Source of the DNA: Terebella lapidaria
Lineage: Eukaryota; Annelida; Polychaeta; Terebellida; Terebellidae
Length of the DNA: 64,000 bases
Direction of reading: 5' to 3'
NCBI GenBank assembly: GCA_949152475.1
Contig: OX424560.1
Coordinates: 25,545,106 to 25,609,105 of the forward strand
Position numbers and translations under genes: made by a program. Positions 1-64,000 of the stretch are shown here, one piece after another. The notes below the pieces were generated by a model. That model searched no databases and was not told the DNA's origin. It saw only the letters and a list, made by a program, of their open reading frames with translations. Positions within the stretch are counted from its first letter, which is position 1, and the number at the start of each line of letters is the position of its first letter.

Positions 1-1702
1 GTGCATTTTTTGTATTGATTCCTGACTTTGAACTCCCAACTTAAAGACTTGATTGAAACCACTGAAATGGCAGATGAAATGAATGCAATCGCGCTCCAGG
101 CATTGAGGAATATAATATGACAGACATGATAAAACGCGACTCTGGGAATATGAGTATCCATTGTGTCACCCAAAAAGCTACTTCCACTCATGTAACATGA
201 TCAAATTTGTACATCAAAAGCACATTTCATTTCATTGAAATCACCAAGATTAGTTTCCCTTTCGAAGAATGTTTCTAAAGAGTTTACCCTTTCGGAATGA
301 GCACAATATATATGATACGAACGTAAAATCACAGTTACGAAAGGTCATGATCGTCTGAACAATCTGATGTGATTCAGTCACTTCCCTGGTAATTCTAGAC
401 TCTTCTTATTGCCACTTATTCTCAAAGTAATCGGAGATTCTGTCAGTTTCCTAAAAAGCGGCATACCAATAGCCTCCCTCCGACTATAATTCTATACCAC
501 AGAAATAGACACTTATACCAAGATTATATCGACCTCATCACCTTATAGGCATTGGGACTGGAATATCCGATGTAATCCTTTGCCAGTTACTGTTTAATCA
601 TCCGGTTGGGGTTGTATGTCAATGATTGTGGGCGTTGTCTGAGATTTTGGCGGGGCTATTTCCTTGTATCCAAACATGAGTCCATTGAAAGTGTCAGGTC
701 TTAGTTCACAGGAGTAATATCGTAATTCACTCTGGAAGGCAATGGGAATATAATAAATGAGTATGTTAGATATGAATTTGTCAACCACTACATCGAACCA
801 ACACAACCAAGTATATGAGGATTGGCAATCCAACGATGTCAAACATGTCGTAATATATCTTATAGTTTCAAAGTAGGATATACAAGTAAAGAATGAGACA
901 TTTCATTGGACACAGTTTGATGCCAATGAATAAGTACATTTTGTTACTTCCTGCCTACAGAGCATTTCAGGAATGACAGTAATTTAAATTGATTAATCTT
1001 GTTTCTCTATATCTACACTACACCTGATACATAGATGGTTAGATGGTACTTAATGTCCATGATATACCATTCAAAACCATGGAAACGTTATTGGCACTGG
1101 ACTTTCTATCAATTGCACACCGTGTATGTACCAAACTGGGTTCCATAACCTTATAGTGTCTTAGACCGGATAATGACAGTAGAGAAATTGTGAATTCTTA
1201 GTGAAACTCGTCATAGTGAACAGTGGCAGTGAGAGAAAATGAAATTATACGTAGAAAACATAGGAAACATTCTGGATAATTTAGAATGAAACAATTTCGA
1301 GATTCAGTGATATGAGCCTGTATAATTAGACAGTGGCATCATCTGTTCAATTCCATGTTTCTCTATTCTGAACAGTTATTTTGTATGAATCCAGCATGAT
1401 ACACGACACATGATCAAGTCATTTCACTTGTTTCTGGTGAACGTCATGGAACAAGCTAGGACAGTTAATGTACTCGGTTAACCAAGACAGAGGAAATGTA
1501 TAAACAAATTCACACATTTCAATGAGTTGACACTGACTTCAAAGCGCACTGACATGACAAATTCTTGGTCGGTCCCTACTCATGCGCATCGTGATAAATG
1601 GTACTGCATTTTGAAGTCATTTCCATTTTGGTGCAAATATTTTGTTGTCGATTCATAGTACATGCCGGCATGTTTTGTTAACAGTTCTACAACAAAATTA
1701 GC
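1..1702. repeat. Dispersed repeat R1, copy 1, left part; no gene
   Basis: Bases from about 40 to 890 recur at about 4870-5760 (same strand) and more loosely at 28860-29600. Bases 1397-1446 recur at 7697-7745, and 1456-1702 recur at 23856-24090. Short open frames here (for example the minus-strand 82-residue frame at 594-842) shift and break between copies, so they look non-coding. The copy is cut at 1702 by the pearl-like insertion and resumes at 3979. Confidence 0.75.
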
Positions 1703-1789
1703 CCAATGGGCTAGAAAGGTTACCGGAGAAATATACAGAGTTAAGCCGAGAAAGTTGAAAGTCAAATTCAAGGTGACCACTGAAATCGC

Positions 1790-3120
1790 CATATCTCTAA
1801 CCTTGAAAATGGGATCAAAGGTTAAATTCTAGATCACCAAACTATTCAGCATACATCATTTCCTATATGTTCACTATGGACCCCTAAGCTGTAAACTTGA
1901 TAATAAGCGAGATATAAGCCATTTTGTAATCTGACTTTGAAAATAAAATGACTGACCTTGAAATTTAAGTCAAAGGTCAAATTCAATATCATTAAAATAT
2001 TCAGAATATATCATTTCCTATATGTTCACAATTGATTCCTAAGCTGTAAAGTCGATAATAAGCGAGATATTAGCCATTTTGTCCTGTTGACCTTGAAAAT
2101 GAGGTCAAAAGTCAAATTCAAGGTCACTAGAATATTCAGCATATATCATTTCCTATATGTTCACAATTGATTTCTAAGCTGTAAAGGCGCTAATAAGCGA
2201 GATATTAACAATTTTGTCCTGTGACCTTGGAAATGAGGTCAAAGGTCAAATTCAAGGTCATGAGAATATTCAGCATATATCATTTCCTATATGTTCACAA
2301 TTGATTCCTAAGCTGTAAAGTCGATAATAAGCGAGATATTAGCCATTTTGTCATGTGACCTTGAAAATGAGGTCAAAGGTCAAATTCAAGGTCATGAGAA
2401 TTTTCAGCATATATCATTTCCTATATGTTCACAATTGATTCCTAAGCTGTAAAGTCGCTAATAAGCAAGATATTGGCCGTTTTGTCCTGTGACCTTGAAA
2501 ATGAGGTCAAAGGTCAAATTCAAGGTCACGAGAATTTTCAGCATATATCATTTCCTATATGTTCACAATCGATTCCTAAGCTGTAAAGTCGCCAATAAGC
2601 AAGATATTGGCCATTTTGTCCTGTGACCTTGAAAATGAGGTCAAAGCTCAAATTCAAGGCCACGAGAATATTCAGCATATATCATTTCCTATATGTTCAC
2701 AATTGATTCCTAAGCTGTAAAGTCGATAATAAGCGAGATATTAGCAATTTTGTCCTGCGACCTTGGAAATGAGGTCAAAGGTCAAATTCAAGGTCACGAA
2801 AATATTCAACATACATCATTTCCTATATGTTCACAATTGATTCCTAAACTGTAAAGTCGATAATAATCGAGATATTAGCCATTTTGTTATGTGACCTTGA
2901 AAATGAGGTCAAAGGTCAAATTCAAGGTCACAAGAATATTCAGCATATATCATTTCCTATATGTTCACAATTGATTCCTAAGCTGTAAAGTCGATAATAA
3001 GCGAGATATTAGCCATTTTGTCCTGTGACCTTGAAAATGAGGTCAAAAGTCAAATTCAAGGTCACGAGAATATTCAGCATATATCATTTCCTATATGTCC
3101 ACAATTTATTCCTAGTCTCT
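1790..3120 (+). repeat. Tandem core array, about 134-bp monomers, about 10 copies
   Basis: The monomer contains the phrase 'catttcctatatgttcac' and an AGGTCA-rich block. The block recurs near 1970, 2102, 2235, 2370, 2504, 2637, 2774, 2907 and 3041. Most monomers carry TGACCTTGA, AGGTCAAAGGTCA and TCAAGGTCA, which match nuclear-receptor half-site arrangements. Confidence 0.9.
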
Positions 3121-3183
3121 AATTTCAATATTAAGTGAGATATTAGGCTTAATGTGTGCCATTATAAAGCATAGGAAAATTTA

Positions 3184-3790
3184 ACATGGGAAAGTCACAT
3201 TTGGGCCGAGTTTGGGCCCAAAATGGCCCACTTCAAGCGATTCAAGCGCAACGAAATTTATACATGTCACAGGGGTACATATGAGGAGTGTTTTTCATCA
3301 ATAAGAAAAAAAGTTACTGAACAGATTTTGAGAAAACGACCGTCGAAGACCAAAATTGGCCATTTTTCGACGAAAACGGCCGCTCTGACCTTGAAACCAA
3401 GGTCAGAGGTCAAATTCAAGGTCACAACAATATTCAGCATATATCATTTCCTATATGTCCACAATTGATTCCTAGTCTCTAATCTCAATATTAAGTGAGA
3501 TATTAGGCTTTAATGTGTCCCATTATAAAGCATAGGAAAATTTAACATGGGAAAGTCCCATTTGGGCCGAGTTTGGGCCCAAAATGGCCCACTTTGAGCG
3601 ATTCAAGCGCAACGAAATTTATACATGTCACAGGGGTACATATGAGGAGTGTTATGCATCAATAAAAAAAAAAGTTACTGAACAGATTTTGAGAATATGG
3701 CCGCCAAAGTCCAAAATCAGGCATTTTTCGTCGAAAACGGCCGCCATTTTGAAAAAAATGCGAAAATCAAAAAACTAAAAAATACCTCCC
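3184..3790 (+). repeat. Two direct copies of a 359-bp unit inside the pearl-like element
   Basis: The block beginning 'taacatgggaaagtc' near 3184 is repeated near 3543 with a few substitutions. Each copy carries a short open frame (3223-3468 and 3584-3778) starting MAHFxRFKRNEIYTCHR. The frames diverge and end differently, so I do not call them genes. Between them lies one more core monomer. Confidence 0.85.
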
Positions 3791-3864
3791 TCTCGAAATA
3801 TTTTTAGGCATTTTTGTGCAAAATTTCAGAAAAATTCGATTGTAAACTTTAAAGATAAAATTGT

Positions 3865-3925
3865 TGACGGACGACGACGACGGACGACGGACGACGACGG
3901 ACGACGGACGACGACGACGCCGGAC
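3865..3925 (+). repeat. GACGACGG microsatellite
   Basis: Perfect and near-perfect GAC/GACG units fill this stretch, in the position that a tetranucleotide microsatellite occupies in pearl elements. Confidence 0.9.
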
Positions 3926-3941
3926 GCATCGCCATGCCAAT

Positions 3942-3968
3942 AGGTTACGGACCATAGGTCCGGTAACC
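3942..3968 (+). other. Terminal hairpin of the pearl-like element
   Basis: GGTTACGGACC, a 3-base loop, then GGTCCGGTAACC form a 3' terminal stem with one bulged base. The outer arm is also the inverted copy of the left-end sequence at 1718-1727. Confidence 0.8.
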
Positions 3969-3978
3969 TAAAAATAGC

Positions 3979-6900
3979 AGTAATCCAGATTGCTTACAAA
4001 TTACTGCAATTCACACTTTCGGAGATATACTGTGTTTATCGTGGAACTGATTTTCTGCAAGGTATGTCAATCGATTCTCGAAGACATACTCGTTCGGTTG
4101 GAGAACTTCCGGATGTACTTTCATAAATTTCTACATAAATGGTAGAATTTACTTCACTGAGAAGGAGCTATATTGATCGAGTCAATGTTACATGTTTTAA
4201 TGCAATATCCCACGGATATTCATCGAAGAAGGCAGTACAGGAGTGAATTGGGCTATTGTGGGTGTTGATATACATGTATAATGCTCTTATAGAGATAATC
4301 AGGTTCATCGTCACTTCGACTATTTTACTATGTTACGTTCGTATGTCTTGTACTACTGACTTAAGGAAAATTTCAAACCTGTTTTTGGATATCGTTCCTG
4401 CGGAAAACGACCCACACGTTTTGCTAATGGTTACACAAATTGGCAACATCGATGCTGTTTTTTCTTCTATTGGTATTATATTAATCGCAATATGTATATT
4501 CACCTCCAATATTGGTGCACCTACAATATCGTCGTTCCCACTATTTGCGGTGCAACTGTTTTCAATAGACGTCTTGGAATACATGCTTATAAAAAGAGCA
4601 TGACACTTGATACTTTGTTAATGCATCGTATGCACATGCACATGGAGTAGTTTGAATAAATCTTCAGATCCATATTGGAAAACAAAACAGCTTCGTTCCT
4701 GGATGCATTAAATTATTAAGACTACTACTTTGCCACTGATGAGAATACCGCTTTACTTCAGTTGATCAAATAATCGTATGTATCCTAGTTGGAACATTAC
4801 CTGGAAGTTTTCAACCGGGTATCAGGCCTTAAACTCTGCGAAAAGTTACAAAATTGCATTTGTGGGTTGATTATTAACTCTGAAGACGTAACTAAAACCA
4901 CTCAAGTGGCAGATGAAATGAATGAAATCATACTCCTCGATTTTGTGAAATATAATATGACAGACAAGATAGAACGCGAGTCTGGGAATATGAGTGTCCA
5001 TTGTGTCATCCAAAAGCAACTTTGACACATGTAATTTAATCAAAATCGTACATCAAAAACACATTTCATTTCATTGAAATCACCAAGATTAGCTCCCCTT
5101 TTGAGAAATGTTTTTAAACAGTTTACCCTTTCGGAATGAACACCATATATATGATAAGAACGTGGTATCACAGTTACGAAAGGTCATGATCCTCTGAATA
5201 ACCTGATGTGATTCTGTCATTTGGCTGGTAATTCCAAACTCTTTTTATTGCCACTTATTCTCAAAGCAACGGGAGATTATATCTATTCAACGGCTTCCTA
5301 AATAAGGCATACGAATATCCCCCATCAGACCATTATTCCATACCACGGAAATGGACATTTATACCAAGATTATATCGACCTCGTCACCTTATAGGCGATG
5401 GGACTGGAATATCCGATGTATTCTCTTGCCAGTTACAGTTTTATTATCAGGTCGGGGTTGTAAATCAATAATTGTGGGCGTTGTCTGATATTTTGGCGGG
5501 GTTATTTCCTCATATCTAAACATGAGTCCATTGGAAGTGTCCGGATTTCGTTCACGAAAGTAATATCGTAAATATTGCATTGTAATAAATTCACTCCTGA
5601 AGGCAATGGAAAAATAATAAATGAATCTGTTGGATATATCAACATGGCATATACTACATCGAACCAGAACAACAAAGTACGAGGATTGGCAATTCAGCGA
5701 TGTCAGAAATGTCATTATATATCTTATAGTTTCGGAGTTATAGAGCATTCAAATCAAGAGAGGGCAAGGAAAATTTCAAACCTGTTTATGGACAACGTTT
5801 CTGGAGAAAATGACCCACACGTTTTCCTAATGGTTACACTAATTGGTAAAATCGATGTGGCTTTTCTTCTGTTGGGACGAAATTGCACCGAGTGTATATT
5901 CACCTCCAATATAATTGGTGCACCTACAATATCGTCGTTGTCATACTTTGCGAGTGCAACCTGTTTTTATTAGACATCTTGGAATACATGCTTATACAAA
6001 AAGCACGACACTTGATGCATTTTAGTACATCGTATACATTTGCACGTTTGAACAAAACTTCAGATCCCCATAAGCACCAAAAACACCTTTGTTTCCGGAT
6101 GTATTCAGAGATTCAGAGATAGAGTGCATATAATAAATCAAAGGTGTACGACAGCAAATGTACCAGAGACAAAATTATTCAAGCTGGATAAATGGTGCAA
6201 ACTTGAAGAAGTACACGTCAACATAATTGTGATATCAATTAGATGTTTTTTACCTACGTTTTTGTTTTCATATGGACTGAGAGTCTGAAATAAAGTAAAC
6301 AACCAAATGACCATGCATTTTCAATACTTGTTATTGCAACTGTCCTTCTTTGTACTATTTGTACATTTATTCTAAAATAGTAACTGATTGCTTGCCAGAG
6401 AAAAAGCAAATACCGTCTGAATATTGATTCTCAGCTTTAAATTTTGGTCCCATTTAAAACAAAAACCCAAACATCGTTTAGGGTTATAATGGAGGGAGAT
6501 GTTTATGTGCTATGAGCGCATTCAGTGATGTATTAACATAGTTGTATTTATTCATGAATGCATTTTTCATATTCATCCGTGGGTTATATTAATTGATTGA
6601 CCTTGTTGTACGGTTTGTTGTAATACAAATCAACAGTCGACATAGCGAACAGTGAATTGAATATAAATTGATTGCTTATGGTAATACCAAGGATATCATG
6701 TGCGGTGTCTCAATGGGAGATTATTCATGTCCTTATTTATCAATGGCAGGCTTTTTGCCTTATTTGGTTCTAAACTGAAAATGTGAGTCAAAATGTATAA
6801 TATTTGAAACGTTAAAACTATTCATATTTTCCAGAGAAAATTGAAATTTCGTCGCAAAAGAAGGCTGCCCATATGATTCTTTCCGGCCGGAATATCCTGA

Positions 6901-7745
6901 CTTAACGACATCCGTAACAACAATTATAATCTCCTCGCTTCTTGCATATCATGGAGATTTATAGCAGCCTGTGTGTAACAGAGTTCGTGTCGCTAAACAG
7001 GCCATATCAAGGCCTGGATGCCGGAAATGGGGTGTAAAATTGCTCATGTCAACAATTGGCCTTTGTGATATCCAGAGTTTTGTTGCCCTTGTAATTTAAT
7101 GACCATGCGTGATTGCTGAACAGACGACGCTTTAACTGCAGCAAGCATAATGTCGATCCGCTAAAGGTTTTGTACAGACAGGGATGTATTTAGCGATGGT
7201 CATTTTAGCGTTTGCTATTGCCACTAAATTCCATACATGTGAATACCAGTATATTCTAACAAAAGTAACAAGTGTCAACATAGTAAACAATCAGCAAATA
7301 CAAAATTATACTGTTCAACTTGACTATCTTCTGGGTTTGCCCATTTCGGGACTGCAGATCTGACCATATTTTTGAAGATGTGGCTATATGGAAGATATAT
7401 GCACAGATACTGTCAGATATGCAACACGCGGAACTGTTACAGACGGCATTAGTTCAAACGAGTTTAGGAGTAGTTCATAACTAATTAGCTGAGAAGATGA
7501 AACTAATAACTATATTGATGTGTCTTGATCACATAGCTGAATGTCATTCCTGTTTCGATTAAATTTTGAATATACGTGATGTCATTGTGTTGAATTGCTA
7601 TGTGTTGCAATTGCAGAATTGAAATATTTCACCAATCTACATTTAGTAATTTGCACGAGGTTGATATATGGATGGGATATTGATGTATGACACTAACACG
7701 ATACATGGCACGTGATCAAGTCATTTCACTTGTTTCTACTGAACG
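3979..7745. repeat. R1 repeat: end of copy 1 and most of copy 2; no gene
   Basis: 3979-4610 matches 24090-24720. 4870-5760 matches 40-890. 5760-6100 repeats the 4360-4700 block. 6890-7100 is matched in inverse orientation at about 26410-26560. 7697-7745 matches 1397-1446. The longest frames (4256-4603, 5575-5973) share an ENDPHV-containing segment with 24373-24723, but starts and ends differ. I see no splice pattern and no recognised domain. Confidence 0.7.
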
Positions 7746-7785
7746 AAAAAACCATGCGAGTGTGTTTTCCGCAAAAAGATATCGG

Positions 7786-7870
7786 TCGAGTTTGGTCCGG
7801 CGGATGAATTCAGGATGCACGAGTCCGAAGGACGAGTGTATTCTGTGTTCATCCGCCAGACCAAACGAGA
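7786..7870 (+). other. Long stable hairpin, possible structured RNA
   Basis: 7790-7808 pairs with 7848-7866 with a single mismatch. Inside, 7811-7820 pairs with 7836-7845 with two G-U pairs. Inside that, GUCC-GAA-GGAC is flanked by GA on both sides (tandem GA internal loop). The tip resembles stem II of a hammerhead ribozyme, but the CUGAUGA core is absent. It lies just upstream of the Penelope-like element, a class whose terminal repeats often carry hammerheads, so a decayed ribozyme is possible but unproven. Confidence 0.6.
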
Positions 7871-7915
7871 GTTTGCTCGGAATACTTAATACTGGGTATT
7901 GATTCCACGTCTATT
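7871..7915 (+). repeat. 45-bp direct repeat, left copy
   Basis: It is identical, base for base, to 11159-11203. It abuts the 5' leader of the Penelope-like element, as expected when the 3' end of one element copy joins the start of another (pseudo-LTR). Confidence 0.9.
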
Positions 7916-7921
7916 ACTATA

Positions 7922-7982
7922 ACTGAGTCGGTGTCTCTGCTGGTGGATAATTATTTGTCCCCGCGGGCACCATCAGCTCAGT
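7922..7982 (+). other. Conserved folded leader of the Penelope-like element
   Basis: Outer stem ACTGAG (7922-7927) pairs with CTCAGT (7977-7982). GGTGTC (7930-7935) can pair with GGCACC (7966-7971). An inner stem GGATAA/TTGTCC encloses the loop. The related sequence at 58273-58334 keeps all three stems while changing bases, including a U-G to C-G change in the inner stem. An alternative pairing of CTGCTGGT with ACCATCAG competes with the middle stem. Confidence 0.55.
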
Positions 7983-8024
7983 AAACCTAGTATAGTTAGG
8001 TTTAACCTAGTATTTGAAATAACT

Positions 8025-9368
8025 TTGCAGTACAAAGACAACGGAAACATACTGGTTGGCACGGCGCCCAGTAAAAAAAGGTGCCAAAAAGCTGTGTCCA
8101 AGGGCACGGTCACAGCTTCCTCAGAAGGTGCCCCTAGACTCATCATATCAGATGTTATGAAAACATCATACGTAGTCTCTTCTGATCGTTCCCTATGGTA
8201 CAACAACTCGGGTAATTTTATTAATATTAGAGATTGCAAAATCAAACTTCCAGATTTAATGAAAGCAGAGGGTGATGATTGTCAATATAGTATTAATAAA
8301 TGTAGAGCTAAAAACTGCAAAACTTGTGATATATTAATTACAGATTCACAGTTCACAAGTTCACTTACCAAACGTACATATACTAGTAAAAGTTATGAAA
8401 ACATCAATTGCAAAACCAGCAATATCGTATATGGAATTGAATGCACTATATGTGGTCTTGTATATATTGGAGAAACCAAAGGACAGCTTAACAAGAGAGT
8501 TAATGGTCATCGTTCCAACATCAATAATAATTCTAATCAACTGCTTTATCAACATTTTAATCAGGATGACCATTCTATTTTGTCAATGAAAGTTCGAGTC
8601 ATAGAAAAAATATACCACCATACTGATAGTCCCTCATTAAGTACACCCACCCGCAGGAAACGAGAAGAACATTGGATACGTGAACTAGGCACAGCTACAC
8701 CTTATGGCTGTAACGATAATATCAGTTCAGTGGGAAACCTGACTAGCCCAGGATGCAGTTCAGTCAATGTAATGAATTTATTTACATCATTTAAACGTAG
8801 GAAACGAAGCCATGGACAACGACATTATAATCGACCATCTATTCATAATATTTCCTTTGATGGTCTACTCGAAATATTGAAACAACCACTTGGACTACAC
8901 TATGTTCGCACTAAATTATTCGCCATACCTCATGTTAAACTTAAAGAACTAGAGGACCATTGTCCTACCCACTATATCAGAAATACCAATAGCTATGAAT
9001 TTCGTCTGTATTCCATTATCATGGATATTGTTTATCATCGGCTTTATAAGCCAACACAGAATTCCGAATATATACCACCCAAACGGTCTTTTCTGAAGAT
9101 AAAATTTGCTAATAAAGGTATTGATGCAATTAACATCAGTAATATATTACATCATAAGTCTGTTCAGTCCCAGGTACCATCATACTTCACTGACACGGCC
9201 GCTCCATCTATATCCTACTCATATACCAAATCTGTTGCTTCCAAGATATTCAACTACAAACAAACATTGAATGATTTGGATATTGATGATCTCTTACATA
9301 ACCCACCCTCCTGCACTTGCATTAACTCTCCGTTCATACACGATTTTGTCCAAAGGTCCCAAATATAG
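8025..9368 (+). pseudogene. Penelope-like ORF, segment 1: GIY-YIG endonuclease and RT N-terminus
   Basis: This open frame of 447 codons carries the endonuclease half of the element. Numbering from 8025, cysteines at about 86, 93, 98 and 101 precede the nuclease fold. The fold shows VYGIEC (135-140), YIGET (147-151), an R-x3-HR segment near 158-163, a catalytic-type glutamate in REEHW near 214-215, and PYGCND near 226-231. The domain would nick target DNA for reverse transcription. The frame is open upstream of 8025; the first in-frame ATG is at 8157, so the true start is unclear. It ends in a frame change where the RT reading continues in another frame, and the residues normally linking the two parts seem to be missing. 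Confidence 0.8.
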
Positions 9369-10614
9369 AAAGCCCACGTCGTTTTCATGGAGATACAATT
9401 TTAAGTTAATCATGGATGCAGTTGAGGAGCACGCCAGAAAATGGACAAAGCGAGAAAAGGCAGAAACTGATTCTCTGTCAGAATGGGTCAAACAGATTAG
9501 GTCATTGGTAAACAAACGCATTAATGTTTTGTCAAAGTCAGTTAGTACTAAATATAGCTCTGTCTTCAATGATCCCGTGGTTGCTAATAGTTTGTTGGAA
9601 CTTCAAGAAAGGTTCGTCATTGTCCCTGCAGATAAAGCTTCTAATAATGTTGTTTTTGTTTGTAAAGCATACTATATACAGTGCCTGTTTGACGAACTGG
9701 GTATTGCCAACAATACTAATTCCAATAGTACATACCAAGCCATTACCGTGCCCAAACAGGATATCTTATCAAATCATTTGTCTGTATTGCATTCGTTTGG
9801 TATTACTACCTCATGTAAAGATTCTAATCTACCAAACTTATATTGGATCCCAAAGTTGCACAAAAATCCACACAAACAAAGATATATTTCAGGTTCAGCA
9901 TCATGTTCTACCAAAGCCCTTTCTAAAATATTAACTGTTATATTGTCTAAAATTAAACAGGGTCTCCAAAAGTACTCTGAAACCATCTATTCTAGAAGTG
10001 GTATAAACCAAATGTGGATATTAAATAATTCCAAATCTTTATTGGAATATCTACATGCTCACACACTTTCAAAAGTAACGTCTATCAAAACATTTGATTT
10101 CTCTACTTTGTACACAACTATACCTCATTCTGAACTGAAGTCTCAGCTTAAAAAATTAATCAATAATTCATTTTTCTCTAAAAAGGGCCAGCGTCGGTAC
10201 CACTATATTGTAGTAAAATATAATACCGCTTACTTTGTTAAAGGCGACTCTGATGCCCCATACAAATATACTGAAATAGATGTGGTAAATATGGTTAATT
10301 TTCTGATTGATAATATTTTTGTGGAATTTGGTGGTCGAATATTTCAACAAACTATTGGTATTCCCATGGGTACAAACTGTGCACCATTATTGGCAGACCT
10401 GTTTTTATACTCATATGAATCAGATTTTATCCAACATTTACAACGAGGAGGTTCTAAGAAACTAACAATAAATTTTAATTTCACTTTCCGATACATAGAT
10501 GATGTATTGTCGCTAAATAATCCCAAATTATTATTGATTATTTGGATGTCATATATCCTAGGGAACTTGAAATTAAGGATACTACAGACTCCGCTAATTT
10601 TTCCAACTATCTAG
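9271..10614 (+). pseudogene. Penelope-like ORF, segment 2: reverse transcriptase core
   Basis: Homology to the RT begins around LSKGPKYRKP (residues 26-35 of this frame); earlier residues are probably out-of-frame noise. Then come FVIVPADKASNNVVF (115-129), YWIPKLHKNP, the catalytic aspartate in FDFSTLYTTIP (275-285), IGIPMGTNCAPLLADLFLY (362-380) and the YIDD active site (408-411). These are the usual Penelope-type RT motifs. The catalytic residues are intact, but the frame is lost just after YIDDVLSLNNPK, near 10530, and continues in the frame at 10542. The enzyme would copy element RNA at a nicked target. As drawn, this copy cannot make a continuous protein. Confidence 0.85.
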
Positions 10615-10964
10615 ACCTGAGGTTGGAGATTGATAATGATTCTAACCTGTCAACTAGATTATATGACAAACGTGATGATTTCAATTTTTCCATAGTCAAT
10701 TTCCCTTTTCTAAGCAGCAACATTCCTATGTCACCGGCATATGGTGTGTTTGTTTCTCAACTTATACGCTATTCCAGAGCTAGTTGCAAATATGAGGACT
10801 TTGTCTATCGAAGTGCCCAGCTAGTTTCTAAACTGCTGCGACAAGGATATGTTTTACCAAGACTTATAGCTGCGTTTAAGAAATTCTATGGACGTCATCA
10901 TGATCTGGTTGATAAATACAGCAAATCCATGTCTGCCATGCAACTAGATCTATTTTCATGTTAA
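10542..10964 (+). pseudogene. Penelope-like ORF, segment 3: RT C-terminus
   Basis: This frame continues the RT after the second frame change: IYPRELEIKDTT, LYDKRDDFNFSIVNFPF, IPMSPAYGVFVSQLIRYSRA and KFYGRHHDLVDKY. These are characteristic of the thumb and C-terminal region of this Penelope group. It ends at a normal stop at 10964 with no endonuclease domain afterwards, which supports the permuted domain order. The same segment exists at 49375-49750 with about three-quarters or more identity by eye. Confidence 0.85.
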
Positions 10965-11158
10965 TTTTGGGGAATTCATGACGGGTGCCACTAGTGGGGC
11001 AGGAAATGCTCACTCTTTCCGGAACACCTGATTTCACCTCCTAATGGCCATTTTTGGGGGTTCATGAGTTTCCCTGTCATTTTTGTTTTCTCTCACTTCG
11101 TATGCCTGATATGACTTTCTGTCCCCGGACTATGAGATTGGATAACGGACCCTGTTTT
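10965..11158 (+). other. 3' untranslated region of the Penelope-like element
   Basis: It starts with 'gaattcatgacgggtgcca' and a GGCAGGAAATGCTCACTC block that is repeated after the RT stop of the second copy (49760-49830). It is conserved between the two copies, then runs into the 45-bp terminal repeat. Confidence 0.75.
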
Positions 11159-11203
11159 GTTTGCTCGGAATACTTAATACTGGGTATTGATTCCACGTCT
11201 ATT
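11159..11203 (+). repeat. 45-bp direct repeat, right copy
   Basis: It is identical to 7871-7915 and marks the 3' end of the Penelope-like element. Sequence after 11203 belongs to the upstream region of the THAP gene. Confidence 0.9.
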
Positions 11204-11439
11204 CTAGGCTACTAGAATCGTTTTCATACGACATCGCATTGTTCTTTTACGCAATAACGGTCTTTACGTAATCCGCGTGAGAAAGTAGTTTCAGCCCGGT
11301 GTTGGTCAGCGAGTGATACAGATTAAAGTACAAGAGAAGTCAGAATCGATTGATTTTTTTTGTATATATATGCAATCAACTGGTCTCATAGATGACGAAT
11401 GTGGCAAAATTTGGGTCAATCACCACCTATCAATATATT

Positions 11440-11528
11440 TAATCGATAATAAAACCGGCCGTTTTGATGCAAAACTGCAAAGTCGCACGGGGGCGCTGCG
11501 AGCGTTCTGTGACGTCACAACGAGAACC
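11440..11528 (+). promoter_or_regulatory. Mirrored CRE-containing upstream region of the THAP gene
   Basis: TGACGTCA (11510-11517) is a perfect CRE/ATF-type palindrome within GACGTCACAACGAGAACC (11511-11528). The same 18 bases occur on the opposite strand at 23586-23603, upstream of the convergent ballast-domain gene. Weaker similarity continues outward: a GGGCGC block, then AATCGATAA against AATCAATAA, and ATTAAAG-x-ACAAGAGAA at about 11321-11339 against about 23767-23784. It may be a shared promoter or a diverged terminal inverted repeat. Confidence 0.55.
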
Positions 11529-11669
11529 CTTTCTCTCTCGCGGCCATTACCAGCTGTAAGAAACACTTTACTCGAGCGAACTTCCTTTTACATGTGAATT
11601 GTTGGTTTAGTTTACCCGTTCTACTTCATTTTTTATAAACAAGGAGCTCATATTTCATAGATTAGTACA

Positions 11670-14600
11670 ATGCCGAGGAGGTGTGTCGTAGCTGGATGCG
11701 ACGGAGAGGCTGTGACGAAGGTGCGGAGTATTCATCTTTTTCCCACGGCCACGCCATCCACGCCCGGCAGCGCCAGCGTCAGGCAGCAGTGGGTGAAGTT
11801 CGTGCAGGTGTGGAGGGTGGGATGGCAGCCCACGGCCACATCGATGATCTGCTCTGACCACTTCACACCTGATGATTTCACCAACTGGCACCAGTTCACT
11901 GCAGGTAAATTTGTCCACATCCGTGTGAGCAATTCACTGCACAACTTGCCACACGAGATCACATTTTGAAGATTTGTCTGATACTAGATTCTAGAGTCTA
12001 CTGCAATGATTTTTTTCTCAAAAATCTGGTCGTAAATGCTTGTCATTGTCAATAAATATTATTCTCCTTTGGCACGTTTGGGCGATTCCATTTGGATACT
12101 TTGCATAGGCCCTGATAGGGGTGAGGGTTAGGATTTGGGACCGCCCACACATGTAAACTGATTCGAAATGACTCGCTTGTGCAGGTACCTTGTCGACACC
12201 TGACAACCCGATCCCCCCATTATGCCTAATTTGAACATGTCCACTTTGATTTCGTGATCAGAGGTCGATAACCAAACAATATGTCGGCACCCACGGTTTT
12301 TTTTGAGAAACAGATAGCGTTCCTGAAGGCAGGTTTGTGTAAATTGATTGCCGTTTGTACCACAGACATACAATTTTGAATAGTTCGCTCGAAGTTACTG
12401 GACTGAAGGCAAAAAACGGTGTAAAGGAGTTAAAAAAGAGTATACCTAGTTATGAATGTCTGACGCTAGCATTTTGAAGCCCCGCTGGCTGCCCTAAGTT
12501 GGTCTGGCTACTTGAGAGCCAAATACCCGATTTCCTGATCGCGTAAACCAAGCTTGCCACACATACTTGCAACAAACTTGTGCTGGTGATTAGTTTTAAC
12601 AAGCCGCCAAACTCTGTTAGTATGTTTGTTCACCAGATTGAATAGAATTAAAAACAGCTAGATACACATTTTGTCACACACACAATGTGAACCAAAACGA
12701 CCCACAACAGTACTATGGTTGAGATATATGCAACATCCTGTGAAAAAATTATAATGATCAGACGCACAGAGCTATACACTGTACAAAACGTGGATGTTAC
12801 CAATTTGAGAGTTACATTTTGCGCATTTGTGGATTTACCGTATGTGCCAGAGCATAACGGGGATCCCCTCTAGGCACAGGGCTTATGATTGGAGACCAGA
12901 ACAGGTTACCGTGTTGCATGTTCATGAAACTAGTGTTAGAAAGAGTAGGGATTTTTGTATCCAGGTACTCGTTGGGCCATAATCGAACCGTAACCGGGTA
13001 CTCGTTTGCCAATTACATATTTACAAATTCATGATTATAAGGCCATAAAGTCGCCATATATGCATTGTCTGCACCATAACTGTGTGAGCCGGAGAAATTT
13101 CAATTTGTGCGCCAAAACCTGAACTGTTTTATTGAGTGGAGAGTTAATGTCACGAGTCAACCGGATAGTTTCAGTGATAAATCTGTTCATTTCACCCAGT
13201 GTGGGCGAACTACGGGCATATTTCTGTGTGTGATATGATTTCTGTGTGTGTTACGGGCAATCGGTTATTCATTTCGTAACTGGTTAATGGCAAACTGTAA
13301 CCGGGGCGAGTCACCCGGTTACTCCTTCTAACACTAAAACCAACTTCCAAGGCCCTTGAGCTTAGCTGCTAATATTTGGGGATTATTAGGGTATTTCGGC
13401 ACGAAAAATAGCTTTGTCAGAATTCTTTTTCCCTTCTTTCTTTTTATTTTTCCACTTTTTGATCTCCAGACGATAACTCGGGAACGCCTGGATGTATCTC
13501 CAAGAATTTTTCACCAGTTATCACTCAGTCACATAGATGAACCCCATTGTTTTGGAGGCAGCTCCGAGCTCTGTTTGGTCTGTGAGGATGAATTTCTTGT
13601 CAATAGCTTCCGGATGATAATTTGAAATAATACTTCTGGAACTTGACACTCGCTATTGTGTAAGAGAGAAACCCTATTGATTATGGGGTGAATCAGTCGA
13701 ATGACCTTCGGCCAAGAGCTCAAAAGTTATTTTAGTGAGTCATCTTGAGGCCAACTACATATTTTATAGTGTCCAGACTCGTTTGAAATTGTTAAATTCT
13801 CCTATACATTTTAATGGGACACCTTTTGCCTAATATCTCACTTAATATTGACATTAGAGATCAGGAATCAATTGTGAACGTATCTAGGAAATGATATGTG
13901 CTGAATATTCTCGTGACCTCTGAACTCATTTTCAAGGTCCGAGCACAAACTGGCTAATATCTCGCTTATCATGACTTCACAGCATAGGAATCAATGTGGA
14001 CATACTAGAAATGATAAATGCTGAATATTCTTGTGACCATGAATTGACCAATGATCTTATTTTCAAGGTCATGGGATGAAAGGCTAATATCTCAAATATG
14101 TTGTCCGGTAACCTGTCTCAGGGGTATCTTGGGTGAACTTGGCCCTGGACCAAATTTTTTTTTGCTGAGTCGGCGTTTTTCATTTTCGGCCATATCTCGG
14201 AAACGGTGCGTCATAGAGCAAAAAGTAGTGATATGCGGACTCGTGACACTAGGCCAACATGTCTTAGGTGTATCCTGGGTGAACTTGGCCCTGGGCCAAA
14301 TTTTTTTTTGCTGAGTCGGCGTTTTTCATTTCCGGCCATATCTCGGAAACGATGCATCGTAGAGCAATACGGACGTTATTTTCAGACTCGTGAGTCGTGA
14401 CGCTAGACAAACATGTCTTAGGGTATGTTGCGTGAACTTGGCCCTGGGCCACATTTTTTTTGCTGAGGCGGCGTTTTTCATTATCGGCCATATCTCGGAA
14501 AAGGTGCGTCGTAGAGCGAAACGGACGTTTTTTTTGGGCTCATGGCACTTGACAAACATGTCTTAGTGGTGTCTTGGGTGAACTTGGCTCTGGGCCAAAA

Positions 14601-17600
14601 TTTTTTTGCTGACTTGACAGTTTTCATTTCTGGCCATATCTCGGAAACGATGTGTCGTAGAATGAAACAGATGTTATTTTTAGACTCTTGGTACTAGACA
14701 AACATGTCTTAAGGTATGTTGGGTGAACTTGTCCCTGGACCAAATTTTTTTTCTGCTGAGTCGGCGTTTTTCATTTTCGGCCATATCTCAGAAACGGGGC
14801 ATTTTAGAGCGAAACAGATGAATTTCAGTCGAAATGTCCCAAGGCATCTTCAAGCCTTGACGTTTAGTTTTTCTTGAATTTGGTGATGTTGGGAATTGTC
14901 AGTAGTTAACACTTCATCTGTAATTGTATTGTGCATTGAAATGCCCCAAGGCCTCTAGGCTTTTATGTCTAGTTTATTCCAATGCCATCCCAGACCGCTG
15001 AAGGCCTAACATGGGTTCATATGATTTGTACATGAATAACAGTGGTTTACCAAAAGTCGGTATCCAATTTGCTTTCATATACAGGAATAATGTACCTAAC
15101 ACATTTGTAATATCCAGATTCAATGTTTCTTACTGATCAGAATGTTCTTTCAGAATGTCATACACATAGATCATATTAGTGATATAATATGATGAGTTAT
15201 GTCGCGTCACATTAGGTCTGGAAACAACAGTTTACTAGTATTAAAGTGGAATAATCTGTTTTTGGTTTTCCGGTTGAAAGTGATCAATAGCTTTTAGCTG
15301 TCCTAAGAGCAGCTGTACAGTGTAAAGGTTCCAAAAGTATATTTTATATACATGATTATAAATGAACTTGTCTCTCAAGTTTGGATGATTCCAATACACA
15401 GGCTTTGCAAGCAAGCTGTTGATGAAGGATGCAGCTGTGCCCTCAGTCCAGCCACCAAAGGAAAGAATACAAGCACGACAACTTCAGCAGCGTGGACTTA
15501 GTGAGCAAATTATTTCATTGCATGTATTTTTTGTGAAATCCTGGGGACCCGACGCTGATAACCAAATTATAACTGAGTTATGGTTCAATACCGGTAACCC
15601 GGGAGTAAACTTACAGCGGGACCAAGTTAGTTGTCATGCTCATTGATAGAAGGTACATTATTTCCAACAAAATTTTCATTTCAGCTGGTGAACAAAAGAC
15701 TGGAAAACCGAAGGAGACTGTGGCAAGGCCAAGGAAAGCTGTGGCCAAGCTCGATATTGCTCGAGTGAGTTGAGAAAGTTTGGTCTAACTACTAGTATGT
15801 TAGCAGAATTTTTTCAAGAAAGATCCTGAAATAAATAGTACACTGTGAAAATGTACATGTGTATACCTAATGTACTGTGGCAAGATGTAGAGTGGGATAT
15901 GACATTGTTGCCTGGGATAGGATTCAAGTTGCTTGGGATAGGAATCCAGTTGCCTAGGATAGGAAACTTGTATATATTGTAAAAGTTGTGTAAGTTGTGT
16001 AAGTGTTGATATGGAGTTGTATTTGTGCACTTTCAGAGCCTGGCATGCATGCCTCCACCTGGCCCAGTAGATCGAGAAGTCCCTGACACCGACATTCTGG
16101 AGGAGACTCTCTCTCCCATTGGTTTTGATGAGCCAACAGGGCACATCCAAGGTAACTACTTATTGATTGCCCAGCTATATAATGTAAATAAAAATACTCT
16201 GTATGTATGATTCTGTTCAAAATCAATGAATGTCTTACATGAGCCTCTTGGCTTATATGTCCTTACGTGATTGAACAACAATAAATACTGGTATTATTTT
16301 TATTGAATTATGAACTTGGCTTCAACATTAGCGGTTGCTTGTTTGATTGTGAATTCATCCTCAATTTTTCTTCTAGAGGAGATTACAGGCGATGGAAGCT
16401 TTACTGCTAATGGAAGCTTTACTGCTAGCACACAGTGTGATTTTAAGCCTTGGCTTCGAACACGAGGTTTGTACATTTCAGAATATGACACATGTATGTA
16501 CTGTCTATCAGCTCTGCAGCATACAACTAATTTATGTTATTAGTTTGTGAAATATGTGTATACTATTTAGTCTTGTGAATTTTTGGTCAAAAGTATTTCC
16601 TGAGTGTTCTCGTATTTGTATAAAGAAATACAGGTTGATGTCAAGGTCAAGAAGATTGAGGTGGGCACACAGTGTTCATTGCTGGAGGCTCCTCCCCTGC
16701 AGCTGTTGTCCAACCAGGAACCAGTAGGCTACTGGAGAATTTATTCTCGTTCATATCTATGTATTTTCTGAAAACATTGACAGATTACATAGTACACTCA
16801 GTAATTGAACTTCAAATGTTAGGTTCCAATTGTTGTATCTGTGGACATTCTTCATTGTGTGTACATTCCAATACAGAAGGTGATCAATATCTCACAGGTG
16901 GTCGATGACGTCACAGAGCAAGAACCCATGGATATGGAGGATGACACCCGACTGGACCCAAACTGGGAGCCCACTTCTGATGACGAGGACGACGAAGACG
17001 ACGAGGCTGTGCCAGAGTTCACCTCGTGAGTGATTCTACTAATGAATTAAATCATAGCTAATAGACATTTACAGATTTCATGTAATCGTGGTTTGCATTA
17101 GTGCATTGGTGGGGAAAATAAAAATAATTACATGGATTTTATTTTTGTGGCAGGGATTTTTGCACCTGTCTTAGGACTTGCCAATCAGAAAAAAAATGAA
17201 AACGGACACCTCAAAGGCATGAAAGTACTCACTCATATTCAGATATATATAATGTTTCAGAGTGGTTCATTTTTTCCCACATAGTTGTCCAGAACATCCA
17301 GAAACAGAGCACAAGTTCATTGTGTTCCATTCCAACCTTCTGGCCTTGTTTGACAAGTGTGAGAACTGTCGTGAGCCTACAGAAGCAGTCATCAAAAGTC
17401 GCATCGGCACATTCATCAGGGTGGAACAGGTATGAGATAAGTGGACTATTCAAGTTCATATTTAAGATTATGTGTTGACTTCAAGTTGTTTTGCATTCCA
17501 GATTTGTGTTCTCTATGTTGCCTTCATCAAGTTCATGTTTTCCTGTTTTCATATCCATTTTCCCGATAAGGAGACCCCTTATTCGCCTGATGACCAGAAT

Positions 17601-20126
17601 GTATCTGATTTGAATCAGTGAGAGGTAAATTTCACAGAGTAACATTGTCATTTCTTGTATTCCTGTAGTTATCATTGAACTTCAGCTTCAATCAAGAGTG
17701 TGTATGGTATTGAATGTCTTCACATTTATAGTATTGAATGGTTTTATATGTACAATGTATTGACAAAACAATTTCCAATGCAAATGCAAATAAAAATTTT
17801 CAGCACTGCGTGGCCTGCTCCCATTCCCGGACTTGGGACAGTCAGCCGATGCTCCGTGGGAGGATGCCAGCCGGGAACCTCGCTCTGTCAGCCTCGATGT
17901 TGTTCTCCGGCAGCATGATCCAACAGTCCCTGAGGTTGCTGAGCATCATGAACGTGGCCTGCTTCTCAAGGAGAACTTATTTCCAACACCAGGTGAATAA
18001 ACAGCACTGAACAAAACATGAAAAATGGTCTCCATACTCCATCTAGCTATGGTAGCGATGCAAACCGATGGGATAGTGGACAAATGAGGCTGGAATCTGA
18101 AGGAGATCAGGAGGCAATGGGGTTTTGTTTTGTACATCTCAATAATACTGTTAGCCAAGTACTGAGTGGGATGTTACAGTTAGTAAGGTAAAGTGTGCAG
18201 TTTTGTGAGTGGACTTAAACAACTTCACATACTTTCAATACGCTATAGTAAATGTCTTTCTATGGCAGACAAACTTCCTGGAACCGGTTGTTCTACGAGA
18301 GTGGGAGGTACAGCAGCAAGCTGTGGTTCAGGAGTTGAGGGAGCTGGGCGGCGGCCTCCACTTATCTGGGGACGGGCGCTGCGACTCACCCGGATACTGT
18401 GCTAAGTTTGGCTGCTTCACTATCATCGACGGAAGAGTGAACAAAGTCGTGGACCTGGAATTGGTTCAAGTATGAAGAAAATTCTAAATATAGATGAAAT
18501 ATTGACAAAATATGCTGAAGATAACTTTTGAATTTGTAACAGTCGGTACTATTGATTCCATTCATTTGTGAATACATACAGAGCACAGAGGTTCCAAACA
18601 GTGCATGGTGTGAGGTAGAAGGCTTCAAACGGGCGATGACTTTCGTACAGAACCAGGACTTAGAGGTGACCGAGCTGGTGACCGATCGTCACGTCAGCAT
18701 CGCGAAGATCGTTCGGGAAGAGCACCCAAACGTCCGGCACTGGAACGATGTCTGGCATTCAGCAAAAGGTTGTTCCCCTTCTGATCTTGGCACACCACTA
18801 CATGGTTGTGTGGTGACAATGAATTTGGACAACTTTGTATGTCCTTTGAACATCTTTGGCCTGTTATTGTAATGTGTGTGATCACAAGTGAACCTTGAAT
18901 ATTGTTGTTACATTCAGGCTTGAGGAAAAAGCTGCAGGCACTGGCAAAATCCCACCCACTCGTCTCAGCATGGCTGCACTCGATCATCAACCACATGTAT
19001 TGGGTTGCCGCCTCCACCAGTGACGGAGATGAAGTGTTGAAGGAAGGGAAGTGGTTGTCTCTGCTCGACCACATAGTCAATGACCATACCAACTGTTTCC
19101 ATGATCCCTTGGAGAACGAGGACAGGAACAAGCAATGGTTTGACCCTGGTCAGTACTTTCTGACATGCTATACAAGCTGCGCCTGCATCTGTCAGTTTGT
19201 CATATAATCTATCCAGCCCTTTTCGGCTAAATACATTGGCTCACACCATGAAGTGCATAGGGGTATTTTGGATGATTTTCATTCTGGCCCTGAAATTTTC
19301 TCATTGAAACAAAATCCAAATCATCTGTAGATTTATTGCATTGTTTTGTTGGCAGCGAGCATGGAATTCTTCAAGTTGGAGAAGCTCCTGTGTGACAAAA
19401 AGCTCCTTAAGGATGTCAGGAAACTGTCACCAAAATTTCAAACATCTCAGCTCGAAGCTTTCCACTCGCTGATGATTCGCTTCGCCCCGAAACACACGGC
19501 CTTCTCATATCTTGGGATGCTTTGTAGGTGAGAACTTCATGATTATTTTGCCACCAAAGGATGATGAAGATGACACAATAAAACATGTAAATAGTGATTT
19601 TATCTTTCCTCAATTTTCACTCTGAAACAGGCTCATCCTCTCTGCACTACACTACAATGAGAACAGCACCAAGCAGCAGGCATCGACTGCCAGTGGACAG
19701 ATGAGGTGGGCCGTCAAATTTCGGAAAGCAAACCAGGGAGAGGCCAGTCTGAGCAAGATCAGGAACACTGCAACGTTTGGTGGGTTAGTAATGAAGACGC
19801 CGGTTTTACATTACATGACAATTTTGAGGTCAGATGACACAGATTGACCAAACTTTTTGAAGTCTTGCCAAAATACATCATAATGTGTAATCAAAAAGGC
19901 CTATAAATGTTTTTGATGTGAAATGTGTTTCAAATTGACAGAGTACAGCAAGAAGCTGATGAGCCGGCTGTTCACCGAGTACGTTGCAGACCCAGCAGCC
20001 CTCACTGCTTCCATTGACGACATCAGAGGGAAAGTTCCCCAGCCACTGTCATCCAAGTACGGCCCAGTGGACAAAGCACATATGGTCCAGGATTATGAGA
20101 GTCGCTTCAGTGACCTAACTTTGTAG
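11670..20126 (+). CDS. THAP-domain, Kolobok-like transposase protein (15 exons, 774 aa)
   Basis: Exons: 11670-11904, 15402-15500, 15685-15764, 16037-16151, 16377-16466, 16626-16723, 16877-17025, 17285-17429, 17804-17992, 18269-18469, 18582-18768, 18918-19148, 19356-19527, 19631-19779, 19942-20126. All junctions are GT/AG and total 2325 nt without a stop. Exon 1 is a THAP DNA-binding finger (C5, C10, C61, H64), and AVPSVQPP follows in exon 2. An acidic stretch lies near residues 270-285, and a CxxC pair (C314/C317, C339/C342) precedes the core. The core has [10 protein letters not shown] (D435/D439), TDRH (D502), DVWH (523-526) and QLEAFHS (E640), a plausible DDE triad of an RNase-H-like transposase. 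The exon 6 acceptor (AAAG at 16625) is chosen only because the stronger CAG at 16633 puts a stop in frame. Intron 1 (3.5 kb) holds repeats; 11905-13789 and 14823-15401 show nothing recognisable. It could be a live transposase or a domesticated gene. Confidence 0.85.
13790..14113 (-). repeat. Pearl-like core fragment in intron 1, reverse orientation
   Basis: It contains two degenerate reverse-complement monomers of the 1790-3120 array ('gctgaatattct', 'caaggtc', 'aatatctcgctta'). It ends at TCCGGTAACC (14104-14113), the same terminal sequence found at 3959-3968. Confidence 0.7.
14114..14822 (+). repeat. Tandem array, about 147-bp monomers, five copies, intron 1
   Basis: The phrase 'gggtgaacttggccctgg' recurs at 14131, 14277, 14430, 14576 and 14721. 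Each is followed by a T-run, 'tcggcgtttttcat' and 'ggccatatctcggaaac'. Open frames on both strands here are products of the repeat. Confidence 0.9.
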
Positions 20127-20640
20127 CACAGTATTCCTGACTGCCTCCAGAACTAAAGATCTTATGACCTTCTGGCATGGCGTTGCGTCCGACTGTCCAT
20201 CTAGCCGGGCAAACAACGATGGCTCAAGGGCTGCAAAATTTCTCCACGATATTGGCTTGACCTTGTACTCAGACATACCTGAAGGCTAAATCCCAAGGTC
20301 ACATCTGACCTGGAATATATAAATTGGCCTTCACAGACAAAATGCTTTTAGAAACAAGTTAAAATTTTTGTATTATCCTATGAAAGTAGGGAGTGATAAA
20401 TGACTTGAGTAGTAAATCTCAAGTTCATCAAAAATGGCCAATTTGGAACTTTTTTTCATGTTAACGGTATTTGTCTGGTAACCTATCTTTAAGAAGGCCC
20501 TTAGGCTGATTTTTGTTATTGACCTACGGAGTGTCACGTTGTATATTGTGCAATGTTTTATTATGTCAACAGTGCGAGTACCTAAAAATGTCTTCATTGT
20601 TATTGTATTTGGTGAGTTGGAGAATGGACTGCTGATTCAA

Positions 20641-20646
20641 AATAAA
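20641..20646 (+). terminator. Probable poly(A) signal of the THAP gene
   Basis: This is the first AATAAA I found downstream of the stop at 20126, about 515 bases after it. The 20127-20640 stretch is presumed 3' untranslated sequence with no other recognisable feature. Confidence 0.5.
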
Positions 20647-20810
20647 ATGCTCTGAATACTTGGGAGCAGCATTGGTGAATGTACTTTGTGAATATTTTAT
20701 GACATACCGCTGTATTGTTTCTAAATCAGAAGCTACTTCCGAGCCTGTCTATGACAGGTAAAGAATAAGACTTTATCGTATTGAATTGGCCATCAAGACG
20801 TTTGTACATG

Positions 20811-20816
20811 TTTATT
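20811..20816 (-). terminator. Probable poly(A) signal of the ballast-domain gene
   Basis: AATAAA on the minus strand, 166 bases after the stop codon of the convergent gene. Together with the plus-strand signal it leaves a gap of about 165 bases between the two transcript ends. Confidence 0.55.
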
Positions 20817-20981
20817 GAGCAACAGATTGGATACATGTTAGATATAATGTATACAGAGCTATTTATCATGTTTATGCATACAAGTCAATTCTGTGGCAAC
20901 AAAATGAGAATCATGTGTGAATGAGACAAACATGAAAATATGTAAAACATGATGTGCACAATGAATCCAATGTCAAAAAGT

Positions 20982-23562
20982 TCACTCTAGTGGAGGCCAC
21001 TCGAAACCCTTGTATCGCTGTCCCTGGTCATTCGGGTAGGCTTGTCTGATGGCATTGACAGCACATGATGGCATGGGTAGACGGTTCCGTCTGCCGAGCA
21101 TGCCCCAGCACATGCGCACAAGCTGTCGGTAGGCAGTGTACCTGTACCGTCTGTTGAAAGAAAAATATGCCTCAGTGAGGGTTGATAAAGGGATGTAAAG
21201 CAAAGGGATGTAAAGCAGAAGTATGATCGGTGATAAATTCCAATGAAATATTCGTGAATAAGCCGTCGTTCGGGGATAATCCTATTGTTGCCCACCTTCT
21301 ATTGTTAGAAAGTGGGCAACAATAGGTTTATCCCCCAGCGATGGCTTATTACCTAATTTCTATATACATGTATGCCAAAATTTGTTAGAATAGCTGGCTG
21401 TCTGCTGGTAATTTTGCTGGAGCAATGCTTTATTCGAAGTGCTTTTTTTTCAATGACCCTTCGAATCTTGTACATGTTGTAAATTAACAACGTTTTATCT
21501 TTGCAACATTGTTTGTATATCTTCGTCTTGTATGGATACTACAATACACTAAAGACATCATCTATATACTTAACAACACTTATCTGTTAAAAGATAGGTG
21601 TCAGGGGATCCCCAGGCCGAATAAATTCATTGTAATTTCTCATCGATCAGTACTTATGCTTCACAGCCATTATAATGTGCAATCGTAACAGACCTTGTAA
21701 TCATAATCAAATTTTTAATGTGCACCCACTGTCTTATACACCCATCAAATATTAGTGCATTGACTGCATTCTGTCAGAGTACATGGAATTTGCTGCTAGA
21801 AAAAACAATATGCTGGAAAAGTTCTCAATAATGTTGACCTGTGTAGTTCAGGGGGTACATCCGGATTGCTCCGGATGTTGTACTGGTGCCAGGCTGTGTG
21901 TAGGCTCCAGGGACTGAGGCACACGTCTGGGAACCCGGGGTGCTGGGTGATGCATTTAACTTTGGGGTCTTGTTCCTCGATTGGACGCAGGAAGTTGAGG
22001 ATCACCTCATACTCCCGGCAACAAACGGACTCCGTCTCCGTCTCCATGGCAACACATTGTCCACAACTGCACCTGAAATGTTGAAATTGCATTGTATAAC
22101 AATCATGGTTTGGCCATGTGGTTTGTTTTTAATTTTTTTGGTTGTATGAATGATTATGATTGTATGGGCGAACAGGTATGATTTCTTGAATTGATCTTTG
22201 TACCAACATATCTGCATGTGTTCAGAAAATAAATAAGAAGATAAATAATCTATGCATTCTACCTTGTATTTTTTTTATTGGGAGTTTTAACACAAGGTCT
22301 TGAAAATGAAAACAAATACATGTACACAATGTCATGTATGTTTTAGGGTCTCCTAAATGTCCTGTGTTAGGTTTATACATACATGTGGCAAGTGGTGACG
22401 AACGGTTTGGGGGAGAGACTTTACATGCAAAAATATTTTGAATGAAATTAGTGGAATACTACATATTACTTACAAGAAAAATGAGATTACACACCCTTGT
22501 GCATGGGGACTACATAACCGAAAACAAAATCATTTACATGCAATCATTTTCATCAGACTTTACATGCAAAAATATTTTGAATGAAATTAGTGGAATACTA
22601 CATATTACTTACAAGAAAAATGAGATTGCACACCCTTGTGCATGGGGACTACATAACCGAAAACAAAATCATTTACATGCAATCATTTTCATCAGACTTT
22701 ACATGCAAAAATATTTTGAATGAAATTAGTGGAATACTACATATTACTTACAAGAAAAATGAGATTGCACACCCTTGTGCATGGGGACTACATAACCGAA
22801 AACAAAATCATTGATAATTCCGCTATATACAACTCGTATACAGAGGTAATATTTTTGTCCTTATAGCATTATCCTTATAACCGTGTAAATTATGTAATAT
22901 AGGCTAGACACCTCACACACGTTCCTAATACTTATATACTTCCATCCAGCACCATTATAGTGTTCAGACACAATATCGCCAGTAGCCCAATACTGCACAT
23001 AATTTGTTGCACAGTGTAGACCTACAGTGCCAAGTACACATTGTAAACCCCTACTGGCTCGTCAGGTCACACTCGACATGCTCAAGGGCACTGATGTCTG
23101 CTTTTTGGTGTGGAGGCCTATAGATCTGTGTGGCACTGTGAGTGTCGAGGGGTGGGGCGCTGGTCCTGTGCTGAGTAATGTTTACTGTAGGCCCTAGATG
23201 ATGGAAGATAATTCGTGATAAGTTTCAACAATGAGAAACAACACCCTGTATACACCCGTGACCCTCCATAACTTCCATGCACCCACACCTCTCGATGTAT
23301 TGTTGGTGCGGCCACAGCCTGAGCGACGCGGAGCTCAGACTGTGCTGTATACAGCCGTACTCTACTCAGACTGTGGCAAGCGCATGCACGAGAAACGGGC
23401 ATAACCAACGAACTTCATGTGCAAATAAAAATATAATTTCACGTACCAGTTGATGTTTCCTTTCCTTTCCCCTACTTCTGGTTCCTCTGGGTCCCCATCA
23501 AAAGAAACAGACGTAGAAACACTCGCAGTTGGTTCAAATCTGTACGGCCTTATGCTCGCCAT
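20982..23562 (-). CDS. P2X7 intracellular (ballast)-domain-like protein (3 exons, 172 aa)
   Basis: Exons on the minus strand: 23562-23447, 22072-21839 and 21150-20982. They join in phase to 519 nt including the stop, with GT/AG borders. The start is MASIRPYRFEP, typical of this family, followed by an acidic stretch. Residues 39-57 carry WCxCGQC...ESVCC, then C79 and ITQHPGFPDVC to C90. The last exon has YRYTAYRQLVRMCWGMLG, LPMPSCAVNAIR and YKGFEWPPL. These match the zinc-coordinating cysteine pattern of the P2X7 cytosolic domain and its stand-alone invertebrate relatives. No membrane segment is seen, so this is not a P2X channel. The gene converges on the THAP gene; its CRE-containing upstream region mirrors that of the THAP gene. 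Intron 1 holds a 139-bp minisatellite, and 21151-21838 shows nothing clear. The molecular function is unknown. Confidence 0.8.
22417..22813 (+). repeat. 139-bp minisatellite, 2.85 copies, in intron 1 of the ballast gene
   Basis: 'gactttacatgcaaaaat' starts copies at 22417, 22556 and 22695, so the period is exactly 139. Copies are almost identical, implying recent expansion. The overlapping open frames at 22442-22814 are produced by the repeat and are not considered a gene. Confidence 0.95.
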
Positions 23563-23585
23563 GTCAGAAATGTCAACAAAACGAA

Positions 23586-23604
23586 GGTTCTCGTTGTGAC
23601 GTCA
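23586..23604 (-). promoter_or_regulatory. CRE-containing sequence upstream of the ballast-domain gene
   Basis: Read on the minus strand this gives GACGTCACAACGAGAACC (23603-23586) with the CRE palindrome TGACGTCA at 23597-23604. It lies about 24-42 bases upstream of the ATG at 23562. It duplicates the element upstream of the THAP gene in mirror orientation. An AAGATGGCGGCGCC-type segment follows at 23607-23620. Confidence 0.6.
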
Positions 23605-23855
23605 TCAAGATGGCGGCGCCCTCCAGACACGTGCAGGGTGTTATTGTTTGTTTATTTATTGATTATACTCGATACTGAGGCGTTTTTTTGATCACTGTTC
23701 ATCGGTGATGGCTTGCAAACATCTTTGGCTGCCAATTTATGATAACATACCCTGGGGATTTCTCTTGTCCTTTAATTTGAAGTAGGTTGATACAGAAAAG
23801 GTTATCACACCTTTCGGAGTCCTCTAGCATTGCAGTTCATAGTGTGTGATAAAAG

Positions 23856-24950
23856 TCAGGACAGTTACTGTACTCAGGTAACCTTAAATGCTCGAAAGTA
23901 CGAACTTTGCTCGAAAGTTCAAAACGCACTGACATGACAAATTCTTGGTATTTCCAGACTCATGCGCATCGTGATAATTGGCATTGCGTTTTGAAGTAAT
24001 TTCCATTTTATTGTAAATATTTTGTCCCCTATTCATATTACATGCGTGCATATGTTTTTAACAGTTCTACAACAAAATTAGCAGTAATCCGGATTGTTTA
24101 CAAATTACTGCAATTCCCACATTCGGAGATATACTGTGTTTTTTTGCAACCTATCGTGAAACTGATTTTCTGCAAGGTATGTCGATCGATTCTCGATGAC
24201 ACACTCGTTAAAATGAAGAACTTCCTGATGTACTCTCATAGAGTTCAAACATAAATAGCAGGAAATTACCGCACTGAGGAGGAACTGTATTGATTGAGTC
24301 AAGGCTACCCGTTTTATTGCAATATTCTATGGATATTCTTCGAAGAAGGCAGTAGAGGAGTGAATCGGGCAATTGTGGGTGTTGATATACATGTATGCCC
24401 TTATAAATATATTGATGTTTATCGTCACTTCGATTATTCAACTATGCCATGTTCGTATATCTTGTACTTCTCGCTTAAGGAAAATTTCAAACCTGTTTAT
24501 GGACATCTTTTCTGCAGAAAATGACCCACACGTTTTGCTAATGGTTGCACCAATTGGCAAAATCGATGCGTTTCTTTTCCCTTTGGGAATATATTCCACT
24601 GAGTGTATATTCTCCTCTTATACTGGTGCACCTACAGTCCTACAATATCATCGTTGTCAAAGTTTTCCAGTGCAACCTGTTTTCAAAATAGATCTAGACG
24701 TCTTGGGGGAACAAGGTACTTGATGCATCATACTACATCGTAAACACATGCATGGGGCGAAAATTTGAATAATAATTTTGAACTATGCCAGCAAACAGAA
24801 CTCCTTCGTATCCAGATGCACTCAGAAATGTGACAATTGGGACACGATGTGACAATTGTGACATGCAACTGCAAACAATGAGGATCAACACTAGTTGACC
24901 ACTTGACGTATCGTTCCACCTAAAGTACAATTAATCAAAAGATGGAACAG
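23856..24950. repeat. R1 repeat, continuation of copy 2 after the 16-kb insertion
   Basis: 23856-24090 matches 1456-1702, and 24090-24720 matches 3979-4610 without the pearl-like element. It therefore shows the pre-insertion state of that site. The frame at 24373-24723 parallels that at 4256-4603 over part of its length but diverges at the end. No gene is called. Confidence 0.75.
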
Positions 24951-27900
24951 TATAATGAAATGAAATGCAAGTGTAAATCGACCACATTTTGTGACACAAA
25001 GGTGTGTGCGATACATTTCAAACAGTGGTGAATAAAATAATAATCAGATATAATGGATTAGCCTCCATGACACAAACAATCTTACTGGAATACCTACTTT
25101 TGCAGATTTTATAGAAATAATGACCCGAGTATCATACCCTGTGCTTTCCTAGAGATTGAAAAAGGACTAAAGAGGTGACAGAGAGATTAAATGGCATTCA
25201 TTTAGTGGGCAAGTAGTATTAGGGCCCAGTGTATGATACTTGGGCCAGAATAACCAAATGTGTAATATTTAAAATCACAACTGCCAATTCAAACTGCAGT
25301 TCACAATAGAACCACTGTCACTATGCCATGTAAACATGAGTGATGACTGTTATACGAGTCATTTACATTCGATGCAAAAGGTCGCCTGTGTTCCGTGTTC
25401 TGTACAGGGGACATTGCGCAAAGGTGACAAATTAATGGATGGACTTCAGTAACACCGATGCCCCATATGGAGTCGATGATTTATTTCTGGGTGAGCATGT
25501 ATACAACTGGTATCAAACTGAGTAATTCCATGTTATCGGACAGAGTTCGCAACGTTTTTGATTATGTCTATGGATCAGAGTTCATCGTGCTATTTGGATA
25601 AGTCTATGAGTCATTATTTACTACCCCACGGACCCTGCAACCACAAGAGCTATACTACCGGCGTAACAATGTGTACTTGTAGTAATGAAACAAGATTGGA
25701 TGATGAATCTTGTGGTTCTGACCTAGCCTGCTGAATCCTTCTTGTTCGACTTATGACTGGGGTGATAGGAACCATTGTAGGTTCTCCCAGTGAGATAGTC
25801 ATCATTCCCAACAGCTCTGCTATCACTATTGTGATTTCATCTACACGTCGTACATGTGGTTTTGGCATCCATCTTGTATTCAGTTAGTTACGAACAACTC
25901 CTCAATTTCGCAAACGATATAAGCGTTTCCTGGACTGGTGGAGCCGATCCTCGTGTGTGACATATCGTATATGTACGTGTTTCGGTATTCCATTCTTCGC
26001 ATTCAGAAATGTATGTGCACCCCAATTGCCAGACATCAGGACCATGTCCAACACAAGATCGTAAAGAGAAGCCATTTTATTCCGAATTGATTAGGTTGGT
26101 AGTTGTAACTACAGATATTTCTAATGGTAATTAATAACTGCTATATTAAATTAGTATCTGGTTGCACGGAAGTGACTGAACCTATTCATATTTTAAAAGC
26201 AACAGGGTGTGGATTTACCTGATAGTACATGTATTGTCATAATATTAAGCACATTTAAAATGGAAGCATGGCCTTATCCTTCAGCATTAAACACATCCCT
26301 ACCCCAAGTAAAAAATCGGTCATTATAGGTAGTGATTATCTGAGTTTATAATACCGCCTGTTCGGCAGCCATGCTTGGTGTATGATTTACAAGACCATCA
26401 TAAACTCGACTTGATTGTGCAAAGGGCAAGTGTTGCTATGGGCAATTTTACACCTCATTTCCGGCAAAGAGGTCTTCATATTGGCTATTTAGCGACACAA
26501 AGTCTGTAAGACACTGGCTGTCATAAATTTCCTTGATCTGCAACCAGCGACTAGATTATTACTGTCATTCAGATACAGTTGAATCATGAATATCAGGAGT
26601 CCACAGATTTATGAATAAAATGTAAATGTATGTTATGGTTCTCATTTTCGGAAAAAAAATTAAGCAATATAAGTTAGCTGGGCAGAGATTGACAATAATG
26701 AAAAAGAAAATAAGCTAGTAATGTCAAATCGCCATTGAAATACAACAAATAATATTCTTCATATTACCGCGAGAAGCCAGTTTTTATTCAATGTTCACTA
26801 TTTTGACTATGTATTCGTTTTCCAGTAAATCATAAACCAAGATTATCACTTTGTATAATGCACTGGCGAAATAGATACTGCGATAATGAATTTATATAAT
26901 GTGCAACTTTGTGAATACATGACTCAATGAACTGTCAACACACAACTCATATAAATTAATCTTTATATATCAATAATATTCACTAGTTTTCCATGGCATT
27001 GCAGACCTTGTAGTCGAAAGAATACCATAATGAATTGTGTAGAATACCGCTTGATGATTGTTATGTTGAAATTGATACACACCACAGCAGGGGTTTGGTA
27101 ATTGAAATAGCCATTATATATATCATGGCTCTGGTTGTGAGCAGCCTTATACCAAGACACATTGAGGACAGGTAATCTTGATATGTCACTGGCACTTTTC
27201 AAGCTATTCATCCGGTAGAACACCCATGGGAATCATGGTCGCTGCCTTAGCGTGAGCCACCAATAACATACTTTCGATATTTTACGTGCATTATAATACG
27301 AGTTTTGTTTGCCATTATGAGGCAAAAGTTAGATATTGGAAGCATGTATTTGTCTAGACATTCACCTTTGGATTATGCATTAAGCTCAACTGATAAAAAC
27401 AGGACCAAACCTAGAAAATGTGACATACTATATGAAAACCAAGGACAAAAGACGCAATTCAGTAAAATGCCAGGTTCAGTTCTGGTTCATTTGGAATTGT
27501 AAACAGTTGATTAGTTGCATACATTACATCTAAGAGCACATTCTCAGAATGCACACTACAACATTTTGATGACGTAGGTCACCACGTTTGTGTGACATTG
27601 GAGGTGTTCAGAGCAAACATCTTGAACGCATTGTACTGGGTCGATCGTTTTCGTATATCTGACCAGTTCAATCTTCACACCAAGTATGTGTTCCTTGTTT
27701 TCAACTTGGTGCGTAAATATATACACTAAAATACTCCCATGGTGATATCAGCTCGGTGAAGTAAAATCACATTGCATCGTTCGCCGCATTATTTGAGTTC
27801 GGTATGTTGTGTCGCTCGATAATGTGTAGCTGTCTGAAATGAAATATTACTACTAAAGTCTACTTGCACTGCTCCACTACTCACTGGATCTCCAAATGGT

Positions 27901-28859
27901 TAGTTTATATATTGAAAACAAATTCAGCGCAACAAACGATTGTCGAAGAAATATACGATAACACTCATGTGTTCCTTCAAAACGATATGGAAATAGAAAA
28001 AATGTCAAGAGTGCAAAATTGATTTTTTTTCATCAACCACTTGATGACGGGTGAAAAGAACCTCAAAATTCTTGACATCTGTACTACAGTTCGTGAATGG
28101 ACCAGTTCACAGAAAATTTTCCGCCTCGAGCTAATCTTCTGAAATCTCTAGTTTCAAATGGACCAGTTACAGGTGCGGGCGTTGCCCGAGGCAACAAGTG
28201 TAACCACGTACAGGAATACTCAAAGTGTATGTAAACACATTCGGGAATCAGCATGCAAAAGGTAAGGCTCACCAACGTGGGTCACCAACGTTTGGCGTGT
28301 GCTATTTGTCGGTTGAAAAGAGCGGTGTCGTTGCTGGTGATTAATTTCAATAAACTGATCTAAAGTTGAGATATAACAACAACATGACGCGTAGACTGTC
28401 TACACGTATGTGTAGTTCACGCAGTCATATCGGCTGGGAATTTAAAAGGTGCAGTGATTACTCGAAGCAGATGGAATCAAAGTGATTACCGTTGTTGGCA
28501 GTCATTGGTCGGCTGCCAGATCTTTCCGGGAACGTTCGAGGAAATATGGCGGAAAATTCTGTGAACAAGTCCATTGATTCCCTCCTGCACATTTTCCATC
28601 CAACCAGTCGTGACATAAAGAGTGCGAATTCTATATATCATGAACTAACGCGTTTGGCCACGTAGTCTAATCAAGTCCGAAAGTTCGACACTCCTTATGT
28701 GATCGTATTTAATGCACCATTCATTTACATGTATGTCTCAAAACCGTTACTTCATGTCTCAGAGTTCGAACCATTCACACAACGTCATGGTGTTTATATG
28801 ATATTGCTGATTTTGCAGGTGGTGAGGAAATGGAAAAATTTACACTCCGTCTTCGTGGA
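24951..28859. other. Gene-free stretch, low-copy or old repeat sequence
   Basis: I see no splice-consistent exons, RNA genes or complete elements. About 26410-26560 is an inverted, diverged match to 6890-7100 (shared 'gccggaaatg', 'ggtgtaaaattg', 'gtgtcgctaaa'). The frame at 25650-25868 (minus) has no recognised motif. 27640-28860 shows nothing I can name. Confidence 0.5.
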
Positions 28860-30650
28860 AAATCATTCGAAGTGTCTGGGAATATGAGTGTCTGTTGTGC
28901 CATCCGAAACTCAACTTTGACACAAGTAATATAATCGAATCTTTGCGTAAAAAACACATGATCTTTTCTTATTCAGGTCACCAAGGTTGGTTTCATATTT
29001 GAGAAATGTTTCAGTTCATTTGCCTTTTTTTTCGAGATTTATGCTGTGAATGTGGTATTACAGTTACGAGAGTCACGATCGCCTGAACAATCGGAAGTGA
29101 TTAAATTATTTCACCGGTAATTCTAGACTCTTTTTATTGCTGCTCATTCTCAAAGTAATTGGAGACTATATCTACTCAACTGGTTGAATTCTACAGGGAG
29201 CATACCAATATCTCCATCGAACAATTATTTCATACCATCGATTATGTTTCAACTTTATCACTCTCATCACTTTTATATGCGATGGGTCTGGAAAATCGGA
29301 TGCAATCTCTTGCCAGTTACAGTTTTATTATCAGGTTCGGGTGGCATATCACTTGTTATGGGCGTTGTATGGGATTTTGGAGGGTTTTTTTCCTCATACC
29401 CAAACATGAGTCCATTGGAAGTGTCCCGCCTTAGTTCACGAAAGCAATATCGTAAATAGTATAGTGTTATGAATGTGGGAGGGGAATTGCATTGCAACAG
29501 AGCCATTCTGGGAAACAACCAAACACAAGAAAATAAATTAACCTGCTCGGGATCTCAATTTGGCAATCGCTACATCGAACCAGACCAAAAGAATACTGTA
29601 TATCCATCCAAATCTCACTGTCATTTCGTCCCTGTCAAAGGAGTCAGAGTATGTGTTATACATGTATCTTTGACCGTGTCATCGTTATTGGGCATTCAAG
29701 TCAGAGGTGCAACATAATTGGAAACATTTTCATGCTGATGAAGTAGTACATTTTGGTATTATGTATCTACGCCTAAAGTAATCATTCATATATCGAGCTG
29801 ACACTCAGACTTTTACTAATCAGATTCTGTACTAACCTTTACATCTTGATGAATGACACTGCGCCTTTCATAGGACTGTTTTGATGTCCATGTGATGTCC
29901 ATGTGTTGGAGAAGGTATATTTTTTATATCAATTTAACAACAAGGACAACAGTAATTATGGCTTTCGTCCAATTCCTGTTCAATTCCAAGTTCAACATCT
30001 TATGAAATACAGTGTGATTTTCACAAGACGTATCCTAGAGCTGACTTTCTGCGAGGTATATCAATTGATTTTTAATGACACACCTCCTGAGTTGATAATA
30101 TACTACAATTTCAAATCTGAAGAAAGAGATATAATCACCGGGCAAAGGTAGATGAACGGATGGGTTTATGTGAGGTTTTTGTATGTAATTCACATTATAC
30201 ATCTTTCATTATTGATATATCAAGCCATACACTTATCGACCGGTCCTTGCATTTTCCAACGATGTCACGTTCGTATCTTGTATTGCTCGCTTAAGGAGTG
30301 AACTTGTTTGTGAACATCGGTGTCGTGGAAATTGACCGACACGTTTTTCTAACTGTTGCACTGGTTGGCAAAATAGATGGTTTTTTTCGTTTTGAATATG
30401 TTCCACCGGGTGTTTATTCAACTTCAACACCGGTGCACATAAAATGATGACATTGTCATATAAACGTTTTGGAATACATGCTTAGTACATCATGTTCACG
30501 TACGTGCAAACAAATCTCCGTCGTTTTCAGATACACCCAGAAGTTATGCACTGATAATGTATAGGTCATTCACTTTTTGTGGCGTTATAGAAATATGATA
30601 AAACATAATAAAAACATGTAATAAATTATTTATGAATACATAATGTTTGA
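28860..30650. repeat. R1 repeat, diverged third copy; no gene
   Basis: 28880-29600 aligns with 130-870 (landmarks 'ctgggaatatgagtgtc', 'gggcgttgta', 'caaacatgagtccattgg'). 30290-30470 carries the degenerate counterpart of the ENDPHV segment. Divergence is higher than between copies 1 and 2. Confidence 0.65.
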
Positions 30651-32249
30651 AACTAAAGTAGTCTTGCAAACAGTTGCCGTTTCAAACTGCACACCCATCA
30701 AGTACGTGCTGCACTGCAAGGAACAATATATTGTATACATGTATATCTATGCAATCTTCATTTACATTAAAAAGATACTAACGCTGTTTTCATACAGGCG
30801 TCAACTACACAAATCCTACAACTGTTTCAATAACGTGTTATTTCATTATGTCACAAAATGTTTTCGGTCTTCACTTCATATTCCTATCGCTCCAGGCCTC
30901 TCCTTAACGTGCACGACTTGACAAGGGAATGTAGCCATTAAGTCCTTATCATACAGTGAGGCAACGCCATGTCTTTAAATGGCAAAAAACTACCAACCGT
31001 CATCAAATTGGTCAAGTAATGTTCATGACACATCCATCATCTAGGCGCTACGATTGCTTTGTGTGTGCCACTGTAATGACCAGTCGCCCATTGCCGTTTT
31101 ATGGATGTGGGTCCCCACGAAGAAGTTACAGGGACACGTCTACTTGTAGTTGCCTATTCTGGTTTTATTACTCTTACGGGCAGCACATGAAATCTTTATA
31201 GGGCGCCATCTTTTATCGTCTTATTTTACGTGGTGATGACGAGATTATCCGGAATTGTTCAAGGGATTTGCATATAATTTTGAGTTTTGTTCATCTTGTG
31301 TGTGTGAGGAAAAAAATATTAGTTACCAAAGAACGTTAGCGTTTTTATAATGTGTATTATCTATATGCTATTATAATTTATAGTTTCAATCCAAGGTTAG
31401 ATGACATCTTCAATCACTATGTGTGGGTGTTTTACAGGGTGAATTCGTGTATTAGCCTACTAAACATTAGACTTCATTCTAGTGTCACTTTGAGTTCCAG
31501 TATATAGTTTACATTTTACAGTATTATATCATTTTTTGCCGTCCATAATTTTGTATCACCAGAGGACCACAATGGAAACAAGTGTCACGGCGCTTTTGGT
31601 GCTATCCTCGAAAATACACATGCTCACTGATTATATTTATTGTGTATGTGCTCGTGTTTTGCGTCCAAAAGACAAATCAAATCAAATCAAATGAATATTG
31701 CATTGATATACACAATATATTGTTCTTTCAGTCTAACATAGTAGTGTGTATTTTAATGTGTCAAGTCAAAGTAAAACGCTACTAAAATTATTGATAAAGA
31801 CCACTGCCAGGTGAATTTCATCGGCCATAAGGCCAATAATGTTACTAGTCCACTGAAAAAATACCATTTAATCTATCTCACACTTTTTCTATCATTATTG
31901 AATATAGAGGAACAAGCAGCACAAATTAAATTGGGCCAGTTGATGGTATATGAAACTTGCAAATCTGTTAGTAGTAAACTATTCGGATATCTGATATCAC
32001 CTTTATTGATTACATACATAACGATAAGTGAACAGTAGCAAAAAGCACCTGGCGATACATTGGCCATTGCCTTTTGAAAGCTAAAAGTGCAATGATCTAA
32101 ACTTTTATCTCTTGAAAACCACAGGAAAACTGTTGAAACTCATAACCTTCCCAATCCACAAGGAAGGAAAAAAGTGAAAAAAAATAGACGCGCACTGGTT
32201 CACCTCACTCCACATCAATACCTCGTTACTCAAACGAGACTACGCCCCT

Positions 32250-32264
32250 CCCCCCCCCCCCCCC
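32250..32264 (+). repeat. Poly(C) run
   Basis: Fifteen consecutive C residues lie in an otherwise AT-rich region, within R2 unit a. The corresponding place in unit b (about 38320) has only short C runs, so the tract is specific to this copy. Confidence 0.95.
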
Positions 32265-34628
32265 TAACACACACAGTTTAACAATCTTGTAAACGTCCTC
32301 AAAACTGGTGACCTTACTCCGTTAAATTGTGTAGTAAAATATTACCAACTTTTTCATTCCACGTGAATAATTTCTTGCTAAGTACTTAATTGAAGCGGTA
32401 GAGGAAAGTTTCTGGACAGCTTGGTGTTTCCGTTTTTTAAGTGTTTGTTTTCGCCTGAATATGCATATCAGTTGCATCTTTGTGTGGTTCTTTCCTCCTC
32501 TTTTCTCACCTTAAAAACCTCGCCACACAGAATGAAAAGCGAAAAAGAAAATAATCTCAACTACTGTTCCGGACGTAGATATTGATTTGACTAATATCCC
32601 ATGTTGCAATGCCAAGCGATGCATCTAATTCTGATGGCATGCACGATGTCAAATGAGTAAGATTTTCACCGTTACCCTTGCATTTCAAGGACGTGGTTTG
32701 TAGTTCCTGTCAGTATATATCGATTACATCAGTGTCGGAATTTTCAGTCAATATTTTTTTCCCTGTTCAATCTAATCAGTGATTGGGTAGATACCATACC
32801 GTCTCAACCACAAGTCCTTGTTCACACAAAGCAGGTCAATCAACAGCTGTTATTGACGGTAAGGATGACTTGCTCTTCGAATTTGCTCTATCGATGTAGC
32901 AGTTATTAACATGCAATGGGGACTAATGCATTGAGACCCTCGCGATTGCATTGTCTAGATGATACCCTGGAATAATGTGTCAGAAACACACTCCCAGCAT
33001 TGCATCTGTGTAATTACAGTGTAATAGTACATTTCTGTGTTTTCCCGTTCTATATTACAAATGTGAGCGTAGCAGGCTCCACGTTGTCATTGGCAGATAC
33101 CGTCTTGTGTGATCTCATGTAATTACTTAACGGGAAATTGGCAGGTTTGCTGGCAAGTTTCAAGCAAATTACCCGTCTATCATTTCCACCCAAAGTTTTC
33201 TTCGTGCTACACCAAACACGTCCCACAATTTCTAGTCCCATTCACGTCTCTGACGCTCCCGTCTCTTTGGGTTTTTTTCTAAGGTCGGATGCAATGAACT
33301 ATGATTAAATCAGACGTTTAATCATTGCTTGTGTAGGTAAAACCGCGGCTGGTTACGGTTTAGTAGTTTTCTACATGATTTAATACCCATCCTAGTAACA
33401 TAGTTAAATAGTGCGTAAAATATTATCATCTTTTTATTCCACGTGAATAACTTCTCGGTCAATAACAGCATACATAATTGATAGAGGAACATTTCTGGAC
33501 ACCTCGGTGTTTCTTCTTTGCAAGTGTTTGTTGTTTTCACCTGAATATAGATATTAGTTGCGTCTATTTGTGTTTCTCTCCCATCATTTCTCATCTTTTA
33601 ACGAAGAAATAGCCACTGCGTTAAACCCTCGCTACGCAGAAAGGAAATACTCAACTACTGCTTCGTACGTATATACTAATTTAACTATATTGTAATATCT
33701 CATGTCGCAATGCATCTAATTTTGATGGCATGCACGATGTCAAGTGAGTCAACTATCTACTGTCAGCGTGGTATTTCAAGGACGTGATTTGTACTGATTG
33801 TCAATATAGTATGATTACATGATTGACAACATCTTTAGTCCATATTTTCTCTCCTTTACATTCTGATCAATGGTGGACCGAGGAAGCAGTGATTGACAGC
33901 ATGAATGCATTCCACTGTCACTGGCTTGCTCTGGTTCGCAATGCAACAGTAACTAATATGCAGTAAAGACTAATACATTGCTACTCCCATAGTTGCATCG
34001 TCTAGGGGATACACTGGAATAACGTATCAGAAACACACCTCCAGCATTGCATATGTGTAGTTACAGTGTAATTTATTTCTCGCTGTACATCCCAAATGTA
34101 GGCGTAGCAGGCTCACCCTGCCTTTGAAAGTGTGATCTCGTGTAATTACTTAACGGGGAAAAAAACCAAATTCCAAGCATATGATTCATTCATTATTTAC
34201 ATTTACCGAAATTTTCCTCATCCTACACCAAACACACATCCCGTAAATTTCTAGTCTTTCAACTTTTAAGCTGGGAATGCTTCCAGATGCACCCAGTAGT
34301 TCATCAAGTGGATTTTCTGTTCCTCGAATTTTCCCTATTTCGGAAATTATTACACCAGAACCCTACACAACGACCTCAACACTTGATATCCAACCTCCAA
34401 ATGATAATAACATGGTAACCCAGAAGTGATTACTCGTAGCCGAATCCCATGGGCCATGGAGAAAATTAGATTGATATAATGTTGGTGTCAGTGTCCATTC
34501 CCATGATAGAAGTATAATAGTGTGATGGACTATATTCGTAATTGTGAACAGACAGTCGGGTATCATCCATGGTTGCTTTGGGAAAGGGCGGCAATATAAT
34601 AGGTTTGAATTGACCAGCTAATTTACCA

Positions 34629-35120
34629 CAGCACTTCAGATTGTTTGGACGGTCAAGACCGTTCGTAATGTAATGTGATATTCAAGTCATGAAATTTGTG
34701 TTCAGATTTTAGAAGGAGAATCTTAAGTACCATTTCTGAAATTGAACAGAACCGCTTTGTGTCCTATAAAACAATCAATATAATATTTCCACAAGACTTC
34801 AGATGGTTTGCACAGTCATGACCATTCGTAACTGTAATACCGTATTCAGTTCATGAAATTTGAGTTCAGTTTTTGAAAGGAGAATCTGAAGTAACATTTT
34901 TGAAATGGAACAAAACCTCTTTGTGTTCTATAAAACAAACAATATATATCCATTATATTTCCACAGGACTTCAGATGGTTTGCACAGTCATGACATTTCG
35001 CAACTGTAATACCGTAATCAGGTCATGAAATTTGTGTTCAGTTTTTGAAAGGAGAATCTTAAGATACATCAATTTTCTGAAATGGATAAAAACATCTTTG
35101 TGTCCAGTAAAACAAACGAA
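34629..35120 (+). repeat. Three tandem copies of a 165-175 bp unit
   Basis: 'acttcagatggtttgcacag' and relatives recur at about 34634, 34796 and 34970, followed by 'tcatgaaatttg' and 'aaaggagaatctgaag'. A single diverged copy is at 57899-58060. Confidence 0.8.
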
Positions 35121-36279
35121 CATAATAGATAGTTCCAGATCTTGTTTTCAATGCACCTCAGTCAAAAACATTCACAGCATTTGTTATATCTTCGAAATTG
35201 TCATCATTATTGGGTATTCAATTTAGGTGTGCCATACAGTAATACATTGGGAACATTTTCATCCCAATGAATTATTACATCTTGTTATTTCAGGTCTATG
35301 TCTATGGATATCCCACACGTAAAGTGCAGTTGGGCTGATTTAACTTGGATTTAGTAATTTCATAGAACGTGTTAGATCAATACTCTGGTATCTTTGACAG
35401 CACGAAAGTAAACACATTCACATAGTTGAATGAGTTGACACTTTCTAACTAAACGCACTAAATTTTTCGCACTAAACGCACTAAATAACACAAAATTAAA
35501 ATGTCTTATCATTTACATCTTGATGAACAGCATTGCACTTAATAATTCGACTATTTTGCTGTTCATGTGTGTTCATGCGGGTATAGTTTGAATGTAAATA
35601 CGCAATAAGCCACCACAATATCAAAACTGTGTAAAGGGAAATGCTCACCAGGCAAAGGCAGAGGAACGGATAGGTTTATTTGAGGTCGTATCAAATACAC
35701 GTCATGCGTAAGTCAGTTAAAGATATATCTAGTCCTCACACTTATCGACCAGCCCTTCAATTTTGCAACGATGTCACGTTCGTACATCTTGCATTGTTCA
35801 ATTACGGACGAAGTTCAATTTCTTAATGAACACCAATGTCATGGAAAACGACTAACATTTTTTCTTGGTAGTTGTACTGATTGGTAAAATCGATGTGACT
35901 CTCTTACATCATTTTGAATATGATCCACCAAGTGTATATTCAACTTCAACGCTGGAGCACCTAAAATTGTCATACACGCGTCCTGGAATACAGATTTATT
36001 AAATATTCACATACATGCAAACAAAACTCATTCGTTTCCATTTCCACCCAGCAGTTATTTATATAGGTTATTCACAAGTTGTGGACTTTTGTGAAATTGT
36101 TGAGATGCGGTAGTACGTAATAAAAACATTCACTCAAGAATACATATTTCGTACATAATTTTTTTGCACAGGATATGGGTGCAAGCAGTTGCCATTTCAA
36201 ATTACACACTCGCTAAGTGTGTGTTTACGGAAGCGTATTAGGGCCACATGAGTTTTTTTAAAATTCAATTTGTTGACTT

Positions 36280-36385
36280 ATTATCTCGATAAATCGAGAT
36301 ATTATCTCGATAAATCGAGTTAATTATCTCGATAAATCGAGTTAATTATCTCGATAAATCGAGATAGTATCTCGATAAATCGACT
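36280..36385 (+). repeat. Left array of CTCGATAAATCGAG hairpins (five units)
   Basis: Units of about 21-24 bp, each a near-perfect palindrome separated by TTA/TAA spacers. The right array (36892-37253) holds over a dozen units in both orientations (CTCGATTTATCGAG and its complement), so any two units can pair. Confidence 0.95.
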
Positions 36386-36891
36386 TATAAAACTCAGACA
36401 TTTAAAGTACAAGTAAACTGAGTATGCATCGACCATAATATAGGCGAACCATACCATTTCATTGGTTACCTTGGCAACAATAGGACAAAGAAAATATACT
36501 GATCACTTATATTGAAAACTATTTGGAGTATATATATATGATTAACAGTCAATACATTAATCTCTGAAATAATACCAAACTATCCAATTGAAGAAGCAGT
36601 ACAGATTTATAACTTTACGAATATACCTCATTCCATGTTTAATAGCTAAATAATTAAAAAAAAAAACAATTACACCATTTGCATTTATGAACAAGTTGCA
36701 TCTTTCTAAGAGATAGTGATATGGTAACTTCACTATAGTTTTTAATTCGGTTGTTTGGTCTGTATTATTCAATATTTAACGTTATATTGGTCCATCATAT
36801 AAGCCTATTCAACATAGTGTTTAATATGAATAATGTGACTCGAAACATATTTCCATTGTACTTGAACTTTAAATGGCCAAGACAGAAGTCG

Positions 36892-37253
36892 ATTTATCGA
36901 GATAATTAACTCGATTTATCGAGATAACTAACTCGATTTATCGAGATATTAAGTCGATTTATCGAGATAATATCTCGATTTATCGAGATAATAAGTCGAT
37001 TTATCGAGATAATATCTCGATAAATCGAGATAATTAAGTCGATTTATCGAGATAATAAGTCGATTTATCGAGATAATATCTCGATAAATCGAGATAATTA
37101 AGTCGATTTATCGAGATAATAACTTGATAAATCGAGATAAATAAGTCGATTTATCGAGTTAATATCTCGATTTATCGAGATAATATCTCGATTTATCGAG
37201 ATAATAAGTCGATTTATCGAGATAATATCTCGATTTATCGAGTTAATAAGTCG
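36892..37253 (+). repeat. Right array of CTCGATTTATCGAG hairpins
   Basis: More than a dozen units mix the TTT-centred and AAA-centred forms. The array is over three times longer than the left one, suggesting independent expansion by slippage or unequal exchange. Confidence 0.95.
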
Positions 37254-37309
37254 ACAAATTGAATTGAAAAAAAAACTCATGTGGCCCTAATACGCTTCCG
37301 TAGTGTGTT

Positions 37310-40300
37310 ACACGGCAGGAAACAATATATTATGTATCACTATGCCATCTCTATGCCCATTATGAAGATACTAACGTTGTTTTGATACAGGCCTCAACTA
37401 CGCAAATGAAAAAAATTTTCTCGGTCTTCACTTCCCTAGGCACCTTCTCTACACATATGACTCGACAAGGGGATGTAGTCATTAAGTCCTTATCATTCAG
37501 CAAGGACAGGCCAAGCCTTAAAACGTCAGACAACCTCCAACGGTCATCAAATTGGTCAAGTAATGTCCATGACACTTCCATTATCAAGGCGCCATCATTG
37601 CCTTGGGTGTGCCACTGAAGTGACCAGTCGCCCATTGCAGTTTTATGGATGTGGGCCCCGACGAAGGAGAAGTCATGGTTACGCGATTATTTGTAGTTGC
37701 CTATTCCTGTTTTATTGCGTTCAGGGGCAGCACATGAAATCTTCATAGGGCACTATTTTTTTCACAGGATTTTATGTAGTGATTACGAGCTTATCCGGAA
37801 TTCTTATGTGTAAGAAAAAAAATATCATAACAACTAGTGTTGTTTATAGTGTAAATGAATATTGCATAGAAATACAGCGGGTGTGTATTTTAATACGATA
37901 ATTATTAAGAATACTCCCAGGTAAAATTTATTGGCCATTGATGAACCCAATAATACTACTCCACTGGGAATATACCATTTAGTCTGCCTCGCACCTTTTC
38001 TTTCATCATTGAATATCGAAGAACAAGCAGCGCAAGTTACTCGCACCAGTTGATGGTATAATGTTATGAAATTTGCCAACTTTGTTATAGAGTAAAATAT
38101 TCGTATATCTCAGTTCACCTTATTGTTTTCATACGTTACTTCATTGTTAATTGATCCTTTTTTTTTTAAAGTAAAAGTACAGTGATCTAAAGTTTGGACT
38201 CCTTGATGCCACAGGGAAAATATTAAAATTTATCACCTTCACAATCGACAAGGACGAAAACCTGGTACGCACTGGTTTTACCTCACTCGACATCAATATC
38301 TCCTTACTCAAACGAGAAGTATCCCCTCCCCCATCGCATGGTTCAACAATATATAAAACAACCTCAAAACTCGTGACTTTCCTCCGTTGAGTCGTCCACC
38401 AAAATACTACCAACTATTTGATTCCACATGAATAATTTCTCGGTCAGAAACAGCATACTTTATTGATGTGATAGAGGAAAGCTTTTCAATTGTTTGTTTT
38501 CACTTGAATAAACACATCAGTTGCATCTGTATGTGTTTCTTTCCTTATCCTTTCAACAAAAACAGAACTACTGCGTTAAACCCTCGCCACGCAGAATGGA
38601 AAGCAAAAAAGAAAAAAAATCTCAACTACTGCTCCGGACGTAGATATTGATCTGACTAATATCCCATGTTGCAATGCCAAGCGATGCATCTAATTTTGAT
38701 GACATGCACGATGTCAAATGAGTAAGATTTCTACCGTTGTCCTGGCATTTCGAGGAAGTGGTTTGTAGTTCCTGTCGGTATATATCCATTACATCAGTAA
38801 CAGAATCTTCTGTCAATATTTTTTTCTCCAGTTCATTCTAATCAGTGATTGGGCAGATACCATAACGTCTCAACCACACGTCCTGCCTCACACAAAGCAG
38901 GTCAATCAACGGCTGTTATTGACGGCATAGATGCTTTGCACTTCGAATGTGCTTTATCAATGCAGTAATTATTAACATGCCGTGGGGACTAATGTATTGC
39001 TACTCTCACAGTTGCATTGTCTAGGGGATACACTGGAATAACGTGTCAGAAACAGACCTCCGCATTGCATCTGTGTATTTACAGTGTAATAGTACTTTTC
39101 TCTGTATTCTACATCGCAAATTCCAGCGTAGCAGGCTCACGCTGTCGTTGGCAGATACCGTCTTGTGTGATCTCGTATAATTACTTAACGGGAAATTGGC
39201 AGGTCTGCTGGCAAGTTTCAAGCGTATTACCCGTATCATGTCCCCCGAAAGTTTTCCTTGTGATACACCAAACACACGTCCACAATTCTAGTCCCATTCA
39301 AGTCTCCCTGGTATTCCCGTCTCTCTAGAGTTTTCTAGATCATGCTACTTTTGCAAATTAAGGCCGGATGCAATGAACTATGATTCTAATCGCGCCAGAA
39401 CTCTACAAGTATCATACACTGCGTCTTAATACTACTCCTCCACTAAATGAATGTCATTTAATCCGTCTGTCAACTTTTTAATCCTTTTTGAATATAGAGG
39501 GAGGCGCAGTGTATGACACTTGGGCCCTCTAGACAAGGACCATGAAGTTTTGTGAAACAGCATCTCACGAAGGTACACATAGAATTTCATCCACATCAGT
39601 CTTCGTCCTAGAAAGTTTCGAATACGTATGTATGGATGACAATCAATCTGGAAAATTGTTCTTTTCTCCTCTTAACTTTTCCCCATGTACAAAATGCTTA
39701 TGCGCATCACGAATTGGCAGCTTGACGAAAACATTCCAACTGGAGAACAAGAACAATGCACTTCTTCAAGCCAAAAAAGAGAAAGAGATTTTTTTCACCT
39801 TGCAACAAAAGAGGAACATCATGTGTGATTTGATAAATTTTGATGTACAAAGTTGGTCCCGGTATACACATTTCAAGCAACTAGCATGTGCAACTAAAGT
39901 GCAATGTATTACTTACAAGTTCAGCATGAAGCTTGTATGTATTGATAATACGTGATCTGGTGGCTAATACGTATTATTAATACGAGACTCGGATATATTC
40001 GAAATTCACTTTGCTATAGCAAAAAGCAAAGATCTATACGAGTCTCAGTTATATACGAGACAATGTTTGTTCTATCAAAGATGTTTTCGAAATTCAAACA
40101 ACGTTTTTTATGCCACATACACCTGTTGAGTTTCTTGCATGAATGATTATGCATTGCTAACACCATTCATGATATTCCTTCCTCACAAACAAGACGGACA
40201 CAAAAAGTCAGGATGATATGCAACTACCTACAAAAGTTCGGGGAGGCATACATTCGTAATCACTACGTCAAATAATAAAAATAGTATAGTATAAAGATTT

Positions 40301-40440
40301 AATGTGCTACCCGTGAACGAGGTGAAATGGGTAAAGTCAACTACAAATTGTGTTGTACCTATAAACTGCTGTTCTTCGGGGTCGAATGGTCATAAAACTG
40401 CAATGTGGCACTGACACCCGAAAAACAATCCTGGCACCTA
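37310..40440. repeat. R2 mosaic, unit b; no gene
   Basis: Block D is in plus orientation (37440-37750), block A at 38650-38720, block B near 39075. It parallels unit a closely over 37380-39380. The frame at 39542-39955 (137 residues) is the longest here, but its DNA recurs with breaks at 44150-44400 and 60320-60560, so I do not treat it as a gene. Confidence 0.65.
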
Positions 40441-43400
40441 GAAAATGGAAGTGCCATGGACATTACTTGACCCATTTGATGACAGTTGAATGTTGTGTGC
40501 TATTTGAAGGCATGGTATTGCCTCGCCGTATGATAAGGACTTAGGTGCTATATATCCCCTTGTCAAGTCATGCACGTGGAATAGGTGCCTGGAGCAAAAA
40601 AAAAAACGAAATGAAGAACGATTACTTCCTAATATAGTACAGAAATAAAGTATTGAAACACCAGTAGCAACAATCAATGCTTAGTTGTCGCATTTAGCAA
40701 AGCATCAGAGTGTCCTGTGTTGTATATGTTTATATATTGACATGAGCACTAGAATTTAATCTTTGTAGTTGTCAGTATCAATAATGAGAAGGTATCATTT
40801 ATCGATTGTCGATGGCATCGACATGAAACTTAAATTTTTGTTCTGTAATAAAATCTACATATATCTTGTTCCGATTTTATTAACTGTACCCATTACTGCA
40901 TTGCCTGGTTTTCAACAACGAAGCATGGTTCCTTTTTAACTAAAGGAAGTCGAATGACCTAAAGTTCGAATTCTTGAATGCCAGAGAAAAAAATTACATA
41001 GCCTTCACAATCCACACGGAAGAGAAAAAAAAACTATACTAACGCACTGTTGTATAATGTGGTTTTACCTCACTTGCCATTTTATACCTCGCTACTGAGA
41101 GCAGATGCCGTTCCACGTTCTACATTACAACATACATGCTTGAAAGTCACCACCTTCGTTGATAAGATATCAGATATTTAAATTATCTCATCCTGCGAGA
41201 ATAACTTCTCGGCCAGTGACTGCATTCTTAAATGGAATAATAAAGGAAGCTGTCTGGACAACTCGATGTTTTAAGTGTGTGTATCCTCCCTAAGTATCAC
41301 CTTCAAAAAAAGATACACTGTTAAACCCTTGCTATGCAAAAAGAAAACCAAAACAGTGAAGAAAATTCAACCTCTGCGCTGCACTTGGATATTGATCTAA
41401 CTAATATCCCATGTTGCAATGTCATGCGTTGCATATAATTTGGATGACATGCTTGGTGTCAAGTGAGTAGGATTTCTCTCGTTGTATTCTCATATTAGGA
41501 CACAATTCGTCCTTGCTGTATGTATAAATCATTTACATCAGGCGCAGAAATATTCAGTCAATTTTTTTCACCTTTTCATTCGATTCACTGATTAGGCATT
41601 TTACCATGATGTTTCAACCACAAGTCCTCCCGACGACGCAAGTTTACCAACAGCTGGTATCGACATCATCAATTCTTTCCATTTTTAGTAATCCACCAAC
41701 ACGTAGAAGCTATAACTGATAAAGTGCCATCTTCGCAACTGAAATGTCTTGGATTTGTCATTGCATTTGTGTAATTACAGTATAATTATGATTTTGTTAT
41801 AAGTAATTCTTCCTCCATAGAGAAAGGGGAAGAAGACTGGCAGATTACAAGCGAATATCGCGTCCATCTTTTCCACAGGTATCACACAAAAATGTAAAAT
41901 TTATTAATTGTACTTCCGGAGGTCTCATTATATGGCCTGAATGAACTAAGGGTGATGACCTTAATTTCCACCCATTATTTCCATCCAGTTTCCAAATAGA
42001 TAGCGGTGCCGGTGGCAGATCGTTCCTAATAATTGAAATAACACCTTGTTGTCACCTGCTTTTCTTGGGCAATTTCCTGGGCAACGTGCCAAAGGTGTAT
42101 GTTAGATGGATGGTTCCGATCAATGCAATAATTAGGCACATAATATGGTTTCTCCTTTCTGGCTGGGATGCGGTTCATGGGCCTCCTCGTTTGCAAATTC
42201 CAATGAGCCTGGAAAAAGGCATTGAACGTAGTGCCTATGATGGATAGCCACAGGGAAGGGTATTGGATGAAGCACGGTTTGATGGTTGTTCAGGACTTGA
42301 GTGAATTCACCAAGTGTTTTCCCACGGTTTTTTGTGATGTAATGTCTAAGGGTCATTCATCTGGATAATTAAGGAGAATCCCAGTTGAGTGTTCTCCCCT
42401 AGGGCCTGTGCGCCGTTGAGATGCAGGTGCTAAAGCTTTATATTAGTATTACTGCACGCGGCCTCGGTTGATATACAGGTGAAAAAATATTAACAACAAA
42501 TCGTGTTTTTCACAAGTGTAAATATTTGCTTAACCCATAGAACCAGGAGTTGTGTTTCGCCGACATTCGCACAGACAGTTTATGATTCTGCAGTAGAATG
42601 CCACTTTTCATATCCTTCAACCCATGTACCAAAATATTTTTCAAACACCACTTGCCTGGGTGAAATACCATCTTAAAGCCCAGTAGAAAGCCATCGATAA
42701 TTACGCCAAATCAACCGGAATCAATGGGTCTGTGATTACTGCTGCCGATCTATGTCAAATTGACCTGAAGATACACAGTACAAATTTGTAATGTTGAGAC
42801 ATTTGCTATGGCAGAAATACTATATAATATACATATATATAATATATTATTATTCAGTGGTAGATAACCAGCATTACTCGATTTTAGAATATGTATGCAT
42901 ACAATGGAAATGTCATGAAACAATCTTCCACTCTTTCATCTAAGTCTGATCTGAAAGCAGTTGCCGCCATTTCGATCTTGTTTATGAAAAATGTTATTCA
43001 GTAGAAAATAGACCACACGTTTTGTTAATTGTTAGTGCGGCTCTCTCGCATCGGAAATATGTTCCACCAGTTGAAAATTCACGTACCTCCCCAACGAACA
43101 TACATTTCAATTCCTGCCACTGTTTGAAATGTACATTCAACAAATATTTCGGTTTAATATCTTGTATATCACACATGAAGCATGTGATGAATTCAAGCAT
43201 GTTGTTTTTGTACCTGCAGACGCAGCTCGTTTCAGGTGCAACCAGTAGTTCAGATAATGAGTTTTGCATAAATATAACACAATATGACATCACAAGTTTT
43301 GAATGACCAAATATCTCGAAGTTCAAAGTTATAATTGCCAAAATTATACTTCATGCTGGTCCATTCCTTCCTTTAAGGTGCTGTCTGTAGATGATTCACT

Positions 43401-44500
43401 GTAAAGGAACTGCTTCGCCATCTTTTAACACCATAATATTTACGGTATGGTATATATACGGTATTTACGGTTTTGGCAATGAGATCAGACACTTCCAATG
43501 GTTCAACGTTTGAATATGAAGAAATCACGGCCCCTAGAACCCTGCACAACGACCATAGCGCTTGATATGCGACCCCAAGTGATAAAAATGTAAGTGGCAA
43601 GATATTACATCAGATATTCAAAACTCATTGCCTATTAGGAAGGTCAGAGCGACATAAAGTTGGTGTGAGTGTTCAGTTTCAGAGAAGGATAATTGTGTGA
43701 TGGGCTATGATCGTATGCCCTCATAAGGACACCAGTTGTATGGTTAGATGGGTATGAGTTCTGGGTGCTTTGAGAATGGATATGGGTATGAATTCTGGGC
43801 AGCACTGAAAGAAGTCTTGACTTACCAGCGGAATTATTGCAAAGCTTCAGTTGGTTGGGACGACCATGATCATTCATAACTGTAATATCGCATTCAGTTC
43901 ACAAATTTTGCGTTTACAGTATGAAAGGTGATTCACCAGATTTATTTTCTATGAAGAACTAATATTCGTGACAAAATTTATGTGTTTTCTCAATATACAA
44001 ATACGATTGTATTATATGTGACAAAAGTTCACATATTTTGCGTTTACTTTATGAAAAGTGATTCAACAGATTTATTTTTTATGAAGAACTAATATTCGGG
44101 ACAAAATTTATGTGTTTTCTCAATATACAAATTCGATTGTATTATATGTGACAAAAGTTGGGTTCGAAAGACACAATAGGCACTCATATTCTCCAGTGTT
44201 TTTTTTTTCAATGCCTGTAATTATTCCACAAAGATCCACATGCAATTTCATTCACTCCGATTTTCGGCATAGGAATTATCAAACACATATTTAGCGATGA
44301 CAATCAATCTAGAAAAGGTTCTAATCTACATGCTTCTCCTTGCACTGAAACAAACCTCATGACTAGAATGAGTTGACAGCTCGAAGGAAATGTTCCAAGG
44401 AGAGAACACAAATTACATGCTTCAATAAACTATGCATAAGGGGTATTCTCAACTGCGATCTCACACACAAGATGAAAGAAACTCCAGATTAGCTCATACT
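40441..44500. repeat. R2 mosaic, unit c; no gene
   Basis: Block D is now on the minus strand (about 40440-40590), block A at 41390-41470, block B near 41770, block C ('gggcaatttcctgggcaac') at 42066. An inverted R1-like segment follows at 43460-43720. Frames on both strands lack motifs. Confidence 0.65.
43900..44159 (+). repeat. Two tandem copies of a 130-bp unit
   Basis: 'ttttgcgtttac' to 'tatgtgacaaaagtt' is present at 43905-44029 and 44035-44159 with few differences. It also supplies an approximate empty site for the foldback element at 58070. Confidence 0.9.
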
Positions 44501-47277
44501 AATTACTGTGTCAAAAAGACAATCAATAATACCACCCTGTAAAGATTTTACGTGCTGTCTGTGAATGGAATAAAACGAGAATAGGCATCTACAAATAGAT
44601 GTGCCCATGTAAGTTGTCCTTCTCGAGGCCCCACTCTCATAATATTGCAACGGTGTGACTGGTCTACAGTAGCAAACGCAAAGCAATCATGGTGTCTAGA
44701 TTGTGTGAAGTATCATGGACATTGCAGTGGATGTTGTCTGTCATTTGAAAGCATGGCGTTGCCTCGCTGTATGATAAGGACCTAATGGCTTCACCTTCTT
44801 GTCAAGCCATGTGCACAGAGAAGAGGCCTGGGGTGAGAGGGATATGATATGAAGACCGAGAAAATTTCAAACAATTATTTTAAAAATCGAAATTATAAAA
44901 ATATGCAATAGGAACAATAATTAATACTTAGTTGTTGCATGCAATAAAAAAAACGTTTTTGTGTGTGTGGGATATGCTTATATATTGACATGGCCACTAA
45001 AGTCAAACATAGCTATTAGTTTTGTGTGTATTAATAATGAGCAGGTAAGATTTATCTGTTATTGATGGTATTGATATGACACTTTTATGGGATTTTTTTT
45101 TATAAAATCTTTACATATATCTTTTCCCTCTATATTGTTTGCACCTATTACTGCATTAACTGGTGAACCACAAACGAAGTTAAAACGAAATGGAGTGCAA
45201 TGAGTCCCAATGACCTAAAGTGTGAAATCTTGAATGCCACAGAAAACCATACAAATGCTTAACAGTCACAGTCCACACGGAACCGAAAAAGAAATATGCG
45301 AGCGCACTGATTTCACCTATCTTGCCACCAATACCTCGTTATTGGGAACAGACCCCCAAGTTCAACATTTCAGTAAAATAAGTTGTCGATCAGAACATGA
45401 AGTATTAGACTACCAACAATTTCATTCTGTGAGAGAATAATAAAGGAAAGTATCTTGACTTGGTGTTTTCGCGTTTCAAGTGTGTGTCGCCATGCAGAAA
45501 AAAAAGCAGTGGAAGAAACCTGAAGTGGACTTAAATATCGATTTAATTAATATCCCATGTTGCAATGTCAAGCGATGCACATAGCTTTCCAATGACATGC
45601 ATGGTGTCAAGTGAGTAGAATTACTTTCGTTATCATTGCATATTCAGGACAAAATTCGTTCTTGCTGTTTGCGTAAATCAGGTGCATTAGGAACATAAAT
45701 ATTCAGTCAATATTTTTTCTTCTTGTCTTCTGAGTCAAAGATTTTACCATACCACAAGCCATTCTTCAGGCAAAGCAAGTTTATCAACAGCTGGAATTGA
45801 CATCATCGATTCTTTCCACTTTTACGAATTCACTTTCGCAATGCAGCATTTACTAACACGTAGAAGAGACATATGATACATAGTCATTTCTGCGACTGAA
45901 ATGTCTTGGGGATACACTGGAGTAACATGTCAGGAATACACCTTAAGCATTGCATTTGTGTAATTACAGTATAATTATTACATTGCTATCATGTCTTCCT
46001 CCAGTGTAATCCTAGATGGTATATATCTTGCCTTTAGGCTTTGGCAGATTGGCAGGTTTTAAGCGAGCTACACGTCCATAATTCCCACATATATCGCACA
46101 AAAATGTATAATCTGTGAATTGTACTTCCGGATAATTATCATACATGGCCTGCATGAACTGAGGGTGGTGCCCTCAATTTTCACCTAATATTTCCACCCA
46201 GTTCCCCCAGTTATTTGTGGTGTCGGAGATAAATCATTTCTTTTAATGAAGACACGTGTAATACCATTTTTCTTGGGCAATTTCCTGGGCAACTTGACAT
46301 AGGCGTATGTTCACAGGATGGTTCCAATCAGTGCAATAATTACTCACCTAGTCAGGTATTTCCTCTCTGGCTGGCATGTGGTTAGTGGGCATCCTCGCTC
46401 GCAGATATCAATGAGCGTGGGAAGAAGCGTTGAACCCAGTACCTATGAACAATATCCAAAGGGAAATCTCTTGATTAAACACAGCTTGAGGGTTGTTCAG
46501 GAATTGAGTGAATTCACCAAGTGCCTTTTCTCACGGTTTGTTGTGATGTAAAGTCTAAGGGTCATTCAAGTGATAATGAGTGTCTGCACTTTAGGGATAC
46601 CGTGCCGTCGACATAGCGATACCGAAGTTTTAGGTACTAGTATTACTGCAGTCTTGGCTGATATACAGGTGAAGCATCAACAAGAAATTACGTTTTTGTA
46701 AGTATGTGAATAAGCTCATACAAACAGTTTATCACTCTGCAGTGGCCTGTCACCTTTCATATCCTTCACATGTGCCAAAATAGTTTTGAAAAATGGCTCG
46801 CATCAGTGAAATATCATCTGGAAGCTACCAACAATCGAGCCAAAAGCCAAGAAATATCACAGGATAAAACATAATATAAAATTAAACTGAAAATATACAG
46901 ATATATAATATGGAAACGTTTGTCATAGCAGACCATACTATATGTAATACATAGTAGATGTTGTTACAACGGTGGATAACCAGCGTTACTAGCTGGTTAT
47001 GTATTTCAGGTGTATACATAAATCGAAAATGCCATGAAGCACTCCCCCAAGCTTTCGTATAAGTCTGATTATATAGGGATGTATACATGAAAGAACCTGA
47101 CGCCACTTCGCTCTTGTTCATGAACATCGATTCTTCAGTCACTGCATCAACTAAAACAACCATACGTATTGCCCTATAAAGATTCCATGTGTTGTTAGTG
47201 AATGAGATGAAATAAGAACAGGCAAGTACAAGTATACCTGTCCATATAACGTGTCCTTTTTCAGGGCCCACTCTAGT
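44501..47277. repeat. R2 mosaic, unit d; no gene
   Basis: Block D minus at 44620-44820, block A at 45540-45620, block B near 45960, block C at 46272. Order and spacing of A, B and C match unit c. The 141-residue minus frame at 46882-47307 overlaps block D and has no counterpart frame in the other units. Confidence 0.65.
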
Positions 47278-48638
47278 AAACTGTGACTGGTCTACAGTGG
47301 CACTCATAAAACATCGTGGCGCCTAGATAATGGGAGTGTCATGGACATTACTTGAACAATTTAATGGCCGTACGAGGTTGTCTGCCATTTGAAGGCTTGG
47401 CGTTGCCTCGCCATATGATAAGGACTTAATAGCTACATCTCCTTGTCAAGTCCTGTGTCTGGAGAATGATGCCCAGAGTGAGGGGATGTGATGTGAATAT
47501 CCAGCCTATTTTGTAACAAGATAAAAGAGCACAATATAAAAAGTGGTATAAAGAATCAGTGCTGATTTAATAGGTGTTACAAAACAGCACCAGTGTCTTG
47601 ATGATACATATAAATTGCATAGATATATATATTATATTATATAGACACACCACAAGTCAATGTCAACTGCTGCTGATACTGTTGTTACATAAAAAATAAT
47701 GAGCATTGTCAGGTGAATTTCTCTGAAATACAGAATATATGATATAGACACAACATAATTATAGGCAAAACAAGTGAATGTCAAATGCTGCTGACACTGT
47801 TATTACATTATAAATAATGAGCATTATCAGGTGAATTTCTCTGAAATACAAAATATATGATATAGACACAGCATATAGGAAAAAGCAAGTGAATGTCAAA
47901 TGCTGCTGACACTGTTATTGCATTATGAACATAATGAACATTGTCAGGTGAATATCTCTGACTGTTGATGTTATCGATGTGAACCTCTTCTGGTTGGTAT
48001 AAAATAAAATTTGTGTGCATGTTGAGTGTTTTATCTTTATTGATTGCACCCATTCATTCATCGAAAAGAAAACATATGCAAATAAGAAACAAATAGTAGC
48101 TATTTTTATTGTAGGTACAATGATCTACAGTGCAAACTCTTGGATGCCACAGAAAACCATACAATTCCATAACCATCGCAGTCCACAAGAAGTGAAGAAA
48201 AATATGCTATCTCACCGACTCCCACTCGCCATCAATACCTCGGTACTGGGAGGACATACCCTTCCAAATTTATTCCGATAAACATCCTTAACACTCATAA
48301 CCTTCTGATCATCGATCATATATCGAACTGAAACACTATTAACACTATTAACTTTATTCCGCTAGAAAATAACTTATCGGCCAGTGACTACATCCTTACT
48401 TACAAAATAGGAAAATATCTGGAAACCTTGGTGTTTCTGCGTTTTAAGTGTGGAATTGATCAATCCTCACATTTCAAAAAAGATGTGATGTGTTTAACCC
48501 TGGTATGCAGAAAGTAAAAAAAAGTGGAGAAAAACTCAACTACCGCTCTGGACTTAGATACTAATTTGACAAATATTCCACATTGCAATGTCAAGCGATG
48601 CACATAATTTTAATGACATGCATGGTGTCAAGTGATGT
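47278..48638. repeat. R2 mosaic, unit e; head of a recent direct duplication
   Basis: 47278-47640 recurs at 48639-49010, 1361 bases downstream. 47977-48638 recurs at 54668-55330 with only about a dozen differences by eye. This shows recent amplification of the segment. The 88-residue frames at 48015 and 54706 are nearly the same because the DNA is, not through visible selection. Confidence 0.8.
47655..47973 (+). repeat. Tandem array of about 118-bp units
   Basis: 'aatgtcaaatgctgctgaca' starts units near 47658, 47775 and 47892. The array recurs at 49020-49215, where the truncated Penelope-like element interrupts it, and resumes at 49957. Confidence 0.85.
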
Positions 48639-49220
48639 AAACTGTGACTGGTCTACAGTGGCACGCATAAAGCATCGTGGCGCCTAGATAATGGGAGTGT
48701 CATGGACATTACTTGAACAATTTGATGGCCGTACGAGGTTGTCTGCCATTTGAAGGCTTGGCGTTGCCTCGCTATATGATAAGGACTTAATGGCCACATC
48801 CCCTTGTCAAGTCCTGTGTCTGGAGAATGATGTCCAGCGTGAGAGGGGTGTGATGTGAATATCCAGCCCATTTTGCAACAAGATAAAATAGCACAATATT
48901 GAAAAAGTGGTATGAAGAATCAGTGCTGATTTAATAAGTGTTACAAAACAGCACCAGTGTCTTGATACTACATATAAATTGCATAGATATGAATATTATA
49001 TTAGATAGACACACAACAAGTCAATGTCAAATGTTGCTGTCACTGTTATTACATTATAAATTATGAGCATTGTCATGTGACTTTGTCTGAGATACAGAAT
49101 ATATTACATAAAACATATAGGCACAACAAGTTAACGTCAACTGCTGCTGATACTGTTATTACATTATAAAGATGAGCATGGTCAGGTGAATTTCTCTGAG
49201 ATAAAGAAAATATGATATAG
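48639..49220. repeat. R2 mosaic, unit f, before the Penelope-like insertion
   Basis: It duplicates 47278 onward, including block D (minus) and the start of the 118-bp array, up to TATAG at 49216-49220. No gene. Confidence 0.75.
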
Positions 49221-49951
49221 TATCTTGAAGTTAAAGATGTAAGTATCAATCTATTACCACCAATAGTAAGATTTTGATGATACCGAAAACAAACGTAAAA
49301 TAGAACATTTTGGAATAAAAACAAAGCCCGACCAAATAGTTTATCCAAAGACACACTGGCGTCATCATTACAGACTCCTCTAGTTTTTCCAACTATTTTG
49401 ACCTAAAGTTGAAGATTGATGAAGATTCTAACCTGTCAACCAGGTTGTATGACAAACGTGATGATTTCAATTTTTCCATAGTCAGTTTCCCTTTTCTAAG
49501 CAGCAACATTCCTATGTCGCCAGCATATGGCGTGTTTGTCTCACAACCCATTCGCTATTCCAGGGCTAGTTGCAAGTATGAGGACTTTGTTCACAGAAGT
49601 TCCCAGCTAGCCTCTAAACTGCCGCGACAGGGATATATTTTACCAAGACTAATAGCTGCTTTCAATAAATTCTATGGACGTCATCACAATCTGGTTGATA
49701 AGTACACAAGATCTGTTACAAGCATGCAAAAAGACCTTTTTGCATGTTAATGTTTGGAATTCATGACGGGTACCACATGTGAGGCAGGAAATGCTCACTC
49801 TTTTCTGAACACCTGATTTCACCTCTATATGGGGGTTCATGAAATTCCATTTAAATTTTATCGATTTTGCCTGACACTGGACTTTGAGATTGGATAATGG
49901 ACTCGGTTTTGTTTGCTGGGATACTATATACTTGGGTATTGTTTCCATTTT
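49221..49951 (+). mobile_element. 5'-truncated Penelope-like insertion with inverted leading segment
   Basis: TATAG flanks both sides (49216-49220 and 49952-49956). The uninterrupted array at 47744-47762 (GATATAGACACAAC) is the empty site. The first about 148 bases (49221-49368) are, on the minus strand, the same sequence as 58490-58628. From 49369 the element is plus-strand Penelope-like sequence to its 3' end. Opposed segments of this kind are common in Penelope-like insertions. Confidence 0.75.
49375..49750 (+). pseudogene. Penelope-like RT C-terminal fragment
   Basis: An open fragment with LYDKRDDFNFSIVSFPF, MSPAYGVFVSQPIRYSRA and FYGRHHNLVDKY is homologous to 10597-10964, and ends at a normal stop. 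The RT catalytic motifs and endonuclease are absent because of the 5' truncation. The frame is uninterrupted over this length and the 3' flank (49760-49950) matches the first copy's 3' untranslated region. Confidence 0.85.
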
Positions 49952-50068
49952 TATAGACACAACATATAGGCACAACAAGTGAATGTCAAGTGCTGCTGAC
50001 ACTGTTATTGCATTATCAATAATGAACATTGTCAGGTGAATATCTCTGACTGTTGATGTTTTCGATGT

Positions 50069-51080
50069 AGACTAGGTACAAAATCTCAAAATAACACTTT
50101 AGGGGGGGATGGAATGTTACTGCCTGTCACCCATGCTGAGGTCAAAGTAGGGTCCTTACTGGTCAATATTAGCCCGGATGACATTCAAAATTTCAATTTT
50201 TCATAAAATTCTAACAATTTTATATACGGACGAAGCCACGGTTATTTTTCTCGTTTTGAAATTCACATAAAAGACTATTGAATCGTGAATAATAAAGCTA
50301 GGGTTATCATTTTGGTGTCAAAATGTCTGGAATTACATGGCAAATCAAGAAAAATACAATCTACAGCAGTTCTTGGTGTAAGTTTTGTATTATAACATGA
50401 AAACACATAATAATAAGTCCGAAATTGCCTTCGATTTCACAATCTGAGACTCGCGAAAATGGGTGTTCCAGCTCACAAATCTATTTTATCTCCACGAAAA
50501 CTTCACTAAAATTACCCTAGATTATATACCATACTGCCAAAATAAACCATTCAAAGGTCTTAACCAAATGTACAGCTAGAAATCAAATGAACCTAACACT
50601 ACCCCCTAGTGAATTCCGTGATCGCATGATATTCTCGAATTTGACAAACCTAGTTATACTCTCACATATAACTATGCTAGGATGATTATTTTGATGTCAA
50701 ATGATACGAATCATCATTTCAAACATACAATAAATAATCAGTTAGAGATGTGAAATTTCGTCTCATCAAAACATAAGAAATATCCACCAAAACCATTGAC
50801 CATAACCATTGATTGGTTAATGATTAATCTTACCGATAACTATGATGGTGTAATTATTTTGATATCAAATGATAGGAATCGTTAGTTCAAACCCAAAGTA
50901 TAAAAAGCAAGTCCAGATGTGTTTTTTTCATGAAAACTACAAAAACACACCAAAATTTGACCACAATGATTTATTAGCTGTGTCGGCATCTTAGATAGTT
51001 GATCGTTTGTGGTTTATTCGCTGCTAATGTTGTCAAGTGTTCTGCTAGTGGTACTTAGTTGAAATAGTCACCAACCATTA
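50069..51080 (+). repeat. Left terminal inverted repeat of the 4.6-kb element
   Basis: Its reverse complement aligns with 53795-54667, with shared landmarks 'gggggatggaatgttactgc', 'ggtgtcaaaatgtctggaa' and 'tgtgagctggaac' complement. Part of it (50690-50790) is repeated at 50850-50950, making this arm longer than the right one. Confidence 0.85.
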
Positions 51081-51849
51081 GCTTTATATCATCACAAGTT
51101 TAACATATTTGAATCCAAAATATTCGCCAATTAAATACAAAAATTATGTGATTTTTTACAGGGTTTTGAGAGGAGGGGATATATGTATTTCATAGTGTTT
51201 AGTGATCGAATATTCGAAGAAATCTTAATATTTTATATACACTCGAAAAAGGAAATTAATTACTGGTACCATTTCGATGAGGTACATTGTATAATTGGTC
51301 CATGTGGGTGGAGATTCATGCCACCACAAAATGTGAGTTTGTGGACCATAATCGTACCACTAAGGGTTCATATAACTTCATAAGATCACCTGTCATTTGA
51401 CTAAAATGTTGCAACATTCAGCTTTACTTCCTATGTTGGATCTTTCCCCCTTCTTGACTCCTTGATCATGATATCATACAAAACCCGTTCTGATTGAAAC
51501 ATACGGCCTAAAATTAAGAGTTTGTTTCAGAGCAAAACACAACTTATACATGTATTTAACCTGTATGTATTCTAAAATTTATGACAATAAACCAACCCAT
51601 GTTTTACCTTCTGCAAATAATATTAGCAACATGTTCTTCTGAGCTTTGGATCAACAAAATATTTATCTTCCAGTCTCTTTAATTGTACATGGCATGACAT
51701 GTGCATACTCAAAGGGGTATGACCAGCATAAACATAGACATGGGAAAGCTCAACACAAATTTACTTGACAATGAAATGTCATCCATATCATTCTCATTTC
51801 CTCATTTTCTCTCAGACAGTAGTCCGTGCCCAAGGTCGTATCATTGTTG

Positions 51850-53327
51850 CTCAAGTCGGGATTGTTTGATCAGTCTGTACAGACATAACCTCCAGTATAA
51901 GACATTGCATTCTTTGGAGAACATGTTCCTGTGCAGTGGTACTTCTTACATTTGAATCGGATGGCTTTTGGTGCTGACATCTGATCTGTATGGTGATTCG
52001 AGATGCTCTCAGCAACCACACTCGAGCCATGATCATTTGGGCTTGAAGCTATGACAGCCTTCTGTAGCGAGGTTCTCCATATGCATGCCTAATAGCTGAC
52101 TCATGCAACGTGGTGTTTGAGAGCTTCCTTTTTTGGTACAAGATGAAGTTTTCGCACATTCCTGCTGCAGAATTGTTTGTACCTGACAGAATTTATGTCT
52201 GTTTAGAAATATTCGTGTTTTTTTTGGAAAAATTTCTTGGAGAAATATAAAACACATTCACAGCCATCGAGAAGTTCTTCTCTGTTGGAGAATGATTTAC
52301 CAATCTTTTTCCTGACATCACACATGTTTTGAAAAGCCATTGTCGACTGAAATGGCCGTGTCTTTCTTTTGGCAACAACACCACTACATACGACCATGCC
52401 AAGTGAGATGCCTATGGCTGTGGTGTCGATGTACATGTACCTTCTACATTGTTTGTTTTCAGGGCAGGATAGAACTCTTGCACATGCCAACACAGCAACT
52501 TAGGTGCTGGTGACCTGAGGATGAAGAAGCTATTTGCTTTTGATGCTGCATGACTGGCACCTTCCTCCTGTTTGATGCTCAACTGATCGAACCAGTAGTC
52601 CGAATGGTGCTGTGCCCAATAACGACGTTGTAGTACTCTTTACTATGTGTTAGTAATTACAACAAGTGGTCAAGACTACATACTCAGTCTGCTGTCATTC
52701 AAAGCGGAAGTGAGACCGACTTGTCTAATTACTCACGTCACATAAATTTCTTCGACCGTGTTGAACAATTTTGATTTTCCCTGGATCGTGACTTGAAAGC
52801 TTCCCCGTTTGGCACGCTTTGCATGCTCCGAGTTCTTGATGTATACAACGGATCAAGGATCCATGACATAGTTGACTCTTTTGTGAGTGAGCATGTATGC
52901 ATGTAGGCACCAGTTGAAAGATGTACTGAGCCTGAACTCCAAGTGTCTTGGGAGCATTCTTGACAAAGTGCAGTACTTCCATACCATTGATGAGGACTGC
53001 CGATTGTGGAACATCTTCAACTAGTTCATGGTAATCTTCGAGGATGTGTAACAGAGACACCTTGGTTGTTTAAGCAGGAACACCACCTGTGTTGGCCAAT
53101 GTCCATGGCAGTAACCATAATGGGACTGCATCTTTCATGTTCAGTTGACAATTCCGAGCAATAACTAGCATTTTTGCAAATATACTCCGATCAGCTTGTA
53201 TAACCAAATATGTTGCAACCACCTTGGTTGTCTTTGTTTGCACGATGATGCTGACTGTCTTGAAAGATAATTTTGGCAGTGTGGCAAACAAGTTGACTTG
53301 GTTCATTTGTAAATAAAACTGCTTCAT
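51850..53327 (-). pseudogene. Decayed protein gene inside the 4.6-kb element
   Basis: Read on the minus strand, coding-like pieces follow in order with stops and frame changes between: 53327-53070 (VPLWLLPWTLANTGG), 53060-52725 (VPQSAVLINGMEVLHFVK), 52493-52203 (DGCECVLYF), then past a stop TDINSVRYKQFC and VPKKEALKHHV near 52190-52100, and ACIWRTSLQ near 52080. The order resembles a large family of uncharacterised invertebrate proteins with 'PW(S/T)LA', 'DGM' and 'LPPxxxAxxxH...RAxYQAxIW' blocks, as I remember them. Function is unknown and the present copy is clearly broken. Confidence 0.4.
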
Positions 53328-53794
53328 TTGTCTCTTGCTGTGAGTAGATCATGTAATATGTGTCATTGACTGTGATTCCAGATGCTGTGTTGATGAGAGT
53401 CTTATGTTCATCTCCGAGTACTCAATGGGTAGACCCTGCTTACAATGATGCCCAACACTTTGTGTATATCTCCTTCATCCTTCCGATTGCCTGTACAACT
53501 GACATCTTTCTGTGGATTTCTTATATGAACGCCTGTCACATTTTTCGCAAATCTGCAGAATCATTGTTCTGTCATGGGTTGTGATTATCCAACGTTGTGC
53601 AGAACCACGGTTGAGACTGGTTAATTAGAGTCCAGGATATTGTATGCTCGATGGTTTGGTAACAACTGCTTGTGTGAAAACACTTTCCTAACATCGCCGA
53701 ACATAGAATCCCCCTTTGGGAAGTCTACATGTTACTCTGTGGTGTGACTCGGACAGAATACCACTGGTCACTCTGGTGATTCTGGCAAACTACT

Positions 53795-54667
53795 GCTGGT
53801 ACACTTGGTGACTGATTCTACCAAGTATCAATGGTATATCACTTAACCACATAAACATTTATTAAACCACAAATGGTGAATTTTCTAAGATGCCTACATT
53901 TTGTATACAAACAGTAAATCATTATGGTCCAATTTTGGGATTTTTTTTTCTTGTTTTGATGGGAAAAATTTTACATCTCGACCTGATTATTGCACGATAT
54001 GTTTGAAATGATGATTCGTATCATCTGACATCAAAATAATTATTCTAGCAGAGTTATATGTGAGAGTATAACTAGCTTTGTCAAATTTGAGACTATCATG
54101 CGATCACGGAGTACGCTAGGGGGTATTGTTAGGTTCATTTGATTACTAGCAGTAAACTTGGTTAAGACCTTTGAATGGTTTATTTTGGCAGAATGGTATA
54201 TAATCTGGGGGAATTTTAGTGAAGTTTTCGTAAAGATAAAATAGATTTGTGAGCTGGAACACCCATTTTCGCAGGTCTGAGATTGTGAAATCGAAGGCAA
54301 TTTCGGACTTATTGTTATGTGTTTTCATGTTATAATACAAAACTTACACCATGAACTGCTGTAGATGGTATTTTTCTTGATTTGCCATGTAATTCCAGAC
54401 ATTTTGACACCAAAATGATAACTCTAGCTTCATTATTCACGATTCAACAGTCTTGTATGAGAATTTCAAAATGAGAAAAATAACCGCGGCTTCGTCCGTA
54501 TATAAAATTGTTAGAATTTTATGAAAAAAGTAAAATTTTGAATGTCATCCGGGCTAACATTGACCAGTAAGGACCCTACTTTGATCCCAGCATGGGTGAC
54601 AGGCAGTAACATTCCATCCCCCCTATCGTCATTTCTAAGGCTCTTTATAGAAAACGTGCCTAGACTA
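53795..54667 (-). repeat. Right terminal inverted repeat of the 4.6-kb element
   Basis: Reverse-complement counterpart of 50069-51080, lacking that arm's internal duplication. It ends CCTAGACTA directly against the ATGT duplication. Confidence 0.85.
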
Positions 54668-57600
54668 ATGTGAACCTCTTCTGGTTGGTATAAAATAAAA
54701 TTTGTGTGCATGTTGAGTGTTTTATCTTTATTGATTGCACCCATTCATTCATCGAAAAGAAAACGTTTGCAAATAAGGAACAAATAGTAGCTGTTTTTAT
54801 TGTAGGTACAATGATCTACAGTGCAAACTCTTGGATGCCACAGAAAACCATACAATTTCATAACCATCGCAGTCCACAAGAAGTGAAGAAAAATATACTA
54901 TCTCACCGACTCTCACTCGCCATCAATACCTCGGTACTGGGAGGACATACCCTTCCAAAGTTATTCCGGTAAACATCCTTAACACTCATAGCCTTCTGAT
55001 CATCGATCATATATCGAACTGAAACACTATTAACACTATTAACTTTATTCCGCTAGAAAATAACTTATCGGCCAGTGACTACATCCTTACTTACAAAATA
55101 GGAAAATATCTGGAAACCTTGGTGTTTCTGCGTTTTAAGTGTGGAATTGATCAATCCTCACATTTAAAAAAAGATGTGATGTGTTTAACCCTGGTTTGCA
55201 GAAAGTAAAAAAAAAGTGGAGAAAAACTCAACTACCGCTCTGGACTTAGATACTAATTTGACAAATATTCCATATTGCAATGTCAAGCGATGCACATAAT
55301 TTTAATGACATGCATGGTGTCAAGTGATGTGATTTCTTTCGTTGTTTTCGCATATTGAGGACAAAATTCGCCCTTGCTCTCTGTATCAATCGGTTATATC
55401 AGAAATGTTCAGTGAATATGTATTGTCTCCTTATCATTCTAATCAGTGAATGGGCATTTTACCATACCGCCTCAACCACAAGTCAACATTTAAAAAAAAG
55501 CAGGTTGATCGGCTGATTTCAACATTGTGGATTCTTTCTATTATTATAAATTCGCTTTTTCATGGCAGTTTTTCATGACACGCAACAGGGACAAATGATA
55601 AAATGTCATCTTTGCGGCTGAAAAGGATACACTGGAGTAACGTGTCAGGAACACACCTCGAGCATTGCATTTGTGTAATTACAGTATAATTATTGCATGG
55701 CTAATATTTCTCCCGCCACATCCCAAAATGTAATCGCATCTCCCATGTGCTGCCTTAAGCAGATACCCTCGTGTGTAATTACTTAACGGAAGTTTGGGAC
55801 GTACACTGGGAAGAAGAACACCGGGCGCTTTCAACTGGATTACACGTTTATAATTTCTACATACATCCCACAAAAATGTATAAACTGTGAAATGTACTTC
55901 CAGATATCACATATGACCTGCATGAACTAAGGGAGATGACCTTAATTTTCACTCATTATGTCCACCCACTTTCCCATTTAATTGCAGTGCCGGTGGCAAA
56001 TCGTTCCTCACAATTAAGATAATGCCTTGTTATCACTTCATTTTCTCCGGCAATTTCCTTGGCAAGGTGCCGCAGGCGTATGTTCGTTGAATGGTTATGA
56101 TCAATGTAATAAATTTCACATAGTAAGATATTTCCTGAGGTATTCGTTTGCAGATTGCATCAGCGTGAGGAAAGGCATTGAACCCGATACCTATGAATGA
56201 TATCCACAGGAAAGACTCTTGATAAGGCACGGCTTGAGAGTTGTTAGGCCTTCAGTGAATTCACCAAGTGCCTTTCCCACAGTTTGATGTTATGTAATAC
56301 TCAAGGGTCATTCATCTGGATATACAGAGTGATTCCCATTTGAGTGTGTGCCCTTTAGGGCTAGCGTGTCGTCGAGATGGTGATGCCGAAGCTCTATGTA
56401 TTGATGTTATTGCACGTGACTTTGATTGATGTACAGCTGGAATCATAACAACAAATCACGTTTTTTCGCGAATGTGAATATTTGCTTAACTCCTAGAATG
56501 GGAAGTTGTCCCTCATCGACGCTCATACAAACAGACAGTTTGCAATAGCATGTCACCTTCATATCCTCTAACACATGTGCCATAGTATTTTTTCAAACAC
56601 CGCTCGCGTCAGTGAAATATCTTGCACCCTGATAGAGAGCCATCAATGATCGAGCCAATCCACTGCAATCAATGGATCTATGATTACTGCTGCTGATCTA
56701 AAAAACGAAATGAAATACCAAGGTATATGCATATATATATTAGTATTTAGAATATGTATGCGTAAAGATTCTTTCATCTAAGTCACATTAGATCACATAA
56801 GTCTAAATCACATACGGGTGTGTATACGAAAGAAGTTGTCGTCATTTCGATCTTGCTTATGAACACTGACTTAGTGGAGAATAGCCCACACGTTGCACTA
56901 ATTGGCTGAATCAATGTGACTTTCTCGCAATATACTCCACCAGTTGTGAATTCACCTATCACCCCAATGCAAATACATTGTTGTTGTTGTCAAAATGTCT
57001 GAGATAAAGTTTAACATTGGAGTAAGGTGCCAAATTTTGCAGTTTGCAAAATAAATATTGCTGCACCAATTTGCTGAATCGACGCGACTTTCAAGCATTG
57101 GGAATATGTTCCACATGTTGTGAATTCAGCTACCACTCCAATGCATATACATTTTCATCCACAGCTCCAAATGTGCATTCGACACATGTTCCGGAACAAT
57201 ACCCAGTACATCACGTTCAAGCATGGCACTTTGTAGCAAGTGATGCTTGTGTACCAAACAAATTTTCATAGTTCCCAGGTGCAGCCAGTAGTTCAAGAAT
57301 TTAGTTTGCCAAAAATATGACGCAGTATGGCAACAATGTATTCTTTGTCATGCAATCGACAGGTAATTTAGATTTCATTGATCAAACAATGACTGATAGA
57401 TTTTGAATAACTATGAATTTCGAAATGCAAAGTAATACACGCCGACATGAGACTTCAGACTGGTTCGAACCATTTTGGTTCTGTTTCTGGTGCTTTTCAT
57501 AGTTGATTTGTTACAAAGGACTTCCCTTTATCTGTTTATAACACCACATAATTGATTGTACTACTTTTGCACAGTAAGGTCAGGCACTTTCAATGGTACA

Positions 57601-58067
57601 TATTCGGAAATGAGGACATCACTGCCTCCAGAACCCTACAGCAGGACAGGAGGACCATAATGTTTGATATGAAATCCCTACATGATAGAGAACTGTAACG
57701 GGCAAAAGATTACATCGATTATTCAAAACCCATCGTTTATTAAAAATGAGCCAAGTAGTGTTAAAAAAATATGACGATGTTAATTGGGCCATATTCGAAT
57801 GTTCTCATGCAGTGACCAGTTATATAGATAAATAGATGGAATCTGTAGCTTATTTGAGGATGGGCAACAATAAATGAAGTCTGGATTTGCTGGCGAACTG
57901 GTTGCAAGACTTCAGATTGTTTGGACGGTCATGATCATTCGTAACGGTGATACCACATTCACCTCATGAATTTTGTTTTCATGTAATGAAAAGATACGTT
58001 TTTCGAATGGAAGCAAGTCATTACAACGAAGCTGATGTGTTTTATAGCTAAACAAATTTGATTAATA
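54668..58067. repeat. R2 mosaic, unit f continued; no gene
   Basis: It is nearly identical to 47977-48638 up to 55330, then block B near 55675, block C at 56045 and diverged R1-like segments (56870-57740). A 165-bp-type unit closes it at 57899-58060. No recognisable coding sequence. Confidence 0.65.
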
Positions 58068-58258
58068 TAGTCCGGCAGTGAACCTTGTTAAATTAGCCTG
58101 ACCTCAAAGTGTTTGATAAAGTTTTTTTCTCTCTTGATTATTCATTATCAGGGTCTACGTGAAGAATTCCAGGTGGGTGTGAAATTCTCACCCTTGGGGA
58201 ATTTGAGAAATACAAGATGGCCGCCATGGAGGGTGATTTCAACCATCTGAAATATAAC

Positions 58259-58628
58259 TGAGCAGTGACACCACTGAGTCGGTGTCACTGCTGGCGGACG
58301 TTAAATCTGTCCCCGAGGATACCATCAACTCAGTAGCCTTCTGGCTATTGATTAGGTACTTATGTACTTGTCATATATCTGTTCCATGGGGTTTGTTTCG
58401 GATTTCTAAAATATTTTCATAGGTTGTTGGGCAGTTGTATACTAATTCCATCAGGTGTACAGTAGAAACAACTACATTTAACACACTGTCTGCCCCTGAT
58501 GACGCCAGTGTGTCTTTGGATAAACTATTTGGTCGGGCTTTGTTTCTATTGTAAAATGTTGTATTTTACGTTTGTTATTGGCATCATCAAAATCTACTGT
58601 ATTTGTGGTAATAGATTGATACTTACAT
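58259..58628 (+). mobile_element. Nested 370-bp retroelement fragment, Penelope-related leader
   Basis: It begins with the folded leader (58273-58334) shared with 7922-7982. Its last about 140 bases match the reverse complement of 49221-49368 and stop at the same terminal bases (...GATACTTACAT). It may be a short non-autonomous derivative of a Penelope-like element. No open frame. Confidence 0.6.
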
Positions 58629-59004
58629 AATTCAGCCCATACCTTTACTTCTAGAGTACATAGAAGTGCGAACTTGGTGTCTATACCCATGTTTTCTGGT
58701 ATCAGCTTTACACTAGTGCCACTAAACTATAGTTATGCCTGTCCGCCATCTTGGAAAACAAAATGGCCGCGTATTTTTGGTCATTTGTGCCCGAATATTT
58801 GCCCAAAACTGTTTGATTTTATATGTAATGTAATGACAAATATGTTCAAAGATAATGCGTAGCAGTGGAGTATCATGTATTGCTTAAGTGAATTGTTTTG
58901 TAGGTATTGTCATACAATAAACGTTGAGGGGACAGGTGACATTGCCCTCCATGTCTTCAACGTTGTCACCAGTGTCCTGAGAAGTTCATTTTGCAGGAAG
59001 TTAA

Positions 59005-59540
59005 GGGTTTGATGCTGACAGATGATTTCATTGATTTGTGGCCCCGTTCATCGCCGCCACCTTGGATTTCAGGGTGAATACTTATCGGAGTTGAAGTTCA
59101 TTGACACCATTGGATTCGGAGTTGAATCACCCTTCAAAACCCTGAGATAGAACCCAAAATTATGATTATATCACAAATATTGGGGATTTTGAGAGCATGA
59201 TGTGAACATTTGACTTCATTGGTTTACGGGCTCAATAGTCGTCGCCATCTTGGATTTCAGACTGATTGCTTATCAGAATTAAAATATATTGACAACATTG
59301 ACTCCTCACTCTTCGAAATGCTGAGCAGGAACCCATAATTATATTTATGTCACAATTATTGAAGAAGTTGAGGGTTTGATGTGAACAGTCAATTCCATTG
59401 CTTACGGCCTCATTAATCGCCGCCATCTTGGATTTCAGGCTGAATAATTATCGGAATTAAATTTTAGTGACACCACTGGATTCCACGTCCTTCAAGACCC
59501 TGGACTAGAACCCAAAATTATGTTTCTATCACAATTATTG
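59005..59540 (+). repeat. Three diverged tandem units of about 180 bp in the foldback centre
   Basis: 'catcttggatttcag' with preceding 'gtttgatgtgaac' recurs at about 59005-59070, 59190-59255 and 59368-59440. The rest of the centre to 59763 has no feature. Confidence 0.8.
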
Positions 59541-60305
59541 AACAAGTTATAGCTGTTTAAGGATTTCCAAAGACCCACGGTGGCCATCTTTGAAATGACG
59601 CCATTTTAAGCCATTTCCGTGATTCAGATTTTGGTAGACTTTTTTTCCTGTTAATTAGTATACCCAGTACTGGTGGAAACCACGATAAAACCTTTTTTGC
59701 AATTTGCTGTGGGTCAGTTGGTTGTTTGTCATAGATTGACCTGTGTATGTGTCAAACTCGCTGCAAAATGAACTTCTCAGGACACTGGCGACAACGTTGA
59801 AGACATGGAGGGCAATGTCACCTGTCCCCTCAACGTTTATTGTATGACAATAACTGCAAAACAATTCACTAAACAATACATGATGCTCCACTGCTACGCA
59901 TTATCTTTGAACATATTCTTCATTTCATTAAATATGAAATCGAACAGTTTTGGGCAAACATTCGAGCAAAAATGACCAAAATTACGCTGCCATTTTAATT
60001 TCCAAGATGGCGGACAAGCATAACTATAATTTACTGGCACCATTGTAAAGCTGATATCAGAAAACACGGATACAGACACCAAGTTCGCACTTCTATGTAC
60101 TCTAGAAGTAAAGTTATGGGCTGAATTTTATTTCAGATGGTTGAAATCACTCTCCATGGCGGCCATCTTGGATTTCTCAATTTTCCCAAGGGTGAGAATT
60201 TCACACCCACCTGGAACGATTTACGGATATACCAAATAAGTAAAATCAGAAGAGAAAAAAGCTTTATCAAACACTTTGAGGTTGAGTCACCCTACTGCCG
60301 GACTA

Positions 60306-63300
60306 ATATATTACAAGCGTCAGAAGTTGTTTTTGAAAGGCACAATGGACACTCGTATTCTCAACTGCTTTTTGATATATGTAATAGCATATTCCACAAA
60401 ATCTGCATACAGTTTCATCCACTTCAATCTTCCTCTAAGAAAGCTTCAATTACGTTTTTATGGATGGCTATCAATCTAGAAGATGCGCGTTTCAAACTTT
60501 TTCTCCTTGTACTAAAAACACCCAATGAGTTCCACGAGTTGATGTCTTGACTTGAAAGATTTAGCATAGAACAAGAAATTCGCACTTCAACAAGAAGATA
60601 AAGCGGTACTTTCACCTGCAATGAAATGGTTGTGATGTATTTCAAGCAATATTCGCATTGAAATTCGCACAGGAGTGGAATCCCACCTAATTATCCACAT
60701 TAATGACCCTTAGACATCACATCACAAAAATCCGTGGGAAAAGTACTTGGTGAATTCACTCAATTCCTGAACAACTCTCAAGCCGTGTTCCACCAATATC
60801 CTGCCCCGTAGATATTGTTCATAGGTACTTCAGTAAGAAGATAAAGTGGTATTTTCACCTGCAATGAAATGGTTGTGATGTATTTCAAGCAACAACACAC
60901 GTATATGTAAGTATAGTGCAATGTATCACACATTAAACATGAAGCTGTGTTTCTCGATATAAACGTATTATGATGGCAAATAACTATCCGAGACTTGATT
61001 TGTTCTATCAAAGGTTCTTTAGGAATTTGAACACCTGTTTTTCTGAAGCCACATACCCAAGTTAAATCTATTGCTTACAAGTTCATGCATCCGGAACATC
61101 ATCATAACATTCTTTTTTCTTACCCAAGATGAACATAGAAAGTCAGAATTATATGCAACTCCATACAGATTTTCGGATAGGCGTGAAATAACTGCTTCAA
61201 ATAAAACAACAGAACGTATTGCCCTATAAAGATTTCATGTGCTGTCAGCGGATGAAATAAGAATAGGCAACTACAAATATACCACTCTATATAACTTGTC
61301 CTTCTTCTGGCTCCACTGTAATGAACTGTGACTGGTCTCCAATGGCACCCACAACGCATCCTGGCCCATAGATATTGGAAGTGTCATGGACATTACCTCA
61401 CAAATTTGATGACTTTTGGAGGTTGTGTGCCATTTGAAGGCATGGCCTTGCCTCGCTATATGATAATGACTTAATGGCTACATACTGTCAAGACATGTGC
61501 CTGGAAAATGATGCTCAGAATCAAAGGGATGTAAAGTAAATGCGTAGCGTATTTTGTAACATGTAAAAAGGACACAGTGTTTATGGAGTGGCAGGAACAA
61601 TCATTGCTTAGCTGACAGGTGTATCAAAACATCACCATTGTCTTTATAACGTATACATACATAGCATAGAAATACATAATTTATTGTTCCTTGCAACGCA
61701 ACACATATGGTGGACTTAGACAATAGACACGACAACTGCATGTTACGAGCTGCTGATACAGTAGTTGCGTTATTAATTATGGGCATTGTCTGGTGAAATT
61801 CACTGACTGTTGATATTCGATGCGAATCGCTTATATGATTGTTGTTTAACGAAGTTGTCGCACATCTTGGCTGTTTCATCTTTATTGGTTACACCCATAA
61901 GTTCCACCATAAGTAAGCAAATTCAAAACAAGTAGCATCTAAAGTAGGTACAATGATTCACAGTGCGCACTCTTGGATGCCACAGGAAACCATACAATTC
62001 CATAACCTTCACAGTCCACAAAGAAGCTAAGAAAAATACGCTAGCGCACTGAACCCCGCTGGCCATCACCTTGGTAATGGCGGGGGAACCACCCTTAAAA
62101 ATTCATCATTTTGGTAAACATCCTTAACACTCATAATCTTCTGTAAACTATATGGACAACCCACTGTTTCCGCGTTTCAAGTGTGTGTATCTTTCTCAAT
62201 TCTTACCTTTCAAAAAAGATACCCTGTATACCCTTGCTATGCCGAAAGAAAAAATCGAATGAGTGACCAAAACTCAACTACTGCTCTGGACTTGAATATC
62301 GATGTTACTATATCCCATGTTGCAACGTCAAATGATGGATATAATTCTGATGACATGTATGGTGTCAAATGAATATGATTTTCTTTTTTGTCTGCAGGTC
62401 GCGGACAAAATTTCTCATTCCTGTCTGATTAAATCGGTTATACTAGGGTTAGAAATATTCAGTCATTATTTTCTCTCCGTGTCATATTAATCATTGATCC
62501 TTCTTCAGACAAAGCAAGTTTATCAACAGCCGGTACTGACATCAATTTTTCCCACTTTTAAAAATTTGCCCTTGCAATGTAACAGTTACCAACAAGCAGC
62601 AGGGACAACCTTTTCAGCGTCTTCTTTGCGACTGGAATGTCTTGAGTATACACTGGAGTAACGTGCCAGGAACACACTTGGAGCATTGCATTTACGTAAT
62701 TGAAGTATAGTTATTACACTGCTTATATTTCTTCCTCCATATCCCCAATGTAATAATAGCTGGCATTTCTTGTCTTTGGCAGATACAACTGGGTGTAATT
62801 ATTCAACGGAATCATTAGGTGTGCATTGGCAGGTTCCAAGAGAATTACAGGTTCACCGTTCCCACATATATCACACACAAATGTATTATCTGTGAATTGT
62901 ACTTCCCGATTTCACATATGGCATGCATGAACTCAGGGTGATGACCTTAATTTTCACCCATTATTTCCTTCCAGTTTTTCAGTCAATTGCTGTGCCCGTG
63001 GCAAATCCTCCCTCCTAATTAAGAAAATACCTTGTTATCACCTGCTTTTCTTGGGCAATTTCCTGGGCAGTGTGCAATGGGCGTATGTTAGCTGAATGGA
63101 TCTGATCAATACAATAATTACTCACATAATAAGGCATTTCCTCTTTGACTGGGAATATTGAATAGGTGGTTATCTGGCCTATTTCCTTGTAGATACCAAT
63201 GCGCGTGGGAAGACATTGAACCTGGTACCCATGAACGATATCTCCAGGGATAGCTCTTGATGAAGTACTGCTTAAGAGTTGTTCAGGACTTGAGTGAATT

Positions 63301-64000
63301 CACAAAGTACTTTTCCCACGGTCTCTTGTAGTGCAATGTCTAAGGGTCATTATTGTGGATAATAAGGGGGAATATCACTTAAAAGTCAGCCCTTTAGGTT
63401 TAGCGTGCCGTCGACATGGCGAAGCCGGTGATGTAAACATTATTGTTATTGCACGTGGCATTGGTTGATGTACAGGGGGGGATGAAATTACTTTTTTTTC
63501 GCGAGTGCGAATATTTGTTCAAGTCCTACTACCAGGACTTCGGCCACGTTCGTACAAACTGTTTAAGAATCTGCAGTAGCCTGCCACTTTTCACATCCTT
63601 CCATATTTGTGCCAAAGATTTTTTTTCAAACACCGCTCGTCTAGATGAAATCGCAAGTTAAACTCCAATGGAAAGCCATCGATAATCGAGCCAAATCAAC
63701 AGCCATCAACGGATCTCTCCCTCTCTTATTCGTTTTCTCCCCCTAACACCCTATAATGCACAAAAGCACAGCGGTCTGTGATTCATCAAATTCCAAAACC
63801 GATCATATCAGGTTCTTCGAACAAGTTCACTTCGGACCTGCTTTAGCTCGATGCATTTCCGGTCCCTAGTGGAGGCCGCACATACTGCTCTCTCAAACTG
63901 TCTACTCGGACACCTCGTTCTCCCCATTTTTTTTAACAAACAAGTTAATGTATTTCGATCAAAATTTGGTGCCTGCTCGGACAAAGCCGAAGTTTTAAGA
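60306..64000. repeat. R2 mosaic, unit g; no gene
   Basis: 60306-60560 continues the sequence interrupted at 58067. Block D minus is at 61200-61500, block A at 62290-62370, block B near 62695, block C at 63052. From 63720 to the end ('cctctcttattcg' onward) the sequence leaves the repeat and I recognise nothing in it. Confidence 0.65.

Follow-up and report, generated by a model that had tools for sequence, protein, structure and literature searches.

The 64,000-nucleotide stretch of Terebella lapidaria DNA that we analyzed (the window) contains what looks, judging by its sequence, like a 12.4-kilobase Kolobok-type element with two genes, one for a transposase and one for a companion protein that is related to the P2X7 receptor tail. 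The best explanation, and a very probable one, is a Kol0-type Kolobok DNA transposon that is complete in length and looks autonomous; the assignment to Kol0 derives from the presence of the companion gene, KolX, and not from a transposase tree. This reading is based on TTAA on either side, AG...CT termini, a transposase gene bearing the respective motifs, and a convergent KolX gene that encodes a ballast domain.

Boundaries and mirrored ends of the element

11327..23771, no strand: whole Kolobok-type element, 12,445 bp, between TTAA and inverted AG termini
11323..11326, no strand: TTAA target-site duplication, left
23772..23775, no strand: TTAA target-site duplication, right
11327..11341, plus strand: left terminal inverted repeat AGTACAAGAGAAGTC, 13/15 identical to the right end
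23757..23771, minus strand: right terminal inverted repeat AGGACAAGAGAAATC, inverted match to the left end
11510..11528, plus strand: inner block TGACGTCACAACGAGAACC, 141 nt before the start codon of the transposase gene; matches 23586-23604 exactly in inverted orientation
23586..23604, minus strand: inner block, 23 nt before the start codon of the KolX gene; matches 11510-11528 exactly in inverted orientation

The two ends mirror each other, with TTAA followed by AGTACAAGAGAAGTC on the left and, in the reverse complement, TTAA followed by AGGACAAGAGAAATC on the right. Including TTAA, the outer block is identical at 17 of 19 positions (TTAAAGTACAAGAGAAGTC, 11323-11341, against TTAAAGGACAAGAGAAATC, 23775-23757) and is collinear with the inner block. 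On each side, the outer match ends at TTAA, followed on the inside by AG, which delineates a 12,445-bp element with TTAA duplications. The first-pass annotation had placed the element at 11440..23790; the observation is confirmed, and the left boundary lies 113 bases outside that start. Kolobok elements are marked by TTAA duplications and 5'-RR/YY-3' ends, according to the available passages of Kojima and Bao (PMC9587614). Here, the duplication is the 4-bp TTAA, the 5'-RR...YY-3' termini are AG...CT, and the terminal inverted repeats comprise 13 of 15 matching bases at the very ends along with the inner block (19/19).

The inner block, first noticed as 18 bases standing upstream of both starts in opposite orientation, was borne out as 19 nt (11510-11528, plus; 23586-23604, minus), and TGACGTCACAACGAGAACC includes a CRE palindrome, a common promoter element. 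Within the window, the 18-base pattern is no common motif: with up to 3 mismatches, it has only these two matches, and two matches occurred in none of 100 shuffles. The pattern built from both outer ends likewise hits only these two places, with two matches also seen in 1 of 100 shuffles. Aligning the two end regions, as the first-pass annotation had proposed, gives a local score of 30, above all 300 dinucleotide shuffles (maximum, 20.5). Among random pairs of real segments of the window (up to 400), the 99th percentile was 26.1 and the top score was 78, the latter due to dispersed repeats. Exact inverted matches of at least 19 nt form 81 runs in the window, 69 of these in four repeat clusters, with the inner-block pair among the other 12. 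Because such matches are not rare, we place the weight on the two collinear blocks and their stop at TTAA rather than on the 19-mer alone.

As to the weaker matching thought to extend about 200 bases outward, the outer block at TTAA matches at 17/19 positions; the stretch that separates it from the inner block shows a marginal match (87 matching columns in an alignment of 140, with 16 shuffles in 1000 scoring as high). With two mismatches in the 15-bp outer repeats and a poor match in the middle of the ends, this may be an old copy. Neither further copies of the end blocks, beyond the element's own two ends, nor another copy matching across the junction of the joined flanks (an empty site) was found in the 64-kb window, which counts against the transposon reading. 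KolobokP, tried as a candidate, was rejected, the left end matching the right end in inverted orientation only. Transposase exon 7 contains a third, imperfect version of the CRE-containing block (TGACGTCACA...AGAACC, 16907-16927), which may be due to chance.

Other repeats are scattered around the element. To its left, at 7923-11195, lies a retroelement, which we take to be Penelope-like, that encodes a GIY-YIG domain (1.6e-5) and a reverse transcriptase domain (6.7e-8); a relative of its 3' part, 80.6% identical, is found at 49369-49947. The segment at 36275-37250 is a dense inverted array based on TATCTCGATAAATCGA.

The transposase gene

11670..20126, plus strand: transposase gene, 15 exons, 767 aa; THAP domain, DDE, DVWH, HHCH; own exon model
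20641..20646, plus strand: poly(A)-type signal after the transposase gene, motif only

The two genes had been described as intact, spliced and arranged tail to tail, and this description holds: proteins of 767 aa (plus strand) and 172 aa (minus strand) are obtained by joining exons at GT-AG, without internal stops. Both exon models are predictions from the genomic sequence. The transposase gene is split by 14 GT-AG introns, and its 767 codons run without a stop; for exon 6, the acceptor was picked so that the frame is kept. Intron 1 carries five tandem copies of about 147 nt (14110-14820), and the region at 13.83-14.04 kb has exact inverted matches of 19-24 nt in common with 2.0-3.5 kb.

A Pfam search with the 767-aa protein identified a THAP domain (PF05485, 4.1e-9, residues 5-94), a usual feature of Kolobok, and, as the catalytic domain, PF20700 (1.3e-12). 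The latter family is named 'Mutator-like transposase' and not Kolobok, a point against the Kolobok reading. At E <= 0.1, this search yielded only THAP, PF20700 and a sub-threshold DUF5979 match; a piggyBac transposase domain was absent. By alignment, the catalytic triad consists of D428, D495 and E633, with D516-V-W-H519 (DVWH, 516-519) between the second D and E, and an H2CH (HHCH) zinc finger, H574, H579, C582 and H584, is located between DxxH and E. In an alignment of the window transposase with 18 of its 82 relatives, D428, D516, W518, H519, H574, H579, C582 and H584 are invariant in all 19 sequences, and D495 and E633 are present in at least 90% of these. This conservation fits the pattern described for Kolobok, with its DDE triad, C/DxxH signature and H2CH finger. 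The named relatives come from fishes, amphioxus, acorn worm, sea cucumber, molluscs, ticks, corals and a sponge. Searching PDB with the transposase profile retrieved THAP domains (best, 2.4e-11) and, weakly, the N-terminal part of the P element transposase (0.0063); none of the solved structures was matched in a catalytic domain.

KolX, the companion gene

23447..23562, minus strand: KolX exon 1, start codon at the high end; own exon model
21839..22072, minus strand: KolX exon 2, donor picked among several open ones
20982..21150, minus strand: KolX exon 3; own exon model
20811..20816, minus strand: poly(A)-type signal after the KolX gene, motif only; a second one at 20557

The KolX gene (20982-23562, minus strand) consists of three exons encoding 172 aa and converges with the transposase gene. 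For exon 2, 10 donors were tried, 4 of which leave the frame open, and CAG/GTCAAC was taken for the longest exon. Its first intron contains three tandem copies of 139 nt (22416-22832), and its second, a hairpin with 52-nt arms that are 85% complementary (21250-21357).

The product matches P2RX7_C (PF20478, 9e-15), the C-terminal 'ballast' domain of P2X7, and retains seven cysteines in common with P2X7; the predicted structure of a relative (P0003, not the window protein) also matches P2X7. All three observations point to the ballast fold of the second gene in Kol0 elements. When PDB was searched with the KolX sequence itself, P2X7 was reached only at E values of 0.032 to 0.2, which counts against our reading. 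Of the five P2X7 nucleotide-binding residues named in the available passages of Rump et al. (2020, PMC7016195), two, R546 and R578, are kept in the window KolX as read from the alignment, which weakens the case for binding of GDP or another nucleotide by this protein; those passages report the same retention for invertebrate ballast proteins.

The first-pass annotation proposed a possible two-gene transposon with the ballast protein as its second gene. This proposal is supported, in a Kolobok-type form, by flanking TTAA, termini that begin with AG, inverted ends of short length, and the convergence of a ballast gene with a transposase gene that encodes THAP, DDE, DxxH and HHCH. It also stated that no description of the pairing was known; such a description is already in print. 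Kojima and Bao (Mob DNA 2022, PMC9587614), in the part of the article accessible to us, describe Kol0-lineage Kolobok elements that encode a transposase plus a second protein, KolX, which has a ballast fold similar to the P2X7 C-terminus; they derive the P2X7 tail from KolX, with P2X7 arising by fusion. In our literature search, the name KolX appeared only in this article.

Stand-alone ballast proteins across animals were covered by Rump et al. (PMC7016195), in the available text of which neither 'thap' nor 'transpos' occurs; one tick protein is given there an N-terminal 'TAHP' domain and a ballast end. The same passages report fewer than 10 ballast genes per species as well as two markers near these genes, from sponge to molluscs, which the authors read as ancestral synteny. 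The low gene number and the marker linkage count against a mobile-element reading; we suspect that the markers, which are unnamed in that text, are Kolobok genes.

Among the named matches (for one of the two lists, the best 120 of 242), at least 15 species are common to the ballast and the transposase-relative lists. In at least 6 of these 15, the ballast protein and a transposase relative are on equal-sized contigs, a coincidence on which we place no weight because these contigs are mostly chromosome-sized. Scans of viral contigs with the ballast and transposase alignments (12 and 16 pattern-matching stretches, respectively) and of genome contigs with the ballast alignment (3 such stretches) confirmed no relative.

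Alternative explanations

It is conceivable, albeit unlikely, that a former Kolobok element is seen here, both genes of which are now kept by the host. Such a domesticated pair would be in line with the intactness of both genes despite the diverged ends, with the 14 introns that split the transposase gene and the local repeats in intron 1, and with the many domestications of Kolobok transposases in Xenopus (PMC6004289, available part). The TTAA flanks, the AG termini and the complete DDE triad argue against it: of the 24 Xenopus proteins discussed as domesticated in the passages of PMC6004289 at hand, 19 have lost DDE and 5 have kept it.

A pair of ordinary host genes that merely have a promoter motif in common is very improbable. 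The inner block does include a CRE palindrome, and inverted matches of 19 nt are by themselves no rarity in the window; yet, the inner motif occurs only twice in 64 kb, a second collinear block stops at TTAA on both sides, and both protein families have been published as Kolobok products (PMC9587614, in part).

Equally improbable is another TTAA transposon or KolobokP: TTAA is also the target site of piggyBac, a few families of which encode a protein similar to part of KolX (PMC9587614, available text), but the transposase here has THAP, DxWH and HHCH, and none of the 20 listed of 45 direct-repeat families joins the two ends, as the direct repeats of about 450 or 660 bp expected for KolobokP would.

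Proposed mechanism and implications

For the Kolobok transposon, we envisage cut-and-paste transposition at TTAA, by analogy with what is known of the family. The transposase would bind both ends via its THAP domain, at the outer 15-bp repeat and/or the inner 19-bp block, cut with its DDE site and join the ends at TTAA. The inner block, located upstream of each start codon and containing a CRE palindrome, is probably also a matched promoter element of both genes. A joint function as promoter and binding site is suggested by the P element, the transposase of which binds internal sites besides the terminal repeats (PMC7776569, available passages).

KolX would act as a putative zinc-stabilised accessory protein, most likely as a partner of the transposase-DNA complex; a direct role in that complex is a tentative proposal that we consider somewhat more apt to fail than to hold. 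It is a long shot that the Kol0 transposition complex has KolX as an obligate subunit and that the CRE block is both promoter and complex-binding site, securing a matched dose of the two proteins. Should KolX prove to be such a subunit, the P2X7 tail would retain, in its guanine-nucleotide site and its zinc fold, the relics of a transposition cofactor, for which the GTP cofactor used by the P element transposase offers a parallel.

The Terebella element provides independent support for the view, put forward in 2022, that ballast proteins belong to transposons. It is an intact copy in which the ends, the target duplications and both genes are readable, and such a well-preserved copy is a practical start for studying the function of KolX and hence the origin of the P2X7 receptor tail. 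A further suggestion is that, in invertebrates and fish, stand-alone 'P2X7-like' gene models be checked for a neighbouring Kolobok transposase.

Comparison with known systems

The comparisons below draw on the available parts of the cited articles. The closest known system is the Kol0 lineage, represented by Kolobok-1_XT (PMC9587614), with which the Terebella element has in common TTAA sites, RR...YY termini, a DDD/E transposase, and a second gene that encodes the ballast domain of P2X7, cysteines included. It differs in the division of its transposase gene into 15 exons and in the identical 19-bp, CRE-containing block that precedes each start; neither an intron-split gene nor such a block was encountered in the accessible text of that article. 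The Xenopus XKol elements (PMC6004289) resemble it in their AG termini and the combination of THAP, DDE and H2CH; ten full-length copies, 6,763-13,907 bp long, have TTAA on 19 of 20 flanks. The XKol transposases were searched for, and are described, as one long reading frame each, in contrast to the intron-split gene here. KolobokP (PMC9587614) belongs to the Kolobok superfamily as well and has a downstream accessory gene on the opposite strand, but differs in its long terminal direct repeats, a His-Me nuclease in place of KolX and a size of about 4.0-4.7 kb.

The Drosophila P element (PMC7776569) is similar in having a THAP transposase along with internal binding sites and internal inverted repeats besides the terminal repeats. 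It is distinguished by 8-bp target duplications, 31-bp terminal repeats and a GTP-binding insertion domain; at the Terebella element, an 8-bp duplication of this type is absent, the flanks (CAGATTAA on the left, TTAATTTG on the right) agreeing over TTAA only. Finally, P2X7 and Nanor (PMC7016195) contain the same ballast domain with the same cysteines, the domain being captured into a receptor in the former and forming a stand-alone fish protein in the latter.
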